NCBI GenBank assembly: GCA_018667335.1
Contig: JABIVD010000023.1
Span: 1-54,088 of the forward strand
Source of the DNA: Rhodospirillaceae bacterium
GTDB taxonomy: Bacteria; Pseudomonadota; Alphaproteobacteria; UBA6615
Direction: 5' to 3'
DNA: 54,088 nucleotides
The notes under the pieces were generated by a model. That model ran no database searches, was not told where the DNA came from, and worked only from the letters and a program-made list of their open reading frames with translations. Each line of letters starts with the position of its first letter. Position 1 is the first letter of the stretch. A program made the translations under genes and the position numbers. Below, one piece after another: positions 1-54,088 of the stretch.

Positions 1-4
1 CCAT
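1..4 (-). CDS. Start codon of the next suf-operon gene (expected sufC), cut by the window edge
   Basis: On the minus strand the sufB stop (19-21) is followed at once by AAGGAG (14-19) and, after about nine bases, an ATG at 4-2. That is a textbook ribosome binding site and start, so another gene of the operon begins here. Only the start codon and one further base are in the window. By the usual order of alphaproteobacterial suf operons it should be the SufC ATPase, but no coding sequence is available to confirm this. Confidence 0.5.
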
Positions 5-18
5 CTCAAACTTCTCCT

Positions 19-1488
<1,470 letters not shown>

Positions 1489-1505
1489 AACGTCCTTCCA
1501 GATCC

Positions 1506-2690
1506 CTATTCGGCGGCCCGCACGGAGCTGTCGCTCCGCTGCGTGCCAACAGCCGCGGCGATCATATCCGCCGCGATATCAACTTCCGTTTCCGTGGTGA
1601 AACGGCCAAATCCAATTCGAATGCTTGCGCCGGCGTCCGCATCATCAAGACCCAATGCGCGCAGCACATAAGATGGTTCGACAGACGCCGAAGTACAGGC
1701 CGAACCCGTCGAAATCGCCACGGATTCAAGCGCCGTCATCAATGCCTCGGCGTCGACTCCGGGGAAACCGACATTCAGGTTCCCCGGCACGCGACGATCC
1801 ATCGCCCCGTTCACGAACATATCGCCATGGTCCACGCGCAGGCGATCGAGCATCCGTGTGCGCAATCCGGCCAGCCGCGTGCCCTCTGCGGACATTTCCG
1901 ATACTGCAACGACAGACGCCTCACCCAGGGCAACAACCATCGGAACGGGAAGTGTGCCGGATCGGTTGCCGCGCTCCTGACCGCCACCGCTCATCTCGGC
2001 GAGCAAACGCGCGCGCGGCCGCCGCCGCGTGTAAAGCGCGCCAATACCCTTGGGGGCATACATCTTGTGTCCGGAGATGCTCAGCAGATCGATCTGCATC
2101 GCCTCAACGTCGAGCGGGACTTTCCCGGCTGCCTGTGCGGCGTCCGTATGCAGGAGTACGCCGCGTGCGCGACACAAGGCACCCAGTTCCGCCAGAGGCT
2201 GGATCACGCCGATTTCGTTGTTCGCGGCCATGACCGAGACAAGCACCGTGTGATCCGTTATCGCCGCCGCAACGAGTTCGGGGTCGACCAAACCGTCGGG
2301 CCCGACGCCGACGATTGTCATCTCGGCGCCCTCATCCGCCATCGCGGCGCAGGATTCGAGAACGCATTTATGTTCTGTCGAGACGGTAACGATGTGATTT
2401 CCACGCCCGTGGCGCATCGCGAACCGAACAGCGCCCTTGATGGCGAGATTGTTTGATTCCGTTGCGCCGGATGTGAATACGATCTCCCGCGCGGTTGCGC
2501 CGATTAACGCCGCCACCTGTTCGCGTGCAACATCGACGGCATCCGCCGCCTGCCGCCCCCAGGCATGCTGCTCGGAATGGGCATTGCCGAAGGTTTCACT
2601 GAACCAGGGCAGCATCACGTCGAGCACGCGCGGATCGACAGGCGTGGTGGCCTGGTGATCGAGATAAATTGCGGTCGGCGCCGGGCTCAT
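1506..2690 (-). CDS. Cysteine desulfurase, IscS-type
   Basis: A PLP enzyme that converts cysteine to alanine and leaves a persulfide sulphur for Fe-S cluster (and possibly tRNA thiolation) pathways. The 394-aa protein shows the class I fold: YLDHQATTP near the N-terminus, TSGATESNN (about 73-81), the PLP-binding Lys209 in [12 protein letters not shown], and the catalytic Cys332 in [17 protein letters not shown]. That last loop is essentially the IscS version, unlike the NifS-like loop of the adjacent paralogue. Its ATG overlaps the stop of the upstream desulfurase by 4 nt (ATGA), so the two are probably translationally coupled. It is followed by sufB. Whether it feeds SufB, tRNA modification or both cannot be told from sequence. 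Confidence 0.95.
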
Positions 2691-3808
2691 GCGACCGACC
2701 TCCGCGCATCCGCATTCGCACCGCGGCGCTGCGCCATTGTCACCCAGGTGTCGACAAACCGGTCAACATCCCGCGCATCCGAATTCCATCCCAGTGAGAC
2801 ACGGATCGCCGATTGCGCCGCCGCATCATCCTGCCCCATCGCCTGCAACACGTGACTGGGCGCAACCTTGCCGCTCGAGCAGGCGGATCCCGCGCTCACA
2901 GCAACGCCGGCCAGATCGAGTTGCATGACTTGCATCTCGGCCGTCATACCCGGCAGACCGATGCAACTCGTATTGGGCAACCGCTCAGCATCGATGGCAT
3001 GTATGACGACATCCGGCACCGCGGCGCGGAGCCTGGATTCCAAATCGTCGCGAAGCTTGGTCAGACCCGCGAACCAATCAAGGTTCTCAAGCGCGATGCG
3101 CGCGGCCGCGCCGAAACCGGCAATACCGGCGACATTCTCGGTTCCCGCCCGGCGTCGTCGTTCCTGTCCGCCACCACGCAAGAGCGGTTCCGGGTCGAGC
3201 CCGTCGCGCACGATCAGGGCACCCACGCCTTGGGGTCCGCCCAGTTTGTGCGCCGACAGGCTCATCATATCGACGCCAAGATCAGCGAATGAAACATTGA
3301 TCTTGCCGGCTGCCTGTACGGCGTCGCAATGCACCAGCGCCCCATACTCATGTGCCACCCGCATGACATCGCGAAGCGGCTGCAAAGCACCTGTCTCGTT
3401 GTTGGCGAGCATGACCGAGACCAACGCGGCGCCTTCGCACGACGCGAGCGTCTCGCGCAGATGTCCAAGCACCACGACGCCGTCGGCGTCTGTATCCACG
3501 ACCAGTGCGTCCTCGCGCGCACCAAGCACGGAATCATGCTCGACCGCCGAAACCAGTACGTGACCGTCGAAGTCCCGCAGCGCCTGGTTGTTCGCCTCGG
3601 TGCCGCCCGACGTAAAAATGATACTCGCCGGAGACACACCGACCAACACCGCGACGGATTCGCGCGCCTCGTCCAGTGTATGGCGTACCAAACGACCAAA
3701 CCGGTGCACCGACGACGCGTTGCCGTGCTGGGTCAATGCGCACACAACCGCATCGGCCACTTCGGGTCGGACGGGCGTCGTCGCATTATGATCGAGATAG
3801 GTGTCCAC
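2687..3808 (-). CDS. Cysteine desulfurase, NifS-type
   Basis: A second class I cysteine desulfurase, 373 aa when begun at the GTG at 3808 (N-terminus VDTYLDHNATTP), which is where the conserved fold starts. The open frame runs further upstream, but that part lies inside iscR and does not resemble the family. Numbering from this GTG, the PLP lysine is Lys188 in SLSAHKLGGPQG and the catalytic cysteine is Cys310 in SAGSACSSGKVAPSHVL. The SSGK loop is closer to NifS-like proteins than to IscS. The start lies 17 nt after the iscR stop, and the stop overlaps the next desulfurase by 4 nt. Two different class I desulfurases in tandem inside one suf operon suggest division of labour or a heteromeric arrangement; that is inference. 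Confidence 0.93.
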   Translation of the reverse strand: MDTYLDHNATTPVRPEVADAVVCALTQHGNASSVHRFGRLVRHTLDEARESVAVLVGVSPASIIFTSGGTEANNQALRDFDGHVLVSAVEHDSVLGAREDALVVDTDADGVVVLGHLRETLASCEGAALVSVMLANNETGALQPLRDVMRVAHEYGALVHCDAVQAAGKINVSFADLGVDMMSLSAHKLGGPQGVGALIVRDGLDPEPLLRGGGQERRRRAGTENVAGIAGFGAAARIALENLDWFAGLTKLRDDLESRLRAAVPDVVIHAIDAERLPNTSCIGLPGMTAEMQVMQLDLAGVAVSAGSACSSGKVAPSHVLQAMGQDDAAAQSAIRVSLGWNSDARDVDRFVDTWVTMAQRRGANADARRSVA

Positions 3809-3825
3809 TGCTTTTCTGTTCCCGG

Positions 3826-4293
3826 CTATTCGGCCGCGATTTCGGCGAAGGTCGAAGCCGGTGCACGTTGCGGCTGGGCGTAAACCCGCCCCTCGCAGAC
3901 GTCCGCCAGGCTGACCGAATTCAGATAGGAATGAATCTGATGTCCCAGTTCTTCCCACAGGTCATGCGTCACGCAACGGCTGCTGCGCTGGACACACCCC
4001 TTCGCCGTTCCGGGCTTGCAACCGGTCGTGCGGATAGGTTCATCAACGGCGGCGATCACATCGGCAATACGAATTTCTTCGGCGGCGTATGCAAGCTTGT
4101 ACCCGCCCCCGGGGCCGCGAACGCTCGTCACCAGGCCGGCACGACGCAGCTTCGCAAACAGTTGCTCCAGATAGGACAGTGAGATCTCCTGCCGTTCCGC
4201 CACTTCTGCAAGTGCGACCGGCCCGAGCGCAGCAAACTGCGCCAGATCAACCATCGCCATGACGCCGTAGCGTCCTTTGGTGCTGAGTTTCAC
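3826..4293 (-). CDS. iscR: Rrf2-family Fe-S-sensing regulator IscR
   Basis: A 155-aa Rrf2-type winged-helix regulator that in this family carries a [2Fe-2S] cluster and adjusts Fe-S biogenesis to demand. The N-terminus MKLSTKGRYGVMAMVDLA and the YLEQLFAKLRRAGLVTSVRG recognition region are characteristic. Three cysteines sit in the expected cluster loop: Cys92, Cys100 and Cys107, with Cys-x7-Cys-x6-Cys spacing (E. coli IscR has x5 and x5), so the cluster loop is slightly longer than the enterobacterial one. The gene lies between cysE and the desulfurases, and an IscR-type palindrome occurs at the operon promoter, consistent with autoregulation. Other Rrf2 members (e.g. iron regulators) are conceivable, but context favours IscR. 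Confidence 0.93.
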   Translation of the reverse strand: MKLSTKGRYGVMAMVDLAQFAALGPVALAEVAERQEISLSYLEQLFAKLRRAGLVTSVRGPGGGYKLAYAAEEIRIADVIAAVDEPIRTTGCKPGTAKGCVQRSSRCVTHDLWEELGHQIHSYLNSVSLADVCEGRVYAQPQRAPASTFAEIAAE

Positions 4294-4331
4294 GATCGGT
4301 CTCCTTCTTCGTTCCGCGCCCGATTGCAGGC

Positions 4332-5081
4332 CTAGTACGACGCCGTGGGTTCATCGGAATCTGATTCTTCTTCGGCCGAAGCGAGGCGCAACTGGATGCG
4401 CTCTTCGAGCTCTCGCTCCAGCTCCTGAACGCGCATGCGCAGCGTGCTGATTTCGTTCAGCATCGCCCCCATCGCTTTGGCATCCGGATCCGGAATGTCG
4501 TCTGTGGGTGTGCCATAGGCGGAGAACTGATTCGGAGAGCAGGATGATGTTGCGACCGGCTGGGCCGGAATGCCCACCACCGTGCAATTCTCCGGCACGT
4601 CCTTCACCACGACGGCGTTTGCGCCGACACGGGCATTTCGTCCGACAGTGACCGGGCCCAGAACCTGGGCGCCCGATCCGATGATCGCCCCCGACAGCAA
4701 CGTCGGGTGCCGCTTCACATCCTTCTGGGCTTCGCTTTCGACAGCCGGTGCAATCCCGCCGAGTGTGACGTTGTGATAAAGCGTCACATCATCCTCGATT
4801 TCAGCCGTTTCACCGATCACAACCCCGATCGCATGATCGATCACCAGTCGGCTGCCGATCTTGGCCGCCGGGTGAATATCCACGCCCGTCAGGAACCGTC
4901 CGATGTTCCCGACGAAGCGCGCCAGGACGACCAGTCGATTAGACCAGAGCCAATGTGCGAGGCGAAACCAGACAACCGCATGGAAGCCCGGATAGCTGAT
5001 CGCCACCATGAATCGAGAGCTCGCTGCCGGATCGCGTTCCAGATACGCGTCCAGATCGTCAAAGAGATGCTTGAAGACCAT
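4332..5081 (-). CDS. cysE: Serine O-acetyltransferase CysE
   Basis: Transfers acetyl from acetyl-CoA to serine, the first step of cysteine synthesis in the cytosol. Sequence signs are the N-terminal helical domain (DLDAYLERDPAA), then the left-handed beta-helix with VDIHPAAKIG, IDHAIGVVIGETAEIEDD and LYHNVTLGG, which contain the family catalytic residues. The start at 5081 (MVFKHLFDD) is preceded by AAAGG; the longer frame to 5141 has no family-like extension. The last 60 or so residues form a likely coiled coil (LRMRVQELERELEERIQ) and an acidic tail not needed for catalysis. It is the first gene of the iscR-suf operon, so substrate cysteine for the two desulfurases is co-produced with them. 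Confidence 0.94.
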   Translation of the reverse strand: MVFKHLFDDLDAYLERDPAASSRFMVAISYPGFHAVVWFRLAHWLWSNRLVVLARFVGNIGRFLTGVDIHPAAKIGSRLVIDHAIGVVIGETAEIEDDVTLYHNVTLGGIAPAVESEAQKDVKRHPTLLSGAIIGSGAQVLGPVTVGRNARVGANAVVVKDVPENCTVVGIPAQPVATSSCSPNQFSAYGTPTDDIPDPDAKAMGAMLNEISTLRMRVQELERELEERIQLRLASAEEESDSDEPTASY

Positions 5082-5158
5082 GTCGACCTTTATGATATAG
5101 AGCGCTCTGCATCGCTCTTCCCGCCGGATTGACCACGCCAATGCGTGCCTGAAATCGG

Positions 5159-5187
5159 GATATAAGATGTCCGAGTAAAATGGTCAA
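5159..5187 (-). promoter_or_regulatory. Sigma-70-type promoter of the cysE-iscR-suf operon
   Basis: On the minus strand there is a -35 TTGACC (5187-5182), a 17-bp spacer and a -10 TATATC (5164-5159). Transcription would start near 5152, giving a leader of about 70 nt before the cysE ATG. That leader holds a small hairpin, CACGC-loop-GCGTG, at 5134-5147. The promoter is overlapped by an IscR-like palindrome. Confidence 0.75.
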
Positions 5188-5191
5188 GTAT
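5167..5191 (-). promoter_or_regulatory. IscR type 1-like operator overlapping the suf promoter
   Basis: A 25-bp element beginning ATACTTGACC and ending CTCGGACAT on the minus strand matches about 21 of 25 positions of the E. coli type 1 IscR consensus (ATASYYGACTRWWWYAGTCRRSTAT). It covers the -35 box and most of the spacer, a position expected for repression. The mismatches are mainly in the right half-site. Binding is inferred from this match and from iscR being in the operon. Confidence 0.6.
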
Positions 5192-5207
5192 TTGGCTCAA
5201 GTCCTTG

Positions 5208-5234
5208 GGAATCGGGAGGCAATCATCCGATTCC
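5208..5234. repeat. Perfect 8-bp inverted repeat between the suf promoter and the hydrolase gene
   Basis: GGAATCGG (5208-5215) and CCGATTCC (5227-5234) are exact inverted copies separated by 11 bp. The repeat lies upstream of the suf -35 box and about 48 bp before the plus-strand hydrolase start. It could be an operator dyad or, if transcribed, an RNA hairpin. No T-run follows, so it is not an intrinsic terminator. Confidence 0.5.
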
Positions 5235-5281
5235 ATAGCTCTGTCATTTGCCGCTAGTCACCGGCGCAATGGGAACAAGAT

Positions 5282-5998
5282 ATGCCTGAAGTCATTATCA
5301 ACGGCCCCGAAGGTCGCCTGGAAGGTCGTTACTATCCGGCAAAGGTTCCGAATTCGCCGATTGCATTGCTGCTGCATCCACACCCGCAGCACGGTGGCAC
5401 GATGAACAACAAGGTCGTTTATCAGCTCTATCAAATGTTTGTCCGGCGCGGTTTCGCGACCCTGCGATTCAACTTCCGTGGTGTCGGACGCAGTCAGGGC
5501 AGCTTCGACCGAGGTGAAGGCGAATTGTCGGATGCCGCGTCGGCGCTCGACTGGCTCCAGACACAAAACCGGGATGCCCCCATGTGCTGGGTCGGCGGTT
5601 TCTCGTTCGGCGCCTGGATCGGCATGCAACTGCTCATGCGCCGGCCGGAGATAACGGGATTTCTTTCCATTTCGCCGCCCGCAAATATGTATGACTTCTC
5701 GTTCCTCGCGCCCTGCCCTGCCTCCGGGTTGATCACCCATGGCGACAAGGACGACATCGTACCTCAGGACTCCGTGACGGACCTGATCGCGAAACTGGCG
5801 AAGCAGAAGGACGTCATCATTGATTTCCAGGTCCTCAAGGGCGCGACCCATTTCTACAACGAGCATCTGGACGAGCTTGAGAAGACCGTGAGCGGTTATC
5901 TCGATCGGCGCACCGCGGAAATTCAGGCGGCACTCAAGTCCGAAATTGAAGATCTGGATGATGCCGAGGAAGCCGGCGACGAAGCCGACAAGGACTAA
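5282..5998 (+). CDS. Alpha/beta hydrolase of unknown substrate
   Basis: A 238-aa cytosolic alpha/beta hydrolase. The HPHPQHGG loop (32-39) and FNFRGVGRSQG (64-73) are typical of the small prokaryotic hydrolase family related to dienelactone hydrolase-like and YsgA-type proteins. The nucleophile elbow is GGFSFG with Ser108, the acid is probably Asp157 in HGDKDDIVP, and the base is His190 in GATHFYNEHL, so the triad is complete. The C-terminus is an acidic tail (DLDDAEEAGDEADKD). The gene is alone on the plus strand, divergent from cysE and convergent with anmK (stops overlap by 4 nt). Substrate and pathway are unknown. Confidence 0.85.
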   Translation: MPEVIINGPEGRLEGRYYPAKVPNSPIALLLHPHPQHGGTMNNKVVYQLYQMFVRRGFATLRFNFRGVGRSQGSFDRGEGELSDAASALDWLQTQNRDAPMCWVGGFSFGAWIGMQLLMRRPEITGFLSISPPANMYDFSFLAPCPASGLITHGDKDDIVPQDSVTDLIAKLAKQKDVIIDFQVLKGATHFYNEHLDELEKTVSGYLDRRTAEIQAALKSEIEDLDDAEEAGDEADKD

Positions 5999-7098
5999 GC
6001 AGCTCGAAAAAGTTTCCCGCCGGTCGTTGGCCTGGCCACACCGGTTGTCGTGGGACCACTCAACGGCAGCCCTCGCAAGCTGCGCACGGCGAGGTATGCG
6101 AAGGCCTGCGCCTCCATCGCGTCGCCGTCGATGCCGATGTCTTCGGTCGGCATAACCACCACGCCAAGCGCCCTGCCAAGCTGATGCATCAGTGTCGGAT
6201 TTTTGCGGCCACCGCCCGTCACCAGCCAACGAACGGGTGGCGCAGGCAAGTACGACACCGCGCGCACCACGGATTCGACCGTGAAAGCCGTTAATGTTGC
6301 GGCACCGTCTGCAACAGACAGGCCGCTGACCGGTGACGCATCAAACGCGTCGCGATCGAGAGATTTCGGCGGTGGTGCGCGAAAATAGTCATTGTCCATA
6401 AGCGCCGCGAGAGCAGCTGCGTCGATCCGGCCGGCGGCCGCCAGGCGCCCATCCTGGTCAAACGGCTCGCCGGTGTGCCGGTGGACCCAGTCATCGATCA
6501 ACGCGCCCCCGGGCCCTGTGTCGAACGCCCGAATATGTTCGAACAGATCCTCATGCCCGGCCTGTGCCGCATCACCAACCCAAGTCAGGTTGGCGACCCC
6601 GCCGATATTCAGGAAACAAACCGGCCGTTCCGACGGCGCGCGCGCGACATGAAACAGCGGGGCGAGCGGCGCACCCTGGCCGCCGGCGGACATGTCGGCT
6701 GTACGGAAATCGGCGATCACGTCGGCCCCGACCTCCCGTGCCAGCCTTTGCCCGTCACCAATTTGCACTGTCCGGCCATTGGCCGGGTCGTGAAACACCG
6801 TATGACCATGGAAGCCAACGACGGCGACAGATTCCCTGGGCACACCGGCAAGTGACAGCAAATCCTGGACGATCGCGACGTGAAGCGCGGTCAGATCTGC
6901 GGCAACGGCATCATGGGGACCCGCGACGCCGATCACCTGGCGCAGTTTCGCTCGGAATTCTGCATCATAGGGGTGGGCGAGTTGCGCGATAGGCTCGAAC
7001 GCCAACTTACCATCGGTCCGGATCAGGGCGGCGTCGATTCCATCCATCGACGTGCCGCTCATCAGGCCCACCGCCAGGCAGCTCTCACTCGCGCTCAT
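5995..7098 (-). CDS. anmK: Anhydro-N-acetylmuramic acid kinase AnmK
   Basis: Phosphorylates and opens 1,6-anhydro-MurNAc released during peptidoglycan turnover, yielding MurNAc-6-phosphate for recycling in the cytosol. The 367-aa length is normal for the family. The N-terminal phosphate-binding motif GLMSGTSMDGIDAAL is diagnostic. FLNIGGVANLTWVG, FDTGPGGALIDDW and VTGGGRKNPTLMHQL are the other ASKHA-fold nucleotide-binding loops. It is divergent from tyrS across a 100-bp spacer, an arrangement seen in other alphaproteobacteria. The stop overlaps that of the hydrolase. The ATG at 7098 is the natural start. Confidence 0.95.
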   Translation of the reverse strand: MSASESCLAVGLMSGTSMDGIDAALIRTDGKLAFEPIAQLAHPYDAEFRAKLRQVIGVAGPHDAVAADLTALHVAIVQDLLSLAGVPRESVAVVGFHGHTVFHDPANGRTVQIGDGQRLAREVGADVIADFRTADMSAGGQGAPLAPLFHVARAPSERPVCFLNIGGVANLTWVGDAAQAGHEDLFEHIRAFDTGPGGALIDDWVHRHTGEPFDQDGRLAAAGRIDAAALAALMDNDYFRAPPPKSLDRDAFDASPVSGLSVADGAATLTAFTVESVVRAVSYLPAPPVRWLVTGGGRKNPTLMHQLGRALGVVVMPTEDIGIDGDAMEAQAFAYLAVRSLRGLPLSGPTTTGVARPTTGGKLFRAA

Positions 7099-7198
7099 GC
7101 TGCGAATCCCCTATCTCATGCGATGTGAAGATATACACGCTGGCGGTCCAGATGTGTTAGTGAACGCCCGCTTTGCCCGCCAGGCCGGTTGAGAAGAT

Positions 7199-8452
7199 AT
7201 GCCCGAATACAAATCAGACTTTATTCAGACACTGACCGCACGCGGTTTTTTGCACCAATGCACGGACCTCGATGCGCTCGACAAGCGGGCGTCGGAAGGC
7301 GTGATCACGGCCTATGTCGGCTACGACGCGACCGCCGACAGCCTGCATATCGGCAATCTGGTCTCGATCATGATGCTGCACTGGCTGCAGGAAACCGGCC
7401 ATCGACCCATTGTCCTGATGGGCGGCGGCACGACGAAGGTTGGCGACCCATCCGGCAAGGATGAAACCCGCCAGCTTCTGACCGACGAGAAGATCGCGTC
7501 AAATATCGCGTCAATCCGTGAGACCTTTGACAGTTTCGTAACCTTCGGCGACGGCGGCGGCGATGCGATCCTCGTCAACAATGCCGAATGGCTCGACGCG
7601 CTGGAATACATTCCGATGCTGCGCGAGATCGGCCGCCACTTCACCATCAACCGGATGCTGACATTCGATTCCGTAAAGCTGCGCCTCGACCGCGAACAGC
7701 CGCTGACGTTCCTCGAATTCAACTACATGATCCTTCAGGCGTATGATTTCGTCGAGCTCGCGCGACGCCACGATTGCGCCCTGCAGATGGGCGGGTCGGA
7801 CCAGTGGGGAAACATCGTCAACGGGATCGATCTCGGCCGGCGCGTTGCCAACAAGGCACTCTACGGACTGACGACGCCGCTGATCACGACCGCCTCCGGG
7901 GCAAAGATGGGCAAGACGGCCGAAGGGGCAGTCTGGCTCAAGGCGGATAGATTTGCGCCCTATGATTATTGGCAGTTCTGGCGAAACACCGAGGATGCCG
8001 ATGTCGGCCGATTCCTGAAGCTGTTCACCAACCTGCCCCTCGATGAGATCACCCGGCTGGAGGCGCTTGAGGGCGCGGAGATCAACGACGCGAAGAAAAT
8101 TCTCGCCAACGCCGCCACGCGGATGCTGCACGGCGCGGACGCGGCGAATCGCGCAGCCGAAACGTCCGAACAGACATTCGAGACGGGCGTGACGGCCGAA
8201 GGCCTTCCAACGACCGATCTGCCACGCAGCGAACTCGAAGCGGGCATCGCTCTGTTTGCACTCATGGCGCGCGCGGGTTTGGCATCCTCGAACAGCGAGG
8301 CGCGGCGGCTGATCAAGGGTGGCGGCGCACGCATCAACGATGTCGCGATCAACGCGGAAACCCATGAAGTCGGCGTTGATGCCATCAACGCAGATGGCGT
8401 GATCAAACTCTCGGCGGGCAAAAAGCGCCACGCATTGGTCCGCCCGGTCTAG
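7199..8452 (+). CDS. tyrS: Tyrosyl-tRNA synthetase
   Basis: Charges tRNA-Tyr with tyrosine. The 417-aa protein has the class I catalytic domain with HIGN (50-53) in place of HIGH and KMGKT (236-240) as the KMSKS-type loop, close to the KFGKT of bacterial TyrRS. The substrate-binding [11 protein letters not shown] motif is at about 196-206. The C-terminal part (from about 350, [14 protein letters not shown]) is the S4-like tRNA-binding domain. The ATG at 7199 follows GAGAAG. Convergent with the large AsmA-like gene, with 21 bp between stops. Confidence 0.97.
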
Positions 8453-8473
8453 GTTGCCGGCACTGCGCCGCGG

Positions 8474-11400
8474 TCAACCGCCCTCGTCTTCGGACGGCTG
8501 CAGTTCCTCGTTGTTGCCCGCGTTGGGGCCATCCTCACTTCCAAAGCCCGTCAGCAAACGCCGTACAATTCCCGGTGTGAGTACCGACAGAGGATTGACC
8601 GACACGTCGGGATCATCGAGCGAACCGCCGACCCGGAACGTCGCTGCAAAGATGCCATCCGCGCCACCTGACAACACGGTCCCGATCAGCGGAATATCCG
8701 CGAGCAACGAATTCAGGGTGTAAGCCGGCGCGATCTCCCCCGTCAGCTCTAGCTGGTCAGTCTCCCGGTCGATCCGTCCGCTCGCCAGAATTCCGATATC
8801 CGCACCGCGTGCCTTGCCCTCCTTGATCGTGATTTCTTTGTCGGTAACGGTGAAGGGCACCTCGACACGCCGGAATGTGAGCCCTTCACCACCGAGCACA
8901 TCGGCGATTCCCGAGAACGACGTGAGTGCGAGGATCTGGGCACCAATCGGTCCGTCGGTCAGGAGGAAATTCTGCATATCCAACTGGCCTGCGATCACTT
9001 CGGCGTCCCCGGATCCGGAGATTTGCCCAAGGACCCGCATTTCGCCGCCACGGATCGTATCGATCCAGTCCAGCGCGCTGAGGACACCTCCCGCGTCGTC
9101 AGATTCGAATGTTAGTTTTCTCGCCTCTCCTTCCGGCTTCACGCGCAGGAAAATTCGCCCGCCATTCGAAAGTCGTCCGCGCAACTCAACATCCGACCAA
9201 TCGGTTCCATCATTCAAGAATGTGCCAAATGCACCGGTCAGCCGCGTCTCTTCCCCGAGCCGAATTTCGGCAACCGGCGATTGCTCGCTGATGACCACCT
9301 GCATCGCGTCCGTAGCATCGTCCTCCTCGTCCGACGCATCAAACAATCCCTCCATCACCGGACGCAGATCGATCGCCGATCCGCCGATCGATATAATCTG
9401 CGGCACACCTTCGGGCAGCTCGATGTTCACAAACGCATCGGTTTCGCCGAACACCACGCGCTCGAGCGTCAGCCGCTGCAATTCCGGACCATCGGCACCG
9501 GACCGAAAGAGACCCGCGCCTTCGATCTGCAAATCACCCGCTTCGACCGAGAGTTCCGGCATTGTTGTCAGGACCTCGTCCTCAACCGTGAACCGAACGA
9601 ACGCGCGCCCGTCTTCACCCGGTGACTTCGTCCAACCGAACGGATCCAGGTCAATCGTCGTGTCCGTCAGGTCGATTTCCGCCGCACCATTTGCAACGCC
9701 ATCCCACCCAATCGCATAAGTCAGGCCGAGGCCGGCCGAACCCGAGACGAACGGGATACCATCCAGCCCAAGCTCCGCGCGGGCGGCATCATTGAGATTG
9801 GTGCGCACCTTGTAGCGCGTCTGCACCTCGCCATCCTGCTCGAACCGCTCGCTCCACGTCAGCCCGATCGGCACGCTGCCAATCTCGGCGGTGCCCCTGA
9901 CTTCCATCCCGTCGCGATTGACGTTCAGTGCCAGGTCACCCGCGCCAACCGGCAACCCGAACACAGCATCCTCAGCACCAAAGTCCACCATCCGCGACGC
10001 GGTGGCGACGGCGATCTGGTCGATCAGCACGTCATCGAGCAGCGGGAACGCGAATACCGCGTTCGTTCGGTGACTGCCGCTCGTGCGGGCGGGATCAAGA
10101 CCGAAACCCGAGATAAACCCAAGCGGTTCGCTGTCGAGAATTTCGAACGCGTCGCGTACAGGTCCCGAGATCGTCACCTCGATCTTGATACTTTCGCCGC
10201 GGGGCGGACCATCGAGACCAAGAATCTCGACCCTGCCGGACTCGGCGACAAGGTCGCGCAATGTCCCGCCACCCAAATCCACGCTGAACTGTCGTGTGTC
10301 GAACCGCGTCACCCCGAACACGTCACGCACCGGCGGCAGCGGCCGTAGATAATGCACAGTGGTCTCTCGGAAACGTATCTCACCGTCGAAGTCTGAAATC
10401 TCGATGTCTTCAGGCGTCGCTTCCGGAACACTTGCACGCAGACGCAGCACGGCGCTGTCGACCTGACCGTCTCTAAGGTTCTCCGTAATCCAGGATCGCG
10501 CCGACGGCTCGATCTCCTTGGGCCAATAGGTCTCGATGGAATTGACCGGAAGATTACGGACTTCAGCGATGACTCCCAGGTTCCACTGATCGAGCACGTG
10601 GCGCGCATTGCCGTTCAACAGAATGGTCGTCGAGCCCAACTCAATGGTCGCGCTCTCCAGAACAAGGGCATTGAGACCGCGTTCCGAGCGCACGCGGACG
10701 TTCGCGGAATCGAATGAGACCGGCGCTTCGAACAAAGTATCGAGCAGGACACGCCCCGGTCCGGCGCGCATATCAACGGTAATGCCCGATGGCTCCAGAT
10801 CGGAATCCAGAGACACCGTCAGCGTTCCCTCGAGCCTGGTGTCGAGTTGGGCAAGTGGCTCCAGTTCCGACGCAAACTTTGCAAGCGTGGCTGGCGACAC
10901 GTCGCTGAAAACCAGACCCAGCTCCGTCGCACCGGACTTCACCCGATAAATTCCGGACAAATCCGCCCGGATGGCATTGTCCGAATCCCCGAACACCACC
11001 GATCCCTCAGCGCTGATACCCTCGTCGTCGCGCAAAAGCGCGATGTTCGCGCGTGGCGTGCTCATTCGCACACCACGCTGAAAATCATCGAACTCAATCA
11101 ACGCGCTGCGCACCGCGACGCGCGTCAGATAACCACTCGCCAAATTCGGATTGGGCGTTTGCAGGAGTTCTTCGATCAACCCGGGCGACGTCGCCTGGTC
11201 GCCATCGGCCTGCGGGGTGTTGCCGATATCCATACTGATATCGCCATTGACCTCGCGAACCACCCTTACGCGCGGACCAAACAACTCAAGGCTGGTTGGC
11301 GCAACCAGGCCACGCAAAAGCGCCCGCCCGCTAAACTTGACCGACATTTCCGGGATGGTTGCGCGCACGCCGCCACTGGAATCAACGAACTGGAGGCCAA

Positions 11401-11698
11401 CGGCACGAATGTCCAATTCCCGTTCGTCGGCCGCCCATGTCAAAATCGTATCGTGCAGCTGAATGCGCGCATTGCCACGTCCCGTATCCAGGGCACGCTC
11501 GATGAGCGGAGTCAAAAAACTAAGGCTGATGGGCCCGCGGCTGAGCTGCCAGATCAGCACACCGAAGATCAACGCCAACCCGACAAGGGCGGCGGCGAAA
11601 AACAGCAACAACAATCGCGAGCTTCGGACGATCAATGGAGGACCTTTCGTAAAGCCCGGTGCGGCCGAGCGTGAGCGCTTGACCGTCCCCCACGCCAT
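8474..11698 (-). CDS. Large AsmA/YhdP-like envelope protein
   Basis: A 1074-aa protein with one N-terminal membrane segment (about 26-50, LLLLFFAAALVGLALIFGVLIW) and a long repetitive beta-rich region predicted to be periplasmic. The middle (INGNAR-like repeats, IETYWPKEIEPSARSWITENL) and the C-terminus (GEIAPAYTLNSLLADIPLIGTVLSG) resemble the DUF3971/AsmA_2 domains of YhdP. In E. coli YhdP, TamB and YdbH act as bridge-like carriers of phospholipid to the outer membrane; a similar role here is inference. The last 20 or so residues are acidic and low-complexity. It starts only some 30 bp from glnE, divergently, so promoters must lie inside the neighbouring genes. No good ribosome binding site is visible before the ATG. 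Confidence 0.85.
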   Translation of the reverse strand: MAWGTVKRSRSAAPGFTKGPPLIVRSSRLLLLFFAAALVGLALIFGVLIWQLSRGPISLSFLTPLIERALDTGRGNARIQLHDTILTWAADERELDIRAVGLQFVDSSGGVRATIPEMSVKFSGRALLRGLVAPTSLELFGPRVRVVREVNGDISMDIGNTPQADGDQATSPGLIEELLQTPNPNLASGYLTRVAVRSALIEFDDFQRGVRMSTPRANIALLRDDEGISAEGSVVFGDSDNAIRADLSGIYRVKSGATELGLVFSDVSPATLAKFASELEPLAQLDTRLEGTLTVSLDSDLEPSGITVDMRAGPGRVLLDTLFEAPVSFDSANVRVRSERGLNALVLESATIELGSTTILLNGNARHVLDQWNLGVIAEVRNLPVNSIETYWPKEIEPSARSWITENLRDGQVDSAVLRLRASVPEATPEDIEISDFDGEIRFRETTVHYLRPLPPVRDVFGVTRFDTRQFSVDLGGGTLRDLVAESGRVEILGLDGPPRGESIKIEVTISGPVRDAFEILDSEPLGFISGFGLDPARTSGSHRTNAVFAFPLLDDVLIDQIAVATASRMVDFGAEDAVFGLPVGAGDLALNVNRDGMEVRGTAEIGSVPIGLTWSERFEQDGEVQTRYKVRTNLNDAARAELGLDGIPFVSGSAGLGLTYAIGWDGVANGAAEIDLTDTTIDLDPFGWTKSPGEDGRAFVRFTVEDEVLTTMPELSVEAGDLQIEGAGLFRSGADGPELQRLTLERVVFGETDAFVNIELPEGVPQIISIGGSAIDLRPVMEGLFDASDEEDDATDAMQVVISEQSPVAEIRLGEETRLTGAFGTFLNDGTDWSDVELRGRLSNGGRIFLRVKPEGEARKLTFESDDAGGVLSALDWIDTIRGGEMRVLGQISGSGDAEVIAGQLDMQNFLLTDGPIGAQILALTSFSGIADVLGGEGLTFRRVEVPFTVTDKEITIKEGKARGADIGILASGRIDRETDQLELTGEIAPAYTLNSLLADIPLIGTVLSGGADGIFAATFRVGGSLDDPDVSVNPLSVLTPGIVRRLLTGFGSEDGPNAGNNEELQPSEDEGG

Positions 11699-11730
11699 AC
11701 AGCAGTGTGCGTGAAAATCAAGCGGCCCTC

Positions 11731-14700
11731 ATGAGCTTTGCATTCTCGCCAGATCCTGACCAATTGCCGCGCCCCGCCGATCCCGAACGGATGGAACGGG
11801 GGCTGGAGCGATTTCACGACGCAGCCGATGCATCCGATGACCCCGCTGTCTCGGCAGTCGTCAAGGAATTGGCCGAAGACCAGACCATGCAAGCCTTGCT
11901 CGCAGGTGTCTTCGGGAACAGCAGTTTCCTCGGCCAATGCCTTGTTCGCGATATCGCGTTTGTTCCGGCCATTTTCAATGGGGGCTTTGATCACGCATTC
12001 GAAAGCGTCATGCATGATCTGGCCATATTTGACCCGGCGGCAAGCTTTACCGACACGGGCATGACGCTGCGTCGCGCAAAGCGGCGGATCGCACTACTCA
12101 CGGCATTGGCCGACCTTTCAAGCAACTGGCCGCTCGCCACCGTCACCGAACGACTGAGCCAGTTCTGCGGTGCTGCTCTGTCCAACGCGATCCGTCATCT
12201 GCTGACCACCGAACATGCGCGCGGCCGACTCCAGTTGCCGGACATGGAGTCTCCTGAAACGGGATCGGGATACATCGTGCTCGGCATGGGCAAGCTCGGT
12301 GCGTTCGAACTTAACTACTCCAGCGATATCGATCTGATCGTGCTGTACGACCAGGACGTTGTGCCGGCGGCGGACCCCGACGAGCTGCAGCAAAATCTGG
12401 TGCGCTTGACCCGAGATCTCGTCAAGCTGATGGATGAGCGCACCGGTGAGGGTTATGTCTTCCGAACCGATCTGCGTTTGCGGCCGGACCCGGGTGCCAC
12501 GCCGGTCGCTATGTCTACTTTCGCCGCCGAAACCTATTACGAAAGTCAGGGGCAGAACTGGGAGCGTGCGGCCATGATCAAGGCGCGCCCGGTGGCTGGC
12601 GACATCGAGGCCGGATATCGGTTTCTGGAGACCCTGCAGCCTTTTGTCTGGCGCCGGCACCTGGATTTCGCGGCGATCGAGGACATCCAGTCGATCAAGC
12701 GGCAAATCCATGCCCATAAGGGTGGCAGTACGGTCGCCATCGCCGGACACAACGTAAAACTGGGCCGTGGCGGCATTCGCGAGGTCGAGTTTTTCACCCA
12801 AACACAGCAGCTCATCTGGGGTGGACGCGATCCCGATCTCAGATCACCCTTCACGGTCCAGTCCATCGAGGCACTCGTCACGGCGGAACGCGTCACCCCC
12901 GCCGTCGCGCAAGACATGATTGACGCCTATCGATATCTGCGCCGGCTCGAACATCGCCTGCAGATGGTCGATGACCAGCAAACCCACAGCCTGCCCGACA
13001 CCGTCGAGGGGCTCGAAGCCGTCGCGGCGTTCATGGGCTATGCCGACCGGGAGAGTTTCGAGACCGAGTTGATGCACACCCTGCGGACGGTCGAGCATCA
13101 CTATGCCGAACTGTTCGAGGAATCGGAGTCACTCGGCGGTGGCGGCACACTTGTCTTCACCGGCAGCGAAGACCATCCCGACACGCTCGCGACCCTGCGT
13201 GAAATGGGCTTCTCCGACCCTGAATCGATCTCCACCGCTATTCGGGCCTGGCATGCGGGGCGGCACCGCGCGACCCGAAGTACGCGTGCACGAGAAATCC
13301 TGACCGAGCTGATGCCCGTCATGCTCGACGCCCTGTCGAAGACCTCGAATCCCGACGCCGCGTTCCGGCGTTTCGACGGGCTAATCGCCGGATTGCCCGC
13401 CGGGGTGCAGCTATTTTCACTCTTTCAGGCGAATCCATCATTGCTGACTCTGGTCGCCGAGATCACCGGCGGCGCACCGCGAATGGCCGAATGGCTCGGG
13501 CGCAACCCGCTGCTTCTCGATGGCGTTCTCGCCACGGACTTCTTCGACACCCTGCCCGACGCCGACGCGCTGGCGGCGGACCTTTCCGAGCGCATGACCC
13601 AGGCAAATGACATGCAGGATGTCCACGACATCTCACGCCGCTGGGTGAATGACGCGAAGTTTCAGGTCGGTGTCCAGATATTGCGCAACAAGATAGATAT
13701 CGATCAGGCGGATCGAGCATTTTCAGACATCGCCGATACAGCTATCGGGGGTTTGCTCCCCCCGATCATCGACGAATTCGAGAAACAGCATGGGCGATGC
13801 CCTGGCACCGGTTTCGCCGTTCTTGCGCTGGGCAAACTTGGTGGCCGGGAACTCTCCGCCACGTCAGACCTCGATCTTGTCTTTCTCTATGACAGCCCGG
13901 CGGTTAACGGCGACGAGGCCGTTTCATCCGACGGACGAAAACCCCTGTCGATCTCGCACTATTATCAACGGCTCGGGCAGCGGGTCGTTAACGCCATGAC
14001 TGCACTGACCGGAGAAGGGCGCCTGTATGAAGTCGACATGCGTTTGCGGCCGTCCGGCAACGCGGGGCCGCTGTCGGTCAGTCTCGAAAGCTTTGCTGAG
14101 TATCAGCGTGAAAGCGCGTGGACTTGGGAACATCTGGCGCTAACCCGCGCACGCGTGGTCTGCGCAGACCCCGATTTCGCCGCACGAATCGAGGCGGAGT
14201 TGCGCGCCGCGCTCACGGCCAAACGCCCGGCCGATGAACTCCTCATCGCGGTCGCCGAAATGCGCGAACGGATGGCGAAAGAGAACGGCACGGACAATGC
14301 GTGGAGCGTCAAACATGTACGCGGCGGACTGGTCGATTGTGAATTTATCGCCCAGTATCTGCAGCTTCGACATGCCCATGAGAAACCGGAAATCCTCGAC
14401 ACGGGCACCTCCGCAGCATTCGTCAAACTACGTGATGCCGGTTATCTTGATCCGAATATCGCCGAAAATCTGATTGATGCGACCTGTCTCTGGCGACGCC
14501 TCCAGGGGCTGCTCCGGCTCACCCTCGAAGGAAGCCACGATCCGGAAAAATTCCCGGCGCCTCTCCGCCAGAAACTAGCCGATGCGGCAGGTGTGGAAAA
14601 TTATGAAACACTCGACAGGCTGGTGCGCAAAACAGCGGAACGGACCTATATTCATTTCGACACAATCATCGCCGGCCCCGCGCAAGCCATCACGGCCTCG

Positions 14701-14736
14701 CGGGCCGACCGATCAACCGGAGAGACAGAGCAATGA
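11731..14736 (+). CDS. glnE: Bifunctional glutamine synthetase adenylyltransferase/adenylyl-removing enzyme
   Basis: Adds AMP to, or removes it from, glutamine synthetase according to PII state, so controlling ammonium assimilation. The protein (about 1001 aa) has two tandem nucleotidyltransferase domains: the adenylyl-removase half with the GAFELNYSSDIDLIVLYD motif, and the adenylylating half with GGRELSATSDLDLVFLYD. Each is followed by a helical GlnD-like PII-uridylyltransferase domain, and the linker contains the usual FRRFDGLIAGLPAGVQLFSL segment. An in-frame GTG at 11707 would add eight residues; ATG 11731 (MSFAFSPDPDQLPRP) looks more family-like, but neither has a clear ribosome binding site. 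First gene of a four-gene plus-strand run with 4-nt overlaps. Confidence 0.96.
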   Translation: MSFAFSPDPDQLPRPADPERMERGLERFHDAADASDDPAVSAVVKELAEDQTMQALLAGVFGNSSFLGQCLVRDIAFVPAIFNGGFDHAFESVMHDLAIFDPAASFTDTGMTLRRAKRRIALLTALADLSSNWPLATVTERLSQFCGAALSNAIRHLLTTEHARGRLQLPDMESPETGSGYIVLGMGKLGAFELNYSSDIDLIVLYDQDVVPAADPDELQQNLVRLTRDLVKLMDERTGEGYVFRTDLRLRPDPGATPVAMSTFAAETYYESQGQNWERAAMIKARPVAGDIEAGYRFLETLQPFVWRRHLDFAAIEDIQSIKRQIHAHKGGSTVAIAGHNVKLGRGGIREVEFFTQTQQLIWGGRDPDLRSPFTVQSIEALVTAERVTPAVAQDMIDAYRYLRRLEHRLQMVDDQQTHSLPDTVEGLEAVAAFMGYADRESFETELMHTLRTVEHHYAELFEESESLGGGGTLVFTGSEDHPDTLATLREMGFSDPESISTAIRAWHAGRHRATRSTRAREILTELMPVMLDALSKTSNPDAAFRRFDGLIAGLPAGVQLFSLFQANPSLLTLVAEITGGAPRMAEWLGRNPLLLDGVLATDFFDTLPDADALAADLSERMTQANDMQDVHDISRRWVNDAKFQVGVQILRNKIDIDQADRAFSDIADTAIGGLLPPIIDEFEKQHGRCPGTGFAVLALGKLGGRELSATSDLDLVFLYDSPAVNGDEAVSSDGRKPLSISHYYQRLGQRVVNAMTALTGEGRLYEVDMRLRPSGNAGPLSVSLESFAEYQRESAWTWEHLALTRARVVCADPDFAARIEAELRAALTAKRPADELLIAVAEMRERMAKENGTDNAWSVKHVRGGLVDCEFIAQYLQLRHAHEKPEILDTGTSAAFVKLRDAGYLDPNIAENLIDATCLWRRLQGLLRLTLEGSHDPEKFPAPLRQKLADAAGVENYETLDRLVRKTAERTYIHFDTIIAGPAQAITASRADRSTGETEQ

Positions 14737-15197
14737 GCGTGAAGGAAGGCGGCAAAGCGCCCGCATTTTCAATGCCGACCGATGGCGGCGGCAAGATCGC
14801 CCTGAAGGATTTGAAGGGCCATCCGGTCATTCTCTATTTCTACCCAAAGGATTCGACTCCGGGCTGCACCACCGAGGCCTGCGATTTCCGCGACCTGACA
14901 CCGGACTTCTCGAGAATCGACGCCGACATCGTTGGTGTTTCGAAGGATAGCGTGAAGCGGCACGACAACTTCAAGGCAAAGTATGAGCTGCCGTTTGCAC
15001 TCGCGAGCGATGATGACGGAGATGTCTGCGAGCGATATGGCGTCTGGGTCGAGAAATCCATGTATGGGCGCAAGTTCATGGGTATTGAGCGTGCGACATT
15101 TCTGATCGATGCCAAGGGCGTCGTGCGAAGAATCTGGCGCAAGGTAAAGGTCAAAGGGCATGCGGAAGACGTGCTTGAGGCCGTGAAAGCGCTTTGA
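14733..15197 (+). CDS. bcp: Thioredoxin-dependent thiol peroxidase (Bcp/PrxQ)
   Basis: Reduces hydroperoxides with electrons from thioredoxin in the cytosol. The 154-aa protein has the Bcp/PrxQ length and the motif DSTPGCTTEACDFRD, with peroxidatic Cys45 and the resolving Cys50 five residues later, which marks the atypical 2-Cys PrxQ type. The conserved FYPKD before it and the ERATFLIDAKG strand near the C-terminus agree. The ATG overlaps the glnE stop by 4 nt (ATGA), implying coupled translation. Confidence 0.95.
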   Translation: MSVKEGGKAPAFSMPTDGGGKIALKDLKGHPVILYFYPKDSTPGCTTEACDFRDLTPDFSRIDADIVGVSKDSVKRHDNFKAKYELPFALASDDDGDVCERYGVWVEKSMYGRKFMGIERATFLIDAKGVVRRIWRKVKVKGHAEDVLEAVKAL

Positions 15198-16042
15198 GCG
15201 TCCACCCGGGAAACACAACGCCAGAGCCCCCGGCCCATCACACCCCAAGTTCCCTCTCGGGCGCTGCCAACACGGTGTTGCGTACAGCGGATGCACACGC
15301 GAAATGTGCGGCAACGTCAGCGTTTGCGGCACAGTGGCGCGACGGCCGGATCACCCTGATCGGCGACACGCCGCCACCCGACCGCCCAAGCCGTCCGGCC
15401 AAACCGGCCTTGCTACCGCCCTCCGACGTACCCCGGCGAAAGATAAACCGCGGGACCGCTGGCCGGATTGCCCAACTCCACGCGCTCGCACATATCGAAC
15501 TCAACGCCGTCGACCTTGCCTGGGATATCATCGCAAGGTTCACCGCGCGTGATCTGCCGCGCGCGTTCTATGACGACTGGGTGCGGGTCGCAGATGAAGA
15601 GGCCAAACATTTCGGATTGCTCGCCGACCGACTGTCGGATTTCGATGCCGCATATGGGGACCTTTCGGCACATGACGGGCTGTGGGATTCGGCAATCGGG
15701 ACCGGGCACGACCTGGCAGCGCGCCTGGCCGTGGTTCCCCTTGTCCTGGAAGCCCGCGGCCTCGACGTCACGCCGATGATGATCGCAAAACTGCGCACAG
15801 TGGACGACGAAGAAACCGCGGCCATTCTCGAGATCATCTATGGTGACGAAATCGGCCATGTCGAAATTGGCCACCGCTGGTTTGAATTCGAATGCGCACG
15901 CCTCGGGGTCGAGGCCGTGACCCATTGGCGCCATCTGGTTGAGCGGCATTTCCGCGGTGCACTCAAACCGCCATTCAACATTGAGGCCCGCGACGCCGCG
16001 GGCCTGCCCCAGGACTGGTATCTCACGGTATCCACAACATGA
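15194..16042 (+). CDS. DUF455-family ferritin-like protein
   Basis: A 282-aa protein of the DUF455 ferritin-like group; the molecular function of the family is not established. The metal-ligand pattern of a four-helix bundle is visible: HALAHIELNAVDLAWD, then VADEEAKHF, VLEARGLD and the IYGDEIGHVEIGHRWF helix, giving several E and ExxH-type positions for a di-metal site. The frame begins with TTG at 15194, which overlaps the bcp stop (TTGA). There is no ATG before the conserved region, and an internal GTG near 15275 is the alternative. Placement directly after a peroxidase suggests a link to peroxide or metal handling, but that is only context. Confidence 0.8.
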   Translation: MSVHPGNTTPEPPAHHTPSSLSGAANTVLRTADAHAKCAATSAFAAQWRDGRITLIGDTPPPDRPSRPAKPALLPPSDVPRRKINRGTAGRIAQLHALAHIELNAVDLAWDIIARFTARDLPRAFYDDWVRVADEEAKHFGLLADRLSDFDAAYGDLSAHDGLWDSAIGTGHDLAARLAVVPLVLEARGLDVTPMMIAKLRTVDDEETAAILEIIYGDEIGHVEIGHRWFEFECARLGVEAVTHWRHLVERHFRGALKPPFNIEARDAAGLPQDWYLTVSTT

Positions 16043-16977
16043 GCGTACCGGCAAACAACTCCAGCGAGGCGGCTTTGCAGCGCGAACGCTCGTTGGCGAT
16101 GATTTTGCTGTTCATCGTGCCGGCCCTGTTCACGACCAATGTCATCGTCGCGCGCGCCGTGAACGACACAGTGCCACCGTTCGCACTGGCCTACTGGCGC
16201 TGGATGCTCGCATTCCTGATATTTCTGCCCGTCGTCGGACCTGACCTCTGGCGCCATCGCGCGGCAATTGCCGCCGAGTGGCGCGATCTGTTGGTGCTCG
16301 GCATTCTCGGGATGGGGATCTGCGGCGCCTTTGTCTATATCGGCGCAGACACAACCAGCGCCACGAATATCGGGCTGATCTTCGGCACGGCGCCGATCAT
16401 CATCGCTGGTGCATCCACCCTCCTATATGGCGAGCCGATGGGGCGGGCAAAAGCGGCCGGCATCTTCATCTCGCTGCTGGGGGTGCTGATTGTCGTATTT
16501 CGCGGTGACATCGGCGCGCTGCGGTCCCTCACCTTCGTCCCCGGTGATATGTGGATCGTGACGTCGGCCCTGGCCTGGGCGGCCTATTCGGTCATGCTGC
16601 GACACCGACCCGGAACACTGCCCAACCAGACGCGGTTCTCCGCGACAATGCTGTTCGGCGCGCTGGCCTTGTTACCATTCTATATCGCTGAATCTGCCCG
16701 GGGGATCGTCCCGACACTGAACGTGGAGACCATCGGTGCCGTCCTGATTGTCGCGATCGTACCGGGGCTTGGGGCCTATCTGGGTTACGCGCGCATACAG
16801 CGTTCACTGGGTGCCGGGTCGACCGGGCTCATCCTGTATCTCGCGCCAAGCTATGCCGCTTTGTTTGGCTGGCTCCTGCTGGGTGAGACCCTGGAGCCCT
16901 ACCACTTTGCCGGCGCGGCCCTGATCCTGCCCGGAATTTTTCTATCCACCCGCCGCGTCAAAGCGCGCGCCGACTAG
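16039..16977 (+). CDS. EamA/DMT-family membrane transporter
   Basis: A 312-aa inner-membrane protein with about ten hydrophobic segments and two EamA halves. The first half carries [22 protein letters not shown], typical of the start of DMT-superfamily metabolite exporters. The second half has the glycine-rich [28 protein letters not shown] pattern. The substrate cannot be predicted. Its ATG overlaps the DUF455 stop by 4 nt, and its stop overlaps the prfB stop (CTAG shared between strands), so there is no room for a terminator between the two convergent genes. Confidence 0.88.
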
Positions 16978-18120
16978 CTGCCGTCGGCGTCGCCGCTTTC
17001 GGATTCAGCATCGCCCTCACCCGAGCCGAGCTGCGCCGCCAATGATGCCTCGAGATACTTGTCGATGTCGCCGTCGAGCACAGCGTGAGCATTCCCGGAT
17101 TCCACGTTCGTGCGCAGGTCCTTCACCATCTGGTACGGGTGCAGCACATAAGATCTGATCTGATGGCCCCAGCCGATATCGGTCTTCGTATCCTGCTCCG
17201 CCTGGGCATCTTCCTCACGCTTCTGCATTTCATGCTCGTACAACCGCGCGCGCATCATCGCCATGGCCTGAGCGCGGTTGCGATGCTGTGAACGATCATT
17301 TTGACACTGCACAACGATGCCCGTTGCAATATGCGTCAGCCGGACCGCGCTGTCGGTCTTGTTGACATGCTGTCCGCCCGCGCCCGACGCGCGATAGGTG
17401 TCGACGCGTAGATCCTTGTCCTCGATCTCGATCTCGATCGCGTCATCGATCACAGGATAGACCCAGGCCGAGGCAAAGCTCGTATGCCGACGCGACTGGC
17501 TATCGAAGGGCGAGATTCGCACCAGGCGGTGAACTCCCGATTCCGTCTTCAACCAACCGTAGGCGTTGGGACCGTTAATCCGGAACGTCGCGGATTTGAG
17601 GCCCGCCTCCTCGCCGGCACTCTCTTCAATCCATTCGACCTTGTAGTCATGCGCCTCCGCCCAGCGCAGATACATCCGCACCAGCATCTCGGCCCAATCC
17701 TGGGATTCTGTGCCACCCGCACCGGCATTGATTTCCATGTAGCAATCATTGGCATCAGCCTCGCCGGACAGAAGGCTCTCGAGCTCGAGCTTTTCAGCAC
17801 GCCGCTGCAGCGCCTCGATGACCGCCTCGCCCTCCGCGACGACATCTTTGTCATCTTCTGCCTCGCCCAGTTCTATGAGGGTGGCCGCGTCGTCGAGCTG
17901 TTGCTCCAGCCCGCGCACTTCCTCGATGGATTTCTCCAACCGCGTGCGGTCTCTCAGAAGTTTTTGCGCCCGTTCCTGATCGTCCCAAAGGCCTGGGTCT
18001 TCAGCTTCGGCGTTCAGTTTTTCGAGGCGAGTGAGTGCGGTGTCCCAGTCAAAGATGCCTCCGCATAAGGTTAAGAGACGAGTTGATACCCTCGACCAGA
18101 TGACTGATTTCTGCGCGCAT
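16974..18120 (-). CDS. prfB: Peptide chain release factor 2, with programmed +1 frameshift
   Basis: Recognises UGA and UAA stop codons and triggers peptide release. The main frame carries the codon-recognition tripeptide SPF (RISPFDSQS) and the catalytic GGQ ([19 protein letters not shown]). It has no sensible start of its own: upstream it runs into mrcA. A short frame starting at ATG 18120 encodes [21 protein letters not shown] and then HL, followed by TGA at 18051-18049. A +1 shift at CTT-T joins it to DWDTALTRL, exactly the family N-terminus. The joined product is about 381 aa, with an acidic C-terminal extension ([16 protein letters not shown]). It follows mrcA on the same strand after 84 nt. 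The stop overlaps the eamA stop. Confidence 0.95.
18048..18062 (-). promoter_or_regulatory. prfB: RF2 +1 programmed ribosomal frameshift site
   Basis: The minus strand reads GGAGG-CAT-CTT-TGA-C. The slippery CTT is at 18054-18052, the in-frame UGA at 18051-18049, followed by C. A Shine-Dalgarno-like GGAGG lies at 18062-18058, three bases before CTT, the same spacing as in E. coli prfB. Low RF2 would slow reading of UGA and favour slipping to the +1 frame, so RF2 controls its own synthesis. Confidence 0.93.
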
Positions 18121-18204
18121 TTCGAATTCCACTGAGACGGGTGCCGGTTCCGGCGATCTATTTCGCGAAGCCTAGCGTTCGCGGTACACGGGTCAATAGC
18201 CCAA

Positions 18205-20619
18205 TCAGTAAATACCGCGTCGCGGACCACCTGTATTGGCGCCGCGCCCCAGATCCTCGCCAACGATCGAGCCAAACTCGAGCGGTGCGGTGCCTGGCTT
18301 AAACGCCTCGAGAATGGTTGCCCGCTCACCAGGCAATGCCACCAACCCGGTCTCCGGGTTCACGCGCACGAGTCGAATATCAGGCGGCACGCGGAACGGA
18401 ATGACGGGCTTGCCGTCGAGCGCGTGCGCCATGAAGTCCTTGAAGATCGGCGCGGGCACCGAGGAGCCGGTCTCGCGCCGCCCCAGCGTGCGCGGCGTAT
18501 CGAAACCAACGAAGACACCGACCGCGAGATCGGGCGCGAAGCCGATAAACCACGTATCGAGCGAATCATTCGTCGTTCCGGTCTTCCCGGCAAGCGGCAA
18601 CTTCAACTGGCCAATTCGCCTTCCCGTCCCGCGATCCACGACGCCCTTCAGCATCGACACCATCTGATACGCCGTGCCGGGCTGGATCAATCGCTCGCGC
18701 GGATCCGGCAGTTTCGGCGGCGGCTGGTCGGCCCAGGCCCCGACGCGGCACGTCTCGCAAGGTCGCTCATCATGGCGGAACGTCGTCATACCGTGTCGGT
18801 CCTGAATTCGGTCGATCAGGGTCGGTGTGATCTGCTTGCCGCCATTGACGACCGTCGCGTAAGCCGCGACCAGGCGCATCAGCGTCGTCTCGCCCGCCCC
18901 GATCGACATGGCGAGCTGGCGCGGCAAATGATCCACAACTTTCAGCCGCTCCGCATAGGTCGCCACCTGTTCCATGCCGACCGTCTGCGCCAGTCGCACG
19001 GTCATCAGATTGCGTGACTTCTCGATCCCGAGGCGCATCGGGCTCGGCCCGTAAAACTTGTTCGAGTAGTTGGCGGGCTTCCACTTACCTTGTCCGGCGC
19101 CCTGATCGATCACGAAGGGCGCATCGAGTATCCGGGTCGAGGGCGTGAACCCATTGTCCAGCGCGGCCAAATAGACGATCGGCTTGAACGCCGAGCCCGG
19201 CTGGCGCCACGCCTGGGTCGCGCGGTTGAACTCGCTGGCTCGAAAATCGAGGCCACCCGTCATCGCAAGGATACGGCCGGTATGGGGGTCCAGTGCCACG
19301 ACTGCACCATTGATTTCGGGGATCTGCTCCAGGCGGAACGTTCCTTCGGGATATGGCTTGGCCTCGGAATCTTCTGTCACCGCCGACACCAGGACCACAT
19401 CACCGGGCGCGAGCACCTGATCGACCGACTTAACGGATGGACCGCGTTTCTGCCCCGGCTTCCACGCGCGTGCCCAGCGCAGCTCCGTAAGCGGTACAGC
19501 CCCCATCGTCCCGTCGATAAACCCAATGGACGCGGCGTCCGCCTCCACGTTCACCACGGCTGCGAGTTGCCATTCGCCCGAACCTGCCGGATGCTTGATC
19601 TCCGGCAGCGCGGCCTGCCATGCGGCGGGGTCTTTTATGCGAGACACCGGGCCGCGCCAGCCATGCCGGCGATCATAGGCAACCAGCCCGTCGCGCAACG
19701 ATTGCTGGGCGATGCGCTGCAATCTCGGATCCAGCGTCGTGCGCACCGAGAGCCCGCCTTCATACAGCGCGCCGTCTCCGAACCGGTCCACCAACTCGCG
19801 GCGCACTTCCTCGGCAAAATACGGCGCCTCGACGAAGTCAGCCTCATCCTTGCGGACGACATTGATCGGGCGTTGGCGAAGTTCGTCCGCCTCCGACGGC
19901 GAGATAGCGCCATCCTCCGCCATGCGGCCAAGGACATAGTTACGCCGCGCGACCGCCGCCGCGTTTTTGCGCAGCGGGTTGTAGTTGTTTGGCGCCTTCG
20001 GCAACGCCGCCAGGAATGCCGCCTCGTCCACCGTCAGTTGGTCGAGGGGTTTTCCGAAATAATTCAATGCCGCCGACGCCACCCCGTAGGCCCCGAACCC
20101 GAGATAGATTTCATTCAAATAGAGCTCGAGAATCTCGTCCTTCGAAAACGCACGCTCCATTCGAAATGACAGGATCGCTTCCCGGACCTTGCGATCAAGA
20201 GAGACTTCCTTGGTCAGCAGGAAATTCTGCGCCACCTGCTGAGTGATCGTGGACGCCCCTTCGGGCCGCCGGCCGGAGCCCAGATTGCGGACGTTCGACA
20301 CCACGGCGCGCATCACGCCCGTCACATCAACGCCAGGGTGCTTGTAAAAATTCTTGTCTTCCGCCGACAGGAACGCCTCTTTGACCAAATTCGGCATGGT
20401 CGAGACCGGAACGAAAATGCGGCGCTGAACCGCATACTCGGCCAACAGACTGCCGTCGCCGGCATGCACCCGCGTGGTGACCGGTGGCTGGTAGTCGGCC
20501 AATTGGCTGTAGTCCGGAAGGTCCCGACCGAACTCCCAGAACACCCACAGCACGCCGCCCACCACGACCAGTGCACCGACGAGAGCCAGTCCCGCGAGAT
20601 ATCCAAACCAACGAAGCAT
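18205..20619 (-). CDS. mrcA: Penicillin-binding protein 1A (class A, bifunctional)
   Basis: Polymerises and cross-links peptidoglycan on the periplasmic face of the inner membrane. The 804-aa protein has one N-terminal transmembrane helix (about 5-28). The GT51 glycosyltransferase domain has [13 protein letters not shown] (catalytic Glu87) and [12 protein letters not shown]. An OB-like insert lies around 320-430. The transpeptidase domain has SAFK (Ser476, Lys479), SRN (535-537) and KTGTT (679-683). A Cys pair, CETC at 621-624, is also present in many alphaproteobacterial PBP1A proteins. It lies between amiC and prfB on the same strand, a conserved order. All catalytic motifs are intact. Confidence 0.97.
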
Positions 20620-20720
20620 TCAGCGTTCCAAGTTTATTCGCGCGCGAGCATAGACGAGCACGCGCACGGGATAAGCATCAAAATGTGGGGTGATTGTGGC
20701 GGCGCCGGGTTGCGGATTCG

Positions 20721-21956
20721 CTAAAGCGCCGCGCTGCGGGTTGTCTCGAAGTAAATTTCGATGGCCTCGACGATGGTGGCTGACAACTTGTTGCGGTGTG
20801 CAGAAGACAGCAGCAGCCTTTCCTCGCGGGGGTTTGAGATATATCCCAGCTCAACCAGGACCGACGGTATGTCCGGCGCCTTGAGCACGGCGAAGCCCGC
20901 CGAGCGCCAGGGACGCGTCAGAAGCGCAGCGTCCGGCTTTACGGCACCGACCAGGATGTCGCGCGCGAACTTGACCGACAATTCGTTGGTTTTGGCCTGC
21001 GCGAAATCGATCAGAATATTCTGGACGTCGTTGCTGTAGCCACCCAGATCGACCCCGCCAATGACGTCTGACTTGTTTTCATGTGCCGCCAGTGCAGCCG
21101 CTTCCTTGTCCGATGCCCGGCTGGACAGCGTGTAGACGGACAGGCCGCGGGTCGACCGCTTCGGGTGGGTATTCACATGGAGCGACAGGAACAGGTCGGC
21201 ACCCTTGGTTCGCGCCAGGAGAACCCGCTCACGCAACGGCAGGAAAATGTCGCGGTCCCGCGTCAGGGCAACGTCGAATTTCCCGGACTCCCGCAGTCGC
21301 TGGGCGATGGACCGTGCATAGTCGAGGACGACCTTCTTCTCATAGACTCCCGATACACCAATTGCGCCGGGATCGACGCCACCATGGCCGGCGTCGATCA
21401 CCACCATGGGACGAACATTGGGCGTTGAGGGCGCTGGCACCGGCGCCGCCGCCACGGGATTCGGGTTTGTGCTGGCGCTCGGGCGCATGGAGGCGATGAA
21501 GTCCGCCCGGGTGGTCGGCTCGATATCGAGCACCAAACGCCAGGGTTTGCCGCCGTCCGGGCGAAGCATAAATTGTTTTGTGACCTTCGAAGGAGATGCA
21601 AGATCCAAGACGAAGCGACTTGTTCCCGGTCGGAATAGGCCATACCGGAGTTTGGAGATTAATCCTGCGCCATCTCCAATCCGTTCCTCGGGCAAATCGA
21701 AATCCACCTCGGGAAGATCAATAACCACACGGAACGGATCGGGAAGGCCGAATACACGCGGTTCCACGCGATCATTCAGTTCAACCACGAAGCGCGTCGA
21801 GCCGGCATGAACGCCGATCCGGATGTCTTGAACCTTCAAATCCTGCGCGCCCGCCATGTTCGGCGCACCAATCATCACAAGCGCGGCAGCCAGGACACCC
21901 AAGAGGAGCCGGCCACGCCGTGCAGAACTCAATAAGCGTTTCAGAATCAATGACAT
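20721..21956 (-). CDS. amiC: N-acetylmuramoyl-L-alanine amidase with AMIN domain (AmiC-like)
   Basis: Cleaves the stem peptide from MurNAc during cell separation. Starting from ATG 21956 the protein has 411 aa; the 7-residue longer version would use GTG 21977. There is a signal peptide (RRGRLLLGVLAAALVMIGAPNMAGA), an AMIN domain (about 40-145), a Pro/Ala/Asn linker (about 160-182), and an Amidase_3 domain. Zinc ligands are His191 (DAGHGG), Glu206 (YEKKV) and His260 (SLHVNTH), with the catalytic Glu369 (VELGYISNPRE). AMIN domains usually target the enzyme to peptidoglycan or the septum. Divergent from rne; the mrcA start is 101 bp after the stop. Confidence 0.95.
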   Translation of the reverse strand: MSLILKRLLSSARRGRLLLGVLAAALVMIGAPNMAGAQDLKVQDIRIGVHAGSTRFVVELNDRVEPRVFGLPDPFRVVIDLPEVDFDLPEERIGDGAGLISKLRYGLFRPGTSRFVLDLASPSKVTKQFMLRPDGGKPWRLVLDIEPTTRADFIASMRPSASTNPNPVAAAPVPAPSTPNVRPMVVIDAGHGGVDPGAIGVSGVYEKKVVLDYARSIAQRLRESGKFDVALTRDRDIFLPLRERVLLARTKGADLFLSLHVNTHPKRSTRGLSVYTLSSRASDKEAAALAAHENKSDVIGGVDLGGYSNDVQNILIDFAQAKTNELSVKFARDILVGAVKPDAALLTRPWRSAGFAVLKAPDIPSVLVELGYISNPREERLLLSSAHRNKLSATIVEAIEIYFETTRSAAL

Positions 21957-22029
21957 CGCCGACAGGTATATCGCCACTCACGAATGCGCCGCAACACACA
22001 AGCGCGACACTTGTCGACAATCAAATGCA

Positions 22030-22058
22030 TTGTGGATCAGACTCGCGGGCGCTATTGT
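22030..22058 (+). promoter_or_regulatory. Candidate rne promoter
   Basis: TTGTGG (22030-22035), a 17-bp spacer and TATTGT (22053-22058) form a modest sigma-70-like match. It would give a leader of about 300 nt before the rne ATG. The match is weak (3/6 and 4/6), so this is only a candidate. Confidence 0.3.
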
Positions 22059-22280
22059 GAGTGTGCGGACACCCGCAATTCAAATGACGCGCGCTGCGTT
22101 TCACGGTCTGGGTGTGGGCAAGCGAGCCAATCTATCGCCCTAGCGCCCGCGCAGACCAGACAAAGTGCGCATCAGAGTTGCGGTTTTGTGCAACTTCGAG
22201 GCCACCGTACGGCAATCGCCGGGCGGGCTTTCGGATCAAAACCTACCGTCCTGGTGCGAATTCGCCCGTTCGACGGCTCA

Positions 22281-22362
22281 GGTTCCGAGGCAGGCCTCTG
22301 AAAATGTGGAACCCCTCTCGCTTTTGTCCGCAAAGCGCTGAGTTCAGGCTTCCACAGGGACA
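22281..22362 (+). promoter_or_regulatory. Structured 5' leader of rne with two exclusive hairpins
   Basis: Helix A pairs GGTTCCGAGG (22281-22290) with CCTC (22295-22298) and GGAACC (22308-22313). Helix B pairs TGTGGAA (22305-22311) with TTCCACA (22350-22356) and encloses an inner stem CGCTTT/AAAGCG (22319-22324/22332-22337) plus CTC/GAG (22315-22317/22340-22342). Bases 22308-22311 are used by both helices, so they exclude each other. The inner loop TGTCC (22325-22329) is complementary to GGACA (22358-22362), which overlaps the AGGGA ribosome binding site, so a pseudoknot masking the site is possible. Pairings were read by eye; no energies were computed. Confidence 0.55.
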
Positions 22363-22367
22363 TAGCC

Positions 22368-24854
22368 ATGCCAAAGCGCATGTTGATCGACGCGACCCAT
22401 CCAGAAGAAACCCGGGTCGTCGTCGCAGACGGTAACGAACTCCTCGAATACGATTACGAGACCTCTACCAAACGCCAGATCAAGAGCAACATCTATCTGG
22501 CCAAGGTGACCCGCGTTGAGCCTTCGCTCCAGGCGGCCTTCGTCGATTTCGGGGGTGATCGCCACGGGTTTCTCGCGTTCAACGAAATTCACCCCGACTA
22601 CTACCGCATCCCGATCGAGGATCGCGAAAAGCTATTGGCTGAATCCGACGCCGAAAGCGAAGAAGAAGAAAGCGCCGAGAATGGCGAGGCCGAGGGTGAA
22701 TCCGTTGAAGTCCTCGGCGATTCCCATGACGAAGACATCCAGGAACTGAGCGACGCCCATCGGCGACGCCTGCGCAAACTGACCCGCAGCTACAAGATCC
22801 AGGAAGTCATCAAGCGCCGCCAGATTCTGCTGGTGCAGGTGGTCAAGGAAGAGCGCGGCAACAAGGGTGCCGCACTCACGACCTACCTGTCCCTGCCGGG
22901 GCGCTATTGTGTGTTGATGCCGAACACCGCACGCGGCGGCGGCATCAGCCGAAAGGTCACGGACGCCAAGGCGCGCAAGTCGATGAAGGCGATCCTGTCC
23001 GATCTTGAGGTCCCCGAAGGCATGGCGGTGATCATGCGCACCGCCGGCGTGGCGCGCACCAAGGCAGAGATCAAACGTGACTATGAGTATTTGCGGCGTC
23101 TCTGGGACGATATTCGCGAACTCACGCTCGATTCGACCGCCCCGGCGCTGATCTATGAAGAAGGCGACGTGATCAAACGCGCGCTGCGCGACTTGTATGA
23201 TCGCGACATCGATGAGGTCCTGGTCGAGGGCGACGAAGCCTACAAGGCCGCCAAGGCGCTGATGCGAACGATGATTCCGTCACACGCCAAACGGGTTCAA
23301 AAATACGAAGACACCGAGATACCGCTTCTGAGCCGCTACCAGATCGACCAGCAGCTCGACGCAATTCACGAGCCGATCGTTCAACTCAAATCCGGCGGCT
23401 ACATCGTCATCAACCCCACCGAAGCACTTGTGGCGATTGACGTGAACTCCGGGCGCTCGACGCGCGAACGCAACGTTGAGCAAACAGCCTACCGCACCAA
23501 CCTTGAGGCCGCTGACGAAGTTGCCCGCCAGCTCAGGCTGCGCGACCTTGCCGGCCTCATCGTGATCGACTTCATCGATATGGACGTGTCGCGCAACAAT
23601 CATGCCGTCGAACGGCGCATGAAGGATGCCATGAAATCGGACCGGGCGCGGATCCAGATCGGCCGGATTTCAGCATTCGGGCTCCTCGAATTGTCGCGCC
23701 AGCGGCTGCGTCCGAGCCTGCTCGAGGCGCACGCTCAGATGTGCCCCGTGTGCAATGGTTCAGGCTTCATGCGGTCGACGGAATCGATCAGCATGTCGAT
23801 CCTGCGTGAGCTTGAGGAAGAAGGCGGGCGCAAGCGCGCCAAAGAGGTGACGGTCAAGACCCAGACCGATATCGCGCTCTACCTTCTCAACCAGAAGCGC
23901 ACCTCGCTCCAGGACCTGGAGGAACGCTACGGGTTCCGCGTGCTGGTCATGGCCGACAGTGCCCTCGCCGCGACCGAGTATGAGATCACCCATATTCGTC
24001 ATGACGGCGTCGAAGGCGTCTCCTCCAAAGACGAAACCGTACGTGAAGAGAATGCGCCCAAGCGCCGCCGCAGCCGCGGCCGACGCCGCGGCTCCGAAGA
24101 CGCGGACAACAGCGAAGACGAAGAGAAAACCGAGGGCGACGAGAAGACTGCGGATTCGAGCGCCGAAGAGCGTGAGCAGTCCGACGATGAGGACGACGAG
24201 GGTCGCAAGCGAAACGGGCGACGACGCGGCCGACGCGGTGGCCGACGCCGGCGCAAGGCGGATTCGGACGGCGAGACCGAACAGGAAACAACGACAGACG
24301 CAGAGGAATCATCAGATTCCGACAGCGAGGCCGGGACAAACGAAGAGCAAACTGACGAAGACGGCGAAGATTCAACACGCCGTCGTCGCCGTCGCCCGCG
24401 GCGCCGCGGTCGGCGCGGCAGAGGCGCTTCGGAAGAGGCATCAACGGACGAAAATGCTACGGACGACGATGCAGTTGCAACCGATGACGACGCGGACGCC
24501 GCGCCGGCAACAGATGCAGAGTCAGGGGATGCAGACGCCGACACTGACGATGCCGCGCTTGATACAGAGATCGATATCCCTGAGCCGTCTTCCGACAATG
24601 ACGCCGCGAGCGAAGAAGACGAACCGGCCACATCGTCCGACAGCTCCGATGGTTCCGACGACGGCCCCGACGAAGAGCCCGAGGCGGTGACAGTCAGTTC
24701 CGAGGATAGCGGCGACGATGCGGATGAGGCCGAAGCCGAGACTGCAGAGGCCCCCGCCGAGGAACCGGCCGAGGAACCCGAAGAAGCTCCTGAGCCCCCG
24801 GTCGAAGACAACCGGCCTCGGCGTTCGGGATGGTGGAGTCGGGGAACATCCTGA
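22368..24854 (+). CDS. rne: Ribonuclease E
   Basis: Main endonuclease of mRNA decay and rRNA/tRNA processing, and scaffold of the degradosome. The catalytic half has the S1 domain (about 36-180) interrupted by a highly acidic insertion (about 92-127) seen in alphaproteobacterial enzymes. It also has the metal-binding aspartates Asp358 (VAIDVNSGRST) and Asp401 (VIDFIDMD), and the zinc-link CPVCNGSG (Cys459, Cys462). From about 565 the tail is disordered, with three Arg-rich blocks (KRRRSRGRRRG, RKRNGRRRGRRGGRRRRK and a third near 690) separated by Asp/Glu/Ser-rich stretches. The end PRRSGWWSRG contains the GWW motif (821-823) that in Caulobacter RNase E binds PNPase. 828 aa; AGGGA precedes the ATG. 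Confidence 0.97.
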   Translation: MPKRMLIDATHPEETRVVVADGNELLEYDYETSTKRQIKSNIYLAKVTRVEPSLQAAFVDFGGDRHGFLAFNEIHPDYYRIPIEDREKLLAESDAESEEEESAENGEAEGESVEVLGDSHDEDIQELSDAHRRRLRKLTRSYKIQEVIKRRQILLVQVVKEERGNKGAALTTYLSLPGRYCVLMPNTARGGGISRKVTDAKARKSMKAILSDLEVPEGMAVIMRTAGVARTKAEIKRDYEYLRRLWDDIRELTLDSTAPALIYEEGDVIKRALRDLYDRDIDEVLVEGDEAYKAAKALMRTMIPSHAKRVQKYEDTEIPLLSRYQIDQQLDAIHEPIVQLKSGGYIVINPTEALVAIDVNSGRSTRERNVEQTAYRTNLEAADEVARQLRLRDLAGLIVIDFIDMDVSRNNHAVERRMKDAMKSDRARIQIGRISAFGLLELSRQRLRPSLLEAHAQMCPVCNGSGFMRSTESISMSILRELEEEGGRKRAKEVTVKTQTDIALYLLNQKRTSLQDLEERYGFRVLVMADSALAATEYEITHIRHDGVEGVSSKDETVREENAPKRRRSRGRRRGSEDADNSEDEEKTEGDEKTADSSAEEREQSDDEDDEGRKRNGRRRGRRGGRRRRKADSDGETEQETTTDAEESSDSDSEAGTNEEQTDEDGEDSTRRRRRRPRRRGRRGRGASEEASTDENATDDDAVATDDDADAAPATDAESGDADADTDDAALDTEIDIPEPSSDNDAASEEDEPATSSDSSDGSDDGPDEEPEAVTVSSEDSGDDADEAEAETAEAPAEEPAEEPEEAPEPPVEDNRPRRSGWWSRGTS

Positions 24855-24869
24855 TTCCGCACCGGGTAA

Positions 24870-24883
24870 CTAGAAGCTTCTAG
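24870..24883. repeat. Perfect 14-bp palindrome at the rne/aminotransferase junction
   Basis: CTAGAAGCTTCTAG reads the same on both strands and lies 15 bp after the rne stop. It includes the stop codon of the convergent aminotransferase (24880-24882). It contains two CTAG tetramers, which are often under-represented in bacterial genomes. It could form a hairpin at both 3' ends, but no T-run follows in either direction. Confidence 0.45.
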
Positions 24884-26028
24884 GGTCGCCAGCTGCCCAG
24901 CCGGTCGATTGCGCGGCGCATATCGTCTTCGGTGCCGGCAAACGAGAACCTGACGAAGGCACTCCCGCGGTAGGGATCGAAATCCAGACCAGGCGTCGTG
25001 GCGATACGTGCCTCCGTCAACATGCGACGGCAGAACTCATTGCTGTCGTTCGTCAGCTGCGAAACGTCTGCATAAACGTAAAAAGCGCCATCGGCCGGCG
25101 CCAAGCGGTCGAAGCCCACGCCCGGCAGATCCGTGAGGAGGATGTCGCGGTTGCGGGCATACTTCGCGACATTCTCACGAAGCTCGTCATGACTGTCGAA
25201 GGCCGCCAGCGCCGCGTACTGGGATAAAGTAGGCGGCGATATAAAGAGATTCTGGGCCAGACACTCCACCGACCGCATCATGGATTCCGGCACTACGAGC
25301 CAACCAAGCCGCCACCCTGTCATCGAGAAATACTTCGAGAAGCTGTTGATGACGATCGCCTCATCGTCATACGCGAGCGCCGTGACCGCATCATGGCCGT
25401 AGGTGATGCCGTGGTAAATCTCGTCTGAGATGAACCGCATCGACGTCTGCGTCGCCAGCGTCGTCAACGCCTGCATCTCCGAATTTCCGATCATCGTACC
25501 CGTCGGGTTGGACGGACTGGCAACGATCAGACCATCGAGGTCACCCGCAACGTCACCGATCACGGCAGGTGTTGGCTGAAAACGGTCCTCGGCACGCGTT
25601 TCGACCACCACAGGCTCAACGCCGAGTGCGGACAGGATGTTGCGGTAGGCCGGATAACCCGGTGCCGCAAGCGCAACCCGGTCTCCGACATCGAATGCAG
25701 CAAGGAACGCGAGCAGGAAACCACCCGACGAGCCGGTGGTCACCACAATTCGTTCAGGCACAACGGCAATCCCGTACATGCTCTCATAGTGTGCAGAAAT
25801 CCGTTCGCGCAGGGCGGGTATACCGAGCGCATCGGTGTAACCCAGCTGCTCGTCCCGGACAGCCGCCATGGCCGCCTCGCGCACCCGCGCCGGCGCGGGC
25901 GTTCCCGGCTGACCAACCTCAAGGTGAACTATGTCTTCACCCGCTGCGGCCAACGCATTGGCCTCGCGCATCACATCCATAACGATGAACGGATCGATCC
26001 GGCCACGCGTCGACACTTTTAAAGCCAT
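24880..26028 (-). CDS. PLP-dependent aminotransferase, class I/II (AspC/AlaT-like fold type I)
   Basis: A 382-aa fold-type I aminotransferase. Key residues from the ATG at 26028 are ASPSNPTG (about 170-177), Asp202 and Tyr205 in ISDEIYHGI, the PLP lysine Lys232 in NSFSKYFSMTGWRLGW, and the substrate carboxylate-binding Arg in SAFVRFSFAG near the C-terminus. The set is complete, so the enzyme should be active. Substrate (aspartate, alanine, aromatic or another amino acid) is not evident. The longer frame to 26094 enters the upstream gene and is not family-like. It begins 8 nt after the stop of the gamma-GT-like gene and is probably co-transcribed with it. Confidence 0.88.
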   Translation of the reverse strand: MALKVSTRGRIDPFIVMDVMREANALAAAGEDIVHLEVGQPGTPAPARVREAAMAAVRDEQLGYTDALGIPALRERISAHYESMYGIAVVPERIVVTTGSSGGFLLAFLAAFDVGDRVALAAPGYPAYRNILSALGVEPVVVETRAEDRFQPTPAVIGDVAGDLDGLIVASPSNPTGTMIGNSEMQALTTLATQTSMRFISDEIYHGITYGHDAVTALAYDDEAIVINSFSKYFSMTGWRLGWLVVPESMMRSVECLAQNLFISPPTLSQYAALAAFDSHDELRENVAKYARNRDILLTDLPGVGFDRLAPADGAFYVYADVSQLTNDSNEFCRRMLTEARIATTPGLDFDPYRGSAFVRFSFAGTEDDMRRAIDRLGSWRP

Positions 26029-26036
26029 GCGGATAC

Positions 26037-27581
26037 CTACTCGTCGGAACTGACCGCCAATCCGAAGGATCGCGGATCCTTGACGAACTGACATGTCTGT
26101 ACCCGGGGAAGCCCGCGCGGACAGAAAAATCCATTGACCCGGCCGATGCTTTGCCTTTGCTCGATAGTGTGCCCGAGCGCACGCAACGTGGTGAGTTCCT
26201 GATCCGGCATCGTACTTTCTACGAAAGTGATATCCGGACTTCCGGTACTGAAAGCGCGGGGCGAAGCGACCGCCCCAACCATATTCTCGTCCGATCCGGT
26301 GATCGTATCCAGGGCTATCCGGCCGACCACGCCCGGCGTCGCACCCGATCCCGCCGCAGCGAAAAACGTAAGGCCAATCACCTCGTTTGCCATCAACGCA
26401 ACGGTCGGTACAGACGCGCGCGCAGAGTCTGGTAGCGGCGCAAGAAGAATGCCGGTTCCGGGCGCTATCTCACCCGACCCAAAGGGACCATTCATCGTGA
26501 ATGAGCAAGCGACCGTGCGTCCTTGATTGTCGACAGCCACAATACTCGCACCGCTCTGTGCACCGTCGGCACGCACGGAAATGCTGGGCTGGCGTGCGTT
26601 GTGAGATGTCTCGGAAATATCCGTGAGCAAGGCTGCGATGGCTGCCGGCGACGTTGCATCAGCCGTCCCGGCGGCCTCGGCCTGATAGGCGCGCGCCCCC
26701 AAATCCAGGATGAAATGTGTGCGCGCGGAGGCATCCATATCCGCGTAGCGATCATCATCCGCAGCCGCAGCCCAGACCTGTGCCGCGACAAGACCTCCAC
26801 TCTCCGGGGAGAACGCCATGACATTGTTGCCAAGCTTGAACCTGATCGGTTCCTGAACCTGCGGACGGAAATTGCGCAAATCATCCAGCGTCATGCTTCC
26901 ACCGGCCGCGCGCACCGCTTCCGCAAAGGATCGGCCAAGAACCCCGCCATAAAATGTTCCGGGCCCCTGCGTGCGCAGGTTTGACATGACAGCCCCAAGC
27001 TCCAGCTGCTGCAACAGCCGCCCCTCGGCAATGCCACCTGTCGCCACCCCGAATATCGACCGGGCTTCTGCGTCAAACGTGACGATCGGGCGCGCCGCCT
27101 CGAAATCTCGAACGAAGGCCCGCGAAATGGCGTGCCCCGATCGCGCGAAGTCTTCTGCGGGGCGCAAGAGATCAGACCAGGCGAGTTCGCCGTATCGCGC
27201 ATGTAGCAGGAACATCCCGCGCACGTTGCCCGGAACGGAGAAACGCGCATTGGGCCCCGCCGGGCGTTTTGGCAAAAACGAAATAGTCTCGGTACGAACC
27301 CGCACGGCATCATGGATAAGGCAGACGCCGCCGCCGCCAATACTCGCTGCACCGGGCATCGTTACCGCCATGGCGAAGTAGGCCGCAACGGCTGCGTCTG
27401 CCGCGGTTCCACCGGACGACAAAACCTCACCGCCGATCAGTGCCGCCCGCGGTTCGTCGGCAATCAGCCCACCGAAAAATCCGTCAACAAAGCCAGCGTC
27501 GCCCTGTTCCGGACCGCCGCCGCATGCGGCAAGTCCGAACAGGCTGCCAAATAGCATCCGGCGACCCAATTGACGCCACAT
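26037..27581 (-). CDS. Gamma-glutamyltransferase-like lipoprotein, probably inactive
   Basis: A 514-aa relative of gamma-glutamyltransferase from ATG 27581 (a GTG at 27623 is the weaker alternative). The N-terminus, MWRQLGRRMLFGSLFGLAAC, is a lipoprotein signal with the lipobox LAAC. The GGT scaffold is visible: GGTAADAAVAAYFAM, GAASIGGGGVCLIHD, PGNVRGMFLLHARYG, and the autoprocessing region. In that region active GGTs have T-[STA]-H; here the aligned residues are Gly344-Ala345-Ser346 (SGASIVAVD), although the rest of the signature (VACSFTMNGPFG) is kept. The downstream GSPGG oxyanion loop is also changed (GSGATPG). It probably cannot self-cleave or act as a classical GGT; a noncanonical Ser346 cannot be excluded. 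Confidence 0.8.
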   Translation of the reverse strand: MWRQLGRRMLFGSLFGLAACGGGPEQGDAGFVDGFFGGLIADEPRAALIGGEVLSSGGTAADAAVAAYFAMAVTMPGAASIGGGGVCLIHDAVRVRTETISFLPKRPAGPNARFSVPGNVRGMFLLHARYGELAWSDLLRPAEDFARSGHAISRAFVRDFEAARPIVTFDAEARSIFGVATGGIAEGRLLQQLELGAVMSNLRTQGPGTFYGGVLGRSFAEAVRAAGGSMTLDDLRNFRPQVQEPIRFKLGNNVMAFSPESGGLVAAQVWAAAADDDRYADMDASARTHFILDLGARAYQAEAAGTADATSPAAIAALLTDISETSHNARQPSISVRADGAQSGASIVAVDNQGRTVACSFTMNGPFGSGEIAPGTGILLAPLPDSARASVPTVALMANEVIGLTFFAAAGSGATPGVVGRIALDTITGSDENMVGAVASPRAFSTGSPDITFVESTMPDQELTTLRALGHTIEQRQSIGRVNGFFCPRGLPRVQTCQFVKDPRSFGLAVSSDE

Positions 27582-27623
27582 TCGTGTGTTCTTAGGTTGA
27601 GTATCATTCCTGGAGATAGACAC

Positions 27624-28973
27624 GTGCGCCCGTTCGTTCGTTTAATTGGCTTGGTTACTGTACTTGCCGTGGCGGCAAGTACATCTGCGTTTGGACAGGG
27701 CCGAAACATCGGCCTGATCCGCGACGCCGAAGTTGAAAATATCATTCGCGCGTATGCGACGCCAATTTTCAATGCGGCGGGTCTCGACAGCGATGTTGTC
27801 GAAGTTCACATCGTCAACGATGCCCGCCTCAACGCTTTCGTTTCGGGCGGCCAACGCGTGTTCATTAACACCGGTTTGCTGGTTCGAGCCAAGGGTCCCG
27901 AGGAAGTGATCGGCGTCATCGCGCATGAAACTGGCCATATTACCGGCGGACATCTTGCCCGGTTCCAGGATGAGTTGCGCAATGCTGAGACGACATCGAT
28001 CATCGCCCTGCTGGCTGGATTGGCTGCAGGGATCGCAACCGGCGACGGACGGGTTGCTGGCGCCGTCGTCAGCGGTGGATCGGGCGCCGCCCTGACCAAC
28101 CTGCTGAAATACAGCCGAACCCAGGAATCCGCCGCGGACGCGGCGGCGCTGAAATACCTCGATCAGACAGGCATATCGGCGCAGGGCCTGCTCGAATTTT
28201 TCAAACTCCTGCAACGCGAGATTCGCCTGACCGGCGGCCGCGAGCATCCCTATCTGAGCAGCCATCCCCTGACGAATGACCGAATCGCGACCGTGTCCGG
28301 GCATCTCGCCCTATCGCGTTTCTCCAACGCCCCGATCGCAACCGACCTGGCGCGCAAGCACGCCTATATGCGCGCCAAGCTGATCGGCTTCATGGAACCG
28401 TTGAAGACCACGCTCGAAATTTATCCCGAAGACCGCGATGAAACCCCCGCCCGCTACGCCCGCGCGATCGCGTACTACCGCAATGCCGACATCAACAAGG
28501 CGCTGCCGCTCGTCAACGAACTGATCGCAGACGAACCGGACAACCCGTATTTTCACGAACTCAAGGGACAGATGCTCCTCGAGAACGGACGGGTAGAGGA
28601 TTCGCTTGCTCCTTACGAACGGATGGTCGAGCTGGCACCCGACGAGCCATTGCTGCGTACCGCATTGGGCAAGGCGCAGGTCGAGTCCGGCCGGGCCGAC
28701 CTCCTGCAACCCGCGCTCGAGAATTTGCGTGTGGCCGTCCGTATCGACCCGCAGATGCGCGATGCCTGGCGGCTTTTGACCATCGTCAATGGTCGGCTCG
28801 GAAATCAAGGCGACCTCGCCCTTAGCCAAGCCGAATTCACGCTCCTCAATGGCGATGTGAAAGCCGCTCAGGCACTCGCCGAACGCGCCATCAAACTCTT
28901 CCCGACCGGTTCACCCGGCGCGTTGCGTGCACAAGACATCGTCAGTGAGACTGTCCGTCGCCTCGACAAGTAG
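27624..28973 (+). CDS. Periplasmic M48 metalloprotease with TPR region (BepA-like)
   Basis: A secreted zinc protease of about 449 aa, probably involved in quality control or assembly of outer-membrane proteins like BepA. The GTG at 27624 follows GGAGA with good spacing and gives a signal peptide (FVRLIGLVTVLAVAASTSAFG). The 18-residue longer frame would overlap the divergent gene. The zinc site is HETGH (His101, Glu102, His105) with the third ligand Glu168 in QESAADAAALKYLD. The C-terminal 180 or so residues form TPR-like helices (ARAIAYYRNADINKALPLVNEL). Its start is only about 42 bp from that of the GGT-like lipoprotein, so both may be expressed from a shared control region. Confidence 0.9.
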   Translation: MRPFVRLIGLVTVLAVAASTSAFGQGRNIGLIRDAEVENIIRAYATPIFNAAGLDSDVVEVHIVNDARLNAFVSGGQRVFINTGLLVRAKGPEEVIGVIAHETGHITGGHLARFQDELRNAETTSIIALLAGLAAGIATGDGRVAGAVVSGGSGAALTNLLKYSRTQESAADAAALKYLDQTGISAQGLLEFFKLLQREIRLTGGREHPYLSSHPLTNDRIATVSGHLALSRFSNAPIATDLARKHAYMRAKLIGFMEPLKTTLEIYPEDRDETPARYARAIAYYRNADINKALPLVNELIADEPDNPYFHELKGQMLLENGRVEDSLAPYERMVELAPDEPLLRTALGKAQVESGRADLLQPALENLRVAVRIDPQMRDAWRLLTIVNGRLGNQGDLALSQAEFTLLNGDVKAAQALAERAIKLFPTGSPGALRAQDIVSETVRRLDK

Positions 28974-29059
28974 TGGTCGCAATCGGTCAACATTGCGTGA
29001 CACACCGCGCGACCGCTTGAACGTCCCTGCTCACTCCACCATCATCCGCCACATATTGA

Positions 29060-29074
29060 ACCGGCCGCGCCGGT
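29060..29074 (+). other. Small perfect hairpin in the M48-dsbA spacer
   Basis: ACCGGC-CGC-GCCGGT forms a 6-bp G+C-rich stem with a three-base loop, 25 bp before the dsbA-like start. Only a short T-run (TTT) follows a few bases later, so terminator activity is doubtful. It may reduce read-through or simply sit in the leader. The rest of the 125-bp spacer holds nothing recognisable. Confidence 0.35.
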
Positions 29075-29098
29075 CAGTTTCTGTCTAGGAGAGTTATT

Positions 29099-29893
29099 GT
29101 GTCGGAATCCCGTGGAGCCGTTCTCGTCGCCCTGGTCATGGCCGCCGTCGTGGCGTTGGCGATTGTATTTCCCTCCGCCTCCGAGCAGCCCGCACAGCTC
29201 GTGACCGAATCCTCGGCAGGTAACACGCCCTTCAGTGCCCTTCAGAAGAACGATATTCGCAACACTGTCCGCGAGTATCTTCTCAACAATCCGGAAGTGA
29301 TCGTCGAGGCCCTCGAAGCACTCCAGACGCAGCAGCAGAATTCCCAGCAACAGCAAAACAACGGCGCAATCGCCGCGAACATGGAGCAGCTGGTCGGGTC
29401 CCGACGTGACCCGTTTATCGGCAATCCGGATGCCTCGGTAACGATCGTCGAGTTCTTCGACTACCAATGCCCCTATTGCAAGCGGATGGCACCCGAGCTG
29501 GCCAAGATTGTGGCAGAAGATCCTGATGTGAAAATCATCTTCAAGGAGTTTCCCGTATTCGGACGGGAATCGATCCTCGCGGCCCGGGCGGCTCTCGCGT
29601 CCGCCAAACAGGGCAAGTATCGGGAATTTCACATGGCGATCATGGAGCTTCGCGGCGCCCCGTCCGAGAATGCTATTTTCCGGGTCGCCAGCCGTTTGGG
29701 CATGGATATGGACAGGCTCCGGCGGGACATGCAGTCACCGTCCATTGAGACCCAGATCCAGACTAACCTGCAGCTTGCACGAGCCGTCGGCGTTCGCGGT
29801 ACGCCGGCATATGTGATCGGCGATCAGCTTGTGCCGGGCGCCATGAGTCTCGACCAGATGCGCCAGCTCATCGCCGAGAAACGTGGCAGCTAG
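29099..29893 (+). CDS. DsbA-family thiol:disulfide oxidoreductase, membrane-anchored
   Basis: A 264-aa periplasmic oxidoreductase. The GTG start (29099) follows AGGAGA. Residues 6-25 form a hydrophobic anchor or signal. Residues 45-100 form a helical Gln-rich segment (IRNTVREYLLNNPEVIVEAL then QQQNSQQQQ) like the N-terminal oligomerisation region of ScsC-type proteins. The thioredoxin fold has the active site CPYC (Cys124, Cys127) in FFDYQCPYCKRMAPEL and the cis-Pro loop GVRGTPAYVIG. The N-terminal region suggests an oligomeric isomerase-like member, but whether it oxidises or isomerises disulfides cannot be read from sequence. Convergent with maiA, 12 bp apart. Confidence 0.9.
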   Translation: MSESRGAVLVALVMAAVVALAIVFPSASEQPAQLVTESSAGNTPFSALQKNDIRNTVREYLLNNPEVIVEALEALQTQQQNSQQQQNNGAIAANMEQLVGSRRDPFIGNPDASVTIVEFFDYQCPYCKRMAPELAKIVAEDPDVKIIFKEFPVFGRESILAARAALASAKQGKYREFHMAIMELRGAPSENAIFRVASRLGMDMDRLRRDMQSPSIETQIQTNLQLARAVGVRGTPAYVIGDQLVPGAMSLDQMRQLIAEKRGS

Positions 29894-29905
29894 GTCCCAG
29901 CCGAG

Positions 29906-30550
29906 TTATTCCGCGTCGGGCTGGTTTTCCGGCAAGGCGTCACGAAACGCCACATCTTCCAGACACGCGTCATTGATGCGCAATGCCATGGGGAACGCGG
30001 ACAAATCGCACCCGAAACGCTGGGCGTTGTAGACCTGTGGCACGAGGCATACGTCCGCCATCGTCGGGGTATTCCCGTGGGAAAACCGGCCTGCACCACC
30101 GTCAGCCAGCAGACCTTCCAACCCCCGCATGCCCTCATCGACCCAATGTTTGTACCATTGCTCGTTCCGGGTCTCCTCATCGAGGCCCAGCTCGGCACCA
30201 AGCACGCGTAAAACACGCAGATTGTTGAGTGGATGAATATCGCAGGCGATCGCCTGGGACAGGGCCCTCACCCGCGCGCGGCCCTTGGCATCGCCAGGCA
30301 ACAGGGGCGCCGTTTCCGGCCGCGTCTCGTCGAGATATTCGATGATTGCCATCGATTGGGTCACGCGCGTGCCGTCGTCATCGATCAGGGTCGGAACGAG
30401 GCCTTGCGGGTTAACAGCCAGATACGCGTCCGAGGATTGATCCTTGCGGCGCAGATGGATGTATTCGCGCTCGGCCTCGAGGCCCTTGAGATTCAACGCG
30501 ATGCGCATGCGGAATGCGGCCGACGAGCGCCAGTAGTCGTAAAGTTTCAT
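29906..30550 (-). CDS. maiA: Maleylacetoacetate isomerase (zeta-class glutathione transferase)
   Basis: Isomerises maleylacetoacetate to fumarylacetoacetate in tyrosine/homogentisate breakdown, using glutathione. The 214-aa protein begins with YDYWRSSAAFRMRIALNLKG, containing the zeta-class SSAAFR active-site signature (Ser9, Ser10), followed by NPQGLVPTLIDDDG and QSMAIIEYLDE for glutathione binding. The C-terminal helical domain has NTPTMADVCLVPQVYNA. Other homogentisate-pathway genes (hmgA, fahA) are not in the window, so the physiological role could be broader. It lies 29 bp after the S9 peptidase gene on the same strand, last in the maeB-mgtE-peptidase-maiA run. Confidence 0.92.
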   Translation of the reverse strand: MKLYDYWRSSAAFRMRIALNLKGLEAEREYIHLRRKDQSSDAYLAVNPQGLVPTLIDDDGTRVTQSMAIIEYLDETRPETAPLLPGDAKGRARVRALSQAIACDIHPLNNLRVLRVLGAELGLDEETRNEQWYKHWVDEGMRGLEGLLADGGAGRFSHGNTPTMADVCLVPQVYNAQRFGCDLSAFPMALRINDACLEDVAFRDALPENQPDAE

Positions 30551-30579
30551 GTTCTTCTCCTCGATTCTGACAACGACGG

Positions 30580-32502
30580 CTAATTTTTCAGGTTTCTAAT
30601 GTCCAGTGCGGGCAGGTCGTCCGCCGGCGTGAAGCCGAATATCCGCCCGTAGAACCCCAGTTCGGATTCCAGCGCACGGCTGACATTCTCAGCCTTGCGA
30701 AATCCATGGCCCTCGCCTTCAAACAAGACATATGCGACGGGTATTCCCTTCGCGTCGAGAGCATCGACCATCGCCTCGGCCTGGTTGGGGGGCACCACCT
30801 TGTCATCCTCGCCCTGCAGGAAAATTACCGGGCAATTCAGCGCATCCACATGCTCGATCGGAGACCGATCACGATACAGCTGCTCGGTCTCTGGAAGCGG
30901 CCCGATCAGCAGGTCCAGATATCGGCTCTCGAATTTATGGGTGTCGCGCGCGAGCGTCATCAGGTCGCCAATCCCATAGAGGCTCGCGCCACCGGAAAAT
31001 GTGTCACGAAACGCGAGCGCAGCCAGCGCTGTATAGCCACCCGCGCTACCACCCCGGATCGCCAGACGCGCCGGATCCGCCTGCCCCGACGCCACCAGAT
31101 GCTCGGCACCGCGGACCATGTCGTCCACATCCGCCTCACCCCATCGTCCGTAAAGCGCTTCGCGGTAGCCCCGGCCGAACCCCGTGCTGCCGCGGTAATT
31201 CACATCCAGCACGGCAAAACCTCGACTGGTCCAGAACTGGATGGCGAGGCTAAAGGATGGCGACGTCGCCCCCGTTGGTCCGCCGTGACCGCGAACGATG
31301 AGTGGCGGACGCTCGTCTTGCGGCGAGATGTTCGTGGCACTCATGGGCGGATAGTAGAACCCGTATGCGGTGTCGCCGTCGGTTGTTTCAAACGAGATGG
31401 AACTGGGAACGGAAAGACCGTCCGTATCGAGATCGGCCGTGAGTGACGTCCGAAGTGTTTCAATTGCGCCCGAAGCGGGGTCGAGAAGCAGAATTGCGGA
31501 GGCCGCATGCGCCGAGGAACCGATAAAAATGATCTTGTCATCCACCCACTGGGGCGCGGCGATATCGGTATAGGGCACATCGATACGCTGCAGCGCGCCC
31601 TCATCGATAAACGCCAACTGCCACGCCCCGTCGCGGGTGTAGGCCGTCACGATTGCGCCTGACGGGTTTACATCGAAGGTCCGCATCCCGAAAACCCATT
31701 GGGGCAGACCAAACTCGGCCTCCATGCTGCAGATGGACGACACCTCGGTCCCATCCCAGCGATGCAGATTCCACCAACCATCGGGATCCACGGCGAATAC
31801 CAGGCTCTCATCCGGCGCCCAAGTCGGCTGAAATACCGACACACCCTTTCCGCCCGCCAGTTTCGCTCCCGGTCCGACATCTCCATCGAGTCCGATTGGC
31901 GCCACCCACAGGGCGGCGGAATCCCAAGGCATATCGGGCAGGTCCCAGCCAATCCAGCTGAGTGTCGTCCCGTTCGGCGAAATCCGTGGATTCGATACGA
32001 AATCATGCCCCTCGACGAGGGCAGTGCACCCGCCTGAATCCAGATCGACCGCAATCAGCTCGTTGACCATCGCATCGTCGACATGGCGTTCACGCACGCA
32101 CACAAGGCGGTTTCGCGCCACGTCATGGAACATATCCGCATGGCGGTCACCGGTATCGGGAGATATCGCCTCAGGTACGCCGCCATCTTCCAGGCGGTAG
32201 ATCCGCTGGTCCTCGAAGTTTACGAAGAACGCGACGCCACCCGAGACGATCGCAGCGCCGCCGCCATACTCATGGACCCGAGAGCGCGCAGAGTAACCAG
32301 TTGGCAGGACATCGACGGGCCCGGTATCTGTCCGTCGCATCAGCACGACACGGCCGCCCTCGCTCGGGCGTCCTTCAAGCCAGTAGATATCGCTGCCATC
32401 TACCAGCACGCTGGAGAGCGAAATCGTTGTATCTGCAATCATCCCTGCCGTGATCGGCGAGGCCCATGTGCCATAGGGCGTGGCGACCTTTGCGACGGTC
32501 AT
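30580..32502 (-). CDS. S9-family prolyl oligopeptidase-like serine peptidase
   Basis: A 640-aa cytosolic peptidase with an N-terminal beta-propeller (about 1-380) and a C-terminal alpha/beta-hydrolase domain. The nucleophile is Ser486 in RGGSAGGYTA, the acid is an Asp in LQGEDDKVVPPNQAE, and the base is His in FEGEGHGFRKAENV. The layout is that of dipeptidyl/acylaminoacyl peptidases. The ATG at 32502 (MTVAKVATPYGTW) overlaps the mgtE stop by 4 nt. The longer frame to 32709 is composed of mgtE sequence in another frame and has no family similarity. No signal peptide is visible. Confidence 0.92.
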   Translation of the reverse strand: MTVAKVATPYGTWASPITAGMIADTTISLSSVLVDGSDIYWLEGRPSEGGRVVLMRRTDTGPVDVLPTGYSARSRVHEYGGGAAIVSGGVAFFVNFEDQRIYRLEDGGVPEAISPDTGDRHADMFHDVARNRLVCVRERHVDDAMVNELIAVDLDSGGCTALVEGHDFVSNPRISPNGTTLSWIGWDLPDMPWDSAALWVAPIGLDGDVGPGAKLAGGKGVSVFQPTWAPDESLVFAVDPDGWWNLHRWDGTEVSSICSMEAEFGLPQWVFGMRTFDVNPSGAIVTAYTRDGAWQLAFIDEGALQRIDVPYTDIAAPQWVDDKIIFIGSSAHAASAILLLDPASGAIETLRTSLTADLDTDGLSVPSSISFETTDGDTAYGFYYPPMSATNISPQDERPPLIVRGHGGPTGATSPSFSLAIQFWTSRGFAVLDVNYRGSTGFGRGYREALYGRWGEADVDDMVRGAEHLVASGQADPARLAIRGGSAGGYTALAALAFRDTFSGGASLYGIGDLMTLARDTHKFESRYLDLLIGPLPETEQLYRDRSPIEHVDALNCPVIFLQGEDDKVVPPNQAEAMVDALDAKGIPVAYVLFEGEGHGFRKAENVSRALESELGFYGRIFGFTPADDLPALDIRNLKN

Positions 32503-33896
32503 AGCAGGACGATGGCCGCGAGGCCGAGGAACGACACGAACCCGACAACGTCGGTGATTGTGGTGAGGACAACCGCCGATCCAACCGCCGGGTCGATACG
32601 CATGCGCTCCAGCGCGAGCGGGATGGTGACACCTGCGAATCCGGCAATCAAAAGATTGAACATCATGGCCGCGCCGATAATCAGACCGATGACAGGTTCG
32701 CCGAACCACAACCAGGCAACCAGGCCAATCATCAATGCGAAGAGAAGGCCGTTGATTCCGCCAACGACGACCTCCTTGCCCATGATGCGCGCGGCATTGG
32801 CGGCCGTCAGCTCTTTCATCGCAAGCGCACGCACGGCGACCGTGAGGGTCTGTGTACCCGCATTGCCACCCATGGAGGCCACAATCGGCATGAGAATCGC
32901 CAGCGCCACCACCTGCTCAATCGCCGCGTCAAACAGGCCGATGACCAACGATGCGATGATGGCTGTCCCCAGATTAACCAGCAACCAGGAGAAGCGCGCG
33001 CGCGTGGTGTCCAGCACAGCTTCGTAGAAATCATCTTCCCGCACGCCGCCGAGGCGCAGGATATCCTCCTCCGCCTCTTCGTGAATGACATGGACGATAT
33101 CGTCAGCTGTGATCACGCCGACCAGCTGTCCCCTTTCGTTCACCACCGGCGCGGACAACAGCGCATACTGGCGGAACATCAGGGCGGCCTCTTCCTGATC
33201 CATCTCGACATATGCCGAGCGCAAATCGGTCAACATGATGTCGTCGATGCGCACATCGCGTTGATTTCGCATCAGCCGCGAAAGGGGAATGGTCCCGACC
33301 GGATGCCGGTCATCATCGACCACATAAATTTCATAGAAATCACGCGGAAGATCAGCCGCGCGCGCGCGCATGTAATCGATGCTGTTGCCCACCGACCAGT
33401 CCTTCGGAACGGTGACCAGCTCATGCTGCATCAGGCGGCCGGCACTGTCTTCGGGATAGCTCAGCGCCTGTTCGACCAGCGCCCGGTCCGACGGCGACAA
33501 ACGCGCCAGGACACTGGCCTGGTCCGCGACCGCCACATCCTCGAAGACGTCGATCGCGTCATCGGTATCGAGTTCGGTGATGACGGCGGCGACTTCGGCC
33601 GGTTCGAGCTGTTCGAGAACATCCTCTCGCACGACGTCGTCGAGATGTGTCAGCAGCTCGGGATCAAGGCGATCACGTACATGATCAAAAAGAATACGTC
33701 TGCTGTCGGAGCTCAACGCTTCGAGTAGATCGGCCAGATCGGAGGCATGAAGGCCGTCGATTAACCCGTCGAGCTCATCGATCCGACCCGCGGACAAGGC
33801 AATTTCACACGTACGCACCAGCGATTCATCGACGCCGTAGCTGCGCTCGGTCTCCAGACCGTTTGTGCCCTCGTCCATGTCCGTCTGGTGGGTCAT
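32499..33896 (-). CDS. mgtE: Magnesium transporter MgtE
   Basis: A Mg2+ channel of the inner membrane. The 465-aa protein has the cytoplasmic N domain (about 30-135, LHASDLADLLEALSSDSR and repeated acidic helices) and a pair of CBS domains (about 140-265, MQHELVTVPKDWSV and LSAPVVNERGQLVGVITADD). Five membrane helices follow from about 300, with the pore signature PIVASMGGNAGTQT. The N and CBS domains normally sense intracellular Mg2+ and close the pore. It lies 6 bp after maeB on the same strand and overlaps the S9 peptidase start by 4 nt. Confidence 0.96.
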   Translation of the reverse strand: MTHQTDMDEGTNGLETERSYGVDESLVRTCEIALSAGRIDELDGLIDGLHASDLADLLEALSSDSRRILFDHVRDRLDPELLTHLDDVVREDVLEQLEPAEVAAVITELDTDDAIDVFEDVAVADQASVLARLSPSDRALVEQALSYPEDSAGRLMQHELVTVPKDWSVGNSIDYMRARAADLPRDFYEIYVVDDDRHPVGTIPLSRLMRNQRDVRIDDIMLTDLRSAYVEMDQEEAALMFRQYALLSAPVVNERGQLVGVITADDIVHVIHEEAEEDILRLGGVREDDFYEAVLDTTRARFSWLLVNLGTAIIASLVIGLFDAAIEQVVALAILMPIVASMGGNAGTQTLTVAVRALAMKELTAANAARIMGKEVVVGGINGLLFALMIGLVAWLWFGEPVIGLIIGAAMMFNLLIAGFAGVTIPLALERMRIDPAVGSAVVLTTITDVVGFVSFLGLAAIVLL

Positions 33897-33902
33897 GGGT
33901 GT

Positions 33903-36185
33903 CTAGCCTTTCGCCCGCGCATCATATTGTGCGCCCACCGCCGCGACGGCGCTCATGTTCAACACGCCACGCGCGGTCACGGACGGGGTCAGCACATGGG
34001 CCGAACGCTCCGCGCCCACCAGGATCGGTCCCACAGCCAGGCCATCCGCCAGTGTCTTCAGAAGATTGAACGCGATGTTGGCCGCATCCTGGTCCGGCAT
34101 GACGAGCAAATTCGCCTGGCCCTCGAGAACGCTGCTGGGGAATATCCGTTCCCGAATGTCGGGATCGATCGCAGCGTCCGCATGCATCTCACCTTCGACC
34201 TGAAGGTCCGGATCGCGTTCGTGCACCAGCTTCCGCGCCGCCCGCATCTTCTGCGCTGATTCCGAATTCGAACTGCCGAAGCTCGAATGGGAAAGCAGCG
34301 CCACCTTCGGTGTCAAACCGAAACGCCGCACTTCCTCGGCCGCGAGATGGGTCATTTCGGCGATCTCCACGACCGTTGGGTTGGGCGTCACATAGGTGTC
34401 AGTGATGAAGACCGTTCCCTTCGACAGAATAAGAACCGACACGGCCGACAGATCAAAGACGTCGTCGCGCAAGCCTACGATGTCCTGCACATGCTGCAGA
34501 TGGCGGTCATAACGACCTTCGGTGCCGCAGATCATCGCGTCTGCATCACCGCGCATCAGCGCCAGTGCAGCGATCACTGTCGAATTCGTGCGCACCCGGG
34601 TCCGCGCCTCGTCCGGCGATACACCCATCCGCTCCGCGAGGCTGTGATACAGCTTCCAGTAGTCGCGATAGCGCGGGTCATCCTGCGGATTGATGATTTC
34701 GCAGTCCTCGCCCGGCTTGAAATTGAGCCCCAACCGCTCCACCCGGCGCTGCACAACCTTGGGACGGCCGATCAGGATGGGGATGCCGATACCTTCATCA
34801 ATCACCGCCTTGGCGGCACGAAGTACGCGCTCATCCTCACCTTCTGCGTAGACGATCCGCTTCTTGTCGGCACGCGCCTGATCGAACAGCGGCCGCATGA
34901 GCAGCCCGGAACGGAAAACGAACCGGTCCAAAGTCTCGAGATACGCGTCGAAATCCTCGATCGGCCTCGTGGCGACGCCGCTCGCCATCGCCGCCCGTGC
35001 GACCGCCGGCGCGACCTCGCGGATCAGACGCGGGTCGAACGGGCTCGGAATAATCGAATCAGCGCCGAATTTTGCGACCTGGCCACCGTAAGCCGAGGCA
35101 ACAACATCCGAAGTCTCCCGCATTGCCAGATCGGCGATGGCGTCCACGGCGGCAATCTTCATTGCCTCGTTGATGTCCGTCGCGCCCACATCCAGTGCGC
35201 CGCGGAAGATGTGCGGAAAACACAGCACGTTGTTGACCTGGTTGGGATAGTCGGACCGTCCACTGGCGATGATCGCATCCGGGCGCGCAGCCTTGGCATC
35301 TTCCGGCATAATTTCAGGGTTTGGATTGGCCAGCGCGAAGATCAGCGGCGTGTCCGCCATCGTCTTGACCATATCCTGGGTCAATACACCCGGTGCCGAC
35401 AGGCCAAGGAAGATGTCCGCGCCCGCGATGGCGTCCGCCAGGGTCCGGGCGTCCGTATCCTGTGCATAGACTTCAAGATAGGGGTTCATCCCGGCCTTAC
35501 GGCCCTTGTAGACCACGCCCTCGATGTCGGTGAGGGTGACATTCTCTCTGGGCAGTCCCATCTCGACCAGCAGGTTCACACAAGCGAGCGCGGCGGCGCC
35601 CGCGCCGGACGTCACCAGCCGGGCGTTCGAAATATCGCGCTCGGCAAGGCGCAAGGCATTCCGAACGGCCGCGCCGACGATGATCGCGGTGCCATGCTGA
35701 TCATCATGGAAAACCGGAATATTCATGCGTTCGCGCAGGCGTTTCTCGATCTCGAAACACTCGGGCGCCTTGATGTCTTCGAGATTGATCCCGCCAAAGG
35801 TCGGCTCAAGCGCGGCGACGATGTCCACGAACCGCTCGACATCGGTCTCGTCGACTTCAATATCGAACACGTCGATGTCCGCAAACTTCTTGAACAGGAC
35901 GCCCTTGCCTTCCATCACCGGCTTTGAGGCCAGGGGGCCGATCGCGCCGAGCCCGAGTACCGCAGTGCCGTTGGTCACCACCCCGACCAGATTGGCCCTG
36001 ATGGTGAGTTCGGCTGCCATCGCCGGGTCTTCCGCGATCGCCAGGGACGCTTGGGCAACACCAGGTGTGTAGGCGCGTGAGAGATCGCGCTGGTTGCCCA
36101 GCGGCTTGGACGCGATAACTTCGATTTTGCCAGGACGCCCTTCACGGTGATACCGCAGGGATGCTTCGCGAATATCTTCAGCCAT
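33903..36185 (-). CDS. maeB: NADP-dependent malic enzyme with phosphotransacetylase-like domain (MaeB)
   Basis: Oxidatively decarboxylates malate to pyruvate with NADP+. The 760-aa protein is the long MaeB type. Residues about 1-400 form the malic enzyme domain ([47 protein letters not shown]). Residues about 430-760 resemble phosphotransacetylase ([33 protein letters not shown]), which in this family is regulatory rather than catalytic. The ATG at 36185 follows GGAGAA with six-base spacing, better than the ATG at 36200. First gene of the maeB-mgtE-peptidase-maiA unit. The 149 bp before it, shared with divergent lipB, show no clear promoter to me. Confidence 0.96.
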
Positions 36186-36334
36186 GACATTTCTCCGCAT
36201 TGCGGCGACGCATCCACAGGGGGCGTATGATCCGCGCTGAACTGGTTAACGTGTTAGATGCGTGATCCGCTTGCGGGTGGCAACCGGAAATCAAGCAAAA
36301 CCATGAGAACACGAGTATATTTACGCATTGTGAA

Positions 36335-37012
36335 ATGAGCGAAGCACCCACATTTCCCGATTTGACTCGGGCGTCCCCCGGGATCGTCGAATGGCAGACT
36401 GCCTCCGGGTCGCTGGCCTACCAAGAGGCGGTCGCGACGATGGAAGCGCGGGTTTCCGACATCCGTCACGGCGCTGCGGGCGAATTGGTCTGGCTGGTCG
36501 AACACCCGCCGCTCTACACCGCCGGCACCAGCGCCAAACCCGACGACCTGCTCGACGTTGACCGCTTTCCCGTGCATGAAACGGGGCGTGGCGGGCAATA
36601 TACCTATCACGGCCCCGGCCAGCGTGTGGCCTATGCCATGATCGATCTGCGCCAACGCGGCCAGGACCTGCGCGCCTATGTGCGCGGCCTCGAAGCGTGG
36701 GTCATCGAGACACTTTCGGTGTTCGGCGTGACGGGAGAGCGCCGCGACGGCCGGGTCGGCATCTGGGTCGCGCATCCCGACGGTCGCGAAGACAAGATTG
36801 CGGCCATCGGCGTGCGGGTGCGCCACTGGGTCACCTACCACGGCATTTCCATCAACGTGTCGCCTGATCTCGACCATTTCTCCGGAATCGTACCGTGCGG
36901 CATCGGCGAGGAACATCTCGGGGTGACCAGCCTTGCCGATCTGGGCATCGCGGCAAGCATGGCCGACGTGGACGCGGCCCTAAAGACCAGTTTCACAAAG
37001 GTTTTCGGCTAG
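36335..37012 (+). CDS. lipB: Octanoyl-[ACP]:protein N-octanoyltransferase LipB
   Basis: Moves octanoyl from acyl carrier protein to lipoyl domains of 2-oxoacid dehydrogenases and the glycine cleavage H protein, the first step of lipoate synthesis. The 225-aa protein has the diagnostic [13 protein letters not shown] (84-96), the lysine of the catalytic pair, Lys154 (KIAAIGVRV), and the acyl-accepting Cys188 in VPCGI. It is monocistronic, divergent from maeB and convergent with acyP. The lipA partner is not in the window. No strong ribosome binding site precedes the ATG. Confidence 0.97.
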
Positions 37013-37023
37013 CCCTGCGCCCT

Positions 37024-37314
37024 CTAAGCGGTCGGTTTTTTCCGAAACCCCGTCCCGATCAGGGGTTCGGCGTCGATCCACTCTTCTTCGACGGATTCCA
37101 CCGCGGCAGCGGGCGGACCCTCGCGGCAGTTAATTATCATCCGATCAATAGGCGCTGCAGGACCGGCGAAAACCGCCTCAACGGAACCGTCCGAACGGTT
37201 GCGGACCCAGCCATCGAGGCACAGATCGCGCGCCACATTCTCGGTCCAGGCGCGGAACCACACGCCCTGTACGCGACCCCGGATCACGACGCGAACCGCA
37301 ACGGTCTCAGCCAT
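37024..37314 (-). CDS. acyP: Acylphosphatase
   Basis: Hydrolyses acyl phosphates such as carbamoyl or acetyl phosphate. The 96-aa protein has normal family length. It carries the phosphate-binding loop and catalytic Arg21 in GRVQGVWFRAWTENVA, and Asn39 in GWVRNRSDGSVEAVF, which positions the attacking water. VWFRAW is a slight variant of the common VGFR/VGYR. It follows the carboxylase alpha gene by 14 bp on the same strand and is probably co-transcribed with it. A direct role in carboxylase function is not implied. Confidence 0.93.
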   Translation of the reverse strand: MAETVAVRVVIRGRVQGVWFRAWTENVARDLCLDGWVRNRSDGSVEAVFAGPAAPIDRMIINCREGPPAAAVESVEEEWIDAEPLIGTGFRKKPTA

Positions 37315-37328
37315 TCCGCGAACTCCCG

Positions 37329-39317
37329 TTACTCGAACTCCACGATCGCCTGGTCGACCGCAAGGCTGTCGCCCGGTCCGGCGTGCACGGTCTTCACCAC
37401 CCCATCAGACGTCGCGCGCAGCACGTTTTCCATTTTCATCGCCTCGACGACCGCAATTTCCTCTCCCGCGCTCACCGGCATGCCCTCTTCGACGGCAACG
37501 GACACGAGCAGGCCCGGCATCGGCGACAGAACAAAACGGCTCAGATCGGGCGGAATCTTCTCCGGCATCCGTTCGTCGAGCGCGGCACCACGCGGCGTCA
37601 GCACGCGGACATTGGCCTCCACTCCCCGGTGGGTCAGGCGATAGGCCACACCGGTCCGGTCTATCTGGAAGGTCGCGACGCCATCTTCGAACGTCGCGGC
37701 AAACACCGGATTACCCAACGTCCAATCGGTCGAGAAGGACAGACTTCGGCCATCGATCGCGACATCCGCGCCGTCGGGCCGGTAGGTGACAGCCACCGCG
37801 TCGGAGATGTCCCCCATCTGAACCTGCCACGGGGTCACGTTGCCGGGGAGCTCGGGCGATCCGTTGGCTCCAGACTGGCGCGCCCGGGCTGCAAACCTGC
37901 CGTGAATATAGGCTGCTACCGCCGAGAACCGGTCCCGCAGCGCGCCCTCGGGCGCCGCCGGGGCGTAGCCGTCGGGGTACTCCTCGGCGATGAAATTCGT
38001 GGTCAGGCGACCCTCGACAAACCTGGGATGGGCCATAATCGAGGCGAGAAAAGCCGTGTTGTGGCCAGTTCCGCGGATGAAGTATCCGTCCAGCGCATCC
38101 TGCATGCGGGTGATCGCCTGGTTCCGGTCGGCCCCGTGGGTCGCCAGCTTGGCGATCATGGGGTCGTAGAACATCGAGATTTCCGAGCCTTCGCCCACGC
38201 CGGTATCGATGCGCACGTTTATGCCGTCCTGTACGGGCGCGCGATAGCGGACAAGACGGCCGATGGCCGGGAGGAAGTTGCGTCTCGGATCCTCGGCATA
38301 CACACGCGTCTCGACGGCCCAGCCGTCAATTTTTACGTCTTCCTGACGCAGGGACAGCTTCTCGCCGTTGGCGACGCGGATCATCTGCTCGACGAGGTCC
38401 AGCCCGGTGATCATCTCGGTCACCGGATGCTCGACCTGCAGGCGGGTGTTCATCTCGAGGAAATAGAAGTTGCGGTCCTTGTCGACGATGAACTCGACCG
38501 TTCCCGCAGAGCGATACCCGACGGCCGCGGCCAGCGCGCAGGACTGTGCCCCCATCGCCTCGCGCATTTCCGCATCCAGGAACGGTGACGGCGCTTCTTC
38601 CACAACCTTCTGGTGCCGCCGCTGGATCGAGCATTCGCGCTCTCCCAGGTGAATGACGTTGCCATGGGCGTCGGCCAGGACCTGAATTTCAATGTGGCGG
38701 GGTTCCTCGACGTATTTTTCGATGAAAATCCGATCATCACCGAAACTCGAGCGCGCCTCGTTTTGCGCCGAGCGGAAGCCCTCATCGACCTCGTCTTCGC
38801 TATACGCGATGCGCATACCCTTGCCGCCACCGCCGGCAGACGCCTTGATCATCACCGGATATCCGACTTCTCCGGCAATCTTCACCGCCTCCGCCACATC
38901 CGCGATGGTGTCCATATGGCCCGGCACGGTGCTGACCCCCGCCGCGTCGGCGAGTTTCTTGGACTCGATCTTGTCGCCCATCGCCGCGATCGCGTCGGGC
39001 GGCGGGCCGATGAACGCGACGCCTTCCGCTTCAAGCGCGCGCGCAAAATCGGCGTTCTCCGACAAAAATCCGTATCCCGGGTGCACCGCGTCCGCGCCCG
39101 TATCCCGAATGGCGGCCAGGATCTTCTCCATGACCAGATAGCTCTCGGAGGCCGGCGGCGGGCCGATATGCACAGCCTCATCGGCCATGCGCACATGCAG
39201 CGCACCGGCATCGGCGTCCGAATACACGGCCACGGTGGCGATCCCCATGTCCTTCGCACTTCGAATGACACGACAGGCTATTTCGCCGCGGTTGGCGATC
39301 AGAATCTTTTTGAACAT
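37329..39317 (-). CDS. pccA: Propionyl/acetyl-CoA carboxylase alpha subunit (biotin carboxylase + biotin carrier)
   Basis: Carboxylates its biotin with ATP and bicarbonate, then presents it to the beta subunit. The 662-aa protein starts at ATG 39317 (MFKKILIANRGEIACRVIRS), the conserved N-terminus; the longer frame to 39485 lies in the divergent cyclase gene. The biotin carboxylase domain (about 1-450) has AGGGGKGMRIAYSEDE and EMNTRLQVEHPVTEMITG. A linking BT-type region follows, then the carrier domain with Lys628 in EAMKMENVL. The matching beta gene is at 42041-43573, so propionyl-CoA is the likely substrate; methylcrotonyl- or acetyl-CoA remain possible. Confidence 0.92.
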   Translation of the reverse strand: MFKKILIANRGEIACRVIRSAKDMGIATVAVYSDADAGALHVRMADEAVHIGPPPASESYLVMEKILAAIRDTGADAVHPGYGFLSENADFARALEAEGVAFIGPPPDAIAAMGDKIESKKLADAAGVSTVPGHMDTIADVAEAVKIAGEVGYPVMIKASAGGGGKGMRIAYSEDEVDEGFRSAQNEARSSFGDDRIFIEKYVEEPRHIEIQVLADAHGNVIHLGERECSIQRRHQKVVEEAPSPFLDAEMREAMGAQSCALAAAVGYRSAGTVEFIVDKDRNFYFLEMNTRLQVEHPVTEMITGLDLVEQMIRVANGEKLSLRQEDVKIDGWAVETRVYAEDPRRNFLPAIGRLVRYRAPVQDGINVRIDTGVGEGSEISMFYDPMIAKLATHGADRNQAITRMQDALDGYFIRGTGHNTAFLASIMAHPRFVEGRLTTNFIAEEYPDGYAPAAPEGALRDRFSAVAAYIHGRFAARARQSGANGSPELPGNVTPWQVQMGDISDAVAVTYRPDGADVAIDGRSLSFSTDWTLGNPVFAATFEDGVATFQIDRTGVAYRLTHRGVEANVRVLTPRGAALDERMPEKIPPDLSRFVLSPMPGLLVSVAVEEGMPVSAGEEIAVVEAMKMENVLRATSDGVVKTVHAGPGDSLAVDQAIVEFE

Positions 39318-39375
39318 GTCCGCAAAACTAAGAGAGCATGTTGCACTGCGCAATGGATGAATTCGTCGGCCGGTC

Positions 39376-39395
39376 CGTCCATGAACACATGGACG
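39376..39395. repeat. Palindrome between divergent pccA and cyclase genes
   Basis: CGTCCAT (39376-39382) and ATGGACG (39389-39395) are exact inverted copies around a 6-bp centre, in the 107-bp spacer between pccA (minus) and the cyclase gene (plus). Size and position fit a dimeric regulator site controlling one or both genes. It could also be a hairpin in the pccA leader. Confidence 0.45.
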
Positions 39396-39424
39396 AAGCG
39401 GCGCGCGCGCCTTAGCCTGAGCGC

Positions 39425-41281
39425 ATGGACAAGCCAGATCAGATTCCGGGGCACAAGCGTCCGCGCCGACGCATTGGTCTTGCAACGGTTCTGGTTGGCG
39501 GCGTCACCCTCCTTATGTTGCTCGCGGTTGGCAGTGTCCTGGCGGTAACCTTAACCGGCGCGACCCAAAATACGTTCTCGCTGCTCGGCGCGCGGGCCAC
39601 GACCACACTCGATCTCGTAGAGGCACACGTCGATGGTGAGTTCGACCCTGTTGTATCGGCTGCGGAAGATTTGAGCGCGCAATTCGCTGATGGGCGGCTC
39701 AATCTCGACGACAGGCGCGAACGGGCGTTCCAGAGGTTCACCGGCGTGCTGACGGCCCTGCCCCAGGTCACAGCGGTCATTTATGCCCCCGTGAATGGTC
39801 GGGCACTGCGCATCACCCTCACCGAGGGCATCGCGATCAATGTCCCTGATGCGCCGGTTCTGCTGCAGCGCCAGAATCAGGCGCTCGAATTCGCCAGCAA
39901 CGTGAACGGGCCGTCACAATGGTTGCCTCCCGTTTGGATTCAGGCCGTTGGCCAGCCGGTCATCACGGTTATTGCACCCGTGCGCCGCGGCGCCGAGTTC
40001 ATGGGTGCGGTTGTCCTGTCTGTGACGATGGAAAAAATCGCAGACTTTCTCGAGGAACTGAAAAACACGAACGCCCTGCACGCCTTCATCGTCTATGACC
40101 GCAAGTGGGTGCTTGGCCATCCGGAGCTACACAATGTGGACTTTCGGCCGGGCAGCGGCGGAAATCCTCTCCCGAGGATCGAGGAGCTTGCGGATCCTTC
40201 ATTCGCGTTGTTTGGCGGTGGTGGTGACCGCGCCACCACGCTCCTGCGAAGCGCACCCCGGGTAACGGACGCACGCATCGACAATGAGCGAATAGTCATC
40301 ACCCGAGACACGGACCGTTTTGGCGAACGGACTTGGACCATGGGCGTGATGCTCCTGCGCTCAGAAGTCGGAAACGAGGTCCAGCGCCTCGTCGGTATGG
40401 CGGTCGTCGGCCTGATCATTCTGGTGATCGCCGTGTTTGTCGGGTTTATGTTCGCGCGTCGCCTGAACCGTCAGATTGGTGGCCTCATAAGGTCAGCCGG
40501 CGCCCTGACCCGCCTGGAGGTCGCCAACGCGCCCGAGGTTCCCGATAGCCGAATATCCGAACTGTCCGATGCCGCGCAGGCGTTCAACCGCATGATCAGC
40601 GCGCTTCGGCTGTTTGAGACCTATGTGCCAAAGCAGCTCGTCCTCGGCCTGATGCAGCGCGGCGAGACCATCGAGGCATCCGAAGAGCGCGTTCTGACAA
40701 TCATGTTCACCGATATTCGCGGCTTCTCGACCCGGGCAGAGCATATGGGCGCCGGCGAGATCGCCGACATGCTCAACACCCATTTCGAGATGCTGGGCAG
40801 TGCCATTGAGGCCGAGGGCGGCACGGTGGACAAGTATATCGGGGACGCGATCATGGCGTTCTGGGGCGCGCCCGAAGAGATCCCCGACCACGCCGCGCGG
40901 GCGCTACGTGCCGCCGCTGAAATCCAGCACCGGGTCCGCGCCGACAACGACGAACGCCGGGCGCGTGGCGACGATCCCCTCCGCATCCGGGTGGGGATCC
41001 ATACCGGGCGGGTGATCGTTGGCAACATCGGCTCCAACAACCGCGTGAACTACACCGTCGTCGGGGACGCCGTGAACACCGCATCCCGGATCGACTCCCT
41101 GGCCAAGGAGATCGCTTCCGAAGAGGATTGCATCGTTCTGACCAGCGGCGACACTCGCGACCATGCGGGCGCGGCCGATGCGGAATTGTACGATCTCAGC
41201 CATCTTGGCGAACGCGAGATCCGCGGCCGCGAAGGCACTGTCGCCATTTTCCAACTCGACGCCAACGCGACGCCCAGCTAG
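39425..41281 (+). CDS. Membrane-bound class III adenylate/guanylate cyclase with periplasmic sensor and HAMP
   Basis: A 618-aa receptor-type nucleotide cyclase. Residues 18-42 are the first membrane helix, about 45-320 an extracytoplasmic sensor (Cache-like by layout), 323-344 the second helix, and about 345-398 a HAMP-type linker (ARRLNRQIGGLIRSAGALTRLE). Residues about 420-600 are the catalytic domain: metal-binding Asp430 (MFTDIRGFS) and Asp474 (DKYIGDAIMAFWG), substrate Lys470, and Asn551/Arg555 in VVGDAVNTASRID. All catalytic residues are present, so activity is expected; cAMP is the likelier product from Lys470. The ligand is unknown. Followed 9 bp later by a methyltransferase gene. Confidence 0.93.
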   Translation: MDKPDQIPGHKRPRRRIGLATVLVGGVTLLMLLAVGSVLAVTLTGATQNTFSLLGARATTTLDLVEAHVDGEFDPVVSAAEDLSAQFADGRLNLDDRRERAFQRFTGVLTALPQVTAVIYAPVNGRALRITLTEGIAINVPDAPVLLQRQNQALEFASNVNGPSQWLPPVWIQAVGQPVITVIAPVRRGAEFMGAVVLSVTMEKIADFLEELKNTNALHAFIVYDRKWVLGHPELHNVDFRPGSGGNPLPRIEELADPSFALFGGGGDRATTLLRSAPRVTDARIDNERIVITRDTDRFGERTWTMGVMLLRSEVGNEVQRLVGMAVVGLIILVIAVFVGFMFARRLNRQIGGLIRSAGALTRLEVANAPEVPDSRISELSDAAQAFNRMISALRLFETYVPKQLVLGLMQRGETIEASEERVLTIMFTDIRGFSTRAEHMGAGEIADMLNTHFEMLGSAIEAEGGTVDKYIGDAIMAFWGAPEEIPDHAARALRAAAEIQHRVRADNDERRARGDDPLRIRVGIHTGRVIVGNIGSNNRVNYTVVGDAVNTASRIDSLAKEIASEEDCIVLTSGDTRDHAGAADAELYDLSHLGEREIRGREGTVAIFQLDANATPS

Positions 41282-41290
41282 GCCCCCCAC

Positions 41291-42025
41291 ATGAACGCAG
41301 ACGAACTCGAACGCCGGATCGCGGGCTTTCCCTACTGGTACCACCGCATTGAGTTGACCGATGGCGTGGTCACCCCTGGCTGGGCACCGATCGATGCGGC
41401 GTCCTACCGTATTCCGGACGTCCTCTCGGGAAAGCGGGTGCTCGATATCGGTGCGTGGGACGGCTACTGGTCCTTCGAGGCTCTGAAACGTGGTGCCGTG
41501 CAGGTCGTCGCAATTGATGACTTCTCCGACTATGTCGGTCATCTCGAAACCGAGGACCGAAAAGCCTGGGAGACATTCGATCTCTGTCGCGAGGCGCTCG
41601 GCTATGACGAACAGCAGTGCCAGCGCCACGATTTGACGATTTATGACCTGACGCCCGAAACCTTCGGGACGTTCGATGTCGTCTTCTGCTTCGGGGTTCT
41701 CTATCACCTGCGATGGCCGATGTACGCGATCGACAAGCTGGCGTCCGTTTGCACGGGGGACTTGTTCATGGAATCCGCGATCGCCGATGATTTCAGCGCC
41801 TATCGCGGCGGGCTCGGCAAGGGCTTTGGCGCCGATATGGTGATGGAGTTCTATCCGAACGATGAGTACGGCGAGAATGTCACCAACTGGTGGGCACCGA
41901 CGCTGCGGGCCATGGGCGGCATGGTCAAGGCCGCGGGATTCGAGACCGTGCGCGGCTGGAAGCTTACAGATACACCGACCCGCGTGTCCCAGTGCCGCGG
42001 TTTCGTCTGGGGCACCAAGAGCTAG
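41291..42025 (+). CDS. Class I SAM-dependent methyltransferase (DUF1698/CmoB-like)
   Basis: A 244-aa methyltransferase whose SAM-binding motif I is VLDIGAWDGYWSFEALKRGA (about 50-69). The following acidic residues VVAIDD and the FDVVFCFGVLYHLRWPMYAI segment resemble the DUF1698 family that includes tRNA-modifying CmoB, but the protein lacks CmoB's N-terminal domain and is shorter. Trp-rich elements (FPYWYHRIEL, NWWAPTLRAM) are typical of a subset acting on small molecules or sugars. The substrate is unknown. It begins 9 bp after the cyclase gene on the same strand and is convergent with pccB, 15 bp apart. Confidence 0.82.
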   Translation: MNADELERRIAGFPYWYHRIELTDGVVTPGWAPIDAASYRIPDVLSGKRVLDIGAWDGYWSFEALKRGAVQVVAIDDFSDYVGHLETEDRKAWETFDLCREALGYDEQQCQRHDLTIYDLTPETFGTFDVVFCFGVLYHLRWPMYAIDKLASVCTGDLFMESAIADDFSAYRGGLGKGFGADMVMEFYPNDEYGENVTNWWAPTLRAMGGMVKAAGFETVRGWKLTDTPTRVSQCRGFVWGTKS

Positions 42026-42040
42026 ACGACCATGCCGGCG

Positions 42041-43573
42041 CTAGAGCGGGATATTGTCGTGTTTCTTCCAGGGATTCTCGAGCGACTTGTTCTCGAGCAG
42101 GCGTAGCGCCCGGCAAATACGCCTGCGCGTGCTGTGGGGATAGATTACGTCGTCGATGAAGCCCTTCTGGGCTGCGATAAACGGATTGGCGAAACGCTCC
42201 CGGTATTCTTCTGTCCGCGCCTCGATCTTCTCCGGATCGTTCTTGTCTTCGCGATAGATGATCTCCACCGCGCCCTTCGGGCCCATGACCGCGATTTCTG
42301 CAGTCGGCCAGGCATAGTTGATGTCGCCCCGGATATGCTTGGATGACATCACGTCATATGCGCCGCCATAGGCCTTTCGGGTAATGAGCGTCACTTTGGG
42401 CACCGTCGCCTCGGCATAGGCGAAGAGCAGCTTTGCACCGTGCTTGATGATGCCGCCATATTCCTGGGCGGTACCCGGCAGAAACCCCGGCACGTCCACG
42501 AAGGTGACGATCGGAATATTGAAACAATCGCAAAAGCGCACAAAGCGCGCCGCCTTCTTTGATGAATCGATATCGAGGCAACCGGCCAGCACCATCGGCT
42601 GGTTGGCGACGAAGCCGACGGTACGGCCCTCCATTCGCCCGAAACCGATGACGATGTTCCCGGCATGATTTTCCTGGAGCTCGAAGAAATCACCCTCATC
42701 GACGACTTTTCCGATGAGCTCCTTGATGTCATAGGGCTTCTGCGGATCGGACGGGATCAGCGTATCGAGCGACGGCTCTTCGCGGTCGAACGGGTCGCTG
42801 GTCGGCCAGACCGGGGGCTGCTCGCGATTGTTCATCGGCAAGAAGTCGTAGAACCGCCGGAGCTGCGCCAGCATCTCCACATCATTTTCGAACGCGCTGT
42901 CGGCAACGCTCGACTTCGTGGTGTGGGTCGAAGCGCCGCCGAGCTCCTCCTGGGTCACGTCTTCATGGGTGACGGTCTTCACGACCTCCGGGCCGGTCAC
43001 GAACATGTAGGACGTGTCCTGGACCATGAAGATGAAATCCGTCATCGCCGGCGAATACACCGCACCGCCCGCGCACGGCCCCATGATTGCAGAGACCTGG
43101 GGGATGACGCCCGACGCATTGACGTTGCGCTGGAATACATCCGCATAGCCGGCGAGCGAGCCGACACCCTCCTGGATACGCGCGCCACCGGAATCGTTCA
43201 GGCCGAGCACGGGCACGCCGTTCTTCATGGCCATATCCATGACATTGCAGATTTTCTGGGCGTGGGCCTCGGACAGAGAACCGCCGAACACCGTGAAATC
43301 CTGCGAGAACACGAATACCTTGCGGCCATTGATCAGGCCCCAGCCGGTCACGACGCCATCACCGGGTATGGGCTCTATATCGGCCGTCATTTCGTTCGGT
43401 GCCTGCTCGACGAACATGCCGAACTCCTCGAACGAGTTCTCATCGAGCAGCAGCTCAAGGCGCTCACGCGCCGTGAGCTTGCCCTTACCATGCTGGGCTT
43501 CTATCCGCCGCTCACCACCACCGAGCCGTGCGCGAACACGGCGGGCTTCGAGTTGGTCCAGAATATCTTGCAT
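42041..43573 (-). CDS. pccB: Propionyl-CoA carboxylase beta subunit (carboxyltransferase)
   Basis: Transfers CO2 from carboxybiotin to propionyl-CoA, giving methylmalonyl-CoA. The 510-aa protein starts at ATG 43573 after [25 protein letters not shown] and [19 protein letters not shown] closely follow PCCB. The carboxyltransferase domains include [36 protein letters not shown] and [15 protein letters not shown]. The longer frame to 43693 covers the spacer and the end of the ATP12 gene. In the 80-bp spacer before it there are two small dyads: GGCCAG/CTGGCC at 43632-43645, and AACCTG/CAGGTT closer to the start. Its partner pccA lies 3.8 kb away beyond two opposite-strand genes. Confidence 0.95.
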
Positions 43574-43653
43574 CGCGCGCCTCTGGCGAAACCTGATTGG
43601 GCCATCCACATAGCAGGTTTTCCGGGATTCAGGCCAGAACTGGCCCGTTGTCC

Positions 43654-44367
43654 TCAACCCTTGCGCAGCAACTCCAGAAAGGCTGCGGAACACTCAATTT
43701 CGGCGCGCAGGGTGTCACGCCGCGCCTGTGCGTCGGCCTCCTCACCCCACATCTCCACCTGGTAGGATTCATCCAGCTGGCTGACATCAAATGCCGTCTC
43801 GGCGTCCAGATGTCCTTTCGACAGTGCCAACGCCACGATGAGCGAGCCACTGGCAGACGTGGCCACTCCAAGCGCTGCAAGTTCGTACAAGTCATGCTCG
43901 GCGACCGCCCCGCGTAACCGCGCCAGTGAGTCGGGGGGTTGATCGACAGGCAGCAGGCCATCGGTAACGACCAATTCGCCACCGAACGTCTCCGCCGCCC
44001 AATCGAGCATCGGTTGCCAGACACGCATCTGTCGGACGACCAGTTCCGCAGGTGCCTGCGCCCTGTAACAGACGAGATCCGTCCCCCCGAATGCCGCGAT
44101 CTGATCGATATAGCCTTCGCGGTCTTCCGCCACGCGGTCCACTGCGGTGGCGGCGATCCGGGTCGACGGCATGGATTCGACGTCGATCTCGTCATCTTGC
44201 GCGCGCCACTCCTCTGCAATCGCATCGGCCAGAGAGGGACTGGGTACCTGCAGGGGCCTGCGCATCGGGGTTCGCACGCCGCGCGCATCCAAGAGCACTT
44301 CAAACCGCTGACCGTCATCGACAGACGCGGTCGAAACCTGTTCATAAAAACGTTTCATCGCATTCAA
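43654..44367 (-). CDS. ATP12-family F1-ATPase assembly chaperone
   Basis: A 237-aa member of the ATP12 family, which in mitochondria binds the F1 alpha subunit until assembly; alphaproteobacteria are the main bacterial carriers. Recognisable segments are [19 protein letters not shown] near the N-terminus, [21 protein letters not shown], and the C-terminal [21 protein letters not shown] with a tryptophan-containing ending ([11 protein letters not shown]). The ATG at 44367 overlaps the AsmA-type gene stop by 4 nt; the ATG at 44358 (MKRFYEQVS) is an alternative. No F1 genes are in this window. Confidence 0.9.
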
Positions 44368-47273
44368 CGATCTGCGTCGCCATTTGCGTCCGACCCGGAC
44401 ACCGGGCCGGCTGGCGCAGGGCCATTTTCAAGTGTGGTCGAAGGGGTTGGTGACGTCTGTCCCTCGGTCTGCTTGGAATACTTCACACAAGGATGATTGC
44501 CGCCGCCGAGCTCCAGCAAACCGATCAGGGCCACAGGGGGAAACAGGATACTCCCCAACAAACTGCCGATCTTCACCAGGGTGTCCAACGGATCAGGAAG
44601 AAAGCTCGGATCATCCAATGGACCACGAACGAGTATAGGTACAGCAAGGCTCAAATCGATCCCGCGCGGCTTTGGATTGATCTTCATCTTGTACGTTTCC
44701 GTACCCAGGTTGATGTCGCCACCCGCGGTCAGCGTGATGACCTCCGTGCTCAACAGGTTCACGCGACTTGTTGCGACGCCCTTGGCCAACTGGAAATCAT
44801 TCGCCATGCAATCGACCTCCACCCATTCCTTGCCGTCGAGCGTTTCGGCGATACCCGAGAAGATGCCGCTGACATATCCGAGACCCTCATTTCGCATTCG
44901 GCCCTTGCCCATCACCTGACGCGCATGACCATCAAGGCTACCGGCAATAGCTGCAATCGTGTTTCCCTTGCCGGACAAGGCGATATCTATGGCCCCCTCG
45001 CCCTCGAGGACATCGAGGTTGGCAAAATCCTTGAGCAGCTGGCCAATCTGCATATTGGGCGCGCGCAATGACACTCCGACCAGCGGCGTTTGTCCGCGCG
45101 CGTCGAGGCTGAAATCACCGCGCAGGTCGCCGCCGGCATAGCGTGCCTCCAGCGGTCGCACATTCAGGGCATCCTCTTCCAGAACGACGCGCAGATTCAC
45201 ATCTTCAAAAATGCCATAGGGCGTGACGAGCTTCTTCGGGCGGAAGGTAATGTCGAGGTCCGCAGTTCGTAGAAACTCCAGCGGCAGGGGATCATCAGGA
45301 ATTACCTTAGCCCCCCCGGATTTCACAACCTCGGCCTTTGCATCTTCAAGAGAGACACTTGCCGGTCGGCGCGCCGGCACATAGTCCGGGTACAAGCGTG
45401 TGAGATCTGTAACATCCGACGTCACCACCGCCTCGACATCTATGGCCTCGGGGTCGAACACCACGCGCCCGCTGCCCGCCAGATCCGTCGTCACGCTGCG
45501 AAATGCGAACGCATCGATTGTTACGCGTTCGAGATCACCCTCGATGGACGCCGTAAAATCGACCGGGCCAAGTTCCGGCCATGTCACACCCACAATCGGC
45601 TGGAACTTCTCAAGGGCCTGGCCGTCGCCCGCAATATCCAGGCGGTAGCCCTTGAGCGGCTGGTTCGCGTTAACATCCAGCGTGACATCACCATTCGCGC
45701 GAACCATATCGACCGCAAAATCATCGAGCGCTAGCTGCATAGCCGGCAGCGTCCCGGTGATCGCGACAACACCACCGACCGGACCGAGATCGGCCAGCTC
45801 ATCACCCAGCATGTCGCGAACGACATCAAGTGATTGATCAGTCGCCGACAATTTGAGATCGAGGGTAACACCCGGTGTGTCCGCTTCCAGATTGGCAAGA
45901 TCGACCCTGCCCGTGCCGCGCGTGCCCTCCGCTGTCAGTCCGGATGTCTCTACTCGTGCCTTGCTGAGATTCCCGATCGCGCGAATCTCTCCTTTGATCG
46001 GGCCGACATCCGGCAACGAGACGCCGGCAATAGGTTCCACGACACCCAGCGTCTGTCCGTCCGCCGTCAATATCAGGTCATAGGAAACGCCCGGGTCATC
46101 CAACAGGGGCCCGACCGTGACGGAACCCGAAAGAAAGCTCTGCGCGACTGCCACGCGGTTGGGCTCGAAACGAAGCGCGTCCAGGTCGCCGACGATGCTC
46201 ACGCTACCGGTGATCAGCCCGAGCTGCGTGAGGGGAATCTCAGCCAAGGGTTCGATTGGTGCCAAATCCTGATTGCGCAATTCGGCCTTCAAATCGAACT
46301 CAAGCTCGGACACATCGTCGGACAGCGTCATTTTGGTGGTGCCCGTGACCCGCGTGTTTGCGAGATCCAGGGAAACCACGTTGACGACCGGGTTGCGTTG
46401 TCCGCCACTGATTTGTGCCGACAGAGATATCGGCCCCAGTTTCGGCAATTCCGTATCAAGAAACGGCTGTACTGTGCCAATGGCATCGCCGGAGATCAGA
46501 ACGTCGACATCAAAGCCCGACGGATTGTCCGGCCCGCGCACGGAACCATCGATTTCCACATTAAGGCCAAGCGCCTCGCCGACGAGATTGAACGGTACCT
46601 CGCGATCTCCCTGGATGATGTCGTTCCACGAACCGATCTGACCATCCAGGTCGATCTTGGCTGTATCGCCGCCCAGCCGCACATCCGCCGCGATATCAAT
46701 ATCCAGAGGTGCGCCGGGTTCGGACGGCAGCGCCTTTATGCGTTCGACGGTACCGACCGTCTCGGGTCCCGTCGGGCCGTCCCGATAGGTAAACTGAACG
46801 TCCTCGATCTCCAGTTTAGCGATCTCGAGATCCACGCCGAGCTTTCCGGAGTCCTTGTCCGCATCCGAGCTCTCGCCGGAAGCGTCGAAGTCGAAGCTGC
46901 TGCGGCCGTCCGCACCTGTCTCGATAAAAACCCGGGCACCGCGAAGCGTCAGGCTGTCGATGTCGACACCCCCGCGCAGAAGTGGCCATAGCTCGAACCG
47001 GACATCGGCTTCATCGATATGCACCATCTCCGGTGCCTTCGCCCATTCCGGATTGGACAGACCGATATCGCGAACGGCGATGCGCGTGGTTCGACCCCAT
47101 TCCAGGTCGATCGATCCTTCAATGGTCAGGGTACGCCCCGTCTCCCGCGCGACATAAGCGGCGATACGATCCTTGTGGTCATTGGGGTCGAGGTTGAAAA
47201 CAACCGCGACAAGCGCGACGGTCAACGTGATCGCCACCACCAGAACAACCTTGAAGACTGTGCGCACGCGCAT
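44364..47273 (-). CDS. AsmA-family envelope protein
   Basis: A 969-aa protein with an N-terminal signal anchor (about 6-27, VFKVVLVVAITLTVALVAVVF) and a large repetitive beta region predicted in the periplasm. The start of the domain, GRTLTIEGSIDLEWGRTTRIAVRDIGLSNPEWA, and the C-terminal part (LSTEVITLTAGGDINLGTETYKMKINPKPRG) are typical AsmA. At least three internal segments repeat the pattern VVEPIAGVSLPDVGPIKG / VGVTWPELGPVDF, a sign of internal duplication. AsmA proteins affect outer-membrane lipid or protein assembly; a transport role is inference. This gene couples to the ATP12 chaperone gene through a 4-nt overlap. AGGA precedes the ATG. Confidence 0.92.
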   Translation of the reverse strand: MRVRTVFKVVLVVAITLTVALVAVVFNLDPNDHKDRIAAYVARETGRTLTIEGSIDLEWGRTTRIAVRDIGLSNPEWAKAPEMVHIDEADVRFELWPLLRGGVDIDSLTLRGARVFIETGADGRSSFDFDASGESSDADKDSGKLGVDLEIAKLEIEDVQFTYRDGPTGPETVGTVERIKALPSEPGAPLDIDIAADVRLGGDTAKIDLDGQIGSWNDIIQGDREVPFNLVGEALGLNVEIDGSVRGPDNPSGFDVDVLISGDAIGTVQPFLDTELPKLGPISLSAQISGGQRNPVVNVVSLDLANTRVTGTTKMTLSDDVSELEFDLKAELRNQDLAPIEPLAEIPLTQLGLITGSVSIVGDLDALRFEPNRVAVAQSFLSGSVTVGPLLDDPGVSYDLILTADGQTLGVVEPIAGVSLPDVGPIKGEIRAIGNLSKARVETSGLTAEGTRGTGRVDLANLEADTPGVTLDLKLSATDQSLDVVRDMLGDELADLGPVGGVVAITGTLPAMQLALDDFAVDMVRANGDVTLDVNANQPLKGYRLDIAGDGQALEKFQPIVGVTWPELGPVDFTASIEGDLERVTIDAFAFRSVTTDLAGSGRVVFDPEAIDVEAVVTSDVTDLTRLYPDYVPARRPASVSLEDAKAEVVKSGGAKVIPDDPLPLEFLRTADLDITFRPKKLVTPYGIFEDVNLRVVLEEDALNVRPLEARYAGGDLRGDFSLDARGQTPLVGVSLRAPNMQIGQLLKDFANLDVLEGEGAIDIALSGKGNTIAAIAGSLDGHARQVMGKGRMRNEGLGYVSGIFSGIAETLDGKEWVEVDCMANDFQLAKGVATSRVNLLSTEVITLTAGGDINLGTETYKMKINPKPRGIDLSLAVPILVRGPLDDPSFLPDPLDTLVKIGSLLGSILFPPVALIGLLELGGGNHPCVKYSKQTEGQTSPTPSTTLENGPAPAGPVSGSDANGDADR

Positions 47274-47395
47274 CCGTTGGTCCTATCGATACAACCGGTC
47301 GCTACACCCGGCAGGTTCGGTTTTCATAGCGCAGGCCCCATATGGCCGTACGGCGTATTCTCCGACAGCCCGCAACATCGGTAAACGGCCTCGTC

Positions 47396-48370
47396 TCAGG
47401 TCACTTTCGCGTCAAATCCGACAAACGCCCAACTCTTTGACAGAACATCATCCAACGGTGCCGCGAGCGTGAGACGCTCTCCGGTCGTAGGATGCGGCAG
47501 GGTCAAACCGCGCGCATGCAGATGCAGGCGCCGGGGCAGTCCCTCCACATCACTTTCGCGGCCACCGTATTTGCCATCGCCCACGATCGGCGTTCCCATC
47601 ACCTTGCAGTGCGCCCTCAGCTGGTGCGTACGGCCCGTCCGGGGACGCAACTCAAGCCAGGAGATACGCCGGGCAGCATGGTCCAGGATCCGATACTCGG
47701 TTTCTGCGGCTTGCCCGTCATCGACGGATTCTACGCGCTCACTGCCTTCACCGCCGCGCTTTGCGAGGCGCGCATCAATCACACCGGAATCATGGTCCGG
47801 AACACCCACCACGAGCGCCCAGTAGGTCTTCTCGACTTCGCGCCCCTGAAATAGCACCGACAATTGGGACGCCGTACGTCGGTCCCGCGCCAGCAGCAAC
47901 AAACCGCTGGTGTCCTTGTCGAGCCGATGAACCAGGCGCGGCCGATCCTTGGCGTCGAACTGCAAAGCGTCGAGCATCCCGTCCAGATGCCGGTGGGTCT
48001 TCGACCCACCCTGCACCGCCAACCCGGCGGGTTTGTTCAGGGCGATCAGAAACTCATCCTGATAGATTATGGACTCCCGCAAGATGGCCGCGTCTGCACG
48101 GTCAACCGGCTGGCGGTTTCTCTCGGCGGGAGGTTCGACCGTCCGTGTCGCCGGCATCGGCGGCACACGAATATCCTGCCCTTCGCTGAGCCGTTGACCA
48201 GGTTTGGCCCGGTGGCCGTCAACCCGGACTTGGCCCGTGCGCAGCCATTTCGCGACCTGCCCATAGGAGACGTCCGGGTAATGACGTTTGAACCAGCGAT
48301 CGAGCCGCACATCGCCATCATCGGACTGGACCGCGATATGGCGGACCGCTGAGAGATCATCCGGGCTCAT
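47396..48370 (-). CDS. rluC: 23S rRNA pseudouridine synthase, RluC/RluD type
   Basis: Converts specific uridines of 23S rRNA to pseudouridine. The 324-aa protein has an N-terminal S4 domain (about 22-70, RLDRWFKRHYPDVSYGQVAKWLRTGQVRVDG region) and the RluA-type catalytic domain with Asp151 in HRLDKDTSGLLLLA, plus LRPRTGRTHQLRAH. RluC rather than RluD is favoured by overall length and the KPAGLAVQGG loop, but this is not decisive. The ATG at 48370 overlaps the crcB stop by 4 nt. In many alphaproteobacteria a HAD phosphatase follows and then the ATP12 gene; here the AsmA gene takes that place, 122 bp on. Confidence 0.93.
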   Translation of the reverse strand: MSPDDLSAVRHIAVQSDDGDVRLDRWFKRHYPDVSYGQVAKWLRTGQVRVDGHRAKPGQRLSEGQDIRVPPMPATRTVEPPAERNRQPVDRADAAILRESIIYQDEFLIALNKPAGLAVQGGSKTHRHLDGMLDALQFDAKDRPRLVHRLDKDTSGLLLLARDRRTASQLSVLFQGREVEKTYWALVVGVPDHDSGVIDARLAKRGGEGSERVESVDDGQAAETEYRILDHAARRISWLELRPRTGRTHQLRAHCKVMGTPIVGDGKYGGRESDVEGLPRRLHLHARGLTLPHPTTGERLTLAAPLDDVLSKSWAFVGFDAKVT

Positions 48371-48741
48371 GCGAACACCAGCCGCGCGAGACGCAGCCCC
48401 ACCAGGAGAGCGCCGATCGCCCCGATGACCGAGGCCAACACGTATGCCGCGGCAAACATTACCTGGCCGCGCTCGTACAGGACGATCGCATCGAGCGAGA
48501 ACGTCGAAAATGTCGTGAAGGCCCCGAGGCCGCCGACGGTCAGCAGTGCCCGTATTTCCGGGGTGACCGTCCAGGTTGTCGCCATGAGATGCACCAGGAC
48601 GCCCATCGCGAAGGAACCCACAACGTTGACCACTAAAGTGCCCCAGGGAATCCCCAAGCCAATCCAGGTTGCAACGCCGACATTGACGAAATGCCGCCCC
48701 AGCGCGCCTACAGCGCCTCCGAACGCAATTGCCAGCAGCAT
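48367..48741 (-). CDS. crcB: Fluoride ion channel CrcB (Fluc)
   Basis: Exports fluoride across the inner membrane. About 124 aa from ATG 48741 (MLLAIAFGGAVGALGRH), the usual N-terminus of the family. A GTG at 48756 would add five residues. Four membrane helices are visible, with the family signatures GALGRH, GTLVVNVVGSFAMG (including the pore Asn) and GGLGAFTTFSTFSLD, whose phenylalanines line the fluoride path. No fluoride riboswitch can be accommodated in the 40-bp gap before it. It sits inside the degQ-rarA-crcB-rluC run, so expression is probably constitutive. Confidence 0.93.
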   Translation of the reverse strand: MLLAIAFGGAVGALGRHFVNVGVATWIGLGIPWGTLVVNVVGSFAMGVLVHLMATTWTVTPEIRALLTVGGLGAFTTFSTFSLDAIVLYERGQVMFAAAYVLASVIGAIGALLVGLRLARLVFA

Positions 48742-48781
48742 GTTCACGGCGTGCACCGCGCTTTGATCATTTCAATCGTAC

Positions 48782-50104
48782 TCATGAGTCCTCTCCCGAA
48801 CCGGTGCGCTCGGCGCGCAACTTCGTCCAGTAGTCCAGCCGCTTGGTGATCTCGCGCTCAAAACCACGCTCCACAGGCTTGTAGAACTGGGCGCGCTCGA
48901 TTCCTTCTGGAAAATAGTCCTGACCCGAAAATCCATCTTCCGCGTCATGGTCATACGCATATCCATCGCCGTAGCCCAGGTCCTTCATGAGGCCTGTAGG
49001 CGCGTTCAAAATATGCTTCGGCGGCGCCAATGAACCCGTGTCCCCGGCCATACGCATCGCAGAACCGAATGCTTTGTAGGACGCGTTCGATTTGGGCGCG
49101 CTCGCCAGATAGACTACGCATTGCGCCAACGCCAACTCACCTTCCGGAGACCCGATCCGCTCATAGGCCTCCCAGGCAGCCAATGCCTGTGGCAGTGCCT
49201 GCGGATCCGCCAGTCCAATATCCTCGATCGCCGCCCGGGCAAGCCGGCGCGCCACAAACCTTGGGTCTTCGCCCCCCGCGAGCATGCGCGCCAACCAGTA
49301 CAGCGCCGCATCCACGTCGGAACCACGCAAAGATTTATGCAGTGCGCTGATCAGGTTGTAGTGCCCCTCCTGGCTCTTGTCATAGAGCGGTGCGCGCTTT
49401 TGCACGGTTTCAATCAGCCGTGCGGTATCGAGCGCGTCATCGAGCCGCAACGCGAACAGCTCTTCGGCCAGGTTCAGAAGGTAACGCCCGTCCCCGTCGG
49501 CCATCGCCTTGAGCGCCTGGCGGGCCTCCACGTTGACCGGCAGCACCTTCCCCTCGAGGGCCTCGGCACGTGCCAGCAATTCCTCCAGCGCCGCTTCGTC
49601 AAGCCGGTTCAGGACGAACACCTGGCAACGCGACAACAACGCGGCGTTGATTTCGAATGACGGGTTCTCGGTCGTTGCCCCGATCAGGGTGACTGTTCCA
49701 TCCTCAACAAAGGGCAGAAATCCATCCTGCTGCGCCCGGTTGAAGCGGTGAATCTCATCGATGAACAGAAGCGTACCCTGTCCACCCGCACGGCGTGCGC
49801 CGGCACGCTCAAAGACCTTTCTCAGATCGGCCACACCCGAGAACACGGCCGACAAAGGTTCGAACGTGAATTCCGTCTCCAGCGCCAACAGGCGGGCGAT
49901 TGTCGTCTTGCCGCAGCCCGGGGGGCCCCACAAGATCATGCTAGCCAGCCGGCCATTGGACACCATCCGACCGATCGGGCCTTCGGGCCCGAGCAAATGC
50001 CCCTGCCCCACCACGTCGCCAACCGCCTCAGGACGCAGTCGATCCGCCAGGGGCCGCGGGGCCTGGCCCGCAAACATCTCCGATTGGTTCTCGGGCGCGC
50101 TCAT
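48782..50104 (-). CDS. rarA: Replication-associated recombination protein RarA (MgsA), AAA+ ATPase
   Basis: A AAA+ ATPase related to clamp-loader and RuvB proteins that acts at stalled forks. The 440-aa protein starts at ATG 50104, which overlaps the degQ stop by 4 nt. Walker A is WGPPGCGKTTIARLLA, Walker B is LLFIDEIHRFNRAQQ, sensor 1 lies in IGATTENPSFEINAALLSR, and the C-terminal tetramerisation region includes NLISALHKSLRGSDVDAALYWLARML. The extended frame to 50158 reads degQ sequence out of frame. Lid-domain motifs are normal, and no truncation is seen. Confidence 0.96.
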   Translation of the reverse strand: MSAPENQSEMFAGQAPRPLADRLRPEAVGDVVGQGHLLGPEGPIGRMVSNGRLASMILWGPPGCGKTTIARLLALETEFTFEPLSAVFSGVADLRKVFERAGARRAGGQGTLLFIDEIHRFNRAQQDGFLPFVEDGTVTLIGATTENPSFEINAALLSRCQVFVLNRLDEAALEELLARAEALEGKVLPVNVEARQALKAMADGDGRYLLNLAEELFALRLDDALDTARLIETVQKRAPLYDKSQEGHYNLISALHKSLRGSDVDAALYWLARMLAGGEDPRFVARRLARAAIEDIGLADPQALPQALAAWEAYERIGSPEGELALAQCVVYLASAPKSNASYKAFGSAMRMAGDTGSLAPPKHILNAPTGLMKDLGYGDGYAYDHDAEDGFSGQDYFPEGIERAQFYKPVERGFEREITKRLDYWTKLRAERTGSGEDS

Positions 50105-51522
50105 CCCGCAACCGCCAGGGTGAACAGGCGTCCATCGCGACGAACAGTGATGGTCCATTGCGGAGCCGGTTTCGCCGTCACTTCGCGGATTTGGACAACC
50201 GTCTCAACTTCGATGTCGTTCACGGCAAAGATCACGTCGCCGACCTGGAAACTCAGGCGGTGGGCCGGGCTCCCCGACGCAATGGCCCGGACGATAACCC
50301 CCAGCTCGAAGTGATCTCGCCCCATCTCTTCGGCCACGGCCGGCGAGAGGTTGGCAACCGTGGCACCAGCAATCGGGTGGCGCCCCTCCAGCACACGCTC
50401 GTTGCGTGACGGGATTTCTGGCGGAAGCTCCAACACCAGAGACAGCTCGAGTTCCGTCCCCGGCCGACGCACCGAAAGGCGTGCCTCGTCGCCCACAATT
50501 CCGGTTGCCACGCGGAACCGCATCCCTTCCGTATCAAACACCGGTTGTCCGTTGAATGCAGTGATGATGTCGCCGGACCGTAGTCCTGCGCGTAACGCCG
50601 GGCCCTGTGTGTGGATGTCGGACAGGATCACACCTTCGGGACGCGGCAGACCAATCGCATCGGCGATATCGGCCGTCACGGTTTCAAAGGACGCGCCCAG
50701 CCAGGCCCGGCGCAACGCCGCACCGGTCGCCGCCCCGTCGATGACGGTTCGCACCATGCTGGACGGTATGGCAAATCCGATCCCCTGGCTGCCGCCGCTG
50801 CGCGAGAAGATCGCCGTGTTGATGCCGGCCAGCGTGCCGTCCATGCGCAGCAATGCGCCGCCGGAGTTGCCGGGATTGATCGCCGCGTCGGTTTGAATAA
50901 AGAAACTGAAATCGGAAATCCCGACCTGCGTGCGGGCCAGACCGGACACAATCCCGCTGGTGACGGTCTTGCCAACTCCGAACGGATTGCCGATCGCGAG
51001 CACCAGATCGCCGACCTCGAGATCATCGCTGTTGCTCAGGGCGATGTTTGGCAGTTCCTCGTCCCCGGCATCAATTTTGAGTATCGCCAAATCGGTACGT
51101 TCGTCCTCACGCAGGATCGTGGCCTCGAACTCCCGCCGGTCGGACAGAACGATGGTGATCGCGTCTGCGCCCTCGATGACGTGGAAGTTCGTCACGATCA
51201 GCCCGTCAGAGCGCACAATGACGCCCGATCCAAGCGAATTCTCGATACGTTCGCGAGGCTGGGCCAGACCCAGAGAATCGCCGAAGAACCGCCGGAAGAA
51301 CGGGTCGTTGAACAAAGGAGAGGCAGGGCCGCGGCTGCGAACAGCCTTGCGGGTAAACACATTTACCACGGCTGGGCTCGCCGCGCGCACCAACGGCGCG
51401 AAGGACAGCATGACCTGTTCGCGGTTGTCGGGCGCGGCGCGCTGGGCATGTCCCGGGACGGCGGCAAAGGTCGCAACCGCCAACAAAATCAGGCCGGAGA
51501 AAATATGTCGTGTGGTTCGCAT
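50101..51522 (-). CDS. degQ: Periplasmic Do-type serine protease (DegQ/DegP)
   Basis: A periplasmic protease/chaperone for misfolded envelope proteins. The 473-aa precursor has a signal peptide (about 1-26, IFSGLILLAVATFAAVPGHA). The trypsin-like domain has His114 (TNFHVIEGAD), Asp144 (ERTDLAIL) and Ser220 (NPGNSGGAL). Two PDZ domains follow (about 280-365 and 390-470). The LA loop (PFFRRFFGDSLGLAQPRE) is short, which is nearer DegQ than DegP. A possible -10, TAAAAT, lies only about ten bases before the ATG, so the transcript may have almost no leader. It is preceded by the rplQ terminator and followed by rarA with a 4-nt overlap. Confidence 0.95.
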   Translation of the reverse strand: MRTTRHIFSGLILLAVATFAAVPGHAQRAAPDNREQVMLSFAPLVRAASPAVVNVFTRKAVRSRGPASPLFNDPFFRRFFGDSLGLAQPRERIENSLGSGVIVRSDGLIVTNFHVIEGADAITIVLSDRREFEATILREDERTDLAILKIDAGDEELPNIALSNSDDLEVGDLVLAIGNPFGVGKTVTSGIVSGLARTQVGISDFSFFIQTDAAINPGNSGGALLRMDGTLAGINTAIFSRSGGSQGIGFAIPSSMVRTVIDGAATGAALRRAWLGASFETVTADIADAIGLPRPEGVILSDIHTQGPALRAGLRSGDIITAFNGQPVFDTEGMRFRVATGIVGDEARLSVRRPGTELELSLVLELPPEIPSRNERVLEGRHPIAGATVANLSPAVAEEMGRDHFELGVIVRAIASGSPAHRLSFQVGDVIFAVNDIEVETVVQIREVTAKPAPQWTITVRRDGRLFTLAVAG

Positions 51523-51568
51523 GTTCTGATTTTAACCCCGTTCGGGCCGCGATTCACGGCCCCAGACG

Positions 51569-51596
51569 CAAAAGGCCGCCCAAGGGCGGCCTTTTG
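51569..51596 (-). terminator. Strong intrinsic terminator after rplQ
   Basis: CAAAAGGCCGCCC (51569-51581) and GGGCGGCCTTTTG (51584-51596) pair over 13 bp. The hairpin ends in four T on both strands, so it is a symmetrical, possibly bidirectional terminator. On the minus strand it ends the rpsM-rpsK-rpoA-rplQ transcript before degQ. Confidence 0.9.
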
Positions 51597-51619
51597 GAAT
51601 TCAATTCGTGAACAGCCCC

Positions 51620-52051
51620 TCAGGCAACTGCCTCCTGGAGCACTTCACCATCTTCAAACTGGACCGGTCCAGAATCGAGGCCCTTGGCATCTTCATCACG
51701 GTCCACGAGCTCGATGATAGCGATCGGCGCGGAATCGCCGTAACGGTAACCCGCCTTCAACACGCGCGTATATCCGCCCGGCCGGTCGGCATATCGCTCG
51801 GCCAGGGTCGAGAACAGTTTCTCGACGAGTACGCGATCGCGCACCGTGCTGAGCGCCTGACGGCGTGCATGTAAATCACCACGTTTGCCGAGCGAAATGA
51901 GCTTGTCGACGACGCGACGCAGCTCCTTGGCCTTCGGCAAGGTTGTCGTGATCTGCTCATGCTTGACCAGTGCTGCCGCCATATTGGCGAACATGGCTTT
52001 GCGATGACTGCTCGTCCGATTGAGCTTCCGCGGACCTTTACGGTGACGCAT
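51620..52051 (-). CDS. rplQ: 50S ribosomal protein L17
   Basis: A large-subunit protein near the exit tunnel. The 143-aa protein has the characteristic start [20 protein letters not shown] and [52 protein letters not shown] closes the conserved part, and an acidic tail of about 25 residues ([19 protein letters not shown]) follows. AGGAG precedes the ATG. Last gene of the alpha ribosomal operon, 27 bp after rpoA and 23 bp before the terminator hairpin. Confidence 0.98.
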
Positions 52052-52078
52052 CTTAACTACTCCTGATTCCGTGGACCG

Positions 52079-53098
52079 CTAGAACGGTTCCTCGAGGCGT
52101 TTTGCCAGATCTTCGATGTTCTCCGGCGGCCAGGCCGGAATCTCCATACCGAGGTGCAGTCCCATCTGGGCCAGCACTTCTTTGATTTCGTTGAGCGACT
52201 TGCGCCCGAAGTTCGGCGTCCGCAGCATTTCGGCTTCGGTCTTCTGAACGAGATCGCCGATATAGACGATGTTGTCGTTCTTCAGGCAGTTCGCCGAACG
52301 GACGGAAAGCTCCAGCTCATCCACCTTGCGCAGCAGATTGCGGTTGAACTCAAGCTCGTCATCAATCTCTTCGACAGGCTGGGCCGCCTTGGGCTCTTCA
52401 AAGTTCACGAAGAGCTGCAGCTGGTCCTGCAGAATACGGGCGGCGAATGCCATGCAATCTTCCGGCGTAATTGCACCGTTGGTCTCGATATCCATGGTCA
52501 GCTTGTCCAGATCGGTCCGCTCTCCGACACGCGCATTACCGACGTGATAGGAGACCTTCGTGATCGGCGAGAACAGCGCATCGACGGGAATGAGCCCGAT
52601 CGGGGCATCCGCCGCGCGGTTCTGGGCCGCCGGGACATAACCTTTGCCGGTTTCCACGGTAAGTTCCATGACCACCCGCGCACCCTGATCGAGGGTCATC
52701 AGGATATGATCCGGATCCATGATCTCGATGTCCGGGCCGGTATCAATCTGGCTGGCTTTCACTTCACCAGGGCCGGTCGCCGTCAGCGTTATACGCTTGG
52801 GACCTTCGCTGTGCATGCGCAGCGCCATCCCTTTCACGTTCAGGACGATATCGGTGACATCCTCCCGTACGCCCGGGATCGAGGAGAATTCGTGCAGCAC
52901 GCCCTCAATCTGGAGCGAGGTCACGGCCGCACCCTGCAGCGATGACATGAGAACCCGCCGCATCGCATTGCCGAGGGTCAATCCAAAGCCGCGCTCGAGT
53001 GGCTCTGCCACCACCGTCGCCTGACGTGCCGGATTGTTTCCACCGGCGATGTCGAGCTTGTTCGGCTTGATCAGTTCGGTCCAATTTTTCTGAAGCAT
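52079..53098 (-). CDS. rpoA: DNA-directed RNA polymerase alpha subunit
   Basis: The assembly platform of RNA polymerase and target of many activators. The 339-aa protein has the usual layout: an N-terminal dimerisation domain ([44 protein letters not shown]), a linker with [25 protein letters not shown], and the C-terminal DNA-binding domain ([46 protein letters not shown]). GAGGA precedes the ATG. A 93-bp spacer with two hairpins separates it from rpsK. There is no rpsD between rpsK and rpoA, as expected for alphaproteobacteria. Confidence 0.98.
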
Positions 53099-53121
53099 TT
53101 GGATTCGTCCTCAAATCTAAT

Positions 53122-53155
53122 CCGGCGCACTCACGCCGGGGTCGGCACCTGCCGA
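53122..53155 (-). promoter_or_regulatory. Tandem hairpins in the rpsK-rpoA spacer
   Basis: Two stem-loops stand side by side: CCGGCG/CGCCGG (53122-53127/53134-53139) with a 6-nt loop, and TCGGCA/TGCCGA (53142-53147/53150-53155). No T-run follows either, so they are not classical terminators. They may be mRNA processing or stability elements that set the rpoA level relative to the ribosomal proteins. Confidence 0.45.
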
Positions 53156-53191
53156 TGAAATTTTATGTTCAGCGCCCCGAAGGACGGAAAA

Positions 53192-53584
53192 TCAGACGCG
53201 CCGGCGTTTCCGCGGCCGGCATCCGTTATGCGGCACCGGGGTCACGTCACGAATAGCTGTGATCTCGAACCCAACCGCCTGCAGTGCACGCAGCGCAGAC
53301 TCACGCCCCGAACCCGGACCCCGCACCTGAACGGCGAGAGTCTTCATCCCGTGTTCCTGCGCCTTGCGGCCGGCATCTTCTGCCGCCATCTGCGCGGCAT
53401 AGGGCGTCGACTTACGCGAGCCCTTGAACCCCTGGGAACCGGCGGACGACCAGGCAATAGCATTGCCCTGCGCATCCGCGATCGTGATGTGTGTGTTGTT
53501 GAATGTCGCGCTTACATGCGCCACACCCGAAGTGATGTTCTTACGTTCGCGTTTACGGACACGCGCTGTCGCGGCTTTTGCCAT
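53192..53584 (-). CDS. rpsK: 30S ribosomal protein S11
   Basis: A platform protein of the small subunit that contacts mRNA near the E site. The 130-aa protein has the standard length and the conserved KKNI-like start ([23 protein letters not shown] region), [41 protein letters not shown] and the C-terminus [22 protein letters not shown] precedes the ATG. It follows rpsM by 24 bp on the same strand. Confidence 0.98.
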
Positions 53585-53608
53585 TACTATTCTACCTTGT
53601 CCTGCGCC

Positions 53609-53980
53609 CTAGACTTTTTTCTTACCGGTGATCGGCCGGGCCTTGCCCTTGCGGGTGCGCGCGTTTGTGTGGGTCCGCTGTCCATTCACGGGCAAACCCT
53701 TACGATGACGCACGCCGCGATACGAACCGAGATCCATGTACCGTTTAATGTTCATCGCAACTTCACGCCGCAAATCACCTTCGACCTGATAACTCTGATC
53801 TATCGTCTCGCGAACCCGAATGACCTCGTCGTCGGTCAATTCGTGCACACGTCGTTCAAACGGGATATCGCACTTCGTGCAAATCTCTTCCGCCTTCGTG
53901 TGACCAATCCCGTGGATATAGGTCAGCGCGATCGGAACCCGCTTCTGTGTTGGAATGTTGACACCAGCAATACGCGCCAC
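53609..53980 (-). CDS. rpsM: 30S ribosomal protein S13
   Basis: A head protein of the small subunit that forms bridges with the 50S subunit. The 123-aa protein is full length. [26 protein letters not shown] is the conserved start, [27 protein letters not shown] is the conserved RNA-binding part, and the tail RPITGKKKV is basic. Translation starts at GTG 53980, preceded by AAGGAG with suitable spacing; GTG here is unusual for a ribosomal protein but the position is unambiguous. First gene of the alpha operon in this window, with its own promoter about 70 bp upstream. Confidence 0.98.
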
Positions 53981-54050
53981 GTTCCGAACTCCTTCATGGT
54001 TACGGTGCGGTCAAAACGGCCAAATTTGGTAAGGTTGCCCGAGCGGCGGG

Positions 54051-54078
54051 ATTATATGAATTTCCGCCATAGGGTCAA
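54051..54078 (-). promoter_or_regulatory. Near-consensus promoter before rpsM
   Basis: The minus strand has TTGACC (54078-54073), a 16-bp spacer and a perfect TATAAT (54056-54051). Transcription would start near 54044, giving a leader of about 64 nt before the rpsM GTG. The last few bases of the window (GGC-TAA at 54088-54083 on the minus strand) may be the stop of an upstream gene such as adk, but this cannot be verified. Confidence 0.75.
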
Positions 54079-54088
54079 CAGCTTAGCC

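Follow-up and report, generated by a model that had tools for sequence, protein, structure and literature searches.

A conserved structured RNA lies directly before rne in several families of Alphaproteobacteria and is a candidate RNase E sensor

We analyzed a window of 54,088 nt from contig JABIVD010000023.1 (assembly GCA_018667335.1) of a Rhodospirillaceae bacterium (Alphaproteobacteria; UBA6615), and all coordinates below refer to this window. The open reading frame that the initial annotation called rne is indeed an RNase E gene: it matches the TIGR00757 (RNaseEG) model at 515.7 bits, against a cut-off of 325.95. Upstream of it, and divergent from it, lie two minus-strand genes (18205-21977), one amidase-like and one of the PBP1A family. 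In the two nearest genera the divergent amidase is retained in all 12 leaders and starts about 400 nt from rne; it is present at 17 of the 24 loci that we examined in the bacterial family as a whole. A scan for promoters and terminators between 21900 and 22500 reported 0 of each. The two genes that flank the region are:

22368..24854, + strand: rne, encoding RNase E (828 aa), identified by TIGR00757 RNaseEG
20721..21977, - strand: divergent N-acetylmuramoyl-L-alanine amidase-like gene, with a likely start near 21957, identified by NCBIfam matches below their curated cut-offs

Across the family, 23 of 24 genomes supplied 24 rne leader loci (L022-L045), which we reoriented and aligned. Sequence conservation sets in about 175 nt 5' of the start codon, which is beyond the interval considered in the initial annotation. 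From these comparisons, the start of the rne mRNA is predicted to fold into a large, conserved RNA structure that is common to several alphaproteobacterial families. Its predicted form is a three-way junction–helix P1 closes it, and hairpins P2 and P3 branch from it–followed by a further hairpin, P4, that adjoins the Shine-Dalgarno sequence. All of its parts are on the plus strand:

22192..22362, + strand: the complete conserved leader RNA of rne (~170 nt; 171 positions in the model); covariance model R1 (see below) matches it at 196.8 bits, as one of its training sequences
22195..22203, + strand: P1, 5' strand, closing the three-way junction (minimum free energy [MFE] pairs; changes on both sides)
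22293..22302, + strand: P1, 3' strand (MFE pairs; changes on both sides)
22205..22226, + strand: P2 hairpin (MFE fold and alignment pair counts)
22227..22291, + strand: P3, a long stem-loop that includes GGUUCC (RNAalifold on the sequence-only alignment; helices 3-8 of alignment A6; MFE fold)
22246..22276, + strand: P3 core, CCGUCCUGG...CCGUUCGACGG, strongly conserved; its internal loop is asymmetric
22305..22356, + strand: P4 hairpin, whose outer part is helix B of the initial annotation (alignment pair counts; helices 9-11 of A6)
22325..22331, + strand: P4 terminal loop, UGUCCGC
22356..22360, + strand: AGGGA, Shine-Dalgarno-like, directly 3' of P4 (sequence, and position relative to the ATG)

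The element ends 5 nt upstream of the rne start codon, and P4 abuts the Shine-Dalgarno sequence both in the window and in the aligned leaders of the family. Compensatory changes were assessed in two main alignments. A2 is a purely sequence-based alignment of 12 leaders, those from the two nearest genera. On it RNAalifold predicted P1, the outer part of P2, the long P3 stem and P4; 91.4% of cells are paired, and 16 of the 48 pairs show changes on both sides. Neither value was reached in any of 500 shuffles, although the count of further pair types was reached in 28 of the 500. In A6 (36 sequences), changes on both sides affect 41 of the 45 pairs, and paired cells make up 92.5%, compared with 66.5% after shuffling, but A6, like A4, was fitted to the structure and its pair counts lean towards that structure. 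Helix P1 has pairs changed on both sides at 5 of 7 positions in the sequence-only alignment and at 6 of 6 in the structure-fitted A6. The leader thus has a conserved secondary structure with compensatory changes, as expected of a cis-regulatory RNA, and the excess of G-U over A-C cells (95 vs 24) is a strand signal that fits the rne strand. Letters in the loops and in the internal loop are also conserved in sequence across families. For example, the P4 loop in the 36 leaders reads GUUCGC in 18, GUCCGC in six and another YCGC sequence in eight (among them G013, in which the P4 region is altered), leaving four with none of these.

Energy calculations on the window sequence gave the same structure as the comparative alignment. 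Positions 22192-22367 have a minimum free energy of -71.0 kcal/mol (z = -2.55), and only 1 of 200 shuffles was as good. A fairly good fold was likewise obtained for the complementary strand (-70.1 kcal/mol, z = -1.86; 6 of 200 shuffles). By comparison, the 90-nt interval of the initial annotation, which splits both P3 and P1, folds no better than its shuffles when taken alone (z = -0.66; 45 of 200 as good). P4 was predicted with a probability of at least 0.67 in 21 of the 22 family leaders when each was folded by itself; its probability fell below 0.5 in 5, 3 and 6 of the 22 when 30, 60 and 100 nt of coding sequence were included, and the window's own leader is one of the five at 30 nt. At that length (22305-22395) the P4 region prefers to pair with the first rne codons and so hides the Shine-Dalgarno sequence, whereas with 60 nt of coding sequence P4 dominates again in the window, and relatives vary. 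We did not retain this competing fold because it is inconsistent across sequences and lengths. RNAalifold also paired three Shine-Dalgarno letters with the rne AUG and second codon (A2 columns 176-191, corresponding to the region 22357-22372), and these pairs have no change on both sides.

To find the element elsewhere we used a series of covariance models. The first, R1, was built from only 12 sequences of two genera. Among the 24 family genomes, 12 of which supplied its training sequences, its best genome-wide match was at the rne leader in 20, and in 8 of the 12 untrained genomes the best match in the whole genome was directly before rne. The four misses were G017, which has no rne match; G008 and G015, whose leaders were found in a local search; and G010, which gave only an unrelated weak match. 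With 117 candidates scored, R1 produced six weak matches elsewhere in family genomes (E = 0.17-0.77), including the one in G010. The local search with R1 matched 22 of the 24 leaders, and the two that it missed, L044 and L045, both belong to G010.

A second model, R2, was made from these family leaders only (22 sequences). In 289 genomes of the class it gave seven matches at E ≤ 0.1, all seven directly before rne; three are training genomes of the family, and four are untrained genomes from other families (G074, G083, G089 and G208), for three of which (G074, G089 and G208) we also read the leader sequences directly. Applied to 100 rne leaders of the class, R2 made 18 matches at E ≤ 1, every one on the rne strand, and applied to 85 loci it made four at E ≤ 1, at L052 (from the window's own genus), L063 (a Rhodospirillales MAG), L065 (an Alphaproteobacteria MAG) and L079 (a Rhodospirillaceae MAG), with none at the other 81. 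The third model, R3, was made from 36 sequences and gave 19 matches at E ≤ 0.1 in the same number of class genomes (289). They span 13 families, 15 are in training genomes and four in untrained ones, and all 19 are upstream of rne: the gap to the start codon is 4-9 nt in 17 of them and about 65 nt in the other two (G079 and G209). The association with one gene is therefore consistent (7/7 with R2, 19/19 with R3). Both class searches used strict filters and scored the best nine first-look candidates in each genome, so the statement that the element occurs only before rne rests on those nine candidates per genome.

An rne match was present in 268 class genomes, from which we took 112 leaders (one of the class leaders, L196, is incomplete). 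At E ≤ 0.01 R3 recognized 24 of these, and half of the 24 were untrained. Relaxing the cut-off to E ≤ 1 raised the number to 31, of which 12 were training sequences; every one of the 31 is on the rne strand, and in L266 and L267 the match is confined to P3. The other 88 of the 112 had no R3 match at E ≤ 0.01, and a looser count of conserved letters in the same 112 leaders gave little further gain. The element is not universal in the class, and leaders that do not match either do not have it or have diverged. Two leaders below or near the threshold, L223 and L258, carry a CGAAG/CGGAG motif like that in P1 and a GUUCG-type loop, and these letters suggest that the spread of the element may be wider and more divergent than we counted. 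In the phylum sample R3 matched 3 of 299 genomes; the third match, in G636 (E = 0.09), was rejected because it is not at an rne leader and no such leader was seen there on reading. We also searched 385 class genomes with a sequence pattern for the P3 core. It matched 21 genomes, compared with 18 for the reversed control pattern, and 11 of the 21 matches are at rne by coordinates. The other 10 are apparently not at rne: nine are loci with no recognizable RNase E start, and in G245 rne sits on another contig.

At the gathering score, no Rfam 15 family matched the window or 18 related loci. Four weak matches were discarded as identities because they are to eukaryotic families and fall far below the gathering score, and at E values up to 10 the sole matches in the region 21900-22500 were to two eukaryotic families. 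Of the initial interpretation, a structured leader of rne that plausibly controls the gene is supported; this leader is conserved and matches no family in Rfam. Two rne leader families are known: rne5 (RF00040), in the rne 5' UTR of E. coli and other enterobacteria, and rne-II (RF01756), which lies upstream of rne. The element immediately precedes rne in the window and its relatives; it thus has the upstream setting of rne-II, and it may, like rne5, belong to the rne 5' UTR. The rne5 covariance model gave 0 matches at the gathering score in the window and 0 in the 18 related loci, and the rne-II model likewise gave none in either.

The E. coli rne 5' UTR mediates feedback by RNase E in cis, according to the accessible text of PMC10989929 and PMC3997798. 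Like the alphaproteobacterial leader it is a structured RNA before rne, but the UTR length given in that text is 361 nt (PMC10989929), whereas our element has about 170 nt, a three-way junction closed by P1 and no Rfam match. The rne-II family was found by comparative genomics, as our element was, and is likewise named for rne; a table in PMC2864571 lists it for Pseudomonadales, whereas the alphaproteobacterial leader has no match in Rfam. In Synechocystis, the accessible text of PMC10989929 describes a U-rich element in the rne 5' UTR that takes part in RNase E feedback, with U-rich cleavage and early termination as the proposed route. The likeness to that system would be RNase E feedback through the rne leader; the difference, on that description, is that the alphaproteobacterial leader has a multibranched fold and no long U-rich run. 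By analogy, our leader probably works like rne5 and rne-II, although it matches neither. Among the matches listed in our searches of open-access titles and abstracts, we found no report of an rne leader RNA in Alphaproteobacteria, and the accessible parts of papers on Rhodobacter sphaeroides RNases describe no such element. The control of RNase E outside a few model bacteria is said in the abstract of PMC10989929 to be largely unknown.

Because conserved unpaired letters sit on covarying stems and the whole is attached to rne, the leader looks like a recognition site, and because P4 adjoins the Shine-Dalgarno sequence, the arrangement suggests an output at translation or at decay near the start. 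By analogy with E. coli, as described in PMC10989929 and PMC3997798, the most economical interpretation would have RNase E recognizing the leader of its own mRNA. The fold and its association with rne come from comparison, and the feedback would follow by analogy; taking these together, we see about an even chance that this is a cis-acting leader RNA of rne that serves as a sensor for RNase E feedback. RNase E, or its degradosome, would recognize conserved unpaired letters on the covarying stems, the candidates being the internal loop of P3 and the GUUCGC-like loop of P4, and would cut nearby single-stranded RNA, either in the short A-rich linker between P1 and P4 or in the Shine-Dalgarno region. 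High RNase E would then lower both the amount of rne mRNA and its translation, and low RNase E would spare it; no alternative helix would be required. The fuller proposal is one that we hold tentatively, at a little under even: that the element is an undescribed alphaproteobacterial RNA family, present in at least a dozen families of bacteria, that arose as an autoregulatory sensor of RNase E, independently of the sensors in enterobacteria and pseudomonads, with the core of P3 and the GUUCGC-like loop as the sites of recognition. If so, it would give the Alphaproteobacteria a candidate RNase E sensor with a precise fold, for which loop and stem mutants are obvious, and a further case for asking if feedback elements of RNase E evolved more than once. 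The covariance model could be offered to Rfam.

The same leader could instead act in cis through P4, beside the Shine-Dalgarno sequence, while sensing something else–another RNA-binding protein, a ribosomal protein, a small RNA or a small ligand. The adjacency of P4 and the Shine-Dalgarno sequence in the window and the aligned family leaders suits this explanation, and three-way junctions with conserved loop letters are also typical of riboswitches and of protein-binding leaders. It is set back by the finding that every class match at E ≤ 0.1, in both searches and among nine candidates per genome, lies before rne, which indirectly favors a sensor tied to RNase E itself, and we regard a different sensed molecule as possible but unlikely. 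We think it rather improbable that the structure senses nothing and is a passive stabilizer, shielding the rne mRNA from decay or keeping the ribosome site clear. Structure by itself would suffice for such a role, and the Shine-Dalgarno sequence is unpaired when the leader is in its P4-folded form, so P4 alone does not hide the start; yet the loop and internal-loop letters that are conserved across families are not required for stability.

The initial annotation had proposed a switch in which GGAACC (22308-22313) pairs either upstream with GGTTCC (22281-22286; helix A) or, as TGTGGAA (22305-22311), downstream with TTCCACA (22350-22356; helix B), the shared bases 22308-22311 making the two exclusive. 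In form B, TGTCC (22325-22329) of the 7-nt loop TGTCCGC (22325-22331) was to pair as a pseudoknot with GGACA (22358-22362) over the ribosome binding site. Every one of these segments is present as described, and helix B is part of the leader structure. In the 12-leader sequence-only alignment it has 96.4% of cells paired, and changes on both sides occur in 2 of 7 pairs, a number attained by 115 of 500 shuffles. In the 36 model-aligned leaders 90.1% are paired vs 67.9% after shuffling; all seven pairs show such changes, as 12 of 500 shuffles also do, and none of the 500 reached its covariation score.

Helix A behaves differently, and a two-state switch, in which both helices should covary, is very improbable on these data. 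Helix A can form in 12/12 near leaders (100% of cells), but none of its pairs has changed on both sides. Widening the set to 22 leaders of the family gives 76.0% of cells paired vs 67.5% after shuffling (0 of 500 shuffles) and nine cells changed on both sides (reached by 2 of 500), but sliding one partner by a column does as well (77.1%); in the 36 leaders it reaches 59.4% vs 52.1% (1 of 500), with 56.9% and 57.4% for the slid controls. Since helix A is above shuffles but not clearly above slid controls, it is unsupported rather than strictly excluded. In the ensemble helix A has a pairing probability of 0.00. Imposing it raises the energy of the isolated leader by about 10 kcal/mol (-61.0 vs -71.0), and that of the leader plus the first 28 nt of rne by about 7 kcal/mol (-70.8 vs -78.2). 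GGUUCC is instead one strand of P3, with partners at 22233-22235 and 22241-22243. The pseudoknot fares no better. The window itself offers five Watson-Crick pairs between loop and Shine-Dalgarno region, but loop and ribosome-binding-site letters do not covary: 78.3% of cells are paired in the 12 leaders with no change on both sides, 67.6% in the 22 leaders vs 63.8% shuffled (1 of 500) and 65.7% when slid by one, and 60.2% in the 36 leaders vs 58.7% shuffled (87 of 500) and 67.8% when slid by one. Neither helix A nor the pseudoknot, then, has compensatory changes in the two genera that keep helix A, the outcome that the initial annotation itself had named as speaking against its proposal, and the switch was mostly a product of working from too short a piece. 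Because the loop letters are kept on a covarying P4 stem, they are probably conserved for something besides pairing with the ribosome binding site.

It is scarcely credible that the RNA fold is incidental and that the region is conserved as an operator or promoter of the divergent gene pair, or as a minus-strand leader of the amidase-like gene: the amidase does read away from rne and the minus strand does fold, but the sequence-only alignment has compensatory changes, most class matches end a short distance before the rne start codon, and the class-leader matches and the G-U excess both follow the rne strand.

Two smaller observations concern the same region. An out-of-frame ORF begins at ATG 22304 and overlaps the rne start (22304-22435); we rejected it as a conserved upstream ORF because this ATG is found in 12 of the 22 family leaders, all near ones, and none of the 10 far leaders has it at the corresponding columns. 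One family genome, G010, has two rne genes, at L044 and L045. R3 finds the leader at L045 (E = 4 x 10−9) and has no match at L044, and the pair is a natural contrast for testing the role of the leader.
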